64,000 nt of DNA. Source: Acidobacteriota bacterium (lineage in GTDB: Bacteria; Acidobacteriota; Terriglobia; Versatilivoradales; Versatilivoraceae). Both the position numbers and the translations under genes were made by a program. Shown here piece by piece: positions 1-64,000 of the stretch (positions are counted from its first letter, which is position 1; every line of letters begins with the position of its first letter). The notes under the pieces were generated by a model that worked only from the letters and a program-made list of their open reading frames with translations, was not told where the DNA came from and did no database searches. Where the stretch lies: assembly GCA_022826755.1 (NCBI GenBank), contig JAJDUG010000059.1:1-64000 (forward strand). The letters are read 5' to 3'.

Positions 1-155
1 AGTTACAGAAGCGTTTCGGTGTCGCTTGTCGTTCGAGCAAGTCCACCCGTATTCGTGTGAATTTGTGTTCATTCGTGGTTCGTCTTTATTAACGACCCCT
101 GTTTCACCCTCGAATGATCTGCCCCGTCGTGGGGGGCGGGGGCGCGGCTTGCCTG
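1..155 (+). repeat. Dispersed intergenic repeat, copy A1
   Basis: This segment carries the motif TTCATTCGTGGTTCGTC followed by a G-rich stretch around GATCTGCCCCGTCGTGG. Read on the opposite strand, 33363-33519 is nearly the same sequence over its whole length, with only scattered substitutions and one-base indels. The left edge of this copy lies outside the window. It holds no convincing gene. The apparent short reading frames here (translations containing phrases like FIRGSS) are a by-product of the repeat. Confidence 0.85.
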
Positions 156-204
156 ATACAACCGCCTTGCCCCGATTGCGGGCCTCCTGCGTCTCGTTTC
201 GCGC

Positions 205-275
205 GAGGCGGCTTTCCCTGCAGCAGCATCCCGTTCTGGTAGTCCTGTGCATCCTGTGCATCGATGTTCAATAGG
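205..275 (+). repeat. Dispersed repeat of the CCTGTGCATCC family, copy C1
   Basis: The stretch contains CAGCAGCATCCCGTTCTGG followed by two direct copies of TCCTGTGCATC. The same arrangement (CAGCAACGTCCCGTCCTG, then ATCCTGTGCATCC) recurs at 15090-15150. Both copies sit in gene-free gaps. No coding content is seen. Confidence 0.7.
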
Positions 276-308
276 TAGAAAACCGGTTTAACGGAACAGG
301 GGCCTATA

Positions 309-385
309 CCCGATAGGCCATGAAGGTTCCCAGTTTCTCTCTCGGGTGGTTTGCTACGTCGTGGGGGACGCGGGCCGGACTTGTC
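309..385 (+). repeat. Short dispersed repeat, copy F1
   Basis: CCCGATAGGCCAT, then TTTCTCTCTCGG, then CGGGCCGGACTTG occur here in the same order and spacing as at 61291-61361. Similarity is interrupted but collinear. The remaining bases up to 519 contain no recognisable gene or structure other than the ribosome-binding site of the next gene. Confidence 0.5.
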
Positions 386-519
386 ATGATCACCCTCCGG
401 TGACGGATTCGAGGTCGCCAAACGGCAGCGGTACTTACGGCGTTTTCCGGTTGGCCTGGTGGACACTCTGGGATATCTTCAGGGCAACCTGGGACAGCGA
501 CCGGAGTCGGGGAGGCAAC

Positions 520-1854
520 ATGATCCTGAAAGCCTGGATGCGTTCGAGCCTGATGCGGGGTCTGGCGTGCGGCGTGCTGACCTCTTTGGCAGTGCTCCCG
601 TTCTGGAAGGGGAGTGAGACCGGACCGTCGGGGGCTGCTCTGCCTCCTGCCATTGCCGGCATTGCCGGGACCGCATCGGCGGCGCCGTCAACGGCCGAGG
701 AATGGACCGATTTCAGGGGGCCGAGGCGCGACGGCCATTATCGGGGAGTCCCCCTCCTCACCCTTTGGCCCGAGCAGGGGTTGAAACCCCTCTGGCGCCG
801 AACCGTCGGCGGCGGGTACGCCTCCCTGGTGCTGGCCGAGGGGCGGGCCTTCACCATCGAGCAGCGCGGCGCCCGGGAAGTGGTGGCGGCTTACGATCTG
901 CGGACGGGAGATGAGATCTGGACCCATTCCTGGGAGGCCGGCTTCGAGGAGTCGCTGGGCGGCGACGGGCCCCGAGCCACTCCCACATGGCACGAGGGCC
1001 GAATCTACGCGCTGGGAGCCACCGGAGAATTGCACTGCCTGGATGCCTCCGAGGGGCGGATGATCTGGTCTCGGAACATTCTGAAGGACAGTCGGGCCAG
1101 GAACCTGACCTGGGGCATGTCGGCCTCGCCCCTGATCGTGGATGAGAAGGTCATTGTGCTGCCGGGAGGTTCCCGCGGCAGATCGGTGGCGGCCTACCAC
1201 AAGGAAACTGGGAATGCCTTGTGGAAATCGCTGAGCGACAAGCAGGCCTACACCTCCCCCATGTGGGTCACCCTGGCCGGAAAACCCCAGCTTCTGATCG
1301 TGAGCGCCAAGCGGATGATGGGGCTCTCGGACGAGGATGGATCTTTGCTTTGGGACTTTCCCTGGATCACCGACTATGACGTCAACGTCGCCCAACCGAT
1401 CCTGTTGGGACAGGACCGGGTATTCATCTCGGCGGGCTATGGCCATGGCGCGGCGGTGGTGCGGGTAAACCGGACTTCCGCGGGTTTTGCGGCAAGCGCC
1501 CTGTGGGAGAATCGCCGCATGAAGAACAAATTCACCAGTTCCGTGCTGAAGGACGGATTCATCTACGGGCTGGACGAGGGCATTCTGGCCTCTATTCGGG
1601 CCGGGACCGGCGAGCTCATGTGGAAAGGGGGCCGCTACGGGCATGGACAGCTCCTGCTGGCCGGGGACCACCTGATCGTTCTGACCGAGTCGGGCGACCT
1701 GGTGCTGGTCAAGGCCGATCCCGAGCGGCACCACGAGTTGACCCGCTTTTCCGCGATTGGGGGCAAGACCTGGAATCACCCGGCCATCTCCGAAGGATTT
1801 CTGCTGGTTCGAAATTCCCAGGAAATGGCTTGCTTCGACCTGGCTTTGAGATAG
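520..1854 (+). CDS. Secreted or membrane-anchored PQQ-like beta-propeller repeat protein
   Basis: A 444-residue protein starting at the ATG at 520, preceded by GGAGG at suitable spacing; the frame is open upstream to 346 but that part is repeat-derived. Residues about 7-30 form a hydrophobic signal peptide or anchor. The rest contains repeated blades ending in YDLRTGDEIW, LDASEGRMIW, YHKETGNALW, LSDEDGSLLW and RAGTGELMW, the tryptophan-docking pattern of PQQ/BamB-type propellers. Such proteins act outside the cytoplasm as scaffolds or, with extra residues, as quinoprotein dehydrogenases; no cofactor-binding signature is evident, so enzymatic activity is not claimed. The next gene starts four bases after its stop, suggesting co-transcription. 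Confidence 0.85.
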   Translation: MILKAWMRSSLMRGLACGVLTSLAVLPFWKGSETGPSGAALPPAIAGIAGTASAAPSTAEEWTDFRGPRRDGHYRGVPLLTLWPEQGLKPLWRRTVGGGYASLVLAEGRAFTIEQRGAREVVAAYDLRTGDEIWTHSWEAGFEESLGGDGPRATPTWHEGRIYALGATGELHCLDASEGRMIWSRNILKDSRARNLTWGMSASPLIVDEKVIVLPGGSRGRSVAAYHKETGNALWKSLSDKQAYTSPMWVTLAGKPQLLIVSAKRMMGLSDEDGSLLWDFPWITDYDVNVAQPILLGQDRVFISAGYGHGAAVVRVNRTSAGFAASALWENRRMKNKFTSSVLKDGFIYGLDEGILASIRAGTGELMWKGGRYGHGQLLLAGDHLIVLTESGDLVLVKADPERHHELTRFSAIGGKTWNHPAISEGFLLVRNSQEMACFDLALR

Positions 1855-1858
1855 CGTC

Positions 1859-2398
1859 ATGGCCAAGGCCCGGTCCATCCTCGAGGCGCTTTGCAGGGCG
1901 GGAGTCACCGACCTGGTGGGATTGCCCGACAACAGCTCGGCGGCCCTGTTCTCCCTTCTGAAGGAGGGCGGAGAGCCCGTCATCCGCCTGGTCACCCGTG
2001 AAGGGGAGGCTTTCGCCATGGCGGCTGGGCTTTGGATGGGAGGCCGAGCCCCGGCCGTCCTGATTCAGAACACCGGCTTGCTGGAGAGCGGGGACAGCTT
2101 TCGCGGCACGGTCCTGCGAATGAGAATCCCCCTTCTCTGTCTGATCACCTTTCGGGGCTATGCCAAGCTGGAAGCCGCCGGGCACCGCTCTGTCGAAACC
2201 GACCCGCTGCTGCTGAGCCGTCCCGACCTGGACTCGGCGGCGCTGCTCACCGAGCCTACCCTGCGGGCTTGGGGACTCCCCTTCGACTACCTCCACGACG
2301 AGCAGGACGTTCCCAAGGTCAATGCCTCGGTGGAGAAGGCCCATCGGTTGTCGACGCCCGTCGCCCTGCTGGTGACGCGGGACACGACTTCGGATTGA
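1859..2398 (+). CDS. Thiamine-diphosphate enzyme N-terminal (Pyr) subunit, sulfopyruvate/phosphonopyruvate decarboxylase-like
   Basis: 179 residues matching only the N-terminal pyrimidine-binding half of ThDP-dependent 2-oxoacid decarboxylases. The segment TREGEAFAMAAG contains the conserved glutamate that activates the cofactor. A stand-alone subunit of this size is typical of two-subunit sulfopyruvate decarboxylases (ComD/ComE) and related phosphonopyruvate-type decarboxylases. The matching C-terminal half is encoded at 6453-7064, about 4 kb downstream on the same strand, with three genes in between. The substrate cannot be told from sequence; sulfopyruvate, phosphonopyruvate or another short 2-oxoacid are all possible. 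It follows the propeller gene by four bases. Confidence 0.75.
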   Translation: MAKARSILEALCRAGVTDLVGLPDNSSAALFSLLKEGGEPVIRLVTREGEAFAMAAGLWMGGRAPAVLIQNTGLLESGDSFRGTVLRMRIPLLCLITFRGYAKLEAAGHRSVETDPLLLSRPDLDSAALLTEPTLRAWGLPFDYLHDEQDVPKVNASVEKAHRLSTPVALLVTRDTTSD

Positions 2399-2462
2399 GA
2401 CCGCAGCCGGCGGTCCGACTCCTCCAACCACATCCCCTGCATCCCGTCTTCCGGGAAAAAAC

Positions 2463-2645
2463 GCGCCCGATAGCCTGAAGGTCACCCGCCAGAAGCGAAG
2501 CGGATTTTTCGCCGACTGCAGCCGGCAGGAGTTCGAGCGGCGCCTGGAACGGCTCCGGGAAGAGATGGAGCGGTCCGGTGTCGACTGGTATTTCCTGGGG
2601 TCCTTCATGGATTACTCCCTCAATATCGGCGGTCGCGCCCCCAGA
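2463..2645 (+). pseudogene. Possible N-terminal remnant of a creatinase/M24-type peptidase
   Basis: An open frame without a good start runs from about 2400 and encodes SRQEFERRLERLREEMERSG followed by a VDWYFLGSF-like strand. This resembles the first helix and strand of the creatinase N-terminal domain found in M24 aminopeptidases. The frame then runs straight into the dispersed repeat at 2653, and nothing downstream continues the family. I read it as a gene stub truncated at the repeat. The similarity is short, so an unrelated small gene is possible. Confidence 0.3.
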
Positions 2646-2652
2646 ACCAACG

Positions 2653-2762
2653 ACTCATCAATCCGTTTATTGGTGTTCATTCGTGTCCATTCGTGGTTCG
2701 TCGTTTTCCTTGGTGGATAACTCTTGTCGGTCCTTTGTGCCCTTCGTGGGTGTCGCTGATGG
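2653..2762 (+). repeat. Dispersed repeat, ATTCGTGTCCATTCGTGG family, copy B1
   Basis: Begins ACTCATCAATCCGTTTATTGG and continues with TTCATTCGTGTCCATTCGTGG, GGTGGATAACTCTT and CCCTTCGTGGGTGTCGC. The same blocks occur in the same order at 33585-33735 and partly at 34934-35000 and 43188-43260. It fills much of the gap between 2398 and 2885. The remaining bases up to 2870 look unique and featureless. Confidence 0.85.
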
Positions 2763-2884
2763 ACAACCCCCTCGATTGGTTTCAAATTTGTTGTCAAGCA
2801 AGGGCGTCTTGTACCCGCGGCACTTAGGGCGTAAAATCGGTTCCACTTGCAACCGCGACGGGACTGCCGGAGGGAGGTTGGATC

Positions 2885-3856
2885 ATGCGAATCGTCCTTA
2901 TAGCCATCACCGTGGTCTGCCTTGGCGTGGCCTGGAACTGCGCGTCGGATCCGCCTCTGCCTTCAGAGACCGACACCCTCAAATTGATCGCGGACGGAGT
3001 GTGGTTCCGGATGGGCGAGCGAGAGCATGGACACTGCAACAACGTGGTCATTGACGTCGGGGAAGGCCTGCTGGTGGTGGATGCGAACTTCCCAAGCGGC
3101 GCCCGGGCGCTCATGAAGGACATCAAGCAGGTCACCACCAAGCCGATCAGCTACGTGTTCGACACCCATCATCACGGGGACCATGCCTATGGCAACGCGG
3201 TCTGGACCCGGGCCGGCGCCACCACGCTGGCGCATATCGGGGTGGCCGAGGAGATGAAGCGCTATGAGCCCGCCCGCTGGCAGCAGGCGGCGAAGAGTCG
3301 CGAGGATGTGGCCGCGGTGGGCGAGGATACGGTGCAACCCCCGCAAAAGACCTTCAGCCAGGTCCCGCACGTACTGGAAGGGGCGAGCCGTCGGGTGGAG
3401 TTCCACCACTTCGGATGGGCCCACACCCGCGGGGACGGCATGGTCTATCTGCCGGAGGAGAAGATACTGTGCACGGGCGACGCAATCGTGAACGGGCCCT
3501 TCAACTACACGGGCGACGGCAACACCGGCAACTGGCCGGGGGTGGTCGGCAAGGCCTTGGAGTTGGGCTTCGAAACCATCCTGCCGGGCCACGGCTCCTC
3601 GGGCGGGCGGGAGATTGCCGAAGGGCAGCGGAAGTTTTTCCAGGAAGTCAACACTGCCGTCGAGAAAGCCTTCAACGACAAGACGCCGCTGCAAGACCTG
3701 GTGACGCTGGAGGACGGAGCCGGCGTGGCGACGACCGTGGAACTGTCGGATGAGGTCGGCAACTGGGTCGGCAATCGGTTTGCGGAACAGGTGCGAGTGC
3801 GGTTCGCGGAACTCGCCGAGGGCAAGCCCCACGGGGAGATCCTGGGCGGACCCTGA
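2885..3856 (+). CDS. Exported metallo-beta-lactamase-fold hydrolase
   Basis: 323 residues; ATG preceded by GGAGG seven bases upstream. Residues 1-18 are a signal peptide, ending near a cysteine (AWNCAS) that does not fit a strict lipobox. The zinc-site signature THHHGDH lies at about residues 94-100, with further fold markers FGWAHTRGD, GD (in ILCTGDAIV) and LPGHG. The family covers diverse hydrolases, including subclass B3-like lactamases, glyoxalase II-type and quinoprotein relay proteins; the substrate is unknown. It lies between the two halves of the ThDP decarboxylase, forming a plausible operon with 3896-6465. Confidence 0.85.
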   Translation: MRIVLIAITVVCLGVAWNCASDPPLPSETDTLKLIADGVWFRMGEREHGHCNNVVIDVGEGLLVVDANFPSGARALMKDIKQVTTKPISYVFDTHHHGDHAYGNAVWTRAGATTLAHIGVAEEMKRYEPARWQQAAKSREDVAAVGEDTVQPPQKTFSQVPHVLEGASRRVEFHHFGWAHTRGDGMVYLPEEKILCTGDAIVNGPFNYTGDGNTGNWPGVVGKALELGFETILPGHGSSGGREIAEGQRKFFQEVNTAVEKAFNDKTPLQDLVTLEDGAGVATTVELSDEVGNWVGNRFAEQVRVRFAELAEGKPHGEILGGP

Positions 3857-3895
3857 AAGGCTCCATGAATACAAGCGTTCCCAAGAGTCCTCCGC

Positions 3896-5236
3896 ATGCC
3901 TAAATCCCGGCTTCCGATGATCTCCCGCAGAAAAGTGATGGCGGGGATTCCGGCGGCGCTGCTGCTGGCGCGCTGCCGTCCCAGGACGCCCGAACGCCCC
4001 AGGATCGCAGCCCTGGTCACCGAATATCGCCGCCGGGCCCACGGCCAGCATATCGTGGACCGTTTCCTGGGCGGCTACGGCTGGGGAGGTCGATTTCACC
4101 GGCCCCCCATGGATGTGGTGTCGCTCTACGTGGACCAGGTCCGGGAGAGCGATCTCAGTCGCGACCGGGCCCGGCAGTATCCCTCCATGAAGATCTATCC
4201 CACCATCGCCGAAGCTTTGACGCGTGGTGGAGACAGACTCGCGGTGGACGGGGTTCTGCTGATCGGCGAGCACGGGACCTATCCCCGGAACGAGAAGGGG
4301 CAGACCATGTACCCGCGCTACGAGTTCTTCCGGCAGATCGTGGAGGTCTTCCGGGCAAGCGGACGCGGCGTGCCGGTGTTCAACGACAAGCATCTTTCCT
4401 GGAAGTGGGAATGGGCGGAGGAGATGGTGGAAACGGCCAGGGAACTGGACTTTGCCTTGATGGCCGGCTCCAGTATTCCGGTGGCTTGGCGCCTTCCCCC
4501 GTTGGAGTTGCCCTCGGATGCCGAGGTGGACGAGGCCATGGTGATCGGCGCCGGCGGCGGGGCCGACAGTTACGGCTTTCACGGGTTCGAAGCGATGCAG
4601 TGCATGGTCGAGCGGCGGCGGGAAGCGGAAACCGGGGTGGCGGCGCTGCACGCGGTCCGCGGCCCCAGGGTGTGGGAGGCGCTGCGGGCGGGATCCTGGG
4701 ACCGGGGTGGATGGGATCCCGAGCTCTTCGAGGCCTGCCTGTGCCGCAGCTTGGCCCTGACCTCGACCCGGAAGGGCTTCGACCACAGCTACCCCCCCTT
4801 GGAGAAAATACCCGGGCTGGTCAAGGACCGGGTCACCGACTCCGGCCCTCAACTGGACCAGCCCCTGGCTTTTCGCTGCGAATATGGCGACGGGATGAAG
4901 GCCACGCTGCTCCTGCTGGAAGGCCTGACCATGGGTTGGACCTTTGCGGCCCGTCTGAAGAATCCGCAGCGACTGGTTTCCACTCACTTCTACCTTCCGG
5001 TGCGCGGGTTGGGCGGGGGCGCCGAGGCCAATTTCTTCAGCCCACTGGTGAACGGCATCGAGAAGATGTTTCTGACCGGCAAGGCAACCTACCCGGTGGA
5101 GCGGACCCTGCTGACCGGCGGAATGACCGAAGCGGGCGTGGATTCCCTGTGGAAAGGGCAGCGCCGCCTTGAAACGCCCCACCTGGCGGTTCGCTATCGA
5201 TCCACTCCCGAACCCACCTATCGGAGATTCTCGTGA
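3896..5236 (+). CDS. Tat-signal protein of unknown function, paralogue 1
   Basis: 446 residues. The N-terminus contains SRRKVMAGIPAALLLARC, a twin-arginine-type signal. The mature part contains segments shared with the next gene: MDVVSLYVDQ, IAEALTRGGDRLAVDGVLLI, VFNDKHLSW, AGSSIPVAWRLPPLELP, AMQCMVERRR and YGDGMKATLLLLEG. I do not recognise an enzyme family with confidence; the alternating strands and helices suggest an alpha/beta fold. Its stop overlaps the start of 5233-6465 by four bases (GTGA), so the two are translationally coupled. Association with the split ThDP enzyme and the metallo-hydrolase suggests one pathway. Confidence 0.7.
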   Translation: MPKSRLPMISRRKVMAGIPAALLLARCRPRTPERPRIAALVTEYRRRAHGQHIVDRFLGGYGWGGRFHRPPMDVVSLYVDQVRESDLSRDRARQYPSMKIYPTIAEALTRGGDRLAVDGVLLIGEHGTYPRNEKGQTMYPRYEFFRQIVEVFRASGRGVPVFNDKHLSWKWEWAEEMVETARELDFALMAGSSIPVAWRLPPLELPSDAEVDEAMVIGAGGGADSYGFHGFEAMQCMVERRREAETGVAALHAVRGPRVWEALRAGSWDRGGWDPELFEACLCRSLALTSTRKGFDHSYPPLEKIPGLVKDRVTDSGPQLDQPLAFRCEYGDGMKATLLLLEGLTMGWTFAARLKNPQRLVSTHFYLPVRGLGGGAEANFFSPLVNGIEKMFLTGKATYPVERTLLTGGMTEAGVDSLWKGQRRLETPHLAVRYRSTPEPTYRRFS

Positions 5237-6465
5237 CGGGCCGGCGCAACTTCCTGAAAATGGCTTCGGCCGTACCGGGGGCCGGCTTGTCGAGCCGGCC
5301 CCGGCCAGGCGCCAGGAGGTTGGCCATCCTGGCTTCCCGCTGGACTCCCGGCTCCCCGGCCCGCCGGATTGCCGACCGCTTCCTGATCGGATACCCGCGA
5401 GAGGGCAGGTGGCGCCGGCCCGCCATGGAGGTGGTCTCTCTCTACCTGGACCAGACTCCTGATGCGGACCAGAGCCGGGAGCGCTCCGCCGAGTTCGGAT
5501 TCAGGACCTATCCTTCCGTCGCCGAAGCCCTGCGCTGCGGCAGGGACCGTCTGGCGGTTGACGGGGTGCTGATACTTGCCGGACAGGGAGATGATTCGAG
5601 CAGCGGTCTCTCGGGCCCCGACCTGGTTGGGCCGATGGTCAGGGTCTTCGAGGAGGACCGCCGGGCCGTTCCGGTCTATTGGGATGAACCTCTCGGCCTC
5701 GCGCAGGCCCGCAAGATGGTGGAAGCCTCCCGGGAACTGGGGTTCCCGGTGCTGGCCGGATCCTCCCTGCCAATGACCTGGAGGCTGCCTCCTCTGGAGT
5801 TGCCGACGGGCAGCCGGGTGGAGCAGGCCCTGTTGGTGGGCATCGGCTTCGGGCGCTCCGATCGCTACCGGGCCCTGGAAACCCTGCAGGCCATGGTGGA
5901 GCGGCGCAGCGGCGGCGAAACCGGCGTGCGGTCGGTGCAGTCGGTGGCAGGCCAAGCGGTGTGGCGCGCCGGCAGCAGCGGTCGTTGGTCCCGTGAGTTG
6001 CTGCAAGCAGCCGTGGCCCGATCCGACTCCCTGCAGGGAGAGACCTTGAAGGACGGGCGCCCCCGGGATCTGGTCAACAGCGGGGAATTGCCCCGGCTGG
6101 TCGAGCATCCCGAGGCCTGCCTGGTGGACTATTCCGACGGAGTCAAGGCGGCGGTGCTGATGCTCAACGGAGCCGTGGGGGACTTCACCTTTGCGGCCCG
6201 CCTGCGCGACCATTCCGAGGTTGCATCGACCCAGTTCCTTCTCCCCCCGGAACCCAACCGTGCCGGCTCGACCTGCCTGGCGGCCCGGATCGAGGACCTG
6301 ATTCAATCGGGACGAAGTCCGGTTCGTCCGGAACGGGCCTGGGTTGCCAGCGGCATTCTGGATCGCTGGGTGGAATCCAGGAAAAAGGGTGGCCTCGCTC
6401 TGGAGACTCCGGAACTGACGCTGGAGTACCGGCCCTCCGCCGAATCCTCTTTTTGCGGATCCTGA
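5233..6465 (+). CDS. Tat-signal protein of unknown function, paralogue 2
   Basis: 410 residues from a GTG that overlaps the previous stop (GTGA). The N-terminus RRNFLKMASAVPG is a textbook twin-arginine signal. It aligns with the preceding gene along its whole length: MEVVSLYLDQ, VAEALRCGRDRLAVDGVLIL, LAGSSLPMTWRLPPLELP, LQAMVERRSGGETG, YSDGVKAAVLMLNG and FTFAARLRD. The pair therefore arose by tandem duplication and has diverged considerably. Function unknown. Its last 13 bases overlap the TTG start proposed for the ThDP-binding subunit at 6453. Confidence 0.7.
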   Translation: MTGRRNFLKMASAVPGAGLSSRPRPGARRLAILASRWTPGSPARRIADRFLIGYPREGRWRRPAMEVVSLYLDQTPDADQSRERSAEFGFRTYPSVAEALRCGRDRLAVDGVLILAGQGDDSSSGLSGPDLVGPMVRVFEEDRRAVPVYWDEPLGLAQARKMVEASRELGFPVLAGSSLPMTWRLPPLELPTGSRVEQALLVGIGFGRSDRYRALETLQAMVERRSGGETGVRSVQSVAGQAVWRAGSSGRWSRELLQAAVARSDSLQGETLKDGRPRDLVNSGELPRLVEHPEACLVDYSDGVKAAVLMLNGAVGDFTFAARLRDHSEVASTQFLLPPEPNRAGSTCLAARIEDLIQSGRSPVRPERAWVASGILDRWVESRKKGGLALETPELTLEYRPSAESSFCGS

Positions 6466-7064
6466 TCGTGCTGACCAAGCAGGAATTGCTGCAACCCCTG
6501 GCGTCCCTGAGGACCGACGAGGTGGTGGTGACCACCATGGGCGTGGTGCGGCCCTGGTCCAGGTTCTCGGACAGCCCGCTGGACTTCGCCTCGGCAGACA
6601 GCGCCATGGGCCACGTTGCCGATCTGGCCCTGGGCATTGCCCTGGCCCAGCCCCATCGCAGGGTCATCTGCCTGAACGGTGACGGCAGCCTCCTGATGAC
6701 GCTGGGCTCCCTGGCCACGGTGGTGGAAGCGGGAGCCCGCAACCTGATCCTCTTCACGGTTGAGAACCGGACCTTTGAAATCACCGGAAATCAAGCCATT
6801 GCGGGTGCCGGCCGGGTGGACTTCGCCGGGATGGCCCGGGCGGCGGGTTTCGCCAGGACCTACGCTTTCGATGATCCGGCCTGCTATGCTAACGCCCTTC
6901 CGGAGATTCTGCGGGACCCCGGTCCGGTGTTCGTGGCCGCGCGGGTCGAACCCGGGTCAGAGGGTCCGCTTTCCCGCAGCCGGAAGGGGGAGCCGGTGCC
7001 ATACCTGCAACCCTCGCTGGCCGAGTCGGCCCACCGATTGAGGAAAGCCCTGATTAATTGTTAG
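6453..7064 (+). CDS. Thiamine-diphosphate enzyme C-terminal (PP) subunit, sulfopyruvate/phosphonopyruvate decarboxylase-like
   Basis: 203 residues from TTG 6453; a GTG at 6468, just after the previous stop, is equally possible. It contains the ThDP/Mg motif beginning GDGSLLMTLGSLATV and ending near the asparagine of VENRTFEITGNQ, plus SADSAMGHVADLALGIALA upstream of it. This is the diphosphate-binding half of a two-subunit 2-oxoacid decarboxylase (ComE-like). Its partner is most likely 1859-2398. Having the halves at opposite ends of a five-gene set instead of adjacent is unusual. Confidence 0.75.
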   Translation: MRILIVLTKQELLQPLASLRTDEVVVTTMGVVRPWSRFSDSPLDFASADSAMGHVADLALGIALAQPHRRVICLNGDGSLLMTLGSLATVVEAGARNLILFTVENRTFEITGNQAIAGAGRVDFAGMARAAGFARTYAFDDPACYANALPEILRDPGPVFVAARVEPGSEGPLSRSRKGEPVPYLQPSLAESAHRLRKALINC

Positions 7065-7068
7065 CGAC

Positions 7069-7376
7069 TTGACGGGCATCTCTGGTATTCTGATACACGG
7101 CGCGGGTAGCGCGTTTGATGGCCCGGCAACCCATTTCGCCAAGCGGCGCTCCGGCAGTCATTCGGCGCCAGAGGTGCCGCACGGTTCGACGGCATTATCG
7201 GAATACACGATATTCAACTTAAATCCTCTGACATTTCGCAGCGGGAATTTCCGGCTCGTGGACGGCTCAAAAGCCTTCCTTCGGGAAGCCGCGGACACCT
7301 GGAAAGCCCTCCGGGGACAGGAGGGTCCGGTTCACGGTGACAGGCACGGCCGGTCGCAGGCTTTGAAAGGAGAATC
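7069..7376 (+). promoter_or_regulatory. Promoter and long, possibly structured leader upstream of korA
   Basis: TTGACG at 7069 and TGATAC at 7091 (16-base spacer) form a plausible sigma-70 promoter. About 300 non-coding bases follow before the korA start. They contain GGCCCGGCAACCC near 7120, recalling the GGCAACC core of SAM-type riboswitches, a GC-rich repeat-like segment (GCGCGGGTAGCGC), and a CTTCC-UUCG-GGAAG hairpin at 7275-7288. AAAGGAGA precedes korA. A riboswitch is not established; the match to SAM consensus is incomplete. Confidence 0.35.
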
Positions 7377-9371
7377 ATGAAAGAAGTGACCTTGGGAATA
7401 GGAGGAGCCGCCGGCGACGGGTTGGACAAGACCGGCGACACCTTCGCCAAGACCGCCTCCCGTTTGGGGCTGTATCTGTATGCCTACAACAGTTACCAGT
7501 CCATCATCCGCGGAGGCCACATCTGGTTGCGCGTGAGGATGGGCGAGGAGAAGGTCTACTCTCACGGAGACCACCTTAATCTACTGATCGCGCTCAACCA
7601 GGACACCCTGGAGCGGCATGCCCGGGAAGTGGAGCCCGGCGGAGCCGTCCTGTTCAATTCCGACAAGCTGACCCTGGACTCCTCGTTATTCGAAGGTCAG
7701 GTTCTGCCGGTGCCGATGCCCGTGCGGGAGTTGTTGAAGCCGCTGGGGAGAACGCTTCCCGTCATGCAGAACACGGTATCTCTGGGCGCGGCCATCTTCC
7801 TGATGGGACTGGATTTCGAGATGATGGCCGAAGTCCTGGCCGACACCTTCCAGCACAAGGGCCCGGACGTGGTCAACCAGAACGTCCAGGTGGCCAAGGC
7901 GGGTTACAACTACGCCAAGGAAAAGTTCGTCCCCCTGGGGTACGAATGGGACTTCAGCCGCATCCGGAGACCCTTCATTACCGGAAACGAAGCCATGGCC
8001 CTGGGTGCGGTCGCCGCCGGCTGCAAATTCTATTCCGCCTACCCCATGACGCCCGCTTCCACCATCCTGCACTGGATGGTCGCTCATGCCGACCGCTGCG
8101 GGATCGTGGTCAAGCAGTGCGAGGACGAAATTGCGGTCGCCAACATGGCTGTCGGCGCCGGCCTGGCCGGGGCCCGCTCCATGTGCGCTACCTCGGGCGG
8201 CGGATTCGCCCTGATGACCGAAGCCGTGGGTCAGGCCGGCATGATCGAAGCGCCGGTCGTGTTCATTACGGTCCAGCGCGGCGGTCCTTCGACCGGCATT
8301 CCCACCAAGACCGAACAGGCCGATCTGAACCAGGCCCTGGGGGCTTCCCAAGGCGATTTTCCCCGCATCATCATGGCTCCGGCCGACGTGACCGAGGCCT
8401 ACTATACCGCCGCCGAAGCACTGAACCTGGCGGACAAGTACCAGCTCCCGGTGATCATTCTCTCCGATCTGCTGCTTTCGGAACATCCCGAGACCATCGA
8501 GAGGGATGCCCTCAAGCCCGACCTGGTGATCGACCGGGGCCAGCTGGTGACCGAATGGCCGGAAGACAACGGCACCTACAAGCGCTACGCCTTCACCGAA
8601 TCGGGAATATCCCCCCGAGCCCTGCCCGGAACCAAGAACACGGTCTACGTCGCTCCCACCGATGACCACGACGAAGAAGGGATTCTGATCAGCGACGAGT
8701 ACACCAGTCCGCCGGTGCGGCGCAAGGTGCAGGAAAAGCGCATGAAGAAGCTGGAGGGGGCCCTGAAGGAGCTGCCGCCTCCGCAAATCGAGGGCCCGGA
8801 GGATGCGGACGTCACCCTGGTGGGTTGGGGGTCCTGCAGGGGCGTGATTCGGGAGGCCGCCGAGATCCTGAGATCGGAGGGCATTTCCACCAATCAGCTC
8901 CATTTCAAGTATCTGCTGCCGTTTCACGCCAAGGAAGCTCTGGAAATCCTGAATCGGTGCAAGAAGACCGTGGGCGTGGAGGTGAACTACACCGGTCAGT
9001 TTGCCAAGCATTTGAGGTCGGAGACCGGCTTCTCCCTGGACGACATGGTCCTGAAGTACGACGGGGAGCCCTTCGAGCCGGCCTTCATCGTGAACCGGGT
9101 CAAGGAGATCCTAGGAGGCGAGGCGCTGTCGCTGGAGGTCACCCGGGAGGAAGCCCGGGAGATTGCCTATCACTACATTCGAACCCATTTGAAGAACGCC
9201 GTGCGGCCAGCCTCCATTGAGGTGGGGAACGGCGTGTCGGCGGGAGAGCCCACCTGGTGCATCGAATTGGTGAGCCGGAACGGGGGCGCGAAGAACGGAG
9301 ACCTGTTCGTCGGGCAGCGAACCGGCTCCACCTATGCCTGGAAGCCGGTCTCGACGGTGTCCCAGGATTGA
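7377..9371 (+). CDS. korA: 2-oxoacid:ferredoxin oxidoreductase, fused gamma-alpha subunit
   Basis: 664 residues. Residues 1 to about 185 are the gamma domain (GIGGAAGDGLDKTG, SIIRGGHIWLRVR). From about 205 the pyrimidine-binding alpha domain follows (FITGNEAMALGAVAAGC, YPMTPASTI, SGGGFALMTEAVG, PTKTEQADLNQAL), then a C-terminal transketolase-like domain (VTLVGWGSCRGVI). This is the KorA/OorA-type gamma-alpha fusion that oxidises 2-oxoacids such as 2-oxoglutarate to acyl-CoA and reduces ferredoxin. It pairs with korB downstream. Substrate assignment to 2-oxoglutarate is by family habit; pyruvate or branched 2-oxoacids are alternatives. A good AAAGGAG site precedes the ATG. Confidence 0.88.
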   Translation: MKEVTLGIGGAAGDGLDKTGDTFAKTASRLGLYLYAYNSYQSIIRGGHIWLRVRMGEEKVYSHGDHLNLLIALNQDTLERHAREVEPGGAVLFNSDKLTLDSSLFEGQVLPVPMPVRELLKPLGRTLPVMQNTVSLGAAIFLMGLDFEMMAEVLADTFQHKGPDVVNQNVQVAKAGYNYAKEKFVPLGYEWDFSRIRRPFITGNEAMALGAVAAGCKFYSAYPMTPASTILHWMVAHADRCGIVVKQCEDEIAVANMAVGAGLAGARSMCATSGGGFALMTEAVGQAGMIEAPVVFITVQRGGPSTGIPTKTEQADLNQALGASQGDFPRIIMAPADVTEAYYTAAEALNLADKYQLPVIILSDLLLSEHPETIERDALKPDLVIDRGQLVTEWPEDNGTYKRYAFTESGISPRALPGTKNTVYVAPTDDHDEEGILISDEYTSPPVRRKVQEKRMKKLEGALKELPPPQIEGPEDADVTLVGWGSCRGVIREAAEILRSEGISTNQLHFKYLLPFHAKEALEILNRCKKTVGVEVNYTGQFAKHLRSETGFSLDDMVLKYDGEPFEPAFIVNRVKEILGGEALSLEVTREEAREIAYHYIRTHLKNAVRPASIEVGNGVSAGEPTWCIELVSRNGGAKNGDLFVGQRTGSTYAWKPVSTVSQD

Positions 9372-9492
9372 GGAGGAAAACGCAGGAAGTCGTCGGCACA
9401 GGCGACTTGTCGATCGGGATTGGTATCGCTTTGGATTTGATTTGCCGCGCCGGCCGAAAGGGCGCGGGAAGAACGGAAAGGCTTAAAACCCT

Positions 9493-10374
9493 ATGGAAAT
9501 GACGATTTCTTTACCCATCAGCACCTATGAAAGCATCATCGATCCGGACTGGTGTCCGGGCTGTGGCGATTTCGGTGTTCTCAGGGGCGTCAAGATGGCA
9601 GCCGGAAAACTGGGCATCAAGCCTGAGGAACTGTTCACCGTCTCCGGGATCGGTTGCTCTTCCAACCTGCCGGGCTACATCCATGCCTACGGCGTCCACA
9701 GCCTGCACGGCCGGGCAGTGGCGGTGGCCTCCGGGATCAAGTTCGCCAACCAGGACATGAACGTGGTGATCACCGGCGGGGATGGGGACGGTTACGGCAT
9801 CGGTCTAGGCCACTTCGTGCACGCCATGCGCCGCAACCTGGACCTCACCTACATCGTCATGAACAATCAGATCTACGGATTGACGACCGGCCAGGCCTCC
9901 CCCACCACCATGAAGGAAGTGCGCACCAAGTCCACCCCCCGCGGGAACGCCGAAATGCCGATCAATCCCATCGCGCTGGCGATTGTCTCCGGCGCCACCT
10001 ACGTTTCCCGGGCCTTTTCGGGCGAACCCAGGCACATGGCCGATATCATCGCCGGCGGCATTGCCCACAAGGGATTTGCCCTGGTGGATGTCTTCAGCCC
10101 CTGCGTGACCTATAACAAGATCAACACCTACCCCTGGTTCAAGAAGCGGGTCTACAAGCTGGAGGATGACCCGGACTACGATGCCACCGACCACCAGGGA
10201 GCCTTGAATCGGGCCTACGAGTGGGGGGATCGCATTCCCCTGGGCCTCTTCTACCGGGAAGAGCAGCCGACTTACGAGGAGAGCGAACCGGCCATGAAGG
10301 AAGGCCCCCTGGTGCATCAGAAGCTCGGGATGGAAAAGGAACTGTTCGACGACCTGATGGAGGAATTCGTCTAG
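9493..10374 (+). CDS. korB: 2-oxoacid:ferredoxin oxidoreductase beta subunit
   Basis: 293 residues. WCPGCGDFG at residues 20-28 gives the first two iron-sulfur cysteines (C21, C24), with further conserved cysteines in SGIGCSSN and FSPCVTYN. The ThDP motif is GGDGDGYGIGLGH ending at the asparagine in YIVMNNQIYG, followed by LTTGQASPTT, which is highly conserved in KorB/PorB. It supplies the cofactor half of the KorAB enzyme. A 121-base spacer separates it from korA; no independent promoter is obvious there. A short inverted repeat (TCCCCAG/CTGGGGA, 10378-10399) just after the stop may end the transcript, though without a clear T-run. Confidence 0.9.
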   Translation: MEMTISLPISTYESIIDPDWCPGCGDFGVLRGVKMAAGKLGIKPEELFTVSGIGCSSNLPGYIHAYGVHSLHGRAVAVASGIKFANQDMNVVITGGDGDGYGIGLGHFVHAMRRNLDLTYIVMNNQIYGLTTGQASPTTMKEVRTKSTPRGNAEMPINPIALAIVSGATYVSRAFSGEPRHMADIIAGGIAHKGFALVDVFSPCVTYNKINTYPWFKKRVYKLEDDPDYDATDHQGALNRAYEWGDRIPLGLFYREEQPTYEESEPAMKEGPLVHQKLGMEKELFDDLMEEFV

Positions 10375-10475
10375 GCTTCCCCAGCTTCACACCTGGGGAG
10401 CGCGCCGAGGCGTATCGATGTCCCAGGTTCGCGTGAACCCCTCTCTGTAAAGTTCAACGATTTTCGGGGTGTCTG

Positions 10476-10799
10476 ATGGGAATCATGGTCAGCGAGGTCT
10501 ACGAAGCGCTGATTGACGCCGGCGCCTCTGAAGCCAAGGCCAAAGCGGCTGCCGAAGCCATTCCAGTCAGTGAGCAGTTGACGACGAAAACCGACCTTGC
10601 AGGAGTCAAAGCTGACCTTGCAGAGGCCAAAGCGGAACTCAAGGCTGAAATCGGAGAGGTCAAAGCGGAACTCAACGCTGAAATCGGCGAGGTGAGAACC
10701 CAGATTGCAGCCCTTGAAGCCAAGGTATGGAGGGCAGGCGTCGCCATTGCTGCTCTTGCAGTCCTGCTCAACAAGTTTCTGGACTGGGTGATCCGGTAG
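10476..10799 (+). CDS. Small coiled-coil protein with C-terminal membrane anchor (DUF1640-like)
   Basis: 107 residues. An N-terminal helix rich in alanine and glutamate is followed by heptad-like repeats of the form ADLAEAKAELKAE and IGEVKAELNAE (about residues 40-75), then a hydrophobic segment near residues 85-103 (AGVAIAALAVLLNKFLDWV). The layout resembles DUF1640/CCDC90-type small coiled-coil proteins. Function unknown. The gene stands alone after korB and is followed by a shorter, similar reading frame. Confidence 0.6.
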   Translation: MGIMVSEVYEALIDAGASEAKAKAAAEAIPVSEQLTTKTDLAGVKADLAEAKAELKAEIGEVKAELNAEIGEVRTQIAALEAKVWRAGVAIAALAVLLNKFLDWVIR

Positions 10800-10822
10800 T
10801 CCTGTGGCTACCATAGGACACC

Positions 10823-10978
10823 ATGATCGCCGCCGAAGCCATTCCAGCCATTGAGCAATCGGCAGCCAAGGAGGACATTGCCGACCTCAAGGCGGATCCT
10901 GCCACCACAGTCAAGCGGATGCTACCTGCGCAACTCGCCATTGCCGGGTTGATCTTTGCGACTCTCAGGCTTTCCTAG
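10823..10978 (+). pseudogene. Degenerate short copy of the preceding coiled-coil gene
   Basis: A 51-residue frame containing AAEAIPAIEQ, like AAEAIPVSEQ of the previous gene, then EDIADLKADPATTVKRML and a hydrophobic end (QLAIAGLIFATLRLS). The central coiled-coil repeats are largely missing. It reads as a collapsed tandem duplicate of 10476-10799. Expression is possible but not supported by any clear ribosome-binding site. Confidence 0.45.
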
Positions 10979-11044
10979 CGCCTGCAGCCTCTCCAGAAAG
11001 ACACCCTGTTTCCCCCGAGCCGTAGCCCGGGAGGCCTCCATCCG

Positions 11045-12442
11045 TCAGGGCTGCAGCAAATCGAGCGCGATGGCCGTCAAGGCCTTGACCCCCGTCTTGA
11101 GGGTGGGCTCCGGGTCGGGTGCGTAACCGCTGGAGTGGAGCGAGGGCAGGGGAGGGGCCCCCGGTTTCTTGCTGGCTTCCATCTTCTCGGGGGATACGGC
11201 GCCCAGCCAGAACATGCAGACGGGCACCTTTTGCGGGGTCCTTCCGTAGAGGCCGAAATCCTCTCCTCCCATCACCGGCTTGAGATCCAGCACATTGTCC
11301 TCGCCCAGCACCCGGGCCATGGCTCGACTGGCCCGCCGCGCCAGGGCCGGATTGTTGTAGGTGGGTGGAGTGCTGTCCAGAATCGACATCAGCGGCAGGC
11401 GGTCGGGGGGGACGCCGGCGGCGCGGGCGATCCCCTCCGAGATTCGCCCGATGCCGTCGCGAATTCTGTCGCGGGTCTCATCGGTGTAGTAGCGGACGGT
11501 GAGCTGGAGCCGGACCTCGTCGGGAATGATGCTGTGCTTGCTGCCGCCGTGGATGGATCCCACCGTGACCACCGCCGGGTCGATGGCGGGAACTTCCCGG
11601 CTGACAATGGTCTGGAGCGAAAGCACGGTCTGGGCGGCCATGACCACGGGGTCCTTGGTGGTGGAGGGATAGCCGCCGTGTCCCGATACACCGCGAACTG
11701 TCAGATCGATGGAGTCGACACCCGCCAGGGCATAGCCGCTGCAGACTCCCACCCGGCCGGTCTGCATGCCGGCGTCGTTGTGGAGCGCGATGGCGTAGTC
11801 GGGGAGCGGAAACTTCTCGAACAGTCCGTCGGCCAGCATGGCCTTGGCCCCGGCTCCGCGCTCCTCGGCGGGTTGAGCCACCATCAGCAGGGTGCCCTTC
11901 CAACGACTCTTCTCACGGCTCAGAATCCGGGCAGCCCCCACGAAGCAGGTCATGTGGACATCGTGGCCGCAGGCGTGCATGAGGCCGATGGATTGTCCGT
12001 CCGGATCCCGAATGCGGACTTTGCTGGCGTATTCCAGACCGGTCTCCTCGGTGATGGGTAGTCCGTCCAGGTCGGTTCTGAGCATGAGGGTCGGCCCCTC
12101 TCCGTTCCGGAGAAGACCGACGACGCCGTGCCCTCCGATGGCCCGGCTGACCTCGAAGCCCGATGCCTCCAGCTCCCGGGCCATGCGCCGGGCGGTCCGG
12201 ACTTCTTGAAAGGCGATCTCGGGATTGGCGTGCAGGTGCCGGTAGAGGCCGAAGAGGGAGGGATATTCGCGATCGACCCTGGGAGGGATCCAGGAGCGAT
12301 CCGACTCGGATGACTGCGCCAGTCCGTGTGGGAGCAACTGGATGAGGAATCCGCAGAGAACTGCCACCGCAAGCATTTGCCGGGCGCCGACAGGGATAAG
12401 GGGTGTTGCCCCGCGGGAGTGAGGATTGAACGGTGTATTCAA
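11045..12442 (-). CDS. Exported M20-family amidohydrolase (HipO/AmhX-like)
   Basis: 465 residues from TTG 12442, which has GGAGG 11 bases upstream; the ATG at 12376 would begin directly with the signal peptide and is a good alternative. Residues about 23-43 form the signal peptide ending HGLAQ. Family landmarks: LRTDLDGLPI, HACGHDVHM (metal ligands), AQPAEERGAGA, ALHNDAG, SGHGGYP, GSIHGG and VMGGEDFG. Such enzymes hydrolyse N-acyl amino acids or similar amides using two metal ions. Extracytoplasmic location is inferred from the signal. It is transcribed toward korB and separated from the phosphatase gene by 63 bases. Confidence 0.85.
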   Translation of the reverse strand: MNTPFNPHSRGATPLIPVGARQMLAVAVLCGFLIQLLPHGLAQSSESDRSWIPPRVDREYPSLFGLYRHLHANPEIAFQEVRTARRMARELEASGFEVSRAIGGHGVVGLLRNGEGPTLMLRTDLDGLPITEETGLEYASKVRIRDPDGQSIGLMHACGHDVHMTCFVGAARILSREKSRWKGTLLMVAQPAEERGAGAKAMLADGLFEKFPLPDYAIALHNDAGMQTGRVGVCSGYALAGVDSIDLTVRGVSGHGGYPSTTKDPVVMAAQTVLSLQTIVSREVPAIDPAVVTVGSIHGGSKHSIIPDEVRLQLTVRYYTDETRDRIRDGIGRISEGIARAAGVPPDRLPLMSILDSTPPTYNNPALARRASRAMARVLGEDNVLDLKPVMGGEDFGLYGRTPQKVPVCMFWLGAVSPEKMEASKKPGAPPLPSLHSSGYAPDPEPTLKTGVKALTAIALDLLQP

Positions 12443-12505
12443 GGCTGCCGGGACCTCCGGTTCAGGAATCGCCGGGCCCTTTGAGGTTGGCCGTGACGGG
12501 TGAAA

Positions 12506-13195
12506 TCAACGGCTTCGGGACCCATCGCCGTTACGCTGGATCAGGTGCCGGGTGATGGTGTCGCCCACCGTGGTGAAACCGTCCAGGGGGAAGAACGGCA
12601 ACTGCTTTTGCCGGCAGAGATTGGCCAGCCTGCTCCGGGCAAAGACCAGGTCGGCCTGGTTGGCGGCGCGCAGGTCGGACAACCCGTCTCCCAGGAAAGC
12701 GGTGGCATAGCCTGAAGACCGGGCCCGGACCAGGGCCGCGGCCTTGTCGTGTCCCCAGGGGGTGTCGTCCAGGAAACGCAGGGTCCAGCGGTGGTCGATG
12801 ATTTCCAGGGGATTGGCCAGCAGCCGCACGTGATCCAGCCCGTAGGGCGCCAGCAGTTGCTCGATGACGTCCTTGATGCCGGCACTCAAGATGGTCAGGG
12901 GAATCGCCCGGCTCCGGCACCACTGGGCAAAGGGTGGAAACGACTCGTCGATCTTGACCCGCTGCCTGAGAAAATCCAGGACTTGATCGAGGTCGCCCCG
13001 GATGGTGGCCACTTCGGCCGCGATTCCGTCCCGGAGGGAAATCTCTCCGCTGGCGATCTTGCCGCCGATCTCCCTGCGAAACTCCACGCCCCCGAAGGTT
13101 TCCGCCAGCAGATTGATGGTGTCGGGATGGGCGATGGTCCCGTCGAAGTCGCTGAATACGGCCACCCGACGGGTGTTGGAACTGGAGTCACTCAT
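12506..13195 (-). CDS. HAD-superfamily phosphatase, MtnX-like
   Basis: 229 residues. VFSDFDGTIAHPDT is HAD motif I with the nucleophilic and acid aspartates; ILSAGIKDVIEQL is motif II; the lysine of GHDKAAAL is motif III; FLGDGLSDLRAA is motif IV. The sequence resembles HAD-IB phosphatases of the MtnX group, which dephosphorylate a methionine-salvage intermediate. No other methionine-salvage genes are nearby, so the substrate is open. It is divergent from gap (13445), with a 249-base shared upstream region. Confidence 0.75.
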   Translation of the reverse strand: MSDSSSNTRRVAVFSDFDGTIAHPDTINLLAETFGGVEFRREIGGKIASGEISLRDGIAAEVATIRGDLDQVLDFLRQRVKIDESFPPFAQWCRSRAIPLTILSAGIKDVIEQLLAPYGLDHVRLLANPLEIIDHRWTLRFLDDTPWGHDKAAALVRARSSGYATAFLGDGLSDLRAANQADLVFARSRLANLCRQKQLPFFPLDGFTTVGDTITRHLIQRNGDGSRSR

Positions 13196-13228
13196 GAGAT
13201 TCCGGCGGACCGGCGCCAGGGGATGCGA

Positions 13229-13250
13229 GGGGCCGACCGAGGCCGGCCCC
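13229..13250. other. GC-rich inverted repeat in the divergent mtnX-like/gap region
   Basis: GGGGCCG and CGGCCCC flank an eight-base loop, giving a perfect seven-base stem. It lies 34 bases upstream of the phosphatase start and about 195 bases before gap. No T-tract follows on either strand, so a terminator is unlikely; a protein-binding site or chance structure are both possible. Confidence 0.3.
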
Positions 13251-13444
13251 GAGTGAGAAAATGGGTCAGTCTCCCCGTTCCTGACTGCTCACCGCGGAGA
13301 CGAACGAGATCATCCTTCAAGTGGGTCCCGGCACACAACTAAAATCGTTTTCTTCCGCAATGAGACCGAAGCCGATGGGTTCTGCTGTTAGAATGGGGTG
13401 GCTTTCGCGAGCCTTTTTCAATACTTTTTGAGGAGACTGCAAAT

Positions 13445-14455
13445 ATGGCAACAAAGATCGGTATCAACGGATTTGGCAGGATTGGACGGCAGGTTCTCCG
13501 GGCGGTTCTGGAGAAACATCCGGAGTCCATCGAGGTGGCGGCCGTCAACGATCTGTTTCCCGCCGAGACCAATGCTCATCTGCTGAAATACGATTCCACC
13601 TACGGGCCGTTTCCGGGGGCGGTCGCGGCTGAAAACGGTTCCCTGGTGGTGGACGGCCGCAGGATCAGGATCCTGGCCGAGAGGGACCCGGCAGCCATCG
13701 GCTGGGCCGATCTGGGGGTGGAGGTGGTGATCGAGTCCACCGGGGTCTTCACCGACGCCAACAAGGCCAGGGCCCACATCGAATCGGGCGGCGCCAGGAA
13801 GGTGATCATCTCCGCCCCGGCCAAGAACGAGGACATCACCATCGTGCTGGGAGTCAACGGAGATCGATACGACCCCGAGAATCATCGGGTGGTCTCCAAC
13901 GCTTCCTGCACCACCAACGGACTGGCTCCGGTCGCCAAGGTCCTCTATGACCGCTTCGGCATCCAGAAGGGTCTCCTGACCACCGTGCACGCCTACACCA
14001 ACAGCCAACGTCTGCAGGATCTGGCGGCCAAGGACATGAGGGACGCCCGCTCGGCGGGTCAGAACATCGTGCCGGCGGCCACCGGAGCCGCCAAGGCGGT
14101 GGGTCTGGTCATCCCCGAGCTGCAGGGAAAGTTCGGGGGCATGGCCTTCCGGGTGCCGACCCCCACCGTCTCGGTCATCGATTTCACTGCCGTGCTGGAG
14201 CAGGCGGCTACCGGGGACCAGCTCCGCCAGGCCATGCTCGACTACTCCCGGGATTCCATGAAAGGCATCCTGGAGGTGACCGACGAGCCCCTGGTCTCGA
14301 CCGACTTGAAGGGCAGCACCTTTTCCTCGGTCTTCAGCGCGGTGGACACCATTGTGATCGACAACCTGGTCAAGGTGGTCGCCTGGTACGACAACGAGTG
14401 GGGCTATGCCTGCCGAACCGCAGATCTGGCGGCCGTCATTGCCGGCAAGCTGTGA
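13445..14455 (+). CDS. gap: Glyceraldehyde-3-phosphate dehydrogenase, type I
   Basis: 336 residues, the usual GapA length. The N-terminus [19 protein letters not shown] is the NAD-binding loop. [12 protein letters not shown] holds the catalytic cysteine (C155), with the catalytic histidine in [21 protein letters not shown] closes the C-terminus as in all members. It catalyses the phosphorylating oxidation of glyceraldehyde 3-phosphate in glycolysis or its reverse. GAGGAG stands ten bases before the ATG. A DUF309 gene begins four bases after its stop. Confidence 0.97.
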
Positions 14456-14458
14456 CCG

Positions 14459-14917
14459 GTGGACCGAACTGATCCAAGCCGACCCATTCGCAAGAAGTCC
14501 CTGTCCGAGCTGGACCTTGCGACTCTCACCCACTTCGCCCTGACGGCCCGGGACCGGACCGACTTCCACAAGGGAGTCCGGCTATTCAACCAGGCCCGGT
14601 TCTGGGAAGCCCACGAGGCCTGGGAGGCGGTGTGGCTGCGCCATCCCGAAGACGGTCGCTTCTTCATCCAGGGGCTCATTCAACTGGCGGCCGCCTACCA
14701 CCAGTTGCGGCGCAGGATCTACCGGGGCTTCCTCATCCACCTTCGCCGCGCCCAGGAACGCCTGGTGTTGTTTCCGGACGTCTTTCTGTGTATCGACGTG
14801 GCCCACCTTCGCCAGGCGATTCGCCAGGCCCTTCCACCGGAGGAGTCGAAGGGGCCGGAGGATGAAGCCGATTATTCCCGGATCATCCCTCCACGGATCC
14901 GGGTGGTGGATCCGTAA
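14459..14917 (+). CDS. DUF309 domain protein
   Basis: 152 residues from a GTG four bases after the gap stop. The family signature is present: FNQARFWEAHEAWEAVWLR, followed by FIQGLIQLAAAYHQL. DUF309 proteins are small helical bundles of unknown function; the conserved His-Glu and Trp residues suggest a ligand pocket. Coupling to gap implies co-expression but does not indicate a function. Confidence 0.8.
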   Translation: MDRTDPSRPIRKKSLSELDLATLTHFALTARDRTDFHKGVRLFNQARFWEAHEAWEAVWLRHPEDGRFFIQGLIQLAAAYHQLRRRIYRGFLIHLRRAQERLVLFPDVFLCIDVAHLRQAIRQALPPEESKGPEDEADYSRIIPPRIRVVDP

Positions 14918-15059
14918 TTGGCCGCTTGTCTTGAAACAAACGCCCGTGCCTGTTGGCTGGAAACCGGTTCAAAGTCAAGCATGCGTAGATTTTCGATTCA
15001 CATGGATGCACAGGATTTTATCCGGAGACGGCAGGCTTGCAGTCCTGAACATCCGCGAA

Positions 15060-15150
15060 TCCGCACGCGATCATCGCCGGAGCCGGTTCCTCGTGCAGCA
15101 ACGTCCCGTCCTGTTAATCCTGTGCATCCGGTCTATCCATGTTTTTTAGT
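15060..15150 (+). repeat. Dispersed repeat of the CCTGTGCATCC family, copy C2
   Basis: Contains CAGCAACGTCCCGTCCTG then TTAATCCTGTGCATCC, matching 205-275. Further upstream in the same gap (about 14990-15030), CACATGGATGCACAGGAT reads like the inverted form of the same core. The gap 14918-15165 otherwise holds no recognisable gene; it separates the convergent DUF309 and membrane-protein genes. Confidence 0.65.
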
Positions 15151-15165
15151 TTTTGATGCGTAGGC

Positions 15166-15966
15166 TCAGGGACCGATCAACTGCAGCCAGTCCACGAAGA
15201 GGAACTCCATGCGGCCGACCAGCAGGGCGATGCGGCCCATGACGGTGTAGCCGAAGGCGGCCCCGAAGGTGATCATCAGGATCCAGATCCCGCCCCGGGA
15301 GACCTGCCCCAGGAAGCCCTTGTGCTCGACGGAGAAGAAGAAGTAGATCAGGGCGGCCAGCAGCCCGAACACGGTCACCAGGGCTGTCAGGGTCCCGATC
15401 CAATCGATCCCCAGAAAAGCCGTCTGGCTGGGTTCCACCAGGGGAATCAGGGCGGGCGAGACCTGCTTGGTGAAATCGCTGACCAGGTACCGGGTAAGAT
15501 TGGTGCCGGCGGCCCAACCCACGATGACCGCCAGCGGCCAACGGGCGATCCAGGTTCCCTTGGGCGCCAGCCGCCACAGCAGCAGGCAACCGAGAACCAG
15601 TTGCACCAGGGCCATGCTCTTGTCGATGCCCTCCACCTCCAGCGGGACCTGGGCCAGGTGCTCGTTCACGAAATCGGGAGCCAGTCGTCCCAGCATGTTG
15701 GGAACGAGCTGTTGCCAGATCCCCTGGACCATCCAGTAACCGGCCGATACACCGATGAAGAGCGATTCCGCGAAGCGGTAGAAGGGGTTGTCGTCGTAGA
15801 GAAAACTCAGGATGGAGAGGGTCAGAAAGGCCGCGAACCAGGCGCCCAGGGCGGACCCGCTGACCCAGAAGCCCTCCATCTGCCCCAGCGCGCTCCAGAC
15901 CAGGGCAAACACCACCACCAGCCCGACTGCACCCACCACCAGGAAACGCCTGTTCTGCTCGTTCAT
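15166..15966 (-). CDS. Polytopic membrane protein of the GlmL/DUF6754 operon
   Basis: 266 residues, last gene of the eight-gene operon. Hydrophobic spans lie at about residues 9-28, 39-57, 68-85, 119-134, 139-156, 188-212 and 222-246, so roughly six or seven membrane segments. I recognise no enzyme motif. The start lies four bases after the stop of 15971-16873. Tight coupling to the upstream genes suggests it is a membrane subunit of the same complex. Confidence 0.6.
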   Translation of the reverse strand: MNEQNRRFLVVGAVGLVVVFALVWSALGQMEGFWVSGSALGAWFAAFLTLSILSFLYDDNPFYRFAESLFIGVSAGYWMVQGIWQQLVPNMLGRLAPDFVNEHLAQVPLEVEGIDKSMALVQLVLGCLLLWRLAPKGTWIARWPLAVIVGWAAGTNLTRYLVSDFTKQVSPALIPLVEPSQTAFLGIDWIGTLTALVTVFGLLAALIYFFFSVEHKGFLGQVSRGGIWILMITFGAAFGYTVMGRIALLVGRMEFLFVDWLQLIGP

Positions 15967-15970
15967 CGAC

Positions 15971-16873
15971 TCACTTTTCCAGAGACTTCAGCCGTTCACC
16001 CGATGATCCGCGTGAGGCAAAGTAGGCGATGTTCCCCACCACCAGGAACAGGATGATCACCAGGTGGGCCAGGGTCTGGGGACCCATGCGCCGAATGGCG
16101 GCAAACTGTTCCGTATCCGTCCCGTAGGCTTCCGAATACCCGTCGATCAAGAGGGACTCGTACTCGGCGGCCGCCTTGAGGCCGCCCATGATTCCGCTGA
16201 GTTGTCCCGGGTAGTAGGGGTAGAGCAGCGGTGCCTGGACCGCGGTAACCCCTCCCGCGACCGGTACGCCGGTGCGATCACCCCCGAATTGGATCCACTC
16301 CTTGAGTCCGGGGAACCCCCCGCTGATGTTCAGGATGAGATCCATGTCCTTGAGTCCCTTGACGTTCCGCATCATGGGGATCTCATCGATGGGCGTTCCT
16401 TCCACATCCGACTGATAGAGGGTGCGAAAGTCCGTCACCACCACCTGGATGACCCCCTGGCCGCCCGGCCTGAAGCCCAGCATGACATAGTCCCGGCCAT
16501 AGCTGTAGTCGGGGAACTCCCGCCCCAGCACCTGGTTGACCGTCTTGAGCGTCTGTGCCTGACCGGTGGGCCACAGGCACATGAAGAACAGCTTCTGCTT
16601 GCGGCGGCCGAGGTGGCGGACATAGCTGTCGGCCATGGGCTGAAGCTCGGGCTCGCTTTCGGGGCCGTAATCGAAGGGCAGCAGAACGTTGGAGCCGGGG
16701 GGAAGTTCCTCGATACGATCATAGATGGCCTGAACCTCCGGGGTGGCGACTTCGTCAATCGTCAGGTCGAAGGCCAGAGGGATCACGACCGCCAGCATGA
16801 TGAACAGGAAGATCCAGCGCCGGTCAATCGTCTGCAGGCGTTCCATCATCGAGGATCTTTCCTTTTGAGCCAT
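15971..16873 (-). CDS. Bitopic membrane protein with a large extracytoplasmic or cytoplasmic domain, same operon
   Basis: 300 residues. One membrane span lies near the N-terminus (about 20-38, WIFLFIMLAVVIPLAF) and another near the C-terminus (about 268-286, LVIILFLVVGNIAYF). The intervening domain of about 225 residues contains LPPGSNVLLPFDYGPESEPE, DYVMLGFRPGG and DLILNISGGFPGLKEWIQFG. No family function is known to me. Position between two polytopic genes, with gaps of only 10 and 4 bases, argues for a structural partner in one complex. Confidence 0.6.
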   Translation of the reverse strand: MAQKERSSMMERLQTIDRRWIFLFIMLAVVIPLAFDLTIDEVATPEVQAIYDRIEELPPGSNVLLPFDYGPESEPELQPMADSYVRHLGRRKQKLFFMCLWPTGQAQTLKTVNQVLGREFPDYSYGRDYVMLGFRPGGQGVIQVVVTDFRTLYQSDVEGTPIDEIPMMRNVKGLKDMDLILNISGGFPGLKEWIQFGGDRTGVPVAGGVTAVQAPLLYPYYPGQLSGIMGGLKAAAEYESLLIDGYSEAYGTDTEQFAAIRRMGPQTLAHLVIILFLVVGNIAYFASRGSSGERLKSLEK

Positions 16874-16883
16874 GTCCAGGTCC

Positions 16884-17720
16884 TTAGTCTGTGTCGCTTC
16901 CCAGATAAGAGCGTTCCACGCCGAGGATGAGTCGGAGCGACATCGAAATGATGCCCAGGCATATCCCGATCATGATGGCTCGTTGACCCGCCAACTGGGG
17001 CACGACCATGATCCAGTTGACCAGGTCGGGAACGGTCAGGAGATAGAAATCTCCTCCTCCGGCCAGGATCAGATAACCATAGAGGGTGCGAGCCAGCACA
17101 AAGGCGGCAACCGTGCCGATCAGCGCAAGCGGGATCCAGCGCTTGGAGCGGAATTGCTCCCATGCAAGGTAGGCCAGAAGAGCGCCGAACAGCAGCTCGA
17201 GAGAGCCCGGCAATGTCTCGGTGAGCGCCGCGCCCACCAGCGTCCGGCCCAGCAGGATGATCAGGGCCGCGATCAGCAGGACGGTGGCTTCCCGGTTCTT
17301 GGCCCGAAAGGCCCGGTAGGACGCCGAAGCCACAAAGAAGGCCAGCAGGGAAAAGGTGGTCGCCGACAGGGGAAGGAAGCAGTAGTCGTAGGCGGCTTGA
17401 AACCAGCTCCCTTCGGCCTCCAGGGCGTGCTTGACTCCGGACGGCCCTCCCACCTTGAAGAGCCCGATGGCCAGCATGGCGAAAAAGCCCGCCATGGTGA
17501 CCGCGCTGTACCCCCAACCCGGCTGCGAACGGGAGATCTTGGCCAGGTGGATCTTGGCCAGGTTGCCCCCGCCCAGCACGAAGGCGAAGGCGGCCAAAAC
17601 GTCGAAGGTGATGGACAGACTCTCGTTGAGCTGGTCGAAGGGCGGGTGGGGGATGAAGGCCTCGAACAGCATGATGACCCCCACCACAAAGGTGATCAGC
17701 AGCGGTATCTGTCGTCGCAT
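16884..17720 (-). CDS. Polytopic membrane protein, same operon
   Basis: 278 residues with about seven or eight hydrophobic spans, beginning PLLITFVVGVIMLFEAFI and including DVLAAFAFVLGGGN, TMAGFFAMLAIGLF, TVLLIAALIILLG and LIGTVAAFVLA. The GGGNLAKIHLAKI stretch following span 2 is basic and probably cytoplasmic. No catalytic motif is recognised. It starts nine bases after the stop of the DUF6754 gene. Confidence 0.6.
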   Translation of the reverse strand: MRRQIPLLITFVVGVIMLFEAFIPHPPFDQLNESLSITFDVLAAFAFVLGGGNLAKIHLAKISRSQPGWGYSAVTMAGFFAMLAIGLFKVGGPSGVKHALEAEGSWFQAAYDYCFLPLSATTFSLLAFFVASASYRAFRAKNREATVLLIAALIILLGRTLVGAALTETLPGSLELLFGALLAYLAWEQFRSKRWIPLALIGTVAAFVLARTLYGYLILAGGGDFYLLTVPDLVNWIMVVPQLAGQRAIMIGICLGIISMSLRLILGVERSYLGSDTD

Positions 17721-17729
17721 GCGGGCTTC

Positions 17730-18929
17730 CTATACGAACATTTCCAGCTTGAGAAAATCCACCACCGACTGAAGGCTTCCGCTTCCCGTCCACAGCGCCA
17801 GGGTGGCCGCCACGCTTCCCAGGAGAATGGCTCCCATCACGATAAGCTTGCCGACATCCTGACCCTTGAGACTGCCCAGTTGCTTGGGGTCGCCGCTCAG
17901 ATAGGCGCTGGCCGCAAAGAGCTCCTCTCCCATCAGCGTGTAGTCGCAGGCTGCCACGAAGAAGGGAAGCTGAGACGGCATGGCGGTGCCGGCGATCTGG
18001 ATGGCGCCGATCCGGTTGCCGGTCTCGGCCAGCAGCAGGGATTCGGCGAAAAAGGCTCCCATGTAGAGGCAAGTGGCCGGCTCGTCCCGAAGCAGCATGC
18101 CGTTGACCCCGGCTACGTAGCCGAACTGCTCGTCGGTGAGGTAGTGGACCATGTCCTCGTTGTAGCTCTCCGGGCGTCCGGCTTCCAGGTAGGCCTGCTT
18201 CACCACCTCTCGGCCGGTGGTCATGACCAGCGAACGGCTGACCGGGACGTCCAGCCTGGCGTCGTACTCGGCGATGGTGCGGGAGACGTATCCCAGCAGG
18301 GTGAGACCGGCCAGGGTCTGGACGTTGTCCATGTCCATGATTCCCGGCACGAAGACGACCGGCCGCCCCATCTCGGTGGCGCGGCCCACGGCTTCGTCGA
18401 CGGCTTCCAGGCCCGCGATCTTGCGCACGAACAGTTTGCGGCCCCGGGTCGCCAGCTGGATAAAGAGGATGACAAAGAGACAGATGGTGCCGCCGATGAC
18501 GAGAATCCAAAATTTCTCCCGGTCGAACCACTGGGCCCTGGATTCTCCGGTCACGATCTTGGAGTCGGCGCTCGAGTCGGCCGTGGTGGCCACCACCTTG
18601 AAGGAATAGCGGATTCCCCGTTCGGCGCTGGAGAACGTCCAGGACTCCTCGCCCGGTCCCACCGTTCCCAGCGACATCCAGGGAGTCTCCGGGGCGCCCG
18701 GATCCGTTTCGCCGGGCAGGCGTGACCGGAAGACCTCATAGGAGAGGACGCCGGGGTGGGGAGAGTCCTTCCAGCGGATCTCTATGGCGTGGCCCGAATC
18801 GTTGGGCACATCCAGCGCTTGCACCCCGGACGGCGGCGACGGTGCCTCCGCAGGAGCGTGCTGGGCCTCAAGCAGCGGAACCGGCGCCAGGACGGCAAAC
18901 CATAGAGCCAGCGCACACGGGAGTTTCAT
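17730..18929 (-). CDS. DUF6754-like membrane protein with N-terminal fibronectin-III-like domain
   Basis: 399 residues from ATG 18929, which overlaps the KOW-gene stop by one base; a longer frame to 18974 exists but would overlap more. Order of parts: signal peptide (1-23), an Fn3-like domain (about 33-125, with EIRWKDSPHPGVLSYEVFRS), a membrane span (about 145-165), then a conserved domain with GRPVVFVPGIMDMDNVQTLA, LTDEQFGYVAGVNGMLLRD and AIQIAGTAMPSQLPFFVAAC, and a final hydrophobic span. The conserved part matches what I know as DUF6754. Function unknown; the link to a GlmL-like ATPase recurs, as far as I recall, in other phyla. Confidence 0.65.
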   Translation of the reverse strand: MKLPCALALWFAVLAPVPLLEAQHAPAEAPSPPSGVQALDVPNDSGHAIEIRWKDSPHPGVLSYEVFRSRLPGETDPGAPETPWMSLGTVGPGEESWTFSSAERGIRYSFKVVATTADSSADSKIVTGESRAQWFDREKFWILVIGGTICLFVILFIQLATRGRKLFVRKIAGLEAVDEAVGRATEMGRPVVFVPGIMDMDNVQTLAGLTLLGYVSRTIAEYDARLDVPVSRSLVMTTGREVVKQAYLEAGRPESYNEDMVHYLTDEQFGYVAGVNGMLLRDEPATCLYMGAFFAESLLLAETGNRIGAIQIAGTAMPSQLPFFVAACDYTLMGEELFAASAYLSGDPKQLGSLKGQDVGKLIVMGAILLGSVAATLALWTGSGSLQSVVDFLKLEMFV

Positions 18930-20059
18930 CAGTCGCGACCCTCGATGATCTCTACATTGGCCCGGGGCACGCAAACCGGCTCTCCCAGGCCCTCCACCCG
19001 CACCGAAACCACTCTGGCCCTGGACCCCGAATCCAGCCGGGCCGGCTCGGAGGGTAAAGACGCCACCCGGCCCAGCTTTCCGAACCAGGGGTTGCGGATG
19101 ATGCGGACGGTGCTTCCGACATCCATGCCCTGCTCCCTGGGCCGGTCCCGTGGCTGCGGAACCGTGCCCTGATGAGGGATGATCACCTCGGGGCGAATGA
19201 CTCCGGCTCGAATCTGGGTGGCTCCGTTGATGGAGGCCCGGTGTCCCTGGTGGCGCTTCAGCAGCCTGAAGGTTCGAGGCGCCATGTCGATTCTTCCAAA
19301 TCCCTCGGTGACTATCAAGGTAACTCCGAGATTTTCATGTCCGGTAATGGCCACACCCAGGTCATGGCCCAGGAATCGGCGCAGGTCCTGGTCATCGAAT
19401 CCTCCCGCCACCACGCCGCGGATGCCGAGTTGAACCGCCTTTTCCAGGGCGGCTCCGGTCACCAGCGATCCTCCCACCACCACCCGGTCTCGCAGGTCCG
19501 CCGAGAGCGAGTCCTCATCCAGGACTTCCCGGGGAGAGGAAGAGACCATCGCGATCTCGCCGGTGGCCTCGCCTCCGATTCCAAAGATTCCCTGGATCAG
19601 GGTTCCGCGGCTTTCGACCACCACCCCCTGGTCGGGCACCACCTCCAGCACCCGGCTTTCGATGTAGGCGTCGACTTCAATGGGTTGGGGCGGTCCCCGC
19701 AGCACCACCTGTCCCGTGACTCCCGAAATGCTTTCGACGGTCCCCTCCAGGGAGGCTGTCGCTCGCGAGGTGAGCAGTCCGAAGAGGGACTTGGCTTCGG
19801 CAATGACCTCGCCCTGGCGCACCTGGTCGCCCTCCTTCTTGAGCATGGCGCCCGGCACGTCGCTCTGATCGACGCCCATCTTGTTGGCGACATTGACGAT
19901 TTCGACCTTGCCCGGCAGGAAGGTGCGGGCCACCACCTGGTGGGGCCGGACCTTGGCCCCCTCTTCGACCACCACCTCCCCGGGGATGGGCAGAAGGCGT
20001 CGCCGGTGCAGCAACTCGTTTTCCGTCACCTTGAGACCGGGAGTATAAGCGTGGGCCAT
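18929..20059 (-). CDS. Beta-barrel/KOW-domain protein of unknown function, same operon
   Basis: 376 residues. The N-terminal 130 residues (LPIPGEVVVEEGAKVRPHQ, then LKKEGDQVRQGEVIAEAKSL) look like a barrel-sandwich hybrid of the lipoyl/RnfC type. A middle domain contains VVVGGSLVTGAALEKAVQLG and GIRGVVAGGFDDQDLRRFL. The C-terminus (about 305-372, VGSTVRIIRNPWFGKLGRV) is KOW/SH3-like, as in NusG and ribosomal proteins. No signal peptide, so it is probably cytoplasmic. It lies four bases downstream of the GlmL-like gene. A nucleic-acid or cofactor role is speculation. Confidence 0.6.
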   Translation of the reverse strand: MAHAYTPGLKVTENELLHRRRLLPIPGEVVVEEGAKVRPHQVVARTFLPGKVEIVNVANKMGVDQSDVPGAMLKKEGDQVRQGEVIAEAKSLFGLLTSRATASLEGTVESISGVTGQVVLRGPPQPIEVDAYIESRVLEVVPDQGVVVESRGTLIQGIFGIGGEATGEIAMVSSSPREVLDEDSLSADLRDRVVVGGSLVTGAALEKAVQLGIRGVVAGGFDDQDLRRFLGHDLGVAITGHENLGVTLIVTEGFGRIDMAPRTFRLLKRHQGHRASINGATQIRAGVIRPEVIIPHQGTVPQPRDRPREQGMDVGSTVRIIRNPWFGKLGRVASLPSEPARLDSGSRARVVSVRVEGLGEPVCVPRANVEIIEGRD

Positions 20060-20063
20060 GGCT

Positions 20064-21881
20064 TCAGTGGAGGATCGCCTCCCGGGAATAGACGCCGACT
20101 TCCTCGATCCAGGTTTTCAGAGCGTCAACGCGCTCGGCCGATTCGGAGGGAAGCGACAGAGGCCGTCCCCGGCAATCGACAATCAGCCCGACGGTCCCTC
20201 CCTGAACCGTGACTTCCAGGGGAACACCCTTGCCGGGTCCGAGGTCGAAATCACGGGCGGGGTCCAGATAGACCCGAGCCTCGGCTCCGGTCTCCAGCGG
20301 GTGCCGGCGCATCTCGCCGGCCAGGAGTGTCTCCCGCTTCTCTTTGCCTCCCGGGAACTCCAACCTGTAGGTTAGCGCCGGCCGGCCGGGCCTGGCCGTG
20401 CCCCGGGGCGCGACGCAAGTGCCCAGGACGACCAGGCAGTCCTTTTCGAAGACTTCGGTGGCGGCCCGGGCATGCACCTGGGACAGGACGCCGAGGTGGG
20501 GCATCATGAAGATGCTGTCCTTGGCCAGGCGGGTGATCCCCTCCGGGAGAAAGGAGTCGATCAGCAACATGGCGGTCTGCTCCGGTCGGGGCGCGTGAGA
20601 GAGCACGCCGCCGGAAGCCACCAGCAGGTCCAGGTCCATCATCTTCACCAGGGATTCGACTCCCGCGTCCTGCTCGAAAGAGTCGGCGATGGTGCGCTGC
20701 TGCTGCACCCCCTTCAGCCGGGTGGCGAAGGACCGGTGCTGGAGGAAGGCCAGGCGCAGGGCCTCTCTGGCGACCGCCTGTTCGAAGACCAGCTCCTCGG
20801 CCGTCTGGGGGATGGTGGTCGGCCGGATCATCTTGTTCTTGATCCGGTTGCGCAGGTCCCGCTCCTCCATGGCAAAGGGCATCCACCGCATGACGTTGGC
20901 CAGTCCGGCTTCGGCCAGGACGTTGGAGATGGAGTAGCTCATCCCCAGGTTGGCCGAAACCGTGCGGTTGAATTCCTCTCCGAACACACTGAAGACGTCG
21001 GTGGTGGCCCCACCGATATCCACCCCCACGGCGTTGATCCCGGCTTCAGTGGCCACCCGCTTGAGGATGGCTCCCACCGCGGCCGGAGTGGGCTGGATGT
21101 CGGCGTCGACCCATTCCATCAGCTTGGCGTAGCCGGGCGCCTGTTGCATGACGTGCTCCAGGAACAGGTCGTGGATGCGCTCGCGGGCGGGCAGCAGGAC
21201 CTCTTCTTCCAGGGTCGGGCGCAGGTTTTCGACAATGCTCAGACTGGTCTTGCCGCCCAGCACCCGGGTCACGTCGTCGCGGCGGGACCGGTTGCCGGCG
21301 TAGATGACCGGCAAGCGGTAGCCGGCCCCCAGTCGAGGCTTGGGATCGGCAGCCGCAATGGTCTCGGTAATCTTGACCACCTTGTCGGTCCGGGCGCCGT
21401 CGACCTCGCCGGCGATCAGTATCATGTCCGGTCGCAGTTGGCGGATGCGTTCGATGCGCTCGTGGGTCAGGCGCCGGTCGTTGAGGGCGATGACGTCCAT
21501 CACGATGGAGCCGGCCCCCAGGGCGGCACGTTCGGCGCTTTCGGCCGTCATGGACCGGACCACTCCCGCCACCATCATCTGCAGTCCTCCCCCGGCGCTG
21601 GAGGTGGAGATATAGAGATCGCATCCCTCCTCACCCCTGGCGGGGCGTATGATCCGGCCTTCGGCGTCCAGCAGCTTGCGGCCTGAAAGCTCGCCCAGCT
21701 CCGTCACCGCGTTGAGCACGCCCAGGGTCACGTCTTCGAAGGGGGCTTCCACCGTGGTGGGGGCCTCGCCTCGATGGGTCTGGCGGAACTCGTCCCCCAC
21801 CTTCTGGATGAGAATGGCCTTGGTGGTGGTGCTGCCGCAGTCAGTGGCGAGAATGACTCGGATGTCTTCCAAAGGGGTCAC
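20064..21881 (-). CDS. GlmL/MutL-family ASKHA ATPase without a linked glutamate mutase
   Basis: 605 residues from a GTG that overlaps the previous stop (GTGA). ATDCGSTTTKAIL is the phosphate-1 loop of actin/Hsp70-like ATPases and GVDIGGATTDVFSV the second. Other landmarks are STSSAGGGLQMMVAG, LIAGEVDGARTDKVV and VIYAGNRSRRDDV. The family is named after MutL, which accompanies B12-dependent glutamate mutase in clostridia. No mutS or mutE homologue is in this window; instead the gene is embedded among membrane-protein genes. I infer an ATPase that energises or assembles that complex. Confidence 0.8.
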   Translation of the reverse strand: MTPLEDIRVILATDCGSTTTKAILIQKVGDEFRQTHRGEAPTTVEAPFEDVTLGVLNAVTELGELSGRKLLDAEGRIIRPARGEEGCDLYISTSSAGGGLQMMVAGVVRSMTAESAERAALGAGSIVMDVIALNDRRLTHERIERIRQLRPDMILIAGEVDGARTDKVVKITETIAAADPKPRLGAGYRLPVIYAGNRSRRDDVTRVLGGKTSLSIVENLRPTLEEEVLLPARERIHDLFLEHVMQQAPGYAKLMEWVDADIQPTPAAVGAILKRVATEAGINAVGVDIGGATTDVFSVFGEEFNRTVSANLGMSYSISNVLAEAGLANVMRWMPFAMEERDLRNRIKNKMIRPTTIPQTAEELVFEQAVAREALRLAFLQHRSFATRLKGVQQQRTIADSFEQDAGVESLVKMMDLDLLVASGGVLSHAPRPEQTAMLLIDSFLPEGITRLAKDSIFMMPHLGVLSQVHARAATEVFEKDCLVVLGTCVAPRGTARPGRPALTYRLEFPGGKEKRETLLAGEMRRHPLETGAEARVYLDPARDFDLGPGKGVPLEVTVQGGTVGLIVDCRGRPLSLPSESAERVDALKTWIEEVGVYSREAILH

Positions 21882-22243
21882 CCGGCGGCTCCGTCGAGGT
21901 CCTTGTCGGAAGAGGCGTTTTCCCCTGCCGCCCGATTCTCGATCTCTTGCAGCAGGCATTCGACGCTCTGACGGCGTTCCAGAATGCGCCGGACCCGTCC
22001 GAAGTCGTTGGCTGCAAAGAGTCCGCGAACCACCGGTTCAAAAAAGGCCATGGCCTGACTCCCCAGGTAGTTGAGCGGCTTGGCCGACTCCAGGACGAAA
22101 ACGGCCGGCGTCTCCAGGCGCCGCCGGACGATGGCTGCCGCAATTTTCTCCAGCAGACGGCGTTCCTGGCCGGTGAGCGGTTCCTCGTAACGCTCCAGGG
22201 AGAACGCCTGCTGCAACCTGTGCCTCCAGGATGGCTGCATCAT
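21878..22243 (-). CDS. Small helical protein of unknown function preceding the GlmL-like ATPase
   Basis: 121 residues from the ATG at 22243, which overlaps the upstream stop (ATGA); the longer frame to 22417 would overlap that gene by almost half. It is charged and helical: LTGQERRLLEKIAAAIVRRR, then PAVFVLESAKPLNYLGSQAM and a second helical stretch. It has no signal or membrane span. The stop overlaps the GTG of the ATPase. Its position suggests a regulatory or adaptor subunit of the ATPase; I know no family. Confidence 0.55.
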   Translation of the reverse strand: MMQPSWRHRLQQAFSLERYEEPLTGQERRLLEKIAAAIVRRRLETPAVFVLESAKPLNYLGSQAMAFFEPVVRGLFAANDFGRVRRILERRQSVECLLQEIENRAAGENASSDKDLDGAAG

Positions 22244-22659
22244 GCCCTCGACCCCGCCGGAGTCGGCCGGTTGACTTTGCTTTGAACGAAACGGACCACT
22301 GCCTGGCGGTCGGCGCCCGCGAACCGCAGGTAGAGGCCGCGGTGGGATTCCAGGCGGCTGCGCCCCGGAAAGGGACTCAGCAGCACTCCGTGGGCGTCGA
22401 CCCAATAGGATCGGCAAAAGGACCAGGGCTTGTGTCGCCGGTACCAGAGGGTCCGGCTGGAAACACCCTCCTCGCTGAGCTGATAGAAGGTGGGCAGCAG
22501 GAAGTCATGGACACCGGCCAGCAGCAGGATTCCCGACAACAGGGTCCAGCCCGGACTTTGGGTCCCGAGAAAGACGGCCGTCGCCGTGGCGGCAACCACC
22601 AGCACCAGCACCAGGCCCTTCCAGGGCGCATGTCGCAGGGGCAGACTCACCCAGCGCAT
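22240..22659 (-). CDS. Small membrane protein with PH-like C-terminal part
   Basis: 139 residues from ATG 22659, which has AAGGAG seven bases upstream; a TTG at 22686 overlapping the DUF4175 stop would add nine residues. Two adjacent hydrophobic spans (about residues 15-50) are followed by a basic and aromatic region (SSRTLWYRRHKPWSF, DAHGVLLSPFPGRSRLE) like the bPH-type domains of small bacterial membrane proteins. Function unknown. The gene bridges the DUF4175 gene and the GlmL operon without a gap, so both blocks may be one transcript. Confidence 0.55.
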   Translation of the reverse strand: MRWVSLPLRHAPWKGLVLVLVVAATATAVFLGTQSPGWTLLSGILLLAGVHDFLLPTFYQLSEEGVSSRTLWYRRHKPWSFCRSYWVDAHGVLLSPFPGRSRLESHRGLYLRFAGADRQAVVRFVQSKVNRPTPAGSRA

Positions 22660-22682
22660 GGAAGTCTCCTTGTCCTCATTTC

Positions 22683-25600
22683 TCAACGGGCCAGAGCCTT
22701 GTAGTAGTCCTCCACCTGCTTGCGGTAGCGGGGTGGAGCCTCCTCGTCCTTGACCAGGTGAATCGGGTCGTTTCCACCGAGCTGCTGCACCTTGCGGCTG
22801 AGGTCGAATTCCAGTTGCCGGAGTCCCTCGATGACGCGCCGGCGAAGTCTTTCCAGTTCCTGGGGATCATGGAGAAAGCGGAGAGACTTCATCTGTTCCA
22901 TGCGTTTCACCATGTTCTTGACCTGGGCTGCCAGGTCGGTGTCGCCGGCAAGGGTTCGGCCCAGGTCCCGGGCTTCTCCCAGGCGATGCTGGAACTCCTT
23001 TTCAAACTGGCGGCCCTGTCGAGGCGTCAGGGTGGAGGGCGGTGGCAATTCCCGATCGCCGAAATTGACGGCCGCATGTCCGCGGCCCCGACTGGTGCGT
23101 CTCTGCTCCCAACTCTCGCCGGCGGTGGATTGGCCTGCCTGCGACTCCGGCTGGAATCCCTGAGGTTGGTTCGGCTGGGAGGACTTGCCGGGGGTGGCCC
23201 CGGAAGGCCCGGCCGCCCGGTCGGCGTCTGAGCGGGCCTGGAGGTCCGCAATCCGTCGCTTCAGCGACTCCAGGCTCGACAGCAGGTCTCCGGCCTGCAT
23301 CAGCGCCCGGTTCAGCCTCTCTTCATCCGATGGTTCAGCCGGGCTCCTGCGGGCGGCCTCAGCGGCCTCGGCCACTTGATCCCGCAGGTTCGACAGGGCT
23401 GACTGGATGCGTTCCTCATCCTGTCCGGCCAGGTCCAGCAGACCCAGTTGGAGAAACTGCCTGCTTTGCGCCATCTGTTCATGCAGCCCGCGGTTCCGGA
23501 TGGATTGGCTTGCGGCCCTCAGCCTTCGTGAGGCCTCGGGCTGTTGGAGATCGGCCTGTTTGGCCGTGGAAACGAGCCGGCCTTCCATCTCCCTGAGCGA
23601 CTGCTGCAGACCGGCCTTGTCCTTCAGGATGCGCCGTCTTTGCTCCAGTAGAGGCTCAATGGGATCTTCTCGAGCAACGCCCGCTTTCAGACCTTCCAAC
23701 TCCGACCGGACGTGTCTCTGCCGCTGCACCAGGTCTCGGGCATCGTTCCGAAGACGGCCCAATTCCGAATCCAGGTCGGTTCGGCGCTGGCGATCCAGCA
23801 CCGAGCCGGCCTCCCGGATCCGACTCAATGCCTGCAGCCCCCGGTTTTCCGCCTGGCTTCCCGCGGCGCCCCTGAGTTTCTGCATTTCCCTGGCTGCCTG
23901 CTGGAGGCGTTGGCTCACCTCACGCAGGGAAGGACGTTCCGTTTCCCTGGACAGTCGTTCCAACCGTCTGGCCAACTTCTCGGCTTCGGCCTGCAGCATC
24001 CCCTGGGGGGATCCTTCGGCTCCGCGAAACTGCGTGCCGGAGCCTTCCAGCATTCTGCGGCGACGTTCCTCATTGATCTGCTGTTGCCGTCGGGCCAGTT
24101 CCCGCAGCTTGCGGGTGGCTTCATCCACCTGCCGGCGTGAATCGGTGGCACCGGCCTGTTGCTGGACCTCGTATTGGTTCTTCAGCTTGTCCAGTTCCAG
24201 TTCGAACAGGCTCTCCAGTTCCTGGGCCCAGGTCGTACGCCCCTGGGCTCCGCCCCGAGCCACCTGGACTTCCTTGTAGAAGGTTTCGGCCCGCATCAGG
24301 TACTGCAGTGCCCTTTGCTGATGGGGAACGGCTTCGTCCGGGTCGCGTTGCGACAGCCATTGGTGAGCGGGTGTCATGGACTGGACTGCCTGGACCAGGT
24401 TCTCGGAGAACTTCCGAATGTCCTGGTCGAGACCGGTCAGTGCCCGGCGCTGGACTCGGTCGGCCAGGGACTGGGTGCGCTGCTGCAGCTTGAGCTGTAG
24501 TTCTCCGACCAGTCGCAGGGAATTGCGATACTCCCCCTTGTCAAGTCGCTTCCGGTCTCGGATCAATCCCCAGGTGGCTACCAGGATCTGCTTCTGTCGC
24601 CGGGAGAGCAGTGAGTCCATGTTGCCGGACTCTCCGCCCCGCCGGGCTCCCGACTGGCGCTGCTGGTATTGCTTGCCGAAAGGACGCACTTCCAGAAAAT
24701 AGATGTCGCTGGTGGTGGTCGAAATGGCGTCCGAGGCCCGGGCGAAATAGCTGACGAAGTCGCCCGGCTGCAGATCGAACTCCTCCAGGAAGAAGGTGTG
24801 GGTAGCCGAGATGGATCGGGGGAACCGTCCGCCCCCGGGTTTGAAAAGGTCTATCTTGGCCGTCGGCGCTCCATTGAGAGCGTAGTGCAGCTCCAGGTTT
24901 TTCAGGCCGAAGTCGTCGTCGGCCCTGGCCTCGGTCAGGACCTCCTCCAGGGCGGTGGCCTGGCGGTCCCGCCCCGGCCGGGTCCAGGCTACCTGGGGAG
25001 GCTGGTCCTGGAAGGCGGTGATGGCGTAGGCAGGAGATTCGACCGTCTCGCCGGTCCAGTCCTCGGTGAGCTGGATTCTATAGGTCGAGTCGCCGGAAAC
25101 CTTGATTTCCCCGGTGACCGCCGTTCCCTCTTCCTTTCCCATCGCAATGGAGGTTCCGTCTCCCAGCAGAATGCGGGCCGAGACCGGTTCCAGGTTGAGG
25201 TGGGCCTTGACCTCGACCCGAGTCCCTCGAAGGGCCCCGATGTCTCCGCCGTTTTTCTCGGTGCGCCGCGGCAGGCCGGTATAGGACGGAAAACGATAGG
25301 TCAGGTCGATCTGTCGAACTCGAGCCGTCTCCATGACCGAGAGCTCATAGGCGTCGGACCGGATGTTTCCGGCCTGGACGTAGTAGCCGATGGGTTCGGC
25401 GATATCCACAAAGGAAAACGCGTACCGGTTGGCGCCGGCCTCAGCCGTCATGGTCTGGGATTTCCAGCTTCCACTCCGGGCGTAGCGGAAAAACAGATGG
25501 ACCTGTTCTGCCTCGAAGCCCTCCAGCCTGGCCGTTACGGTCTGATCCGATCCCTTGCGAATGCGGGTGTCGCCGGGCGACACTTCGATCCGATAGAGCG

Positions 25601-26171
25601 GCGCCGCCCGGGGCCACCATCCGTCGGCGTAAAGCTTCAGGGTCGCGTACTGGAAATGGCGCGGTCCGAGGAGTTGCAGCAGGACGAAGAGGAGCACCAG
25701 CCCCGAGCTGACCAGAATCGACTGCAGGGGTTCCCTGCGGTTGAAGACCTCTCCGGGTTTGACCGTCCGCATCTGGCGGGCCGCGTCCCGCAGCAGCAGG
25801 GGCAGAAACGGGTGAGGCCGGGAATTGCGGCCTGCCGGAGATGTCAGCTCGGTGGCCGTGACCAGGCGATCCTGCAGTTGAGGGTAGCGTTCCTCGATGG
25901 TGCGGGCGATCCGAATGTCGCTGATGCGTCGAGCCAGGGGACGCACCACCAGCCAGGCCAGTGAAAGACCGATGATCAGCAGGGAGGTCCAGCGGGCCAG
26001 GAGGAGAGCATTTTGGCTGTAGTTCCAATAGTCGACGCCGGTCACGGCCGCAGCCACCACCAGCAGGGAAAGGCCCAGCCAGCAGGCAAGGCCCCGAATG
26101 GAAGCGATGCTCTTGAAACGCCGGCGGACCCGCCGGAGGGTGGCCTGCAAGCGTTGCCGTTCTGCTGTCAT
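22683..26171 (-). CDS. DUF4175-family large membrane protein
   Basis: 1162 residues. Three hydrophobic spans occur within the first 180 residues (near 26-45, 58-76 and 150-170), followed by an extracytoplasmic beta-rich part (about 190-500, with RIEVSPGDTRIRKGSDQTV) and a long glutamine- and arginine-rich coiled-coil part (about 520-1160, with LARRLERLSRETERPS and similar). This is the architecture of DUF4175 proteins encoded beside MoxR, DUF58 and vWA genes. Role unknown; presumably a scaffold of a MoxR-dependent membrane complex. It lies 58 bases downstream of the BatA-like gene. Confidence 0.75.
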   Translation of the reverse strand: MTAERQRLQATLRRVRRRFKSIASIRGLACWLGLSLLVVAAAVTGVDYWNYSQNALLLARWTSLLIIGLSLAWLVVRPLARRISDIRIARTIEERYPQLQDRLVTATELTSPAGRNSRPHPFLPLLLRDAARQMRTVKPGEVFNRREPLQSILVSSGLVLLFVLLQLLGPRHFQYATLKLYADGWWPRAAPLYRIEVSPGDTRIRKGSDQTVTARLEGFEAEQVHLFFRYARSGSWKSQTMTAEAGANRYAFSFVDIAEPIGYYVQAGNIRSDAYELSVMETARVRQIDLTYRFPSYTGLPRRTEKNGGDIGALRGTRVEVKAHLNLEPVSARILLGDGTSIAMGKEEGTAVTGEIKVSGDSTYRIQLTEDWTGETVESPAYAITAFQDQPPQVAWTRPGRDRQATALEEVLTEARADDDFGLKNLELHYALNGAPTAKIDLFKPGGGRFPRSISATHTFFLEEFDLQPGDFVSYFARASDAISTTTSDIYFLEVRPFGKQYQQRQSGARRGGESGNMDSLLSRRQKQILVATWGLIRDRKRLDKGEYRNSLRLVGELQLKLQQRTQSLADRVQRRALTGLDQDIRKFSENLVQAVQSMTPAHQWLSQRDPDEAVPHQQRALQYLMRAETFYKEVQVARGGAQGRTTWAQELESLFELELDKLKNQYEVQQQAGATDSRRQVDEATRKLRELARRQQQINEERRRRMLEGSGTQFRGAEGSPQGMLQAEAEKLARRLERLSRETERPSLREVSQRLQQAAREMQKLRGAAGSQAENRGLQALSRIREAGSVLDRQRRTDLDSELGRLRNDARDLVQRQRHVRSELEGLKAGVAREDPIEPLLEQRRRILKDKAGLQQSLREMEGRLVSTAKQADLQQPEASRRLRAASQSIRNRGLHEQMAQSRQFLQLGLLDLAGQDEERIQSALSNLRDQVAEAAEAARRSPAEPSDEERLNRALMQAGDLLSSLESLKRRIADLQARSDADRAAGPSGATPGKSSQPNQPQGFQPESQAGQSTAGESWEQRRTSRGRGHAAVNFGDRELPPPSTLTPRQGRQFEKEFQHRLGEARDLGRTLAGDTDLAAQVKNMVKRMEQMKSLRFLHDPQELERLRRRVIEGLRQLEFDLSRKVQQLGGNDPIHLVKDEEAPPRYRKQVEDYYKALAR

Positions 26172-26229
26172 GGATAAATAAGTGCGCCCCGTCCGCCGTC
26201 CCGCGGCGCCAAGTGGGTATGGCCGGCCT

Positions 26230-28326
26230 TTACTCCGTTACGTTGTAAGAATAACGGTTCGCCAGCAAACTCTCAACCAACAACACCAGACAGGCGGTCA
26301 GTACCAGGTACCACCAGAGATGCTGTCGGTTTTCCAGGGCATGGCGCCGGTCGAGGGAGGTCGTCTGTCGCGGCGCGGCGCCTTCCCGGTGGGATACCCG
26401 AGGCAATTGGGCCAGGAGTCGTTCCGGGTCCGGGGCTCGCAAATCCGATTCCCGAGGGTCCAGATTGGCGGCCAGCAGGTGCTCCGTCTCCTGGACCCGG
26501 AATCGGTAAAAGCCCGGTTCGGTCAATGTCAGTGAGGATCGGTTTTCCCTGACCGGATCGTCCAGAGGGATCTCCCGGCCGGAGGGAGCAACCACGGTCC
26601 AGGTGTGAGCGAAGGAGCGGCCGGAGGTGGAGAGTGTCGCCAAGGCTTTGGCCCATTGGGGATTCAAGGATTGAAGCGCGACCCTGTCTCCGACCCTGTA
26701 GGCTTGCGGGGAGGGTTGGAAGCGGGCAGCGTACTTGACCATCTCCTGGCAGAATGGCAGGAAAATCGACTTCAATGGGAGTTGGTTCCAGTTTCGATCC
26801 AGGGATGAAGTGAACAGCAGAACCCGGCCCTTGCCGAACTCCCGCTCCAGCAGCAACGGGCTCCCGTCCTGCAGGGTGGCCAGCACCTGGCTGTCTGCCA
26901 GGGGCTCCGACAGGTAGAAGTCGGTGTAGGCGGTGGCCATGAAGTAGGACAGGTGAACTTCTTCAAAATGGTCGAAGATCGGATGGCGCTTCTGCAAGAG
27001 CCCGATGCGCTGGTCTCTACCTCGGCCGGCGGCCCGGTACCGCTTCAGCAGGGTGGCGGGCAGGATCTCCTCCAGTTCCCGCAGGCTCTCGGCATGGGTG
27101 CGGGACCCCGGAAACAGCAGCAGCCCGCCTCCCGATTGGACAAATCGAATCAGGGCTGAAGCCGTCTCCGCGGGAACGGGGCCGTAGTTGTTCAGAATCA
27201 CGGCCGCGTAGGAAGACAGCCCGGACAACGCAGTGCGCCCCGGGTCAGCCACCTCTACCTCCAGGGAGGAATCGGGACTGGCCGTCAATGCCCGGTTCAG
27301 GTAGTAGTGGTCCCGGCGGTCGGTCCCCAGGAGCAGGGTCTTCATCCGAGGGGTCGGGGAGAGGGAACTGTAGGCGAAGTTGTCTTCCGGCAGGGCGTCG
27401 TCGAATTGCAGGTGAAGCCTGGCATGGGACTCGCCCCGGGGAACGGCTACCGATTGGAATCGGACCAGCCTGGTATCGTTGGCTTTCAGGTGGACCGTTC
27501 GGCTCCGGGCCGGCTGCCCGTTGATCTCCAGGACCAGGACCGGGTCCGGCGCCTGCCGGAGGTGCTGGGAACGAATTTCGGCGGCGATGGTTACCCGAGC
27601 AGAGGAACGATCCTCGGGTTTGATCGTCACCCGGCCGATCGAGACATTGGGTCCGGGAGCCTGCGCCACCGGGTAGGTGCGAAGCTCAACCCTTTCATCG
27701 ATGGCGACGGTGGGGGATCCCGGTTGCCAACCCGATTCCTGGAAGTCGCTGATCCAATGGATCTCCGGGGACCCCTCCGGAGTCCCGGCAAGGATCTGGT
27801 CTGCCAACCGCAGCGCCGGTCCATATTCGGTCCCGGAAAAACCGGGCTCGAGGGGGTCGATGAGCTTGCTGACCTCCCTGGGGTTGGCCTCAGGCCGGTT
27901 GAGCAGGCGGGTGGTATCTGAAAACAGGACCGTCCGGACCCGGTCTCCGGGGCCCATGTCCTCCAGAATCGTTCGTGCCTGCGACTGAGCCCGCTGGAAA
28001 CGATCCCCGAATCGCATGCTGAACGAATCATCCAGCAGAAGGATCAGGGATCGGCCGCCCGAGCCGGAAAGACCGACCGCATCGGGGTCGGTGAGTAGCG
28101 GCCGGGCAATAGCCAGCACCAGCAGCAAAAGGGCAGCCATGCGCAGAAGCAGCAGCAACGGATGTCGCAACCGCTGCTTGCGCAGGGAGGCCTTGGTCGA
28201 GCGGCGGACGAACATCAACGAGCTGAAGAGAACCCGGCGCGAGGTTTCCCTCCGCACCAGGTGGACCAGGATCGGAGCGATGAGGGCGAGACCGCCTAGG
28301 AGGAAGAGCGGATTGAGGAATTGCAT
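26230..28326 (-). CDS. BatA-like membrane protein with vWA domain
   Basis: 698 residues. The N-terminus MQFLNPLFLLGGLALIAPI and the span near 58-78 are typical of the BatA/Aerotolerance group. A von Willebrand A domain follows at about 90-240, with the metal-binding DxSxS site in LLLDDSFSMRFG. A later segment (VILNNYGPVPAETASALIRF, GGGLLLFPGSRTH) resembles a class-I glutamine-amidotransferase fold lacking the catalytic triad. A final span (WYLVLTACLVLLVESLL) ends the protein. It is the membrane partner of the MoxR-DUF58 module encoded immediately upstream. Confidence 0.8.
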   Translation of the reverse strand: MQFLNPLFLLGGLALIAPILVHLVRRETSRRVLFSSLMFVRRSTKASLRKQRLRHPLLLLLRMAALLLLVLAIARPLLTDPDAVGLSGSGGRSLILLLDDSFSMRFGDRFQRAQSQARTILEDMGPGDRVRTVLFSDTTRLLNRPEANPREVSKLIDPLEPGFSGTEYGPALRLADQILAGTPEGSPEIHWISDFQESGWQPGSPTVAIDERVELRTYPVAQAPGPNVSIGRVTIKPEDRSSARVTIAAEIRSQHLRQAPDPVLVLEINGQPARSRTVHLKANDTRLVRFQSVAVPRGESHARLHLQFDDALPEDNFAYSSLSPTPRMKTLLLGTDRRDHYYLNRALTASPDSSLEVEVADPGRTALSGLSSYAAVILNNYGPVPAETASALIRFVQSGGGLLLFPGSRTHAESLRELEEILPATLLKRYRAAGRGRDQRIGLLQKRHPIFDHFEEVHLSYFMATAYTDFYLSEPLADSQVLATLQDGSPLLLEREFGKGRVLLFTSSLDRNWNQLPLKSIFLPFCQEMVKYAARFQPSPQAYRVGDRVALQSLNPQWAKALATLSTSGRSFAHTWTVVAPSGREIPLDDPVRENRSSLTLTEPGFYRFRVQETEHLLAANLDPRESDLRAPDPERLLAQLPRVSHREGAAPRQTTSLDRRHALENRQHLWWYLVLTACLVLLVESLLANRYSYNVTE

Positions 28327-28358
28327 GGCGCGCTGCGGGAACGGTCGAGCCTTCGGCC

Positions 28359-29279
28359 CTACCTCGACTTTTGCCTGGTGGACAGATAGCGGTAGAGGGC
28401 CAGGTCCAGGGGCCGGGAGGTTTCCATGACCAGATAGTCAACTCCCAGGGCGCCGCAGAGGTTGCTGATCTCCTGCTGATGGCGCTCGAGCTGCTCCAGA
28501 TAGTCGGATCGGGCCAGCGCCGGATCCATGATCAGTCTGCGGCGGGTCTCCATGTCCACCATTTGAACGGAATCGGAAAAATCGAACCGCTGCTCCTGGG
28601 GATCCAGAATCTGAATGACGATGACATCGTTGCCCTGGAAGCGAAATTGACGAATGCTTTCCGCAATCTCGGCGGTCGGAGCATAGAGATCGGAAACCAG
28701 GACCACGATGCCTCGCCTGCGGATGGTCTCCGCCAGCGCCCGCAGGGGTTTGCCGAAGGCAGTCCCGGCATCGGCCTTTGCCTTGTCGACCAGGTGCAGC
28801 AGGCTCGACAGGTGCTCCCTCCGGCAGCGCGGGGGCAGTTGGTCCGCCAGGCCGACGGCAAAGGTCGTCAATCCCACTCTGTCCCGTTGGCGCTGTGCGA
28901 AAAAGGCCAGGCTGGCCGTGAGATAGCGGGCGTACTCCATCTTGGTGACCGAACCCGAGCGGTAGGCCATGGAGCCTGAGATATCCAGCAGCAGGTAGAC
29001 GTTGGTGCTGGTCTCCCCTTCGTACTGCTTGACGTAGTGGCGGTCGGATCGGGCATACACTTTCCAGTCGATCTGGCGAATGTCGTCTCCCTCGATATAT
29101 TGACGGTACTGGGCGAAATCCACGCTGAAGCCCAGGTAGGGAGATCGATGCAGACCGGAGATGAATCCCTCCACAACCGTTCGCGCCACCAGCTCCAGGT
29201 TGCTGATTCTGGCCAGGACGGCGGGGTCCAGGAAACGCAAGGGGGTGTGTTCGGAGACTGTCCCGGCCTGGGGGGTCAT
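28359..29279 (-). CDS. DUF58 protein with vWA-like fold
   Basis: 306 residues. The family core is RRSPYLGFS-type, here HRSPYLGFSVDFAQYRQYI followed by GDDIRQIDWKVYARSD, and a vWA-like site in LLLDISGSMAYRSG. DUF58 proteins are adaptors encoded next to MoxR ATPases throughout bacteria. The gene starts 33 bases after the MoxR stop and ends 32 bases before the BatA-like gene, in the classic order. Confidence 0.88.
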   Translation of the reverse strand: MTPQAGTVSEHTPLRFLDPAVLARISNLELVARTVVEGFISGLHRSPYLGFSVDFAQYRQYIEGDDIRQIDWKVYARSDRHYVKQYEGETSTNVYLLLDISGSMAYRSGSVTKMEYARYLTASLAFFAQRQRDRVGLTTFAVGLADQLPPRCRREHLSSLLHLVDKAKADAGTAFGKPLRALAETIRRRGIVVLVSDLYAPTAEIAESIRQFRFQGNDVIVIQILDPQEQRFDFSDSVQMVDMETRRRLIMDPALARSDYLEQLERHQQEISNLCGALGVDYLVMETSRPLDLALYRYLSTRQKSR

Positions 29280-29312
29280 TGTACTGCCTCCCTTGCAGGC
29301 GGCGCGGCCGGA

Positions 29313-30377
29313 CTACAGGTCCGAGGCCGGCGCCGGCACGGCTTCGATCAGCTTGCGAATGACCGCGTCGGAGTCCACTCGTTCCGATTCGGCGTGAAAG
29401 TTGGTGAGGATGCGGTGGCGCAGGACGGGAGGCGCCAGTTCGCGGATGTCGTCCACCGACACGTTGTAGCGGCCCTGCAGCACCGCCTTGGCCTTGCCGC
29501 CCAGGATCAGGAATTGAGAGGCGCGCAAGCTGGCTCCGTAGTTGACCCAGGACTTGATGAAGTCGGGGGCGCTGGGATCGCTGGGCCGGGAGGCCCGGAC
29601 CAGTCGAACCGCATAGCGGGCAACCGAATCGGCAACGGGAATGCTGCGGACCACGCGTTGGAATTCCACGATGTCCGCCCCTCCGATCAGAGGCTGGTAG
29701 CGAATGTCGCGCAGGGAAGTGGTGTCCTTCACCACCTGGACCTCTTCCGACTCCGAGAGATAGTCGATCAGGATGTTGAACATGAAGCGGTCGACCTGGG
29801 CCTCGGGAAGGGGATAGGTGCCTTCCAGCTCGATGGGGTTTTGGGTGGCCAGCACGTAGAAGGGGGGCTGGAGGTCGTAGGTGACACCCTGAACCGTCAC
29901 GCTGTACTCCTGCATGGCCTCCAGCAGGGCCGACTGGGTCTTGGGAGGGGTTCGATTGATCTCGTCGGCCAGAATGATATTGGCGAAGATCGGACCCTTG
30001 ACGAACACCAAAGTTCGCCGCCCGGTGGTGTGATCTTCTTCGATGATGTCGGTGCCGGTGATATCGGCCGGCATCAGATCGGGTGTGAACTGGATTCGAT
30101 TGAACTTGAGGTCCAGGACCTTGGCGACGGTCTTGATCAGCAGGGTCTTGGCCAGGCCCGGCACGCCGGTGATGATCGAGTGCCCTCCCACGAACAGAGA
30201 CACCAGGACCTGGTCCACCACGCGGTCCTGTCCGACGATCTCCTTTCGGATCTCCCGCAGGATTTCCCCATGGGCCCGGCGCATCTTTTCCAGCAATTCC
30301 GCCTCGGAAGAGGCCGGTGGGGCTTCCCCGGGAGTGAGGAGGGTTGCTTCCCGGGCAGATTCAGGGTTGATGGACAT
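29313..30377 (-). CDS. MoxR-family AAA+ ATPase
   Basis: 354 residues. Walker A is GVPGLAKT at about 70-77; Walker B is IILADEINRTPPKTQ at about 130; the arginine-rich sensor region contains ATQNPIELEGTYPLPEAQ and DRFMF. MoxR ATPases act as chaperone-like assembly factors for vWA-domain partners and metal-containing enzymes. It heads the block MoxR, DUF58, BatA-like, DUF4175. The 127 bases upstream separate it from the TPR peptidase gene; no distinct promoter is recognised there. Confidence 0.93.
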   Translation of the reverse strand: MSINPESAREATLLTPGEAPPASSEAELLEKMRRAHGEILREIRKEIVGQDRVVDQVLVSLFVGGHSIITGVPGLAKTLLIKTVAKVLDLKFNRIQFTPDLMPADITGTDIIEEDHTTGRRTLVFVKGPIFANIILADEINRTPPKTQSALLEAMQEYSVTVQGVTYDLQPPFYVLATQNPIELEGTYPLPEAQVDRFMFNILIDYLSESEEVQVVKDTTSLRDIRYQPLIGGADIVEFQRVVRSIPVADSVARYAVRLVRASRPSDPSAPDFIKSWVNYGASLRASQFLILGGKAKAVLQGRYNVSVDDIRELAPPVLRHRILTNFHAESERVDSDAVIRKLIEAVPAPASDL

Positions 30378-30504
30378 GGAGCTGGTTCCGCCGCCCGCGG
30401 GATTCCGCCCTCATGAGACCTGAGCCCGCCGGGGGATCATCCGGGCCGTGGTCCGGCAGCCCGCCAACCCCGCCCGAGGCGAATGACCTGGAGATTTCGG
30501 GCGC

Positions 30505-33210
30505 CTAATCCACCAGGGTCAACAGCAGGTCCTGAGCCGGCTCGAATCCGGGGGCGATTTCCAGGGAGGAGAGAACCTCGGTTTTGGCCTCGACCCGACG
30601 GCCGAGACGAAGCAAGGACCGGGCAAGTTGGTAATGGGCAGCCGCTCGGTCCGGGGGCTGCAGAGCCAGGAGGGCTCGATACTCTCGCACCGCCATGGCC
30701 GCCTCGCCTCTCCCCATGAAGAGATCACCCAGTTGTTGGTGGGTTTCCCGGTCAAAGGGATAAACCTGGATCGCCCGTTCCAGGACCGCTGCGGCTTCCT
30801 GCGACCTGTCCGCCTCCTGCAGCCAGGTGGCCAGGGTGGTCAGCGACTCCAGGTCGGCGCCATGGATGTCGGTGAGCTGCCGAAGTTCATCGATGGCTGC
30901 CCCGGTCAGGCCGCGTTGCCGGTAAATCCGGCTGAGTTGGCGGTAGGGGCTGTCCGAACCCGCATAGGCGGGGAACACCGACTTGGCGCGGCTCAACAAG
31001 GGAATGGCCGCGTCCTCTTCTCCGCGCTCTCGATAATATCCCGCCATTTTGAGGTTGGCAAAAAAATTGTTCGGCTGCTCCTGCAGCAGCGCTTTCAACC
31101 GCTCGGGAGAATTCATCAGCCCCTTCCGCCCCAGCACTTGGAAGTCCACGTGCTCCAGGGCCCCCCCCAGGATCGATTCCAGGTAGGCTGTGAACTGGCG
31201 ATCGAAGTCCTCGGGGGACAGATTCAGCACCTGCCGGAGCGTATCCTCCAGGGAGGTCTTGCGCCCGAAGCTTTCCAGCATGGCCAGGATCCTGGGAAAG
31301 CCGAAGCGCGCCTCGATGAACTCACAGGCCTTGCCTGCCTGAAAGTAGGAGAGGCCGACCTGCCCGGGGAATTGGGGGCGCAGGAACCCGCCGTTCAGTT
31401 CGCGGATGGGCAGCAGCTTCCCCTGCTGGATGGACTTCAGAGTCTGCAGGTCCAGCCGGTCGCCCCAACCGGGCATGGCCCGGTGTTCCTCCATGACGGA
31501 GATGCCCTCGCTGAACCAGCGGGGGACGTGATGTTCGGTCATGCCCAGCGTGATCACATGGGCGAATTCGTGCCACAAGGTACTGGCCCAGTTGAACTGT
31601 CCCCGCTGGCGCGCCCTTGGAGAATCCATGACGATACCGGGACCGAAGCAGACACCCAGGGCCCCCAGACCGGGAACTCCCAGCGCTCGTACCGCAAAGT
31701 CTTCGTGGTTGGGGTACATCTCGAAGTAGATCGGCCCGGAGGGGCTGAATCCATACCTGGACGCGAGCGCCTCGTAAGCCTTCTCCAGCAACGGGGGAAC
31801 GTAGTGGCGCAGGAGGGCTGCCTCCTCCCGGTGCAGCTTGAGAGTAAAGTGGGGCGTGGTCAGCTTCTCGAAGTTCACGAAGCTGTCCATGAGGCGCAGG
31901 GTGTTGACGGTCCAGAGGTTGAAGGGATCGACCTGATAGGCCCTTTCCAGGACCTCCTTGGCCTCGGACTCGCGTCCGATCCTTAGCAGATTGACCCCCA
32001 GGTCGGCATAGGCGCTGAAGAGATTGGGACTCAACCGGATGGCTTGCCGAAAGAAGTCCACCGCCTGGCGATAGAGCCGCTGGGTCACGCAATATCGGGC
32101 CAGATGCCGGTAGAGGTCGCCGTATCGCGGATTGAGCTTCAGCAGGCCCCGCAGGGCATCGTCCAGGGCTTGCGCCTCGCCTCGGGCGTAGTGCAACACG
32201 GCCTGGAGGGAGAGAGCCTTGAGGGAACGGGGATTGATCTCCAGACACTGGCGGATTCTCCTCTCGGCTGCCTCGAAATCCTCCCGGTCGATGGCGACCT
32301 CGGCCAGGGCCGCGTGGGCCGGCTCCAGGCGGGGATTGACCTTCAGGGCTTTGGCCAGCAGCGCTTCCGCCTGCTCGGAGGATCCTCCGGTGAGGGCGAG
32401 GGCCATGCCCAGCAGGCCTTCGGGAAGATTGGGATTGATCTCGAGCGCGGCCTTGAAGCTGGTCGAGGCGTTGGCCGGATCGTATTTCTCCAGGAAGAGA
32501 TTCCCCCAGGCAATCTGGGTGTCCAGGTCGCCGGCATCGGCCTGGGTCGCCCTGCGAAAGAAGCGGTTGGACTCCCGGTACCGATGCAAATGCTGCAGGG
32601 CGATGGCTGCAAGGCCGAAGTCTTTCCCGTCCTGAGCCTCGATTCGGGTGTACAGCTCGAGGAAGAGCCGGCGGCTTTGCGGCAATCGGCCCTGATCCAC
32701 GAGAATGCGGGCCAGTCTCAAGTCGGCCCGGTTGCGGCAATTATCATTTCGCCCGGCCTTCTGCAGGGCTTGGCGGGCCGGCTCCAGTCTCCCGCGCCGC
32801 AAGTAGGCTCGTCCCAGCAGCAACTGCAACTCGCAGGAATCGGAGTGATCCTTCAGGAACCGGAGAGCCTCTTGTTCCACCGACTGGTAGCCACCGGTGG
32901 CCAGCAGTGTCTTCAAAAGGCCCAGGCGAGCCTGCAGGGAAGGAGGCGTGGCCGATTCCGCCAGTTCGCGGTAGAGGAGCAGCGCTCTCTGGTAGTCGCC
33001 CGTCCGCAGAGATCGGTCGGCTTCCTCCGGATTCGGAGTGGAGCCAGGCAGTGGCGCCGGCAGCCACAGAAGGGAAGCCAACGCCAAGGCGAGAAGCAGG
33101 CCGTCGCCGTGCATCTTGGCCGATGGCCCGGTGCGGGATGGCCGGGTACTGGATGAGGAGCCTATTGCTTTCGATGTCTGAGCGTTATTCAAGTTTTCAC
33201 AATCTGGCAT
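30505..33210 (-). CDS. TPR-repeat protein with gluzincin metallopeptidase domain
   Basis: 901 residues from ATG 33210; ATG 33114 directly before the signal peptide (LLLALALASLLWLPAP) is an alternative, neither having a clear ribosome-binding site. Residues about 60-450 hold ten or so tetratricopeptide repeats (for example YADLGVNLLRIGRESEAKEV). A peptidase-MA-like domain follows, with the zinc motif HEFAH at about 545-549 and a downstream glutamate in WFSEGISVMEE. More TPRs occupy the C-terminus. Similar proteins are exported; substrates are unknown. The gene lies upstream of the MoxR block on the same strand. Confidence 0.8.
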   Translation of the reverse strand: MPDCENLNNAQTSKAIGSSSSTRPSRTGPSAKMHGDGLLLALALASLLWLPAPLPGSTPNPEEADRSLRTGDYQRALLLYRELAESATPPSLQARLGLLKTLLATGGYQSVEQEALRFLKDHSDSCELQLLLGRAYLRRGRLEPARQALQKAGRNDNCRNRADLRLARILVDQGRLPQSRRLFLELYTRIEAQDGKDFGLAAIALQHLHRYRESNRFFRRATQADAGDLDTQIAWGNLFLEKYDPANASTSFKAALEINPNLPEGLLGMALALTGGSSEQAEALLAKALKVNPRLEPAHAALAEVAIDREDFEAAERRIRQCLEINPRSLKALSLQAVLHYARGEAQALDDALRGLLKLNPRYGDLYRHLARYCVTQRLYRQAVDFFRQAIRLSPNLFSAYADLGVNLLRIGRESEAKEVLERAYQVDPFNLWTVNTLRLMDSFVNFEKLTTPHFTLKLHREEAALLRHYVPPLLEKAYEALASRYGFSPSGPIYFEMYPNHEDFAVRALGVPGLGALGVCFGPGIVMDSPRARQRGQFNWASTLWHEFAHVITLGMTEHHVPRWFSEGISVMEEHRAMPGWGDRLDLQTLKSIQQGKLLPIRELNGGFLRPQFPGQVGLSYFQAGKACEFIEARFGFPRILAMLESFGRKTSLEDTLRQVLNLSPEDFDRQFTAYLESILGGALEHVDFQVLGRKGLMNSPERLKALLQEQPNNFFANLKMAGYYRERGEEDAAIPLLSRAKSVFPAYAGSDSPYRQLSRIYRQRGLTGAAIDELRQLTDIHGADLESLTTLATWLQEADRSQEAAAVLERAIQVYPFDRETHQQLGDLFMGRGEAAMAVREYRALLALQPPDRAAAHYQLARSLLRLGRRVEAKTEVLSSLEIAPGFEPAQDLLLTLVD

Positions 33211-33244
33211 TACATTGAGGCGGCAACGGTCATGTACCGCCGGC

Positions 33245-33311
33245 TCCGGCGTTCACCAAAAGCACAAGAGGCAACAGAAACCACAAAAAGCACAAGAGGC
33301 ACAAAATGAAT
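33245..33311 (-). repeat. Short direct-repeat tract AAGCACAAGAGGCA
   Basis: AAAAGCACAAGAGGCAAC and AAAAAGCACAAGAGGCAC are separated by about 23 bases. Together with the following elements they fill the 600-base gap 33211-33811, which contains no supported gene. Similar AAGCACAAGAGG tracts are common in intergenic arrays of uncultured bacteria; this is background knowledge, not a match made here. Confidence 0.5.
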
Positions 33312-33362
33312 TTCTTGATTTCGAGTCTTGTCGATCCGTGGATCACTCTTTTGTCCGTTGTT

Positions 33363-33519
33363 TCAGCCAAGCCCCGCCCCCGCCCTCCACGACGGGGCGG
33401 ATCATTCGAGGGTGAAACAGGGGGTCGTCAATAAAGACGAACCACGAATGAACACGAATTCACACCAATACGGGTGGACTTGCTCGAACGACAAGCGACA
33501 CCGAAACGCTTCTGCAACT
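33363..33519 (-). repeat. Dispersed intergenic repeat, copy A2 (inverted relative to 1-155)
   Basis: Reverse complement of this segment matches 1-155 over its full length: CAGAAGCGTTTCGGTGTCGC, GTTCGAGCAAGTCCACCCG, TTCATTCGTGGTTCGTC and ATGATCYGCCCCGTCGTGG all occur in order. Differences are isolated bases. The pair encloses about 33 kb. Confidence 0.88.
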
Positions 33520-33584
33520 TCTGCACCCTTGCCATGACTTCGTGGATGACCCCTCGATATCGATGGTCACACCCGCCAATCGAC

Positions 33585-33735
33585 ACCTCATCAATCCGTT
33601 TATTGGTGTTCATTCGTGTCCATTCGTGGTTCGCCGTTGCCGTTGTCCTTGGCATCCCGTCGCGGTTAACCTCAACGCCTTGGTGGCCCTTCGTCGTTCT
33701 TCGTGTGTCTTCGTGGATAACTCTTTTTACCCCGT
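33585..33735 (+). repeat. Dispersed repeat, ATTCGTGTCCATTCGTGG family, copy B2
   Basis: CTCATCAATCCGTTTATTGG and TTCATTCGTGTCCATTCGTGG are shared with 2653-2762. The far end reads GTGTCTTCGTGGATAACTCTT, which also occurs inverted at 61204-61260. Immediately adjacent bases 33736-33790 contain AAACCGGTTTG and a G/C-rich stretch. No gene is supported. Confidence 0.85.
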
Positions 33736-33811
33736 CGCATGCAGCGCGAAACCGGTTTGTTTCAGGTAAGCCGCGCCCCCGCGTGCAGGCCGGACAGAGC
33801 AAGATCCCCTC

Positions 33812-34873
33812 TCAGCGTTCGGTGTGCTCCCGGATGGCCCGAGTGGTGCGGGCCAGTTCGACCAGCAGTGCCTCCAGTTGTTCCTGGTATTGGGCAGACG
33901 GGAGCTCCGCCTTGCGGGTCCGGAGTTCCCGCAAGGCGGCCTCCAGGTCGAGCTTCTTTTTTCGGAGGGCTTCCAACTCAGCCGGGGTTGGCCCGGATCC
34001 GGCTGGAGATGCGGCCTCAATCGGCTTCGCCAGAGTGACCTGGCCGGCCAATATGCCCTCACCGCTCCCGGCATCGGGCAGGGCCGTCCCGACGCCGTCT
34101 CCATTGTCGTCCAGACGGGCGTGTTCGGTCGCCAGCCGGTTCTTCTCCGCGTACCACTCCTTCACCTTGCGATGGGTAAAGCCATAGGCTTCCAGCAGGG
34201 AAACGTGCCGGCTCTTGTCGGTGTCGGCCTCCGGGTTGTGGAGAGACTCGACGAAAAATCGGGCGAAGACGGTTTCGTTCCCCTCGTGGCCGTTCTTGGT
34301 GGCCGTGAGGATGACGCGGTTCCGGCGGCTCAGCCTGGGGATGAGGGCGCCGCTGGCCGGCGTGGTGCACACGAGCACGATGCGCTGGGCCGGAAAACGG
34401 TCGAGGATGGCGCTTAGCTCCGCACCGGTCAGATCCGGCCCTCTCAGATTGTAGCGATAGTCGCTGCCGTCGAAGTTTCCGTGTCCCAGCAGGAGAAGGA
34501 ACAGCAGGTCGTCGGGTCGAACTCTGGATTCCAGCTCGCCGACCAGCCGCATCAGGTCCGACTTTACTGCCCGAGCGGTGACCAGAGCAGGGTCCCGCTC
34601 CGGGTCCTCGGCCAGAAAGAAGAGGTTCTCCCGAGGCATTTGCAGGGGCCCCTTGAGCGCTGCCACCAACTTGGAGGACCAGTCCCAGAAGCGGTCGGCG
34701 TATTCGCCGCCACCCGAAGCGCCGCTGATCACGACAGCATAGCGGGAGGGTCCCTGTTCCGCCAGCATCCACCCCGGGCAGGCGATAGCGAGAGCGAACA
34801 GCAGAATTGACAGCCTCACTGCCGGCCTCCATTTCCCGGCGCGTCGCCGGGCACATGGCAAGACTGCTATCAT
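33812..34873 (-). CDS. Caspase/legumain-like (clan CD) cysteine peptidase, exported
   Basis: 353 residues from ATG 34873, preceded by AAAGGA; the frame is open further up to 34924 inside a repeat. Residues about 17-38 form a signal peptide. YAVVISGASGGGEYADRFWD, LLLLLGHGNFDGSDY (candidate catalytic histidine) and RIVLVCTTPASGALIP (candidate catalytic cysteine) fit a C13/C14-type fold. DDNGDGVG near 260 resembles an EF-hand calcium loop. A coiled coil (about 290-350) closes the protein. It lies between two MoxR-associated type genes and may process a partner in that set. Confidence 0.65.
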   Translation of the reverse strand: MIAVLPCARRRAGKWRPAVRLSILLFALAIACPGWMLAEQGPSRYAVVISGASGGGEYADRFWDWSSKLVAALKGPLQMPRENLFFLAEDPERDPALVTARAVKSDLMRLVGELESRVRPDDLLFLLLLGHGNFDGSDYRYNLRGPDLTGAELSAILDRFPAQRIVLVCTTPASGALIPRLSRRNRVILTATKNGHEGNETVFARFFVESLHNPEADTDKSRHVSLLEAYGFTHRKVKEWYAEKNRLATEHARLDDNGDGVGTALPDAGSGEGILAGQVTLAKPIEAASPAGSGPTPAELEALRKKKLDLEAALRELRTRKAELPSAQYQEQLEALLVELARTTRAIREHTER

Positions 34874-34933
34874 TTCGTGTCCTTTGCGGACAATCTCATC
34901 AAAATCGGTTGTCCTCTCCCCCAAGTTTTAACT

Positions 34934-35000
34934 CGTGTATCTGTTTATTGGTGTTCATTCGTGTCCATTCGTGGTTCGTCGGTTGCCTTCGTCGCTGCCT
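34934..35000 (+). repeat. Dispersed repeat, ATTCGTGTCCATTCGTGG family, copy B3
   Basis: TGTTTATTGGTGTTCATTCG and GTCCATTCGTGGTTCGTCGG match copies at 2670 and 33600. It occupies the whole gap between the caspase-like gene and the stop of the next gene, leaving little room for a separate promoter. Confidence 0.85.
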
Positions 35001-35002
35001 TT

Positions 35003-37273
35003 TTAAACCCATCCCCATCGTTTGCGGAGGAACCACTCCGAGCACAGTAGAACGCCCAACAGCATGAATAGAAAAGGCATGTCCCACAAGGGAAGCACCT
35101 GGAGCACCGAATTGGGGCTGTCCGCGTAGGTAATTTCCTGCGGGAGATTGGCTGCGTTTTCCAGGGCGTAATGGTACCCGCCGGTCTCCCGTGCGATCCG
35201 CTGGAGCAAGCGGGGGTTGGCCTCGGCATCGAAGAACTCGCGATGAGTCCGGGTGACCAGAAAATAAGCCTCGGCCGATTCCGAATCCAGCCCTTCTCGG
35301 GAAGCCTTGACTCTGACCTGGTGGATACCTCTTTCCCTGGGTTGAAACCGGCCCGCGTAGTCGCCTCTGCTACGGCCCAGGGCCAGGCGGTCGGTAGCGG
35401 TTCCGGGCGAGGCGATGGTGGCCTCCACTTCCCGATCTCCGGCCGGGTTGAAGAAAGCATCCTTGACCGCGACCTCGATCCCGACCGCATCCTCATCCTG
35501 ATAGATCTCCCGATCGAAGGTCACCTGGAGGGGATCGGATGAGGAGGCTACCAGCCATCGCAGGAGTTGACGCCAAAAGGTGGCGTGGGTCTGATCGGCG
35601 TGAGGCAGTCCCATCTGCCAGTGCCAGGAGGCCGCCGGCATGAAGGCGATGGCTCTCCCGCTGCCGAAACGATGGGCGGCCAGCAGGATGGCGCGGCGTC
35701 CGCCGCGTCCGCCGCGCGCCAATACCGCTGCTCCCGGCTTGGCCCGCGAAATCCGGTTGTAAGCGGAGATCGGCGGCATGTTTCGCCATTGCCGGAGGTT
35801 GGCCGAGGGGTCGGAGACCAGTTGAAGGGCAGGATGTCGACTGCCGTAGGCCGTCGGATCGAAGGTCAACCAATCGGTGACGTAGGAGTTATCCGGGTCG
35901 CGGTCTCCGAGACGCACCGGCAGTATTTCCGCGATGTCCGTGCCCGCGTATCCTCCGGCGTCGAAGGAGCTGCGCCCTCCCAGCATCATGAATCCGCCGC
36001 CGCGCTCACCCACGAAATCCACAATCATCTCCTGCTGAGACGGGGTGAAGAAGCCGGCTTCGATACTGCCCAGGACAAGCCCCTTGTAGGGATAGAGTTG
36101 GTCCGGGGTCTGGGGAAAGCCTGCAGCCAGTGTGTCCTCACCTTCAAGTCCCTGGTGATAGAACTTGTTGTCCGAGGTCCGGAGGAGCGTTACCAGTTGG
36201 AGGTTGCGGTCTTCCCGGAGGGCTCGTCGGATGAACTTGAATTCCCAGCGCGGCGTTCCTTCCAGGTAGAGGATCTTGGGGCGGGAATCCTCCACGTGGA
36301 GCAGCAGGTGCCGGCGGTTGTTGCGCTGGATGGCTTCTCCGGGCTGGGGCGCCACCGAGACCGTGTAGTGCTTCAGCCCTGTCCCTTGCGGCCTCAGGCT
36401 CAGCTCGACGATCTGACTGGTATCGGATCCGTTCAGAGTAACCGGTTGGGAGGCAATGAGCGTTCCCGACTCCCGGACCTCCACCGAGACTCTCCGGCCG
36501 GGATAGCCGACACTGGTCAACGATACCACCCCTCGGGTGGAGGATCCCGGCAGGATTCGCGGGGTAAAAGTGACTTGCGACAACTGGATGTCCTTGCCGA
36601 GGCTCTCCTGGCCGACCGCCACCGTATGGACGGGAATCCGTTCCCGCCGGAATGTTTCCAGAACCCGCGGCAGTTGCCGTGAAAGATTGTCGGCGCCGTC
36701 ACTGAGGAGGACCACGCCGGCCAGGGGCTGGCCCTCTCCCCGGTGCTTCCTCACGGCGGAAAGAGCGGCCTCGAGACTGGTGCCGGTCCCCGTGGGAGGA
36801 AGATTGGAACCCGGTTGGACTTCCCGAATATCGCGGTCGAACCGGAGTATCTGGAGCTGGAAGCGTTCTTCCAGGTCGGCCAGGACACTTCCCGCCCCGG
36901 GATCGAGCCACCCGAGCGCTGCCTCCCAGCGGCTTCGAGCCGAGTCGTGCGAGAGCGTCATGCTCCGGGAGCCGTCGATGAGAAGGGCGACTCTGCTTTT
37001 CCTGGGCAGGTGGGTGGAGACCCGGAGGGAGGGGCGAAACAGCAACGCCAGCAGCAGGATCAACGAGAGCGCCCTCAAGGCGATCAGCAGTTTCCGCCTC
37101 CACCGGGTCTGGGGCCCGGACGACCGGCGACGGTAGACCCAGAATGCCGCCACCCCGGCCAGCGCCAGTGCCGGCAGGAGCCACCAGGCGGAAACAGGGC
37201 TGTCGAAGGTGAGATCGCCTTCGCGGAAAAGGAAGAACCGATACTTGAAGAGAGACTCGAACAACCTGTCCAT
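35003..37273 (-). CDS. Membrane protein with vWA and glutamine-amidotransferase-like domains
   Basis: 756 residues from ATG 37273; the frame is open to 37462 but that part is the antisense of a pseudogene. Two spans occur at about 35-52 and 65-85. A vWA domain follows (about 95-260), with DxSxS in LLIDGSRSMTLS. The segment PKILYLEGTPRWEFKFIRRA and GGGFMMLGGRSSFDAGGYAG resembles the class-I amidotransferase fold often fused in this family. A final span (LPLWDMPFLFMLLGVLLCSE) precedes a basic tail. Such genes normally sit in MoxR/DUF4159 clusters, as here. Function unknown. Confidence 0.8.
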   Translation of the reverse strand: MDRLFESLFKYRFFLFREGDLTFDSPVSAWWLLPALALAGVAAFWVYRRRSSGPQTRWRRKLLIALRALSLILLLALLFRPSLRVSTHLPRKSRVALLIDGSRSMTLSHDSARSRWEAALGWLDPGAGSVLADLEERFQLQILRFDRDIREVQPGSNLPPTGTGTSLEAALSAVRKHRGEGQPLAGVVLLSDGADNLSRQLPRVLETFRRERIPVHTVAVGQESLGKDIQLSQVTFTPRILPGSSTRGVVSLTSVGYPGRRVSVEVRESGTLIASQPVTLNGSDTSQIVELSLRPQGTGLKHYTVSVAPQPGEAIQRNNRRHLLLHVEDSRPKILYLEGTPRWEFKFIRRALREDRNLQLVTLLRTSDNKFYHQGLEGEDTLAAGFPQTPDQLYPYKGLVLGSIEAGFFTPSQQEMIVDFVGERGGGFMMLGGRSSFDAGGYAGTDIAEILPVRLGDRDPDNSYVTDWLTFDPTAYGSRHPALQLVSDPSANLRQWRNMPPISAYNRISRAKPGAAVLARGGRGGRRAILLAAHRFGSGRAIAFMPAASWHWQMGLPHADQTHATFWRQLLRWLVASSSDPLQVTFDREIYQDEDAVGIEVAVKDAFFNPAGDREVEATIASPGTATDRLALGRSRGDYAGRFQPRERGIHQVRVKASREGLDSESAEAYFLVTRTHREFFDAEANPRLLQRIARETGGYHYALENAANLPQEITYADSPNSVLQVLPLWDMPFLFMLLGVLLCSEWFLRKRWGWV

Positions 37274-37338
37274 TGAGGTGGCGCCAATGACTCCGTGACT
37301 GCATCGGGTTGGCCCGAGCGCCCGCCGAGAAACCCGGG

Positions 37339-37649
37339 CTAATGGGTCATCGAGTAGATGATGGTGTTGATGCCCAGCCGGTAGGCGGCCGAAGAGTACT
37401 TCTCCGGATAGAAGGGAACGTCGGCCTTGGGCGCATCCGTCGCCCAAGCTCCAAAGCGCCATCCCGACCCGCCCCGGAACACCAGGCGGGCAAAGGTGAA
37501 CTCCTTTGTCGGCAGCCTGGCCTGCTGGTCGGACCGCTCGGCGGCCATCTCCTCGCTCGCTCCGGTCTCATCGCTCTCCGGGCGTTGGACCGCCTGGCCA
37601 GCAGGAGGCCTCCGGCCAGACCTCGGGACCAATGGAATGGGTGAGTCAC
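37339..37649 (-). pseudogene. Deleted and frameshifted copy of the DUF4159 gene
   Basis: Bases 37301-37730 match the two ends of the intact DUF4159 gene at 38668-39474 and its flanks. The middle is missing: the copy jumps from TCGGCC (37421-37426) to TTGGGCGCATCC, equal to loss of 38756-39238 (483 bp) in the intact copy. A second small deletion in the signal-peptide region shifts the frame, so MTHPFHWSRGLAGGLLLA and the later KEFTFARLVFRGGSGWRFG lie in different frames. The last codons, AAYRLGIN..IIYSMTH, are preserved. A non-functional gene copy. Confidence 0.88.
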
Positions 37650-37818
37650 GATATGGACACCGGCTTCCCACGGCTTGCCGCCATCAGCAGCATCCGTTGA
37701 GTATAGGTTGAAAGACGGGCCGGGACAACCGGGCCGGGATCGCTGGCGGGGCGCACGTCACATTCTTGAGAAGTTGCCTGCCAGACACTCGCCGCCACGC
37801 AACAGGACTTCATCACCC

Positions 37819-37842
37819 GGGAGCGCCGGCGTCCCGCCCGCA
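37819..37842 (+). repeat. Palindromic GCGTCCCGCCCGC repeat, copy E1
   Basis: GGAGCGCCGGCGTCCCGCC followed by CGCA; the same sequence with one change occurs at 53056-53080 and, inverted, near 53235-53262. The gap 37650-37971 otherwise shows a short open frame ending at 37946 (about 30 codons, VGLRSGELAVMLEYR) that may be the tail of an eroded gene, but I cannot name it. Confidence 0.7.
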
Positions 37843-37971
37843 TCTTCTTGCATTGGTTCAACAACGTCGCCTATTGTCCCCATCTGTCCATCGAAGATGT
37901 TGGGTTGCGGAGCGGAGAACTGGCGGTCATGCTCGAGTATCGTTAGAATTGCTTCAATTGGAGGACGAGAA

Positions 37972-38196
37972 TTGGTAGATCAAATAACGGTATGTGTCGA
38001 TTCCGATGTAGCCAATCGCTATCGCTCGGCGTCGGATCATGATCGTCGAAAACTGGACTTGCTTGTCAATTTGCGGTTGCGTGACGCGACGGAATCCGGG
38101 AAATCTCTTCGGGAGTCTATCCTGGAAATCAGCCGTAGGGCTCAAAGGCGCGGTCTGACTCCAGAGATCTTGCAGTCCATCCTGGAGAAAGAGTGA
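37972..38196 (+). CDS. Antitoxin of a PIN-type toxin-antitoxin pair
   Basis: 74 residues starting at TTG 37972, preceded by GGAGGA at good spacing; the open frame upstream is not supported. The protein begins with a strand-like ITVCVDSDVANRY, then RRKLDLLVNLRLRDAT and ISRRAQRRGLTPEILQSIL. This is the usual make-up of antitoxins encoded just before TIGR00305-type PIN toxins. Its stop overlaps the toxin GTG by four bases, giving translational coupling. It would bind and neutralise the toxin and repress the pair. Confidence 0.75.
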   Translation: MVDQITVCVDSDVANRYRSASDHDRRKLDLLVNLRLRDATESGKSLRESILEISRRAQRRGLTPEILQSILEKE

Positions 38197-38600
38197 CCCG
38201 GTTCGTCTTTGACACCAACGTCATCGTCAGTGCGTTACTCTTCAACGATTCGGTGCCAGGAAAAGCGTTTCTTCGAGCATTGGATGAAGGGACGGTTCTG
38301 ATTTCCGCGTCATTGGTGAGGGAGTTGAGCCATGTGCTCAGCCGGGAGCGATTCGACCGCTATATTTCGCGAGAGGAGCGCGATGAGTTCGTTGACGGTC
38401 TGATGCGTGAATCAGAGTTGGTCGAAATCGTTGATCCCGTTTCCGCGTGTCGCGATCCTGAAGACAACCGGGTCCTGGAACTGGCCGTCAACGGAAATGC
38501 GAAACTTATCGTCACCGGCGATACCGACCTGCTTGTGCTGAACCCGTTTCGCGATGTGCGGATTGTGACTCCAGCCGACTTCCTGAAGGCGCCGGGCTGA
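38193..38600 (+). CDS. PIN-domain toxin (putative ribonuclease)
   Basis: 135 residues from GTG 38193. The N-terminal FVFDTNVIVSALLF holds the first catalytic aspartate; SRELS-like VRELSHVLSR gives the conserved glutamate; CRDPEDNRVLELA and IVTGDTDLLVL give the remaining acidic residues of the PIN nuclease site. It belongs to the putative PIN-family toxin group of TIGR00305 type. These cleave RNA. The pair is inserted between the pseudogene and intact copy of the DUF4159 gene, on the opposite strand to both. Confidence 0.88.
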   Translation: MTRFVFDTNVIVSALLFNDSVPGKAFLRALDEGTVLISASLVRELSHVLSRERFDRYISREERDEFVDGLMRESELVEIVDPVSACRDPEDNRVLELAVNGNAKLIVTGDTDLLVLNPFRDVRIVTPADFLKAPG

Positions 38601-38667
38601 CTACACAACCCCTCTATTCCCTCGAAGCGGCATCGGGTCGGCCCGAACGCCCGCTGAGAAACCCCGG

Positions 38668-39474
38668 CTAATGGGTCATCGAGTAGATGATGTAGTTGAT
38701 GCCCAGCCGGTAGGCGGCCGAAGAGTACTTCTCCGGATAGAAGGGAACGTCGGCCCACTCCCAGGCATCCCCCAGGTCCGAGTTGAAGTTGACCATGACC
38801 TTGAGCTGTCCGTTTTCATCGAAGACACCGCGAAAATGGGGCTTGTAGCCGTCCTTCTCATAGGTGGTTCCGTTGTAGAACATGATGACACCGGGGATTT
38901 GAAAGAGCTCGTCGATGTCGAAGAAGCAGTGGAACATGGGGTGAGAGGCCGGGAGATCCTCGATTCTGCTTCCGGGAAAGATCTTGTGCATTTGACTTTG
39001 GAAGTTGGACCATTCCAGGGTGCCGTGGAAGTCGTCCACCACCATGAAGCCGCCCCGCCTGAAATACTCTCGAAGAATCTCCGCCTCCTGTTCCGAAAGC
39101 TCCAGGTGTCCGACCTCGACGGCGTACAGGAACGGGTAGTGGAACAATTCCGGTGAGGTGATGGGAACGTAGTATTGAGACTGCCGGACATCCAGATTGG
39201 TCAGTCTCCGGATGCCGGCAATGAAGGTGACATCCGCCTTGGGCGCATCCGTTGCCCAGGCCCCAAAGCGCCATCCCGACCCGCCGCGGAACACCAGGCG
39301 AGCAAAGGTGAACTCCTTTTGGGGCAGCTTGGCTTGCTGGTCGGACCCCTCGGCGGCCATCTCCCCGCTCGCCCCGGTCCTGTCTTCCTCGGGACGTTGA
39401 GCGGCCTGCGCCAGCAGGGCCGCCAGCAGGAGGCCTCCGGCCAGGCCTCGGGACCAATGGAGTGGGTGGGTCAC
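38668..39474 (-). CDS. DUF4159 protein, exported
   Basis: 268 residues from GTG 39474. A signal peptide (about 1-25, GLAGGLLLAALLAQAA) is followed by a linker and the DUF4159 domain: EFTFARLVFRGGSGWRFGAW, FHYPFLYAVEVGHLELSEQE, LREYFRRGGFMVVDDFHG, and near the C-terminus NFNSDLGDAWEW. The fold resembles class-I glutamine amidotransferases without the triad. DUF4159 genes typically accompany MoxR-DUF58-vWA clusters. A deleted copy lies at 37339-37649. Function unknown. Confidence 0.85.
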   Translation of the reverse strand: MTHPLHWSRGLAGGLLLAALLAQAAQRPEEDRTGASGEMAAEGSDQQAKLPQKEFTFARLVFRGGSGWRFGAWATDAPKADVTFIAGIRRLTNLDVRQSQYYVPITSPELFHYPFLYAVEVGHLELSEQEAEILREYFRRGGFMVVDDFHGTLEWSNFQSQMHKIFPGSRIEDLPASHPMFHCFFDIDELFQIPGVIMFYNGTTYEKDGYKPHFRGVFDENGQLKVMVNFNSDLGDAWEWADVPFYPEKYSSAAYRLGINYIIYSMTH

Positions 39475-39558
39475 GAAATTGACACCGGTTCTCTGGGGCT
39501 TGCCGACATCGAGAGCACCTGTCGAGTATAAGGTGAAAGAAGGACCACGACAATCGGA

Positions 39559-42500
39559 TCACTTGGCCCGCGAGAGCTGAACCGGCCGAAGGTCGGGAAA
39601 CGGCGAGCTGACCCGGCGGGTGTTGTACTGGCGAAGATAGCGGCGGTGGCCGGGTGTGTCGGGGTAGCTCTCGGCTTTGCCGTAGGGATATCGGGTCATC
39701 CCGTGAAAGGGGAGCGGTGTCACGAACTCGGGGGCGGCCGAGTGGGGATCCATGTCCTTGCCGAAGCCGTCGGCATAGAGCAGGAAGGTCCGCTGCCAAC
39801 CTTGCGGGAGTTGAGGCAGGCCGGTGGCATCGTAGTCCAGGTGAATTTCGTCTCCGTTTCTCATGATGACGTAGCGGTCGTCCCGGTCGTGGAGCAACTC
39901 CGTCACCGGGCCGAACCGGGTGTAGTTTCCGATGTGGCTCTTCCAGGGAGCCGTGGGGTGAATCCATCCGTAGTCGTAAATCAGGGGCCGTCGGCCGTCG
40001 GGGCTGTACTCCCGGGGGAATCCGCGGAAACGGAGGTCGGCCGACTGAGGGGACAGTCGGTGCTGGCGCAGGGTCGGTTCCTCCGCATAGGTGTTGACCA
40101 GGATCCGGTCCCAGTAGATTCGCATGCTGGTGACGATCCGGACCCGGTAGTCGTCGGTCAGGAACTTGCCGCTCAGATCCACCACCATGGTCTTGGGCAG
40201 GCCGGCCGGAAACCCCATTTGAGGGATGACGGTCCGCCAGTCCCCCTTCGGGTCCTTGACCTGCAGGTAGGGAGGCACCAGCTTGGCCCGGGCCTGGGAG
40301 GCCTGGTAGTTGGCGGTGGAATCGGCGTAGTCGATCCAGGCGGTCATCAGCAGCGTTACCCGGGTCCGATCGGAGAGGTCTCCCAGGTCCAGGACCAGGG
40401 AGTGCTCTTCCGCGTATCCCTTGAAGGGCAGGAGCCTGAACCCGTCGGGGTATTTTCGGTCCACCCGGCTGATCAGCGGCAGGACGTCGCGGTCCTGGTG
40501 ATCCCGGGCTGAGACAGGCGGCCGGGCCCCCCGGGCCGCATGGATCCTGAATCGCGGGTAGGGCGGTCCCGGCATGAGCCGTTCGTTGGGGTAGAGCTCC
40601 AGCTCCTCCGGGTGGTCCAGCACCAGCAGTTCCGCCTGGTCGATATAGAGCACTTCCTCCAACTGGTTGTTGATTCGCAGCGAGTAGCGGCCTTCGCGGG
40701 CCTTGAGCTGGGAGGAAGCGATCCTGATGTATTCGTCGGTGTCGGGGGTGTTGTAGCGCCCCGGGCTCAGCAGGTATCCGATGGCGCAACCCCCCAGGAA
40801 ATCGGTGACGAACTGGTAGCGGCGGCCGTCCCAGGTGTAGAGCAGCGGGCAGGAAGTTCCCTTGCGGTCCAGCTCGTTCACCAGGCGGACCCGGTTGACC
40901 GGCAGATCCGTCTCCGACTGCAGCACCCCCCCCGGCCAGAGCAGCCGCAAGGCATCCACCGAGTCGCGCTGTCCCAGGCCGAAGAGAACCTCCGGGGGGC
41001 TCTGGGAAAGATAGCCGCTGCCGCCGTTGACCTCCACCTTTTGCCAGAGGGTTCCCGACTTGACCTCCACCTTGGTTCCAATGCCCGACTTGTTGCTGTT
41101 GGTGCCCTTCAAGCGGATCTTCACCCACCGATTCCGGTTCCCCCCCTGGTTGAGAAACAGCAGGGGGCGGCCGCCGCTGACCGTCAACAGGAAATCGGTG
41201 TCGCCGTCGTTGTCGTAGTCGCCCAGGGTCAGGCTGCGAAAGGCCCGGTCCCGGTATCGGTCCAGACCCGACTCTGCGGTAACGGCCTGGAAACTGCCGT
41301 CGCCCCGGTTCCGATAAAGTTCCAGGCCGGATCCCTTCGGAGAGGCGCCGGGAGGCAGGCCCCGGACCTCCAGCACGTCCAGGTCTCCATCGTTGTCATA
41401 GTCGAAGGCGTGGCTGTTCCAGCTCCGGTTCTCGGTGGAGATGCCGGGGAAAGCCAGCTCGGCAGCTTGAAAATCCTGCCTTCCCAGGTTGCGGACCCAG
41501 GTAAGGGGACCGCTCACGGGACCCAACAGGAAATCCATGCGTCCGTCCTTGTCCAGGTCGGCCGTGGTGACGCTGTGGGCCGGCAGCGAGGCCAGGCGGT
41601 CCAGGCGTTTGCCCAGGTCCAGGAAGGTGCCGACCCGCTGGTTGCTGTAAAGCCGATTGGGCCCACCCAGAGCTACAGTCCAGAAGTCCACGTCTCGCCG
41701 GTTGTCGAAGTCGGTGAAGACCACCGAAGTCAGCCGATCCCCGGGGGCAAGCACCCGGGCCGACTCGGCCAGGTCGGTAAACACTCCCTCGCCGTTGTTG
41801 CGAAAGAGGTGAGCTCCTGCTGCCTTGGCGTTGTCCGGAGAGTCCGGGGACTTTTCGCCGGGGGGCGAACTTGCATCCTGGAATCGACCCACGTAGATGT
41901 CCAGATCTCCGTCATGGTCGTAGTCGGCCAGAGCGGCCGCCAGGTGCCAGTGGTCGCCCCCGGCCACCCCGGCTGCCGCCGTCACGTCCGCGAAGGTCCC
42001 GTCCCCGAGATTGCGATAGAGCCGGTTGGCCCCGTAATTGGTCAGGAACAGGTCGGTGTGGCCGTCGTTGTCCAGGTCTCCCCAGTAGGCGCCCATGCCG
42101 CAGTCACGGTGGTCAATCCCGGCTTGCCGGCTCACCTCCTCAAACCTCCCCGGGCCGTCGTTGCGATAGAGCAACCCGCCCGATTGGGCTGCATCCTGGC
42201 CGCAGCGGGCCAGATAGAGGTCCAGGTCTCCGTCCGCGTCGTAGTCCCCGAAGGCGGCTCCCGAACCCATTCGGGCGGCCCTCCGGCGGGCCGGGTCAGC
42301 CGGATCGCCTCCCACGGCAGAGGACGAGTCCGAGTCTCCGGGTTGCCTGTCGGCAGCCGGCGGAAGGGCCAGGCCGGACTCCCGTCCGACCTCGGAGAAT
42401 CGGACGGGCGTTTCGGCATCGGCAGCGGGCGGCTGCGGGAGCAGATCCTTGATGTCGGAGTACTCGCCGGTGGCCAGCATGTACTTGCCCTGTTCTCCGT

Positions 42501-43215
42501 ATTGAGTGCCGGTGGAGCTCATGCCGCCGCTTTCCCGCAGCCCCAGGAACTTCTGCATCACCTTCTGTCCTTCGTCCCGACTGCCCCCGCGCAGCAGGCT
42601 CATGGCCAGGCTGTAATGGGCGGCGGTGTCGTAGGGGGAGAGCTCAACCACCTGCCTCAGCACTTTTTCCGCCTGGTCGTATTCCTCCCGTTTCAGGAGT
42701 ATCTGGCCGACCTGATAGAGGGTGGGCGGGTCTTGAGGGTCCTGGAGCAGAATCTTGCGGAAGGACTCCAGGGCGAGCTCCAACCGGTCCTGGTTCTTGT
42801 GGATGAGGCCCATGGCGAACAGGGCGGTGGGCTGGCGGTCGTTCAGACTCAAGGCCCGACTCATGAATTCTTCCGACTGGTCCAGTTGCTGGAGGTAGAA
42901 GCGGGCCAGCCCGCTGTTGACGATGGCCGGCAGGAAATCCTGGCGGACGGCCAGGCATCGGGCGAATTCCTCCAGGGCCTTTTCGTGGTTGAACTGCTCC
43001 AGCAGAGCGATGCCGATGTTGTTGTGGTAGATCATGCGGGCCTCGGCCGATGGACTTTCGGCAGCCGAATCCGCGCCTGCAGCCCGGAGGGCGCCGGTCG
43101 GCCCCAGCGATTGGCAGCCGGCCGGCCCCAGGGCCAGGACGACCACCAGGAACAGGTCGAGGCGCCGCTTATGGTTGAAGGAGGTCCATCTGTCTTCGTG
43201 TCTATTTGTGTTCAT
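39559..43215 (-). CDS. TPR / FG-GAP / UnbV (ASPIC) lipoprotein
   Basis: 1218 residues from ATG 43215, the only ATG before the lipobox. The start codon lies inside a dispersed repeat. LVVVLALGPAGC is a lipoprotein signal. TPRs span about 62-225. From about 315 to 680 there are many calcium-binding FG-GAP/VCBS motifs such as FGDYDADGDLDLYL and WGDLDNDGHTDLFL. The UnbV/ASPIC domain lies at about 688-775 (KIRLKGTNSNKSGIG, VLFGLGQRDSVDALRLLWP). A C-terminal region of 430 residues is unknown to me. Such proteins are surface-exposed; the role is unclear. Confidence 0.8.
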   Translation of the reverse strand: MNTNRHEDRWTSFNHKRRLDLFLVVVLALGPAGCQSLGPTGALRAAGADSAAESPSAEARMIYHNNIGIALLEQFNHEKALEEFARCLAVRQDFLPAIVNSGLARFYLQQLDQSEEFMSRALSLNDRQPTALFAMGLIHKNQDRLELALESFRKILLQDPQDPPTLYQVGQILLKREEYDQAEKVLRQVVELSPYDTAAHYSLAMSLLRGGSRDEGQKVMQKFLGLRESGGMSSTGTQYGEQGKYMLATGEYSDIKDLLPQPPAADAETPVRFSEVGRESGLALPPAADRQPGDSDSSSAVGGDPADPARRRAARMGSGAAFGDYDADGDLDLYLARCGQDAAQSGGLLYRNDGPGRFEEVSRQAGIDHRDCGMGAYWGDLDNDGHTDLFLTNYGANRLYRNLGDGTFADVTAAAGVAGGDHWHLAAALADYDHDGDLDIYVGRFQDASSPPGEKSPDSPDNAKAAGAHLFRNNGEGVFTDLAESARVLAPGDRLTSVVFTDFDNRRDVDFWTVALGGPNRLYSNQRVGTFLDLGKRLDRLASLPAHSVTTADLDKDGRMDFLLGPVSGPLTWVRNLGRQDFQAAELAFPGISTENRSWNSHAFDYDNDGDLDVLEVRGLPPGASPKGSGLELYRNRGDGSFQAVTAESGLDRYRDRAFRSLTLGDYDNDGDTDFLLTVSGGRPLLFLNQGGNRNRWVKIRLKGTNSNKSGIGTKVEVKSGTLWQKVEVNGGSGYLSQSPPEVLFGLGQRDSVDALRLLWPGGVLQSETDLPVNRVRLVNELDRKGTSCPLLYTWDGRRYQFVTDFLGGCAIGYLLSPGRYNTPDTDEYIRIASSQLKAREGRYSLRINNQLEEVLYIDQAELLVLDHPEELELYPNERLMPGPPYPRFRIHAARGARPPVSARDHQDRDVLPLISRVDRKYPDGFRLLPFKGYAEEHSLVLDLGDLSDRTRVTLLMTAWIDYADSTANYQASQARAKLVPPYLQVKDPKGDWRTVIPQMGFPAGLPKTMVVDLSGKFLTDDYRVRIVTSMRIYWDRILVNTYAEEPTLRQHRLSPQSADLRFRGFPREYSPDGRRPLIYDYGWIHPTAPWKSHIGNYTRFGPVTELLHDRDDRYVIMRNGDEIHLDYDATGLPQLPQGWQRTFLLYADGFGKDMDPHSAAPEFVTPLPFHGMTRYPYGKAESYPDTPGHRRYLRQYNTRRVSSPFPDLRPVQLSRAK

Positions 43216-43275
43216 TCGTGGTTCGTCTTCATTAACGATCGGCTGTTTTTCCTCTGAATGATCCACCCGCCAGGG
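43188..43275 (+). repeat. Dispersed repeat, TTCATTCGTGG family, copy B4/A3
   Basis: CTTCGTGTCTATTTGTGTTC and ATTCGTGGTTCGTCTTCATT match the A copies at 60-95 and its inverse near 33430. CTCTGAATGATCCACCCGCC corresponds to the GAATGATCYGCCC block. It occupies the gap between the two UnbV genes and contains the start codon of 39559-43215. Confidence 0.8.
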
Positions 43276-43286
43276 TCGGGGGCGAC

Positions 43287-45011
43287 TTACTTGCCGGCCA
43301 GCCCTTCGCCTTCCCGGATCACGATTCGCTGATTCGGGTCGAGGTTGGTCAGCTTGTCCACCGAGCCGCTGGGCCAGGCAACCTCGAGGGACAGGATCTT
43401 GTCCGAGCGGCCCAGGCCGAAGGTCACCGGGAGCTCGCTCTGGGAGCAATAGCTGCTGCCGCTCTTGACCCGACGCCACAATCGACCGCCGGCAAGCTGG
43501 AGGGTCACCTTGGCCCCGATGCCGTCCCGGTTGCTGGAGGTTCCCACCGTCCTGACCCGCAGGAATCGGTTGCCATTGTCGCGCTGATTCTCCCAGAGCA
43601 CGGCCTGGCCGCGGTTGGTGCTCATCAGCAGGTCCAGGTCGCCGTCGTTGTCGTAGTCCCCGTAGGCGCCGCCGCGTCCCACCCGTGGCTTGCCGAAGTC
43701 GGTCCCCACCCGATGGGCGACCTCGACGAATCCCTTGCCCTGGTTGTGGAACAGGTGGGGCGGCTGGGCGTAGCTCACCCGGCGCTGAACCTTGTTGATG
43801 TCGTTCTCCACGTGGCCGTTGGCGACGAAAATGTCCAGCTTGCCGTCCAGGTCGAAGTCGAAGAAGAAACAGGCGAAGGCCAGCGTCAGCAGGCTGGACT
43901 GCCCCACCTCGGAGGTGGGGGCGTCGTCCACGAACAGCCCCTGGCCCTCGTTGTGGTAGAGGTTCAGCATTTCGTTGGAAAAGTTCCCGATCACCAGGCT
44001 GGCCAGTCCCGACCCGTCGTAGTCGGCCGCGTCCACCCCCATGGCTCCCCGAACGGTCCCGTCCTCGCTGAAGGCCACCCCGGCCGAGATCCCCTCATCC
44101 CTGAAGGTGCCGTCCTTCCGGTTGATGTAGAGCTTGTTGGGTTGGGTGTCGTTGGCCAGCAGCAGGTCGGGCCAGCCGTCGTCCTGGGCGTCGAAGACGG
44201 CCACCCCCAGGGCCTTGCTGGTGGAGTCCAGCAGTCCGGCCTTGCGGGTGACATCGGCGAAAGCACCGTCTCCCTGGTTTCGAAAAAGGCGGGAAGAGAC
44301 ACCGGGATAGGACTCGGGGGTGCAGTAGGACTTGTTGACGCCGTCCAGGCTGCAGTGAAGGTCGGTCTCGATGGACCACTTCACGTAGTTGGTGACCAGC
44401 AGGTCCAGGTTTCCGTCACGGTCGTAGTCCAGCCAGGCCACGCTGGTGGCGAATTCGGGATTGTCCAGCCCGGCCTTGCGGGTGACATCCTCGAAGGTGT
44501 TACCCCCCTTATTGCGAAAGAGTCGATCCGGTCCCAGGGCGCTCACGTACAGGTCCACCCAGCCGTCGTTGTCGTAGTCGCCGGCGGCGCATCCCATTCC
44601 GTAGAGCTCGATATCCAGGCCGACCTTGCGGGTCACGTCGGTAAAGGTCCTGTCCCGGTCGTTGCGGTAGAGGGCCATGGTGGACCGGCGGCCTTTGCGC
44701 CCCGGCCAGTCCTTGCCGTTGATCAGCAGGATGTCCTGCCAACCATCGTTGTCGTAGTCCAGAAAGGCGACCCCCGAGCCCATGGTCTCGGGAAGGTACT
44801 TCTTGCCGAAGGCGCCATTGTTGTGTTGAAAGGTCAGTCCGGCCTGGCGGGTGACATCGCGAAACTGCACCGGGAAGGGCTTGGAGTCGCCCCCGGCCTG
44901 CAGCCCTACCGGACGGCAGAGCAGGGTCAGCACCACCATGGACAGGATGAGAAGGGCGGGGCGTCCTGGCCCGCCGCCGTCAGTGCTGCTGCATGGAGTG
45001 TTGGGGATCAT
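43287..45011 (-). CDS. FG-GAP / UnbV (ASPIC) protein, exported
   Basis: 574 residues from ATG 45011, whose ATGA overlaps the cytochrome stop; the frame runs on upstream to 45929 but only as antisense-like sequence. A signal peptide lies at about 17-42. FG-GAP/VCBS motifs with DxDxDG calcium loops recur from 70 to 470 (FLDYDNDGWQDILL, AGDYDNDGWVDLYV, WLDYDRDGNLDLLV). The UnbV/ASPIC domain is at about 480-553 (VRTVGTSSNRDGIGAKV, VTFGLGRSDKILSLEVAWP). The overlap with the pentaheme cytochrome gene strongly suggests joint function at the cell surface. Confidence 0.85.
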   Translation of the reverse strand: MIPNTPCSSTDGGGPGRPALLILSMVVLTLLCRPVGLQAGGDSKPFPVQFRDVTRQAGLTFQHNNGAFGKKYLPETMGSGVAFLDYDNDGWQDILLINGKDWPGRKGRRSTMALYRNDRDRTFTDVTRKVGLDIELYGMGCAAGDYDNDGWVDLYVSALGPDRLFRNKGGNTFEDVTRKAGLDNPEFATSVAWLDYDRDGNLDLLVTNYVKWSIETDLHCSLDGVNKSYCTPESYPGVSSRLFRNQGDGAFADVTRKAGLLDSTSKALGVAVFDAQDDGWPDLLLANDTQPNKLYINRKDGTFRDEGISAGVAFSEDGTVRGAMGVDAADYDGSGLASLVIGNFSNEMLNLYHNEGQGLFVDDAPTSEVGQSSLLTLAFACFFFDFDLDGKLDIFVANGHVENDINKVQRRVSYAQPPHLFHNQGKGFVEVAHRVGTDFGKPRVGRGGAYGDYDNDGDLDLLMSTNRGQAVLWENQRDNGNRFLRVRTVGTSSNRDGIGAKVTLQLAGGRLWRRVKSGSSYCSQSELPVTFGLGRSDKILSLEVAWPSGSVDKLTNLDPNQRIVIREGEGLAGK

Positions 45012-47875
45012 GAATCGGAGTTGGCCGCGGGGGCTTTGGCTTGGCTGGAGGAGTAGCTCCTGCCGGCGGTCAGCCCCGGCTCCAGCGGGGCGGACCCGTG
45101 CTCGTGGATGGGCTGGCGTTCGTTGTTGGCCTCGGGGTGAAGCCGCCGCACCGGTCCGGTGATGAACTGGGAAGATTCGTCGGCCTTGAATCTCAAATAG
45201 AGCCGGCGCTCCCGTTCGGCCAGGTCCTTCCGGCCCAGACCTCGATAGCAGAGCATCAGGTTGTAGTGGGCCTGCAGGTCTTCCGGGTCCACCTCCAGGA
45301 CCTGCAGGAATTCCTTGACCGCCTCGGCGTACTGCCGCTTCAGGAAGAGAATGCGGCCGGCCTGGTTTCTGACCACTCGATCGCGGGGATACTGGGCCAG
45401 GGCCCGTCGGAAATGGACCAGGGCCTCGTCGTACTTTCCCTGGGTCTTCAAGGTCAGGCCGTAGAAGTAGTGGCTCTTGGCCAGGTCCGGGTCCACCTCC
45501 AGCGCTTTCCGCAGCACCTCCTGAGCCCCCTCGGTATTGCCTTCCCGCACCCGGGCCCGAGCCACGTTCACCCAGCCGTCGGCAAAGCCGGGGTCGAGCC
45601 GGGTGACGGTCAGGAAGGCCTGCTCGGCGGCCTTGAGGTCTCCCTGCAGCAGCAGGCCGATCCCGTAGTCGTTCCACCGGATCAGGTCGTCCCGGTCCAT
45701 GGTGGACTCCAGCTCCGGCGGGTCGGCTCCCCGGTCCAGAACCCTCAGCTCGGTGCGGTCCTCGGCCATGATCACGATGGGCAGATTGGGGATCTCCTTG
45801 AGCTTGCCCGAGACCCGGGACAAATCGCCCTGGAAGATCCAGCGCCCGTCGTCGTAGCCCTTGTCCAGTCCGAAGTCCAGGTGGGTAGGGTCCCGGATGC
45901 CGGCGTAGGCCCACTGGGTGTTCCACCAACTGAACTTGCGATAGTTCACCTTGGCCGTGAGAGTGATCCTGTCGCCGCTGTGCTCAGGGACATTGAGGCG
46001 GAACCGCACCGTGTCCGCGGCTCCCGGAGGGATCAGGCGGACATACAGGGTGGAACGGGCCGCCCAGGCGTTGCGCTTGTTGATGAGGTTGCCGTGCTCA
46101 TCCAGCAGGTAGGCCCGGTACATGTGGGCGCTCTCTTCCACGGGACCCTGCCCGTTGTCCTCCACTCGGCCGCTCCAGAAGATCACCCGTCCCCGGTCGT
46201 CAACCGCCTGAAGCTCCACCCAGACATCGAAGGCGTCCACGGTCCCGCCGGGGAAGAAGTGGCCGACGTTCAGCGTTCTCACCACCACGTCCACCCGCAC
46301 CGAGTCACCGCGCCTGACGGTGGCTCCAATCCGGTCCAGGGGGGCCACCACCTTGAGTGGAGGGGTGGTGACCATGCCCCGGGCGCCGAAGGACTCCGAC
46401 TCCTCTCCCACCGCAAAAGTGCTGGAGAGCTGGAGGCTGGCGCCGGTTCGGCCGGAAGGTGCGGCTGCCTCCACCGGATCGCCCAATGCCATGGCGAAAA
46501 TGTCGATGCCGACCTGCTTGTCCTGCAGAAAGTCGATGGTGGTCTGCAACTGCTCCTGGTCCTGGTTGGCCAGGGGCACGGCCGTATTGGCGCCCGGAAA
46601 CCGGTGAGAGTGGACCTTGCCGTCGATGTTCCCCAGGTCGTCGGAATCCACCAGGGGCATGTGGCAGTCCACGCACTTGCGGGGCTGAGGCGGGTAGTAG
46701 AAGGACCTGGCCCCCTGGCCGGAAACTCCGCTGGCCTGCCAGTTGTCGTAGTCGTTGAAACCTCGCAGCCAGCGATAGTGGTTCACCGGAGAGTCCAGAT
46801 GGACCTTGTGGCAACTGGAACAGAATTCGGCGGTGTCCATCCGATGGAAGGGCTTCATGAAGACCTTCTTGTGAGGGCCGGGATCCGCCATGGTCAGAAA
46901 ATCGTGGAACCACTGCAGGACGGCATTGTCGCTGGTCGCCATGTCATGCAGCGGGGGATATTCGATGACCAGGTCCCCGTTTCCCATGCTGCTGCCGATC
47001 CGAACGATGGAGTGGCAGGAGGTGCAGGCCAGACCGGCCTGTGCTTCCGGGGTGTCGATCTGCTCCCGGATGGGGGTGTCGAATCGACCGTTGAAGAAGA
47101 CGGCATGGTCGTGACAGCCGGCGCACCACTTGGAAGGCTCGGTGCCGACCACGTCCTGCATGTATTCGATCGATTTGCGGTACCACTGGTTGTTGAAGGA
47201 GGAAAAGTGGTGCATGGAGGAGTACCACTGCTCGTAGATATCGGGATGGCACCGCTGGCAGGTGTGGGAGGTCATGAAGAAATCGGAGGGAATCAGGTCG
47301 CCGCTGGTGGTGGTGGCCGAGGAGGGGAAGAAGGGGCTCTCGGGTCCGTCTCCTTCCTCCTCCATGGAGAGCGGTGTGCGGGCGGGGTTTCGGACACGGT
47401 CGGCCTCGTCAGGGAAGAATTGCTGGTAGCCGAGCAGGCCTGCCGGGATCAGGAGCAGCAGCGCCGCAGCCGCGCCATAGCGCCTGCGAGCCAGCCCCAG
47501 CAGACCGAGGCGATAGCTTTCTCTCCAATAGGTTTGAACGGCGACACCTGCCAGGACAAAGGCCAGCAGGGCCAGGCCGATGTGTGTGTGGAGGATCCAG
47601 CGATGGGGTTGGGTGTTGCCCACGACCAGCAGGGCCAGGGCCGGAATCGAACTGGCCAGAAAGCAGACCAGTGCCCAGCGGGCCGCCGGGATGATCCTTC
47701 GAAAGCGGGTCAGCAGGTATCCCAGAGCGATTAGGGTCAGGACGAGCCCCAGTCCCAGGTGCAGCGCCAGGTTGGAAATGTAGAAGATGCCGGGCTCTGC
47801 ATGGGGCCACAGGTAGGCGCCGTTGACGGCCAGCAGGAGAAAGGCGTAAAAGCAAGTCAGCGCGAACTTGTTCAC
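45008..47875 (-). CDS. Membrane-anchored pentaheme cytochrome c with C-terminal TPR domain
   Basis: 955 residues from GTG 47875. Five hydrophobic spans occupy about residues 5-150. Five CxxCH heme sites follow: CQRCH (about 204), CAGCH (250), CTSCH (283), CSSCH (352) and CVDCH (401). A beta-rich domain (about 480-690) precedes four to five TPRs (about 720-890; DPDLAKSHYFYGLTLKTQGK). Many histidines could serve as distal ligands. It resembles multiheme proteins that hand electrons across or outside the membrane; the acceptor is unknown. The two UnbV genes lie immediately downstream. Confidence 0.82.
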   Translation of the reverse strand: MNKFALTCFYAFLLLAVNGAYLWPHAEPGIFYISNLALHLGLGLVLTLIALGYLLTRFRRIIPAARWALVCFLASSIPALALLVVGNTQPHRWILHTHIGLALLAFVLAGVAVQTYWRESYRLGLLGLARRRYGAAAALLLLIPAGLLGYQQFFPDEADRVRNPARTPLSMEEEGDGPESPFFPSSATTTSGDLIPSDFFMTSHTCQRCHPDIYEQWYSSMHHFSSFNNQWYRKSIEYMQDVVGTEPSKWCAGCHDHAVFFNGRFDTPIREQIDTPEAQAGLACTSCHSIVRIGSSMGNGDLVIEYPPLHDMATSDNAVLQWFHDFLTMADPGPHKKVFMKPFHRMDTAEFCSSCHKVHLDSPVNHYRWLRGFNDYDNWQASGVSGQGARSFYYPPQPRKCVDCHMPLVDSDDLGNIDGKVHSHRFPGANTAVPLANQDQEQLQTTIDFLQDKQVGIDIFAMALGDPVEAAAPSGRTGASLQLSSTFAVGEESESFGARGMVTTPPLKVVAPLDRIGATVRRGDSVRVDVVVRTLNVGHFFPGGTVDAFDVWVELQAVDDRGRVIFWSGRVEDNGQGPVEESAHMYRAYLLDEHGNLINKRNAWAARSTLYVRLIPPGAADTVRFRLNVPEHSGDRITLTAKVNYRKFSWWNTQWAYAGIRDPTHLDFGLDKGYDDGRWIFQGDLSRVSGKLKEIPNLPIVIMAEDRTELRVLDRGADPPELESTMDRDDLIRWNDYGIGLLLQGDLKAAEQAFLTVTRLDPGFADGWVNVARARVREGNTEGAQEVLRKALEVDPDLAKSHYFYGLTLKTQGKYDEALVHFRRALAQYPRDRVVRNQAGRILFLKRQYAEAVKEFLQVLEVDPEDLQAHYNLMLCYRGLGRKDLAERERRLYLRFKADESSQFITGPVRRLHPEANNERQPIHEHGSAPLEPGLTAGRSYSSSQAKAPAANSDS

Positions 47876-48148
47876 CGGACCACCCGTTTCCCCCGCGTCC
47901 CCTACGGCATCAGTTTAACAGGGGACCGGGGTTGCGGCAAATGACGCTGCCGCTGGTGACGCTGGCCTGGGTGGACCGCCGAAATGACCCGCATTCTACG
48001 GAAATCTCGGGACCAGGGAGGTGATTTCCGGCAGCGACGAAATCCCGGGGTATTCCTGCCGATTCCGGAAACCCCGGGCCGAAGGGCGGCACCTGGGAAG
48101 AGGTGGGTGCCGGAGCCTTGGCACGCAACCCGACGGGCTGCGAACAAA

Positions 48149-51100
48149 CTACTCTCGGGCCGCCAGAAAGGCGCCGTCTCCGCTGCGCTCTCCCCGGATG
48201 CCGCCGTCGTTGATGACCCCGTAGGCCAGGAAGGGGTTGTTGCCGGAGATCTTGCGGATTCGGACATATCCCTGGGTGGTTCCCGCCGCATAGTCCCGCA
48301 GAATGCTGTCGATCTGCCGCCATCCCCGGGCCGGGACCCTCCTGCCGGTGATGGTTCGGATCAGCAGGCCCGTATCCCCGTCGTAGATGTCGATGCTGAA
48401 GACACTCTCGCTGTCGTCGACTTCTCCGGTGTTGACCAGGGCCAGGTTGCTGCGGCTTTCCTGGTTCTGCTGCAGGCCCTCAACCCAGGCAACCCGGCTG
48501 AATGCCGAGCCGTAGGGCACGGCGCTGTAGAAGACGCCATACCGGCCTCCGGCGAGAAGGGCCGGCGAGACCGTCCGGGCTCCGATCACGATGCCGCTCA
48601 TGTCTTCCCCATCCACCCAGGCGAACAGGGCCCCGGCCAGACCGCCTGACGGACCGATGCCGGAGACACCTTCCCTTCTCATTTCGTCGACCAGGTCGGG
48701 GGTGATCACCTGCTCCCCGGCTTCCAGGCGCATGCTGAATTCGGCTGTCAGGTCGGGGGCATCCACCCCTTCAGCGACGAAAGCGAAACTCACGGTCTTG
48801 GGCAGGTCCGAGAAGTTGGTCACCGTCAGCTCGCTGCTGAAGGGTGCCCTCTCCAGGATCACCGGCAGGGTCTGACCCGTGGTTCCCGCCAGCGAGGCGG
48901 CCGTCACCGGGAGGATGAAGGAGCCGTCCGAATTGGCTTGGTCGTTGATGACCCCGTAGGCGTAGAAGGGGGCCGTTCCGGCTGTCTTCTCCACTCTGAC
49001 ATATCCGTTGGCCAGGCCGCGCAGCACTTCATCGAACTGGCGGAAACCGCCCGGCTCCAGGGTCACCTCTTCCAGCATGGTGGAGTTGGAGTCGCCCGCA
49101 TCTCCCGAAAAGACCGTTACCCTCAGCCTGATGGGTCCCTCTGTGGCGAGTCCCATGTTTTGCACGGCCAGGTTGGAGCGGTCCTGCGGGGTTTGGCGCA
49201 AGCCGGCCAGATAGACCGGTTCCTGGAATCCGTCCTCCCTGGAGACACCGGGATAAGCCAGGCCGGCGCGCCCCCGGGGAACGGGGGTGGTGGTTCTCAC
49301 CGACACTCCCAAGGTCGAATCTCCGCCATACTCGACCGCCAGTGTCCCGACGGGGTTCCCGCCGACAGGAATGGGGACGCCCAGGCCGCGCAGGTACTCG
49401 ACGGCGTCGGGGACGATCTTCTGCCGTCCCACGGCCACCACGTCGTTGGCGGTCCCGCCTCTACCCTGGTGGGCCGTGTAGGTATAGGTGAGGGCGGCCT
49501 CTGTGGCTCCCCGATTGGTCAGCGTCATTTCGGAGGTGAAAAAGGAATCGCTCCTGCCGGCCCTGCTCAAAATGACCGGGACAAAGGTGCGGTTCATCCC
49601 CACAACGGCAGGGACGGCCACAGTGATGGTGTGTGTGGCCGGGTCGGCAGATCCCGACAGCAGGGTCTCGGCCTTCAGGAAGGTCGCCTCAGGTCCGGTT
49701 GGGTCGGACGGGAGCAGGTCGATTTCCGAGATTCGACCCAGCGTTAACACGATCGTCCGGCCCAGGTTGCCGCTGTCCTCGAGGAGGGACAAAGTGATCT
49801 GCCGGCGGGTTTCTCCGGCTGGAAACACCAGTCCTTCCTCGGGGGAAGGGGACAGGCCGGCGTAGTGGTGGGAAGCAGTCGACCCGCCGACGGTGTAGGG
49901 CACGCGAAGGGACAACGGCAGCGCACGGTGCAGGGTCACCGTTACGGTTGCCTCGCTCCCGGGCGCAGCGCTCTGCGCGGTTGAAGCGAAACCCAGCCGG
50001 GCCTTCAGGGTATCGTCCCAATGGAGCCCCTGGTTCTGGGGGCCAATGCCCAACTCCGGGAGCGTGTCGTCGAGAACGCCGGGCGGCAAGCCCGCCAGCC
50101 GGTTGCCGTCCAGATGCAGCTCCTCCAGTCGCCTCAGTCCCCGGAAGATCTCCGCAGGCAGGGAGGCCAGCAAGTTTGCGCTCAGGTTCAGTCTTACCAG
50201 GCGGCTCAGACCGTTGAAAACGGCTTCGGGCAAGGTGGACAGCCGGTTGTGGTCCAGTGCCAGCCGTTCCAGGTTTTCCAGTCCCTGGAAGATTTCCTCC
50301 GGCAGAGCGGAGATGGAGTTGTCACTCAGGCGCACCCGCTGAAGACGGCTCAAACCGCTGAATACCGCTTCCGGCATGGCCATGAGCGAGTTGCCGTCCA
50401 GCAGCAGAACCCGCAGGTTGCCCAGTCCCCGGAAGGCGTCCTCGGGCAATGCGCTCAGGCGATTTCCCTGAATCCAGAGGGATTCCAGCCTGGCTGCTCG
50501 GGTGGGGCCGCCGATGGGAATGAATTCTTCCGGTTCGCTCAACTCCACAAAGAGACCCCCGGGCAATTCGGTGAGGGAGTTCTCGTGCAACTTGAGGACC
50601 CGCAATGTGTTCAGCCCGTCGAAGACCCCCTCCGGCAAAGCCGTGAGCGAGTTTGAGCCGAGGTTCAAATCGACCAGGCGACTCAGGTCGCGGAAGACGG
50701 CGTCGTGTAACTCAGCCAGGCGATTTCCATTCAGCCACAGAGTTTCCAGGTTGGGGAGTCCGCTGAAGATCTCTTCGGGCAGAGCAGTGAGAGCGTTGCC
50801 GCCCAGGTCCAGCCAGGTCAGGCTGCTCAATGGGCTGAACACTCCCTCCGGGAGAGTGCCCAGGGCGTTCCCCGGCATCTCCAGGCGTTCCAGGCTGCCC
50901 AAATCGCTGAAGATTCCCTCGGGAAGAGTCGCCAGTCGGTTTTCACCCAGACTCAAGCTGGTGAGCGAGCTCAATCCGCTGAAGTCCTGGGCTTCCAGGG
51001 TATGAATGCCGGACCGCCGCAGGTCGAGCTGAGTCACGGCCGCCAGTTGACCCGAAGTGATCTGCCCGCAGGACGATTCCCCGCTGGCCTCCATCAGCCG

Positions 51101-52825
51101 CGCCCTGACCTGGGGAGTCCGGTCGCAGACGCCCCCCGTGATGGATCCAGGGTCGGCGATGGTCAGGGTGTGGACGACTCCTTCGGAAGAGAGGGACAAG
51201 AGGGTTTCGGCTGACAGAAAGGGTGCATCCGGTTCCATGCCATCGGAACGGCGCAGGCGGATCTCCCGGAGGTCGCCCAGGGTGAACACCAGGGTCCTGC
51301 CCAGCCTGCCGGCCCCCGCCGGAATGGACAGGCTGATTTGACGCCGGGTTTCTCCGGCCGGAAACAACAAACCCTCCGCAGGATTGGGCGACAGGTCGGC
51401 ATGGTCGGCCGAGGTCGCGGTGCCCCCCAGGCTGTAGGGCAGCCGCACGGCGACCGGCAGCGGGCGGTGCAGGGTCGCCGTGACCGTGGCGGTGGCTCCC
51501 GGGGCGGCGTTTCCCGCCGGAAAGGCGAAGGACGCCTCGGCCTTCAGGCCTGCGTCGACACGGAGTCCGGGACTGTCCCTGACGGCGCCCAGGGTGGACA
51601 GGTTCTCGTCGAAAACCCCCTTCGGCAGCGAGGTCAACCGGTTGTCCTCCAGCGCCAGATCCCGCAGGAGCGGCAACCCGCGGAAGACCCCGGCAGGAAG
51701 TTCCCTCAGCGAGTTCCGATTCAGGGTCAAGCGTTTCAGGCCGCTCAGTTCACTGAAGACCTCCTCGGGCAGGGTCCTCAGATCGTTTTCCTGGAGCGGC
51801 AATTGGACCAACTGGCTCAACCCGTCAAAGACTCCGTCCGGCAGCACCCGCAGCGAGTTTTCGTCCAGAGTCAGGGTCTGCAGAAGACGCAGACCGCTGA
51901 AGATCCCTTTCGGCAGGGTCCTCAGACGGTTCTGGCGGAGTTGCAGCACCGACAGGCTCTCGAGGCCCCCGAAGACGCCCTCGGGGAGTTCCCTCAGCGA
52001 GTTGGAATCCAGGGTCAGCCGTCGCAGGTTTCTCAGCCCGAGAAAGGTTCCGCCGCCCAGGGCGCCCAGCAAGTTGTGATCCAGCTTCAATGACCGCAGG
52101 TTGACCAGGCCGCGGAAGACCTCTTCGGGCAGGGCCGTGAGAGAGTTCTCCTGCATCCAAAGCTGACTCAGGTTGCTCAGTCCGCCAAAGACCCCGTCGG
52201 GCAGGCTGCTCAGCGAGTTGCCATGCAGCGACAGATGCTCCAGGCTGCCCAACCCGGAGAAGACTCCTGCAGGCAAATCGGTCAGAGAGTTTTCCGCAAG
52301 GCGCAGATTGGTGAGCTCGGCCAATCCGCTGAAGACTCCATCCGGCAAGGTCTCGAGCTGATTTTCGTTCAGCCAGAGCCATTCCAGAGAGCCGAGACCC
52401 GCAAGGAGTTCCGGGGGCAGTTCCCTCAACCGGTTGGAATTCAGCCCCAGTTGTTCCAGGCGGACCAGGCCGTGAAAGAGGGAAGGCGGCAGGGTGGTGA
52501 GAGAGTTCCCGCGGAGATAAAGGCGCTGGAGCCGGCCGAGATCTCTGAAGTCCTGGGGCTGCAAGGCGTCGATGCCGGAATCGGACAGATCCAGTTGCGT
52601 CACCGCGGCCAGGTGCTCGGGGCCGGCGTCTTCGCAGGAGGAGACCCCGGCTGCCTCCAACAGGCGGTCCCGCACCTGCGGCGTGCGGTCGCAGATCCCT
52701 TGGGCGGTGGCCGCGGCCGGCAACATCAGGAACAAGCCGATTGCGCCGGCGGAGAGAAACAAGTCCCGAAAGCACCTGGTTGTCCCGCGGGGGATTCCGC
52801 TTTCAGGCAAGCGCAGATGACTCAA
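48149..52825 (-). CDS. Very large secreted leucine-rich-repeat protein, internally duplicated
   Basis: 1558 residues from TTG 52825, preceded by AGGAGGA. The signal peptide ends near LPAAATA-Q. Two similar halves each begin with a CDRTPQVR..L cap (residues 45 and about 565), run through about a dozen 24-residue repeats of LPEGVFSGLSxLxxLxLxxN type, and end in a Calx-beta-like domain (PAGETRRQI, about 420-545 and 935-1060). The final 480 residues hold two copies of another beta-rich module (VILSRAGRSDSFFTSEMTL; VILERAPFSSELTVTNF). The protein probably binds ligands or cells outside. Partner and role unknown. Confidence 0.8.
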   Translation of the reverse strand: MSHLRLPESGIPRGTTRCFRDLFLSAGAIGLFLMLPAAATAQGICDRTPQVRDRLLEAAGVSSCEDAGPEHLAAVTQLDLSDSGIDALQPQDFRDLGRLQRLYLRGNSLTTLPPSLFHGLVRLEQLGLNSNRLRELPPELLAGLGSLEWLWLNENQLETLPDGVFSGLAELTNLRLAENSLTDLPAGVFSGLGSLEHLSLHGNSLSSLPDGVFGGLSNLSQLWMQENSLTALPEEVFRGLVNLRSLKLDHNLLGALGGGTFLGLRNLRRLTLDSNSLRELPEGVFGGLESLSVLQLRQNRLRTLPKGIFSGLRLLQTLTLDENSLRVLPDGVFDGLSQLVQLPLQENDLRTLPEEVFSELSGLKRLTLNRNSLRELPAGVFRGLPLLRDLALEDNRLTSLPKGVFDENLSTLGAVRDSPGLRVDAGLKAEASFAFPAGNAAPGATATVTATLHRPLPVAVRLPYSLGGTATSADHADLSPNPAEGLLFPAGETRRQISLSIPAGAGRLGRTLVFTLGDLREIRLRRSDGMEPDAPFLSAETLLSLSSEGVVHTLTIADPGSITGGVCDRTPQVRARLMEASGESSCGQITSGQLAAVTQLDLRRSGIHTLEAQDFSGLSSLTSLSLGENRLATLPEGIFSDLGSLERLEMPGNALGTLPEGVFSPLSSLTWLDLGGNALTALPEEIFSGLPNLETLWLNGNRLAELHDAVFRDLSRLVDLNLGSNSLTALPEGVFDGLNTLRVLKLHENSLTELPGGLFVELSEPEEFIPIGGPTRAARLESLWIQGNRLSALPEDAFRGLGNLRVLLLDGNSLMAMPEAVFSGLSRLQRVRLSDNSISALPEEIFQGLENLERLALDHNRLSTLPEAVFNGLSRLVRLNLSANLLASLPAEIFRGLRRLEELHLDGNRLAGLPPGVLDDTLPELGIGPQNQGLHWDDTLKARLGFASTAQSAAPGSEATVTVTLHRALPLSLRVPYTVGGSTASHHYAGLSPSPEEGLVFPAGETRRQITLSLLEDSGNLGRTIVLTLGRISEIDLLPSDPTGPEATFLKAETLLSGSADPATHTITVAVPAVVGMNRTFVPVILSRAGRSDSFFTSEMTLTNRGATEAALTYTYTAHQGRGGTANDVVAVGRQKIVPDAVEYLRGLGVPIPVGGNPVGTLAVEYGGDSTLGVSVRTTTPVPRGRAGLAYPGVSREDGFQEPVYLAGLRQTPQDRSNLAVQNMGLATEGPIRLRVTVFSGDAGDSNSTMLEEVTLEPGGFRQFDEVLRGLANGYVRVEKTAGTAPFYAYGVINDQANSDGSFILPVTAASLAGTTGQTLPVILERAPFSSELTVTNFSDLPKTVSFAFVAEGVDAPDLTAEFSMRLEAGEQVITPDLVDEMRREGVSGIGPSGGLAGALFAWVDGEDMSGIVIGARTVSPALLAGGRYGVFYSAVPYGSAFSRVAWVEGLQQNQESRSNLALVNTGEVDDSESVFSIDIYDGDTGLLIRTITGRRVPARGWRQIDSILRDYAAGTTQGYVRIRKISGNNPFLAYGVINDGGIRGERSGDGAFLAARE

Positions 52826-53051
52826 GGATCCTCCTGAATTGATTCGATCAAGGGAAACCGCCTTGAAACCAGTATAGCAGCCAACCTCGGATGCTGTCCT
52901 GTGGACGGACGCCTCGTCCCGGAACGTCCGAAAAGGCCAGAAATTGGATGCAATTTCCTCCCGAAAGGAAGCGCCGTTCCCAAAAAAATACCGATGGATC
53001 GTTGGGCCTTTTGCAAGATTCGGATCTGCACGGGCCGCCCAAAGGCCCCCC

Positions 53052-53080
53052 CGGGAGCGCGGGCGTCCCGCCCGCACATT
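53052..53080 (+). repeat. Palindromic GCGTCCCGCCCGC repeat, copy E2
   Basis: GGGAGCGCGGGCGTCCCGCC plus CGCA, nearly identical to 37819-37842. The inner GCGGGCG/CGCCCGC arms can pair. The 557-base gap 52826-53382 holds this copy, an inverted copy and a hairpin, and no supported gene. Confidence 0.7.
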
Positions 53081-53230
53081 TGCCCGGCACAGCCTTGGCC
53101 GACTCCGCCGCTGGGATGGAACGGCAACGGGGCCTTGCCTTTCATTCGGACTGGCCCATGCCGTTCACGCCGGCGGGGGGACTGCCTGCCTGCAACCTTG
53201 CGCTGTCGCTCTATTTCCTCCAGCCAGGAA

Positions 53231-53263
53231 TAAGGTTGCGGGCGAGACGCCCGCGTTCCCGGG
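53231..53263 (-). repeat. Palindromic GCGTCCCGCCCGC repeat, copy E3 (inverted)
   Basis: TTGCGGGCGAGACGCCCGCG then TTCCCGGG; its reverse complement follows the E1/E2 consensus. Together E2 and E3 bracket about 150 bases (53081-53230) of unassigned sequence. Confidence 0.65.
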
Positions 53264-53281
53264 TGGGGCTGTACCAGTATC

Positions 53282-53302
53282 ACTCCCCCCTTGAGGGGGA
53301 GT
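53282..53302 (-). terminator. Strong hairpin downstream of cobU
   Basis: ACTCCCCC and GGGGGAGT flank a five-base loop. It lies about 80 bases after the cobU stop and could block or end the cob transcript; no T-run follows on the minus strand, so rho-independent termination is not certain. The sequence belongs to a palindrome often seen in intergenic regions, so it may be only another repeat. Confidence 0.4.
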
Positions 53303-53382
53303 CGCCGAATGGCGAAGGCTGATGTGGAGGGGGGCCGACGCGGCGTCGCGGGAGGGGCAAGACCGCAGTCGATCCGGAGTTG

Positions 53383-53964
53383 TCAAGGGCCGGAAGGGTC
53401 CAAGTCCACCTGGGCGTAGGGACGGGCGCCAAGGGAATTCAGTTCCAGGGCCAAGCCGGCCGTCATGAGATAGACCCTGTCCGCGCGGGAGGCCGCCAAC
53501 TGATTCACTCGTCCCAGGGCGTCCCGGTAGGCGCGGCCCAGGGATGAAGAGGGAACGATGCCCTGGCCGACCTCGTTGCTGACCAGGATCCAGGTTGCAG
53601 GGGACTCTGCGATGAGATCCATCAGTTCGCGGGCGGAATCCGGGATCCGGCTGCCGTCTTCGGCGCGGGCGGGCTGGTCGAGCAGCAGGTTGCTGGCCCA
53701 AAGGGTGAGGCAGTCCAGCAGAAAGGTGTCGTAGCGGTCCAGGACGGGACGAAGCGCCGCCGCCAGGTCCAGGGGCTCCTCCAGCGTGTCCCAGCCTGGC
53801 GGGCGCCGCTCGCGATGGGCGGCGATGCGGCGTTTCATGTCTTCGTCTCGCGCCTCCGCCGTGGCCACGAACAGCACCCGCCGGCCCCGGCGAGCCACTC
53901 TCTGGGCAAAGGAACTCTTGCCGGAACGCGCGCCACCAAGGATCAGAATGAGTTCCTTTTTCAC
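53383..53964 (-). CDS. cobU: Bifunctional adenosylcobinamide kinase / adenosylcobinamide-phosphate guanylyltransferase
   Basis: 193 residues from a GTG that overlaps the cobQ stop. ILILGGARSGKSSFAQ is the P-loop and FVATAEARDEDMKRRIAAHR contains the histidine region that is guanylylated. DTFLLDCLTLWASNLL and ILVSNEVGQGIVP complete the CobU/CobP signature. It activates adenosylcobinamide to the GDP form, the substrate of CobS encoded in the same operon. Last gene of the B12 operon. Confidence 0.95.
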   Translation of the reverse strand: MKKELILILGGARSGKSSFAQRVARRGRRVLFVATAEARDEDMKRRIAAHRERRPPGWDTLEEPLDLAAALRPVLDRYDTFLLDCLTLWASNLLLDQPARAEDGSRIPDSARELMDLIAESPATWILVSNEVGQGIVPSSSLGRAYRDALGRVNQLAASRADRVYLMTAGLALELNSLGARPYAQVDLDPSGP

Positions 53965-55475
53965 GGCTTCAACCCCGCTATCGTGTGAACGGCATCCATG
54001 TCCAGATGCCGGCTGACCAGGTCGGCCAGCCTGTCGTACTCCCTCTCCATGTTCTGCAGCGCCCCGGCGGGAAGCGAGATGTTTTTTCTGGCAGCCAGGT
54101 GCAGCAGCAGGCCGCGGCGAAAGCCGTGGTTGTGGAACAGGCCGTGGAGGTAGGTTCCCAGGGTCAGTCCCTGCGAATCCAGCGCGCCCTCGGGGGCGTC
54201 GGCGGGTTTGCCGGAGCGTTCCCGAATTCGGAAGGGTGCATTTCCGGCGTTGGAGGAACGCCCCATGTGGATTTCGTAGCCGGCGAGTCGGCCGCCCCGG
54301 CTGCCGGTCAACAGTCCGCTTCCGGAGACGATGTCGGCCCTCACCTGGTGGGTCTCCTTGCCGGACTCGAAGACCGTCTTGACGGGAAGCAGGCCCAAGC
54401 CGTCCGTTTCAGGACGGTCCGATTCCACCCTCTGGGGGTCGAGGATACGTTGCCCCAGCATCTGGTAGCCGCCGCAGAGGCCGATGACCGGTCTTCCGGT
54501 CCCTCGGTGGTCCGACACGGATCGGTCCAGGTCCGCCTGACGCATCCACTCGAGGTCGGCGACCGTGGTCTTGGATCCCGGAATGACCACCAGGTCGGGA
54601 GACCCCATTCGACCGGGACTGTCCACGTATCGAAGGCGCACGCCGGGCTCGCGGCGAAGGGGGTCGAAGTCGTCGAAGTTGGCGATGCGGGGCAGCCGGA
54701 TGACGGCGATGTCCAGGGGCGCCTCCGGATCCGGACGGGGTTGTGGAGAATTTTCCAACCCCACCGAGTCCTCTTCGGGGAGCTGGACGTCCTTGAAATA
54801 GGGCAGGACGCCGGCAATGGGAACCCCGGTGCGCTGCTTCAGGCTTGCCAGTCCCGAGTCCAGCAGCGAGGGGTCTCCTCTGAACTTGTTGACGACAAGG
54901 GCCTGGATCAAGGCCCGTTCCTCCGGTTCCAGCAGCGCCACCGTTCCGAACAGGGAAGCGAAGACGCCGCCCCGGTCGATGTCGCCCACCAGGATAACCG
55001 GAGCCTCGGCGTAACGGGCCACCCGCATGTTGACGATTTCCTGTTCCCTCAGGTTGATCTCGGCGGGACTGCCGGCGCCTTCAATGACCACGATGTCATT
55101 GCCCTCCCGCAGGGTGTCGAGCGATCGAGTGACCAGCGGCCACAGTTGCGGTGTCATCTCCCAATATTCTCTGGCGGATACCACGGAAACGGGCTTCCCC
55201 ATGGCTACCACCTGGGAGCGAAGTCCGTCCTGGGGCTTCAGCAGGACCGGGTTCATCTCGACCAGGGGTGCCACCCCGGCGGCCTCGGCCTGAACCGCCT
55301 GCGCGCGGCTGAACTCACAGCCGTCCGGGGTCACGAAGGAGTTGAGGGACATGTTCTGCGCCTTGAAGGGCGCCACCCGTAGACCTTCCCTGGAGAAAAT
55401 GCGGCACAGGGCCATGACCAGCAGGGACTTGCCCGCATGAGAGCCGGTGCCCTGGACCATCAGGACCTTGCCCAT
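53961..55475 (-). CDS. cobQ: Cobyric acid synthase (glutamine-hydrolysing)
   Basis: 504 residues from ATG 55475; upstream frame extension is not supported. The N-terminal dethiobiotin-synthetase-like domain begins MGKVLMVQGTGSHAGKS and includes APFKAQNMSLNSFVT. The C-terminal glutaminase domain has DLVVIPGSKTTVADLEW and the nucleophile cysteine in VIGLCGGYQMLG (about 330). It amidates four side chains of adenosylcobyrinic acid a,c-diamide. Its presence suggests that at least the late corrin steps occur, not only cobinamide salvage. It overlaps cobU by four bases. Confidence 0.95.
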   Translation of the reverse strand: MGKVLMVQGTGSHAGKSLLVMALCRIFSREGLRVAPFKAQNMSLNSFVTPDGCEFSRAQAVQAEAAGVAPLVEMNPVLLKPQDGLRSQVVAMGKPVSVVSAREYWEMTPQLWPLVTRSLDTLREGNDIVVIEGAGSPAEINLREQEIVNMRVARYAEAPVILVGDIDRGGVFASLFGTVALLEPEERALIQALVVNKFRGDPSLLDSGLASLKQRTGVPIAGVLPYFKDVQLPEEDSVGLENSPQPRPDPEAPLDIAVIRLPRIANFDDFDPLRREPGVRLRYVDSPGRMGSPDLVVIPGSKTTVADLEWMRQADLDRSVSDHRGTGRPVIGLCGGYQMLGQRILDPQRVESDRPETDGLGLLPVKTVFESGKETHQVRADIVSGSGLLTGSRGGRLAGYEIHMGRSSNAGNAPFRIRERSGKPADAPEGALDSQGLTLGTYLHGLFHNHGFRRGLLLHLAARKNISLPAGALQNMEREYDRLADLVSRHLDMDAVHTIAGLKP

Positions 55476-55542
55476 AGGGCGCTCACTTCCTGGGGGGGAG
55501 GATTCGGGCCAGGGTGTCGAGTCCGGCCTCTCCACGTTCCTG

Positions 55543-56178
55543 TCACTCTCCGAGGCCCTCTTCCAAGTGGCTGGTGTCGTTGAGCAGGTCCATGACGGCA
55601 CTGCCTTCCTCGAAGAGACTGACCACGGAGAGGCCGGCATTGGCGAAGCGGAACTTCCACATCTTTTGAGCCGGCAGACCCAGAAGACGGGTAATCAGGG
55701 CCCGCAGCATGCCGCCGTGGGTAACCACCAGGAGGTTGCGGCCACTGTCGGTGCAGGTCTCCCGCAGCCGGTCGACAACGGTATCGGCCCGGGAGCAGAG
55801 CTGAAGATCGCTCTCGCCGCCGGGCGGCGCGAAGGAAGGGTCTGCAGCCGCCAGCCAGTGGCGATACAGGTCCGGATAGCGGGCCTGCACTTCGTGGAAA
55901 GTCAGTCCCTCCCAGGCTCCGAAATTCTTCTCCCGCAGTTCCGGCATCTCTTTCAGCCGGACGTCGTTCCTTCCCAGCAGGATCCCCGCCGCCGTTTCCG
56001 AGCAGCGACGCAGATCGCTGCAACGAACCTCCGCGAAGGGGACCGACGCCAGGCGCTTGCCGAGCCGTCGGGCCTGCCGCTGTCCGGTCGGGTTCAGGGA
56101 CGGGTCCGACTGTCCCTGGATTCGACGCTGGGCGTTCCACTCCGTTGTTCCGTGTCTGACCAGAAGGTATCTATTCAT
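55543..56178 (-). CDS. cobC: Alpha-ribazole phosphatase-like histidine phosphatase
   Basis: 211 residues from ATG 56178. LVRHGTTEWNAQRRIQG holds the catalytic RHG (R8, H9), followed by CSDLRRCSETA, LREKNFGAWEGLT and VVTHGGMLRAL with the second histidine. Sequence alone would allow any phosphoglycerate-mutase-fold phosphatase, but the position between cobS and cobQ supports removal of phosphate from alpha-ribazole phosphate or adenosylcobalamin 5'-phosphate. It starts seven bases after the cobS stop. Confidence 0.88.
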   Translation of the reverse strand: MNRYLLVRHGTTEWNAQRRIQGQSDPSLNPTGQRQARRLGKRLASVPFAEVRCSDLRRCSETAAGILLGRNDVRLKEMPELREKNFGAWEGLTFHEVQARYPDLYRHWLAAADPSFAPPGGESDLQLCSRADTVVDRLRETCTDSGRNLLVVTHGGMLRALITRLLGLPAQKMWKFRFANAGLSVVSLFEEGSAVMDLLNDTSHLEEGLGE

Positions 56179-56185
56179 GTCCCTG

Positions 56186-57004
56186 TCAATCCAGGTAACC
56201 TGCCAGCGGTGAGTGCAAGGCAAGGGGCGAGGCGGCGGTCAGGACCACAGCCACGACCAGGACCGATGCCTCGGCGGTCTCGTTGACGGCTCCGTAGATG
56301 TCTCCCGTCAGGCCGCCCAGCGCCCGCGACGCCCAGTATCCGATAGCCCAGGAGACGGCGCTGGCCAACGCCAAAAGTAGCAATCCGGTGACTCCGGCCA
56401 GCCCGATGGAAGCGGCCAGGGCAAGGCAGAGACCGCCGATGAGAGGCCGGCGGCCCCGGTTCCCGAAGAACGCCGTTCCCAGACCCTCCCGCCTGGTATA
56501 GGGAAACAGCTCCATGGCCAGCAGCATCCCCCAGCGAGCAAGGCAGGGAAAGAGCAGCAGGACCGAATGCCGGCTGGCTTGGGGCAGGGCGGCGAGGGCG
56601 GTGACCTTGAGGAGAAGCAGACTGGTCAGTCCCACCACCGCGAAGGCTCCTACATGGGGGTCCCGGAGTATCTCGAGCCGCCGCCGGCGTTCATAGCCGC
56701 CCAACAGCGCGTCGCAGGTGTCCATGAAGCCGTCCAGATGCAGGGCTCGAGTCAGCAGGGCAAGACCGGCAATCAGCAGGGCGCCGGCCAGAAGAGGCGG
56801 AAACTGGCGGTCAAGCGGCGTAGAGTCCGAAGAGAGAAGCGAATATGACCACTGCAGCAGCAAGTCCGTCCCCGCCAGCAACGATCCAAGCAGCAGACCC
56901 ACCAGCGGGAACCAGGCGCGAGCCGCAGGGAAATCCTCGGCCGCGTTGCTTGGCCCCAGGGGGAGAATCGTCAGAAAGGCAATGGCGGAACGCAGGTCCT
57001 TCAT
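56186..57004 (-). CDS. cobS: Adenosylcobinamide-GDP ribazoletransferase
   Basis: 272 residues from ATG 57004, overlapping the cobT stop by four bases. AIAFLTILPLG at the start, WFPLVGLLLGSLLAG, HLDGFMDTCDALLGG (the DGxxDxxD-type metal site) and several membrane spans identify CobS. It joins alpha-ribazole phosphate with adenosylcobinamide-GDP at the inner membrane, the last step of nucleotide-loop assembly. Confidence 0.95.
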   Translation of the reverse strand: MKDLRSAIAFLTILPLGPSNAAEDFPAARAWFPLVGLLLGSLLAGTDLLLQWSYSLLSSDSTPLDRQFPPLLAGALLIAGLALLTRALHLDGFMDTCDALLGGYERRRRLEILRDPHVGAFAVVGLTSLLLLKVTALAALPQASRHSVLLLFPCLARWGMLLAMELFPYTRREGLGTAFFGNRGRRPLIGGLCLALAASIGLAGVTGLLLLALASAVSWAIGYWASRALGGLTGDIYGAVNETAEASVLVVAVVLTAASPLALHSPLAGYLD

Positions 57005-58095
57005 GGGGATGGGCTCTCCGCGGGCGCCTCGTTCCTGTCGCGGTCCGACACTCCCGCCTCGTCGAAGGTGGCCATCTCGCAAAGGCAGGTCGAGGCCGCC
57101 TCTATGATGGGCATGGCCAGCAGGGCGCCGCTGCCCTCGCCCAGACGCATCCCCAGATCCAGCAGAGGTGAAAGCCCCAGGCAGGTCAGGATCGCTTGGT
57201 GTCCCTGCTCATCCGAGCGGTGGGAGGCAATCATGTAGTCTTGGGTGGCGGGGCAGAGCCGGTGGGCCAAGAGCGCCGCCGCTCCCGAGATGAAGCCGTC
57301 CAGAACCACGGCGCGCCGCATCGCCGACCCGCCCAATATAACACCGGCCAGCACGCCGATCTCGAATCCTCCCACTTTGGCGAGCACGTCCAGGGGATTG
57401 CCGGGGTCGGGCCGGTTGATCGCCAGTGCCCTATGCACTACTTCCACCTTGCGTTCCAACTCCTCGGGCGTGCGTCCCGTGCCCTTGCCGGTGGTTTCCC
57501 GGGGGGATTTGCCCGTGACGGTGGCCGCAATGGCGCTGGCGGCGGTGGTGTTGCCGATGCCCATGTCTCCCACGGCGATCAGGTCCGCGCCGGAGCGAGC
57601 GGCCTCGACCGCAAGATTCACCCCTGCCGTGAGACACCTTTCCGCCTGCCGGGAGGACATGGCGGGTCCCTGAGTAATGTCTTTCGTGCCGTGTCCGGCA
57701 CTCAGGCAGCGGAGATCGGGATGATTCCGGATTCCGCTTGCCACTCCCGCGTCCACGATGATCCGTCGAACGCCCAGCAGCCTTGAAAGGGCGCTGACCG
57801 CCGCACCCCCCGCCAGAAAGTTTTGCACCATCTGCCCGGTGACCGCCTGGGGATAGCCTGTCACCCCCTGGGCGACCACGCCGTGGTCGGCCGCTGCAAC
57901 GACGACCGCCTTCCCCTGGATCCGCGGCTTCTCGGTGCCGAAGATCCCGGCCAGTTGAACCGATACCTGCTCCAGCCGGCCCAGGCTGCCGGGGGGCTTG
58001 GTGAGACGGAGCTGCCGGGCCTCGGCGCGGCGCCGGGCCCCGGCGTCCACGGGACCGATCCGGCGGATGGCTTGTTCGAGCGTGATCGGTTCCAT
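57001..58095 (-). CDS. cobT: Nicotinate-nucleotide:dimethylbenzimidazole phosphoribosyltransferase
   Basis: 364 residues from ATG 58095. LTKPPGSLGRLEQ, VVAAADHGVVAQGVTGYP, GDMGIGNTTAASAIAA and FEIGVLAGVILGGSA are diagnostic. It makes alpha-ribazole phosphate from the lower-ligand base. Length matches the family. It follows the receptor gene by 59 bases, so it is the first biosynthetic gene of the riboswitch-controlled operon. Confidence 0.96.
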   Translation of the reverse strand: MEPITLEQAIRRIGPVDAGARRRAEARQLRLTKPPGSLGRLEQVSVQLAGIFGTEKPRIQGKAVVVAAADHGVVAQGVTGYPQAVTGQMVQNFLAGGAAVSALSRLLGVRRIIVDAGVASGIRNHPDLRCLSAGHGTKDITQGPAMSSRQAERCLTAGVNLAVEAARSGADLIAVGDMGIGNTTAASAIAATVTGKSPRETTGKGTGRTPEELERKVEVVHRALAINRPDPGNPLDVLAKVGGFEIGVLAGVILGGSAMRRAVVLDGFISGAAALLAHRLCPATQDYMIASHRSDEQGHQAILTCLGLSPLLDLGMRLGEGSGALLAMPIIEAASTCLCEMATFDEAGVSDRDRNEAPAESPSP

Positions 58096-58154
58096 TCGGG
58101 ATTGGTGGAGCCCTGGAACTCTTCGACAATGCCAGGCCCGGTCAGAGACTCGGG

Positions 58155-60587
58155 TCAAAAGGAAAACTCCAACCCGGCTGTCCCGGTGGCCCCGGGGTTC
58201 AGAAACCCGTTCTCATAGTATTGCCTGTCCAGCAGGTTGTCGACCCGGCCGAACAACCGGAGACTGCGGAATTCCGAAAGACGCAACCTGTAGCTGGCCC
58301 CCAGGTCGACCTTGGTGACGGGGTCGAACCGAAACACGCGGCTGCCGAAGATGCTGGGGTCATAGATCGGTGCCAGGGTGCTGCCGGAGGTCACCCAGTC
58401 CAGGTTGAGGAACAGGTTCCGCCCCAACCACTGGGTTGCCAGCAGGGACCACTGGTGGTCGGGAATCACAAAGGACTTCAGTACCTCGCCAACCCGAGGC
58501 ACGCGCTCGTCGGCGTTGGTGTAAGTGTAGGAGAATCGCAGATCCAGCGATCTGGAAGGACGTACGGTGGTGGTGACTTCAAGGCCACGGGCCAGTCCTC
58601 CCTGGCTGTTCCGGTAGCCGCCGAAACGCCCGAAGGGGTCGGTGGCGGGGTTGATGCCGCCGGAGAAGTCGAAGACGATGTTTTCCTGGATACGGGTGTA
58701 GAACCAGGTCAGAGAGATTTGCGCCCGGTTGCCGAGCAGGGCCTGGTCCAGGCCGGCGTCAAAGGCGATGGATCGATCGGGACGGAGCCTCGGGTCTCCA
58801 TAAGCCGAGTAGCCGAAGCTGGAGAAGTAGGTCCCGAAGCGTTCATAGAGAGAGGGAGACCGATAGCCGTTTCCGACATGGGCGCGGATCTTGGTCCCGG
58901 TTTCGGCCACGAAATAGGCGATCGAACCGTCGCCGGTGTAGGCGGTCGGTGGAGCATCGAAGGTGAATCCCTGGTAGGGCGCAGTTTCCAACGGCTCCAG
59001 CAGAGGAGTCTGAAGCGAGAACATCTGGACTCTGAAGGCGGCTGAAAGGTGCAGCCGTCCCTGCAACAGTCTGAGCTGGTCCTGAATATGAAAGGCGTTG
59101 GTACGCTGAGTGACGTCCGCCAGGGACTCGGGGGAAGGCTGCACGGGAATATTCCGATTGATGAGCCGTTCATTCTCGAACTCATATCCCGCATCGATGA
59201 AGTGGTTGTTTCCCACTTGCAGATGGGTGCGGGCGTTGACGGTCTGCACGCGCCCGCCGAAATCCGACCGCGTGATCCCCAGGGGCTGAAAGCCCGGTCC
59301 TCCGGGGCCGTTGTGATTGATCCGATCGGTTCGCAGATTCTGATAGGAGAGGCTGTATCCCGTCCGGGCTGTCGGCTGTTGGTTGAACAGGACCGCGCTG
59401 GAAAGGAAATCGGTGGCTACGCGTGCGTCGGGATCATTGAGAGTAGAGATGAATGTGGCCGATCCCAGGTTCAGTTGGGACAGGGGCGTCCCCGCCTGGT
59501 GGAGCTCCACCAGGTCGGGAGCCAGGGGACGGGCCTGGACGATTCCGGTGGCCGTCAAGCCGGGGGCGCTGCTTGGCGACCGGTTGAGCTGGAGGAAGGT
59601 GTCGCCCCCGTAGAGTCGTGCCGAGAGGTTGGCCGTGGGAGAAAGGTTCAGATTCAGCCGCCCCTGGGCGGTGGTGTTGCGGCTGGCGTCGTCGCCATCG
59701 ACGCCTCTGGATATGTTTCGATGGGCCAGTCCCGTGCTGTAGGTGAACCGGTCCTGCCGGAATCCTCCCGCCAGGCGGGCCCGGCCATGCAGCCGGCCCA
59801 GGGATCCCCCCTCGGTCAGCAGGCTTCCCCGGGTGCGGCCGCCGCCTTCGGCGCTCATCATGTTGACCACGCCGCCGATGGCGTGACTTCCGTAAAGGGA
59901 CGAGCCCGACCCCCGCAACACCTCCACCCGGTGGGTATCGGCCAGCAGGAGATGGGATACGAAGGAGGTGGCGTCTCCCTGGGGCGCGGCCGCGTCCCGG
60001 AAGCGCAGGCCGTCGATCAGGATCGAGGTGTTCTCGCCCCGCAGGCCGCGGGTTCGAATGGTCGTCTGGGCGCCGGGCGTCCCCAGTTGCTGAATGCGCA
60101 AGCCGGGAACGGGCCTCAAGGCCTCGGCCAGGCTGATCTCGCCCCGCTCTTGCATGTCCGTGCTGTTGATGACCGTCAGGGCCTTCGAAACCTCGTCGAC
60201 CGACTGGGGTCTCCCAGCGGCCGTGACCACGACCTCCTCCCGGCGCACCGCCAATAGAAGGGCAATGTCCCGCACCAGTTCCTGACCGGCCTCGACTTGA
60301 AGTCCGCTCAGGGACACGGGAGCAAATCCCCGGGACTCGACTTCCAGGATATATTCCCCCGGACGTAGCGGCCCAAAGCTGAAACCTCCCGAGGCATCGG
60401 TAGTGACTCTCAGGCGCAGGCCGCTGGACCGGTCGTGGAGCGTGACGAGGGCGTCAGGCACCAGGGATTGCTGGGGATCGGTGATGGTTCCGCTGATCGA
60501 GGCCGGCTCGACGGCCTCGGCGGTCAGGGCGGCACAGCAGACCACGAGGCACAAGGGCAACGTAAACTTTCCGGTAATTAACTGCAT
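58155..60587 (-). CDS. btuB: TonB-dependent outer-membrane cobalamin receptor (BtuB-like)
   Basis: 810 residues. A signal peptide (1-25) is followed by a carboxypeptidase-regulatory-like domain (about 28-110, ISGTITDPQQSLVPDALVTL), a TonB box (EEVVVTAAG) and plug (about 130-240, LRPVPGLRIQQLG, TRGLRGENTSILIDG, EVLRGSGSSLYGSHAIGGV), then the beta-barrel ending in an aromatic residue (LEFSF). Two cobalamin riboswitches upstream and the cob genes downstream make vitamin B12 or cobinamide the probable substrate. The N-terminal extension is common in Bacteroidetes and acidobacterial receptors rather than in enteric BtuB. Confidence 0.88.
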   Translation of the reverse strand: MQLITGKFTLPLCLVVCCAALTAEAVEPASISGTITDPQQSLVPDALVTLHDRSSGLRLRVTTDASGGFSFGPLRPGEYILEVESRGFAPVSLSGLQVEAGQELVRDIALLLAVRREEVVVTAAGRPQSVDEVSKALTVINSTDMQERGEISLAEALRPVPGLRIQQLGTPGAQTTIRTRGLRGENTSILIDGLRFRDAAAPQGDATSFVSHLLLADTHRVEVLRGSGSSLYGSHAIGGVVNMMSAEGGGRTRGSLLTEGGSLGRLHGRARLAGGFRQDRFTYSTGLAHRNISRGVDGDDASRNTTAQGRLNLNLSPTANLSARLYGGDTFLQLNRSPSSAPGLTATGIVQARPLAPDLVELHQAGTPLSQLNLGSATFISTLNDPDARVATDFLSSAVLFNQQPTARTGYSLSYQNLRTDRINHNGPGGPGFQPLGITRSDFGGRVQTVNARTHLQVGNNHFIDAGYEFENERLINRNIPVQPSPESLADVTQRTNAFHIQDQLRLLQGRLHLSAAFRVQMFSLQTPLLEPLETAPYQGFTFDAPPTAYTGDGSIAYFVAETGTKIRAHVGNGYRSPSLYERFGTYFSSFGYSAYGDPRLRPDRSIAFDAGLDQALLGNRAQISLTWFYTRIQENIVFDFSGGINPATDPFGRFGGYRNSQGGLARGLEVTTTVRPSRSLDLRFSYTYTNADERVPRVGEVLKSFVIPDHQWSLLATQWLGRNLFLNLDWVTSGSTLAPIYDPSIFGSRVFRFDPVTKVDLGASYRLRLSEFRSLRLFGRVDNLLDRQYYENGFLNPGATGTAGLEFSF

Positions 60588-60638
60588 CCGGCAGATCCTT
60601 TCTCCTCCCCCAAGGAGGTGTTCGGGAAGCTTCCCTGA

Positions 60639-60800
60639 GCCGGTCTCCTGACTTGCGGCCGGAAGGGGCCTACTCTCCGTGCCTTCCCACCTTTCGGCAG
60701 TGGCCTTCAGACGGATTTCGTTGCCGCTTACAGTTGCTGGGGCAGTGGCGGAATCTCACCGCACTTCCCGTATTGCTCGGGGCGCATCCAGTGGATGATT
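60639..60800 (-). ncRNA. Cobalamin riboswitch, proximal copy
   Basis: On the minus strand: GGGAAGTGCGGTGAGATTCC, then GCCACTGCCCCAGCAACTGT, later GGCCACTGCCGAAAGGTGGG, AAGGCACGG and the B12 box AAGTCAGGAGACCGGC (60639-60656). All core blocks are in order. Between it and btuB are GGGAAGCTTCCC (60624-60635) and a CCTCC/GGAGG hairpin (60604-60618) that could hide or free the ribosome-binding site AAAGGA. It lies about 160 bases downstream of a second riboswitch in the same direction. Confidence 0.92.
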
Positions 60801-60959
60801 GTCATTGACCTGAGTAGCCGAGCGCGGATCTCAGGCCTTCATCGGTTGGCAAGCCTGCAGTTGAAATGCGGATGGGAAACAACCAGGATGGACGGTGCGG
60901 AAAATCTGCGTGCATGTTCGACCCAGCCGCTCTCGTGCGCAGCGTGCCTCGTCAATCCC

Positions 60960-61120
60960 AAGGCAGGTCTCCTGACTGACAGCTGGGACGCCCGACCGGC
61001 TGCCTTCCCATTGCCTGAAGCAACAGTGGCCTGCTTCGCCGGCGAACTCGCTGATCACAGTGGCGCGACCGTGCGGGAATTGCACCCGCTTCCCTTTTGG
61101 CTCGGACTCGAGCACCTTGG
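60960..61120 (-). ncRNA. Cobalamin riboswitch, distal copy of a tandem pair
   Basis: On the minus strand: AAAAGGGAAGCGGGTGCAAT, TCCCGCACGGTCGCGCCACT, GGCCACTGTTGCTTC, ATGGGAAGGCAGCC and GTCAGTCAGGAGACCTGCC. It is a complete aptamer by eye and is more similar to the plus-strand copy at 61462 than to the proximal copy. No gene fits between it and the proximal riboswitch (60801-60959), so the two probably lie in one leader. Confidence 0.92.
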
Positions 61121-61133
61121 GACCAATGGCGAA

Positions 61134-61163
61134 ATCGTAGCAACGCCCCGAAAGAAGCGTCAA
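61134..61163 (-). promoter_or_regulatory. Predicted sigma-70 promoter for the btuB-cob operon
   Basis: On the minus strand TTGACG (61163-61158) and TACGAT (61139-61134) are separated by 18 bases. The -10 box ends about 14 bases before the distal riboswitch, so transcription would begin at the aptamer. No comparable promoter is seen between the two riboswitches. Confidence 0.55.
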
Positions 61164-61203
61164 GAGATTTCTCCGCTGACTCCCTCGGGCTGCGGGCGAC
61201 GGG

Positions 61204-61262
61204 GTGAAAAGAGTTATCCACGAAGGGACACGAAGGATCACGAAGACACACGAAGCGAGACG
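61204..61262 (-). repeat. Dispersed repeat, CTTCGTGGATAACTC family, copy B5
   Basis: AAAGAGTTATCCACGAAGGG, CACGAAGGATCACGAAGACA and CACGAAGCGAGACG. Its reverse complement matches the far end of 33585-33735 (GTGTCTTCGTG, GGATAACTCTT). It lies directly upstream of the leftward B12 promoter. Confidence 0.75.
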
Positions 61263-61290
61263 ACAAGGGGAATCGGAACCATTCCGTGCT

Positions 61291-61361
61291 CCCGATAGGC
61301 CATCCGGATCACCTATTTTCTCTCGAATGATCCGCCCGGCAAGACGGGGCCGGGACTTGCC
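61291..61361 (+). repeat. Short dispersed repeat, copy F2
   Basis: CCCGATAGGCCAT, TTTTCTCTCGAATGATCCGC and GGGGCCGGGACTTGCC, collinear with 309-385. The ATGATCCGCC block is also part of the A copies. It lies in the divergent region between the two B12 promoters. Confidence 0.5.
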
Positions 61362-61420
61362 AATAATACCCTGCAGGTCCCGGACGGTTTCACCGCGGCG
61401 GGCACGTCACCTTCGGAAAA

Positions 61421-61450
61421 TTGACCCAGGGACTTCTCTTTTGCTAGCAT
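61421..61450 (+). promoter_or_regulatory. Predicted sigma-70 promoter for the btuFDC-like operon
   Basis: TTGACC at 61421 and TAGCAT at 61445 are separated by 18 bases. The riboswitch begins about ten bases downstream, at the expected transcription start. Confidence 0.6.
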
Positions 61451-61461
61451 CTGCCGCGGTG

Positions 61462-61635
61462 AGTGCCAGGTGCTCGCGGCAGTTTTGCGAGTGAAAAGGG
61501 AAGCGGGTGCAAATCCCGCACGGTCGCGCCACTGTAAGCAGCGAGTGTTTCAGCACTGCGATTGGCCACTGTTGTTTTCAATAAACGGGAAGGCCGTCTG
61601 AAACACCGTGACCTGTGAGTCAGGAGACCTGCCTG
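61462..61635 (+). ncRNA. Cobalamin riboswitch upstream of the ABC importer
   Basis: In order: AAAAGGGAAGCGGGTGCAAA, TCCCGCACGGTCGCGCCACT, GTAAGCAGCGAG, GGCCACTG, CGGGAAGGC and the B12 box GAGTCAGGAGACCTGCC (61617-61633). The core is complete. The coding start is about 170 bases downstream; the intervening stretch contains no obvious terminator, and the control mode (transcription or translation) is unclear. Confidence 0.94.
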
Positions 61636-61805
61636 GGACCGCGCGCCACTGGTGTGTCGCTTCGCATGAGAGCGAGGGTGCCGCTCCTCCTTCCCCGCCT
61701 TTTCTCACCGGATTCCAGTCTTGTTTTCGAGTGCCGTTTCCCCGTTTATCCGCGCGAGGGAGCCCTCTGCGGGAATCGGGACCGTTTTGGACGTTGGGAC
61801 AAGGG

Positions 61806-62831
61806 ATGAGTCAAGCTTCCGAGGCCGGCATGGAGGAGGCGTTCCCGGGTGGCCGCGGCTTCAAGAGCGAACCACCGTCGGTCCTCTTGCCGGGCACCTG
61901 GCTGCGCTGCCTGATCGGACTGATCCTGGTTCTGGTGGCAGTCACATTTCTGTGGTCCTGCCAGCAACCGGGGTCCGGTCCCTCTCGGAGTTCATCCGAC
62001 TCTGAAGAACGTAGCGTTGAGCCGGGCAATCCCAGGCGCATCATCTCTCTGTCCCCCAACACCACCGACATTTTGGAGGGGGTGGGCGCTTTCGATCGGG
62101 TGGTGGCCGTTTCCGACTACTGCTTCTACCCCCCGAGCGTGGCCTCTCTGCCTCGAGTGGGTGGCTGGCAGAACGCCAGCCTGGAGGAGGTGGCCAGCCT
62201 CGCACCCGACCTGGTGGTCATGGCCGAGGTTCAGGCTCCCTTCGCCGACAGCCACCTTCAGGCCCTGGGAATCGAGACCCTGGTGGTGCCGAGTCAGTCT
62301 CTGCAGGATGTCTTCACGGCCATCGACGCCGTGGGACGGAGTGTGGGCCGACAGAAAGCGGCCCAGCGCCTCCAGAACGAGGTTCGTGCCGTTCTGGACA
62401 GCGTCGCAGGCCGCACCCGGGATTTGCCCAAACCCTCGGTTCTCTGCGTGGTGGACCGGGTGCCCGGAACCCTGCGCGGTCTCTATGCGGCCACTCAGGG
62501 AAGCTACCTGTCCCGGTTGATCGAGATTGCCGGCGGGAGGCCCATAGCCCCGCCCGCCACCTTCAATTACGGCAGGATCGGAAAGGAGGCCGTGGTCACC
62601 CTCAACCCCGACGTGGTGATCGACATGGTGCAGGGAGCCCAGGGGGCCTTTGCCGAGGAACCCGTCGCAATCTGGTCGGAACTGAAGCAGATCCGGGCCG
62701 TTCGCCGCGGCCGAGTCCATCCCGTCCGTGCAATGTTTGTCCTTCATGCTTCCCAGTTCGTGGCGCAGACGGCCGAACTCTTCTCCAGGCTGATTCATCC
62801 GGAGGTTTTTGGGACTGACGATGTCCGCTGA
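61806..62831 (+). CDS. btuF: Periplasmic cobalamin-binding protein of an ABC importer (BtuF-like)
   Basis: 341 residues from ATG 61806; the frame is open into the riboswitch but that is not coding. A basic N-terminus and hydrophobic segment (about 33-52, LIGLILVLVAVTFLWSC) form a signal anchor or lipoprotein signal. RIISLSPNTTDILEGVGAFD, VVAVSDYCFYPP, LAPDLVVMAEVQ and LNPDVVIDM are class-III periplasmic-binding-protein landmarks. The B12 riboswitch upstream points to a corrinoid ligand; siderophore or heme proteins share the fold. The ATPase gene overlaps its end. Confidence 0.82.
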   Translation: MSQASEAGMEEAFPGGRGFKSEPPSVLLPGTWLRCLIGLILVLVAVTFLWSCQQPGSGPSRSSSDSEERSVEPGNPRRIISLSPNTTDILEGVGAFDRVVAVSDYCFYPPSVASLPRVGGWQNASLEEVASLAPDLVVMAEVQAPFADSHLQALGIETLVVPSQSLQDVFTAIDAVGRSVGRQKAAQRLQNEVRAVLDSVAGRTRDLPKPSVLCVVDRVPGTLRGLYAATQGSYLSRLIEIAGGRPIAPPATFNYGRIGKEAVVTLNPDVVIDMVQGAQGAFAEEPVAIWSELKQIRAVRRGRVHPVRAMFVLHASQFVAQTAELFSRLIHPEVFGTDDVR

Positions 62832-63630
62832 TGCCCTCATGCCCGCTGGCGCCGATGCCCTCATCGAAGCCCGTGGCCTCCGCTTTGCCTACGAGGCCGA
62901 TCGGTGGGTGGTCGATGGCGTCTCTCTCGAGCTCAAGCACGGTGCCCTGGCCGCCCTCATCGGCGCCAACGGTTCCGGCAAGTCCACCCTCATCCGCTTA
63001 TTGGCCGGTCTTCGTTCCGCAAACGCCGGAGAAGTTCTTTTTTCGGGGCAACCCCTGAAGGGCATTCCGCGGAAGCGGCTGGCCCGGTCCCTGGCCTACG
63101 TTCCCCAGATCAATCCCATGATTTTTCCCTTCACGGCCATGGAAGTGGTGTTGACCGGGAGGACTCCCTACACGCCACGCTTCCGCTTCGAGAACCGTCT
63201 CGACGTGGAGCAGGCCCTGAAGGCCCTGGCCATGGTAGGGGCTGCTCATCTGGCCCCTCGTCCGGTGACGGAGTTGTCGGGAGGAGAAAGGCAACTGGTA
63301 GCCGTGGCCAGGGCCCTCGCCCAGGAGCCGGAGTGCTTGATCCTGGACGAGCCCGCGGCCGCCCTGGACCTGAAGCACCGGGCAGCTCTCATCCGCATCC
63401 TGAGGCAGCTTCGGGACCGGCAGGGCATGACGGCGCTGATGGTGACTCACGACCTGCAGTTGCTGGATCCTGCCTTCGACCGGGTCTTTGCCATCCACCG
63501 GGGATTGCTGCTGGCCGAGGGATCCCCCGGGCAGGTTCTGAGGGACGAGGTGCTTTCACGGGTCTACGAGGACCCCCAGGTCCGGGCCCGGAAGTTGGAG
63601 GGGCGCACCTTCGTCTGGTCCGGCACCTGA
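62821..63630 (+). CDS. btuD: ABC transporter ATP-binding protein for B12 (BtuD/FepC family)
   Basis: 269 residues from ATG 62821, overlapping the previous stop by 11 bases. Walker A is GANGSGKSTL; the signature is ELSGGERQLVAVARALAQ; Walker B is CLILDEPAAALDL; the H-loop histidine is in MVTHDLQLL. AYVPQINPMIFPFTAMEVVL is the Q-loop region typical of the iron-siderophore/B12 class. It powers the importer formed with the flanking binding protein and permease. Confidence 0.88.
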   Translation: MSADALMPAGADALIEARGLRFAYEADRWVVDGVSLELKHGALAALIGANGSGKSTLIRLLAGLRSANAGEVLFSGQPLKGIPRKRLARSLAYVPQINPMIFPFTAMEVVLTGRTPYTPRFRFENRLDVEQALKALAMVGAAHLAPRPVTELSGGERQLVAVARALAQEPECLILDEPAAALDLKHRAALIRILRQLRDRQGMTALMVTHDLQLLDPAFDRVFAIHRGLLLAEGSPGQVLRDEVLSRVYEDPQVRARKLEGRTFVWSGT

Positions 63631-63664
63631 TCCGCATCGGTGCCACCGAAGTCAGGAGATGAGG

Positions 63665-64000
63665 ATGGATGCTTCACGCCAGGATTCCGCAGGCGCCGGA
63701 TCCAGCCCGGAACCCACCGACTCCTCCCCGCAACGGCCCGGGAACGCCTGCCGCGCCGCACCCCGGAATCTGACACGCCCTCTTGTTCTGGTGCTCCTCT
63801 TTCTGGCGGCCTCCACGCTGGTTTCCCTCTGGGTGGGCTATCGCCTGCTGGATCTGAGCGTCTTGCGCGAGGACGAGACGGCGCGCGCCCTCTTTTTCCA
63901 GCTTCGCCTTCCCCGGGTGGTCATGGCAGGCATCCTGGGGGCCTCCCTGGGCTCTGTAGGGGCCTGCCTGCAGGCCTTCTTTCGCAATCCGCTGGCGGAG
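63665..64000 (+). CDS. btuC: FecCD-family ABC permease, N-terminal part (BtuC-like), cut by the window end
   Basis: The first 112 residues are visible. ATG 63665 is preferred over 63659 because AGGAG then stands six bases upstream. A polar N-terminal tail of about 37 residues is followed by a membrane span (PLVLVLLFLAASTLVSLWVG) and the conserved FecCD stretch LRLPRVVMAGILGASLG and CLQAFFRNPLAE. Such permeases carry B12, heme or ferric siderophores; position assigns B12. Confidence 0.85.
   Translation, partial: MDASRQDSAGAGSSPEPTDSSPQRPGNACRAAPRNLTRPLVLVLLFLAASTLVSLWVGYRLLDLSVLREDETARALFFQLRLPRVVMAGILGASLGSVGACLQAFFRNPLAE

Follow-up and report, generated by a model that had tools for sequence, protein, structure and literature searches.

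Tandem cobalamin riboswitches of separate lineages in the leader of an Acidobacteriota btuB-cob operon

Why would the leader of one operon carry two cobalamin riboswitches in a row, and how did the two come to lie side by side? The locus that raises this question lies in a 64,000-nucleotide stretch of DNA from an Acidobacteriota bacterium (the window), in which the earlier note had described two complete aptamers in the same orientation, about 160 bases apart, behind a single candidate promoter. Scoring both copies with the Rfam cobalamin model RF00174 (gathering score 31.5), a check that the note had called for, bears this description out. The promoter-side aptamer, D1 (61134-60945, minus strand), scores 102.4 bits (E 1.7e-24) and the gene-side aptamer, D2 (60795-60621, minus strand), 87.5 bits (E 3.2e-20); each clears the gathering score by a wide margin. 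Each match spans model positions 1-189, even though one side branch of D2 is shortened. The measured gap is 149 nt, somewhat less than had been estimated. A candidate sigma-70-type promoter, recognized by consensus match (TTGACG, 18 nt, extended -10 TGC-TACGAT; 61134-61163, minus strand), adjoins D1, with 22 of 29 columns invariant in seven genomes, and places the predicted transcription start at about 61127, immediately upstream of D1 P1. On the minus strand of the linker between the aptamers, a consensus scan gave no sigma-70-type promoter-like match, and a search for an intrinsic terminator found none; the terminator scan's matches lie on the other strand or within aptamer hairpins. Neither a sigma-70-type promoter-like site nor a conserved small gene between the aptamers, matching two of the findings named beforehand as counting against the tandem, turned up in the linker. 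D1 and D2 are two aptamers on one strand with no conserved open reading frame in between, as tandem riboswitches are defined, and we regard the pair as a new and well-supported case of an arrangement that is rare but already known.

The genes behind the pair, all on the minus strand, follow the order btuB-cobTSCQU, as the earlier note had read it. Profile matches and context identify a btuB-like TonB-dependent receptor with an N-terminal carboxypeptidase-regulatory-like domain (58155-60587); it scores below the cut-off of TIGR01779, the curated vitamin B12 receptor, and owes its btuB name to context. It is followed by cobT (57001-58158; TIGR03160, 431 bits), cobS (56186-57082; PF02654 and TIGR00317), a cobC-like histidine phosphatase (55543-56223; PF00300, with TIGR03162 just under cut-off), cobQ (53961-55640; NF001989, 630 bits) and cobU (53383-53964; PF02283, 196 bits), the final operon gene in the window. 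A third aptamer, T (61451-61649, plus strand; RF00174, 105.4 bits), which the earlier note had not listed, heads a divergent operon encoding a btuF-like periplasmic binding protein (61807-62831; PF01497), an ABC ATPase (62809-63630; PF00005) and a FecCD/BtuC-type permease (63659 onwards; PF01032), all on the plus strand. Mirroring the arrangement at D1, T is adjoined by its own candidate promoter (TTGACC, 18 nt, TAGCAT; 61421-61450, plus strand; consensus match); the consensus fold of the T leader showed no covariation. D1, D2 and T are the only cobalamin aptamers that RF00174 finds in the whole genome, and all three lie within about 1 kb. The stretch separating the divergent promoters contains, at 61219-61263, a short array of the 10-nt unit CACGAAGGGA, and units resembling it (ATTCGTGTCC on the other strand) appear again at 2669 and 33602.

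D1, D2 and T are present in all seven genomes of the genus, that is, the window and six others, among them 'Candidatus Versatilivorator vitaminiformans' and a single-contig 5.1-Mb Terriglobia MAG. Recurrence of the pair in six other genomes, including this 5.1-Mb contig, excludes an assembly duplicate or artefact. A fourth, divergent cobalamin aptamer lies on a separate contig of one genus member (L011, G005:C337, 974-1199). We aligned the seven leaders and compared their mean pairwise identity with that of btuB four-fold sites from five genomes. D1 reaches 95.2%, D2 93.6% and the D2 platform 96.2%, and a 45-nt block 3' of D1 (60911-60955, minus strand) is identical throughout, with 45 of 45 columns invariant. 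The remainder of the linker falls to 78.4%, close to the 79.8% of the four-fold sites, of which 59% are invariant. The linker thus evolves near the neutral rate, whereas D1, its platform and D2 are under selection, and the computation supports the view that purifying selection keeps both aptamers.

Upon placing 39 cobalamin aptamers in a tree, we observed that D1 and D2 fall into different groups. D1 joins riboswitches found ahead of cobU or btuB in sister genera (RS1), and D2 joins riboswitches that directly precede btuB (RS2), with paired branch supports of 99/95 and 97/81, respectively; T falls in the same broad lineage as RS1. A local duplication of one aptamer, which would make D1 and D2 a single clade, is rejected (AU test, p 1.8e-5). 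The sister genomes G009 and G010 carry RS1-cobU-RS2-btuB on one contig, and G011 carries cobU-RS2-btuB and RS1-cobU on separate contigs. In the window's genus, cobU is a single-copy gene, and five of the seven genomes (G000, G001, G003, G004 and G005) have it on the btuB contig, downstream of btuB. D1 and D2 belong to different riboswitch lineages, probably made adjacent when cobU left the space between them. The opposite polarity, in which cobU was inserted between the switches in sister genera, may also be considered. Departure is the simpler reading because the RS1 lineages with an intervening cobU fall outside the group of D1 and G008, a placement taken from the 39-aptamer tree and weaker in the AU-test analysis. 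In G008 itself, a D1-type riboswitch (L023, 2194-2385) stands directly before btuB in a 313-nt leader, and neither a D2-type aptamer nor cobU was found in the genome. A further pair, in G010, consists of two cobalamin riboswitches that resemble each other closely and are separated by about 1.5 kb (L018, G010:C201, 999-2890); it looks like a recent duplication, unlike D1 and D2.

The platform of D2 suggests how this aptamer may act. Immediately behind it, a P13/RBS hairpin (CCUC-CUUGGGG-GAGG; 60604-60618, minus strand), supported by its fold and by covariation with RS2 of the sister genera, holds a GGAGG that is predicted to be paired in all seven genomes (probability of being unpaired, 0.02-0.08). 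Its loop L13, CU-U-GGGG, complements the L5 loop CCCCAG. The two loops have changed together: CCCCAG pairs with CU-n-GGGG in the genus and CCCUCG with CG-n-AGGG in the sister genera, which amounts to two compensatory changes, and other families combine L5 CCCCG with L13 CG-A-GGG. The fit between own L5 and own L13 beats all of 20,000 permutations; as the loops were set manually and the sequences share ancestry, this counts as support and not as proof. A less strict and unbiased L5 search, run over 80 nt, gave no significant result (p 0.28). We discarded the GGUGCAA loop as kissing partner, since by the L5 consensus in PMC10653944 it is the wrong loop and L5 is the next hairpin. Kissing-loop control of an RBS hairpin is the usual design of cobalamin switches (PMC10653944), and the anatomy points to D2 acting on translation in this manner. 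A second Shine-Dalgarno-like sequence, AAGGA (60596-60600, minus strand), which precedes the btuB start codon by 8 nt and is the better spaced of the two, stays partly open in the predicted hairpin. Upstream of D2, the linker forms a hairpin of its own (GCCUGAG...CUCAGGU; 60808-60836, minus strand) in which two pairs have changed on both sides within the genus. Its arms (CCUGAG and CUCAGG) repeat the strands of D2 P1 (CCCUGAG in most members, and CUCAGGG), and the hairpin could compete with D2 P1.

D1 is built differently. The invariant 45-nt block behind it carries a P13 candidate (CGCU-GCGCACGAG-AGCG; 60928-60944, minus strand), proposed from the sequence and the kissing test, whose loop can pair as CGC-nn-GA with the L5 sequence UCGCG across a 2-nt bulge. 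Because this L5 is invariant, the pairing comes without covariation and is weaker than that of D2; T and RS1 share the hairpin with CGC-nn-GA. In the RNAalifold consensus, a hairpin (UGCCUUG/CGAGGCA; 60945-60965, minus strand) takes up the 3' strand of D1 P1 and may serve as an anti-P1 element. The same consensus also contains an 18-bp anti-P13 helix formed by the P13 region and the linker. Pairing holds in 98.4% of its cells, compared with 42-59% in slid controls, and conservation is only marginally higher on its linker side (p 0.06); its stability (z -1.1 to +1.3) does not exceed that obtained with shuffled linkers, and no double-sided changes occur across the genus. The variable part of the linker (60837-60910, minus strand) is C-rich and G-poor; it may serve as a Rho-utilisation stretch and as the partner in anti-P13 pairing. 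Its excess of C over G amounts to 13-21 per 70 nt, is similar behind T and RS1, and lies within the upper range of the window background. The genome encodes Rho (719 bits). D1 thus likely acts on transcription, and Rho is suggested as the best candidate for its output.

Taken together, we favor, at slightly better than even confidence, a serial model in which one promoter feeds two separate riboswitches, D1 transcriptional and perhaps Rho-dependent, D2 translational, the pair having arisen by relocation of cobU. The two intact aptamers, the purifying selection on both, their separate ancestry and the gene order are supported by computation; the ligand, the OFF sense and the levels at which D2 and D1 act are inferred, with Rho the least certain element. 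In the model, a single promoter would give rise to a btuB-cobT-cobS-cobC-cobQ-cobU mRNA carrying D1 and then D2, and plentiful adenosylcobalamin or a related corrinoid would let both turn the operon off. Ligand binding to D2 would favor the L5-L13 kissing contact and steady the hairpin over the GGAGG before btuB. D1, no longer in possession of its own gene, would lower transcription through the linker: with ligand, P13 would form and leave the C-rich, G-poor stretch open for Rho, and without ligand, the 3' strand of P13 would pair with that stretch. The cobU gene, located between both riboswitches in sister genera, would have ended up at the operon end. The earlier note had offered transcription at one aptamer and translation at the other as an example of two-stage control; the anatomy fits such a split, with an RBS hairpin at D2 and no gene at D1, and the output of D1 is the less certain half, with no intrinsic terminator behind it and suggestive evidence for Rho. 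The most specific version, a bi-mechanism adenosylcobalamin (AdoCbl) pair in which D1 stops transcription via Rho within the 150-nt non-coding linker, D2 blocks translation and a departing gene made the arrangement, we put forward tentatively.

Other readings of the locus have to account for the same features. Both switches could act at one level, be it ribosome access or polarity after blocked translation, and so steepen the response as a pseudo-cooperative pair. This is how the survey literature files AdoCbl doublets (PMC9481103), no terminator follows D1, and the conserved linker hairpin just before D2 could connect both domains. We nevertheless consider it rather unlikely, since D1 has an invariant platform of its own with a P13 candidate, stands a linker of about 150 nt away from D2 and has no gene RBS to cover. 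D1 could instead control a short upstream frame whose translation governs termination or btuB expression, for which the B12 riboswitch leaders of M. tuberculosis provide a precedent (PMC11260477). Open frames of 28-63 codons do occur in all seven genomes, with candidate starts at a UUG 7 nt behind the AGGAG of the B12 box and at an AUG at 60915. Their stop positions and lengths shift, they show no codon periodicity, and dN/dS behind P13 is 0.87 in the UUG frame and 1.15 in the AUG frame. A conserved small gene in the linker is rejected on these grounds, in agreement with the earlier note's claim of no gene between, and control through such a frame appears improbable.

It is also conceivable that D1 does nothing at all. 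The same lineage precedes cobU in sister genera and no gene lies directly behind D1 in the window's genus, so that D1 might be a functionless leftover of a former cobU riboswitch. Its platform, with 45 of 45 columns invariant in seven genomes against 59% of btuB four-fold sites in five, contradicts this; conservation of D1 and its platform far above neutral sites leads us to reject a relict as very improbable. An equally slim chance attaches to D1 and D2 residing on different transcripts through a promoter in between: the linker has no sigma-70-type promoter-like match and evolves at about the neutral rate.

How does the serial pair compare with known systems? Tandem AdoCbl riboswitches were noted by Sudarsan et al. 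2006, as cited in PMC9481103; that survey counts 26 AdoCbl doublets, classed as pseudo-cooperative, and in an early survey AdoCbl UTRs with multiple aptamers made up less than 1% (PMC2258182). D1 and D2 resemble these in having two RF00174 aptamers in one leader, a geneless gap and a platform for each. By contrast, their lineages and platforms differ, D2 looks translational, and their origin appears traceable to the departure of cobU. Bi-mechanism tandem pairs have been described for SAM-II/SAM-V (PMC9481103), likewise serial switches for one ligand with a suggested order of transcription first and translation second. Unlike those, D1 and D2 belong to one riboswitch family, no intrinsic terminator follows D1, and its transcriptional action is inferred. 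The E. coli btuB riboswitch also has a kissing-loop-controlled RBS hairpin before btuB and triggers Rho-dependent termination as a second output (PMC11162775), for which Rho is here a candidate; it differs in its single aptamer and in a Rho site inside the coding sequence. The M. tuberculosis metE/ppe2 B12 riboswitches with uORFs (PMC11260477) share the long leader and short open frames near the riboswitch, whereas the frames between D1 and D2 show no protein-level conservation. Within the literature that we searched, neither Versatilivorator nor tandem B12 riboswitches of Acidobacteriota were treated in any paper.

In a wider survey of 61 Terriglobia-class relatives and 59 genomes picked for several cobalamin hits, same-strand aptamer pairs within 350 nt also occur in G022 and G065 (one genus), G039 and G050. 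In the G022, G039 and G050 pairs the gene-side member falls among btuB-type riboswitches and the distal one elsewhere, the distal placements being on long branches. By these sequence-based assignments, similar pairs, with another type first and the btuB type second, appear to occur in other Terriglobia families. Two contigs of G183 (C317, 11885-12410; C570, 1834-2275) each carry a divergent pair of cobalamin aptamers, the members of a pair lying 60-145 nt apart. AdoCbl doublets as such are already known; D1 and D2 add a well-supported member with an unusual, traceable origin. Both parts of a one-ligand tandem can be followed through seven genomes that carry the pair and through sister genera in which the gene still separates the two switches, and D1 and D2 show that tandem riboswitches can arise by a route other than duplication. 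The locus is also a clean system for asking whether a riboswitch without its own gene works through Rho.
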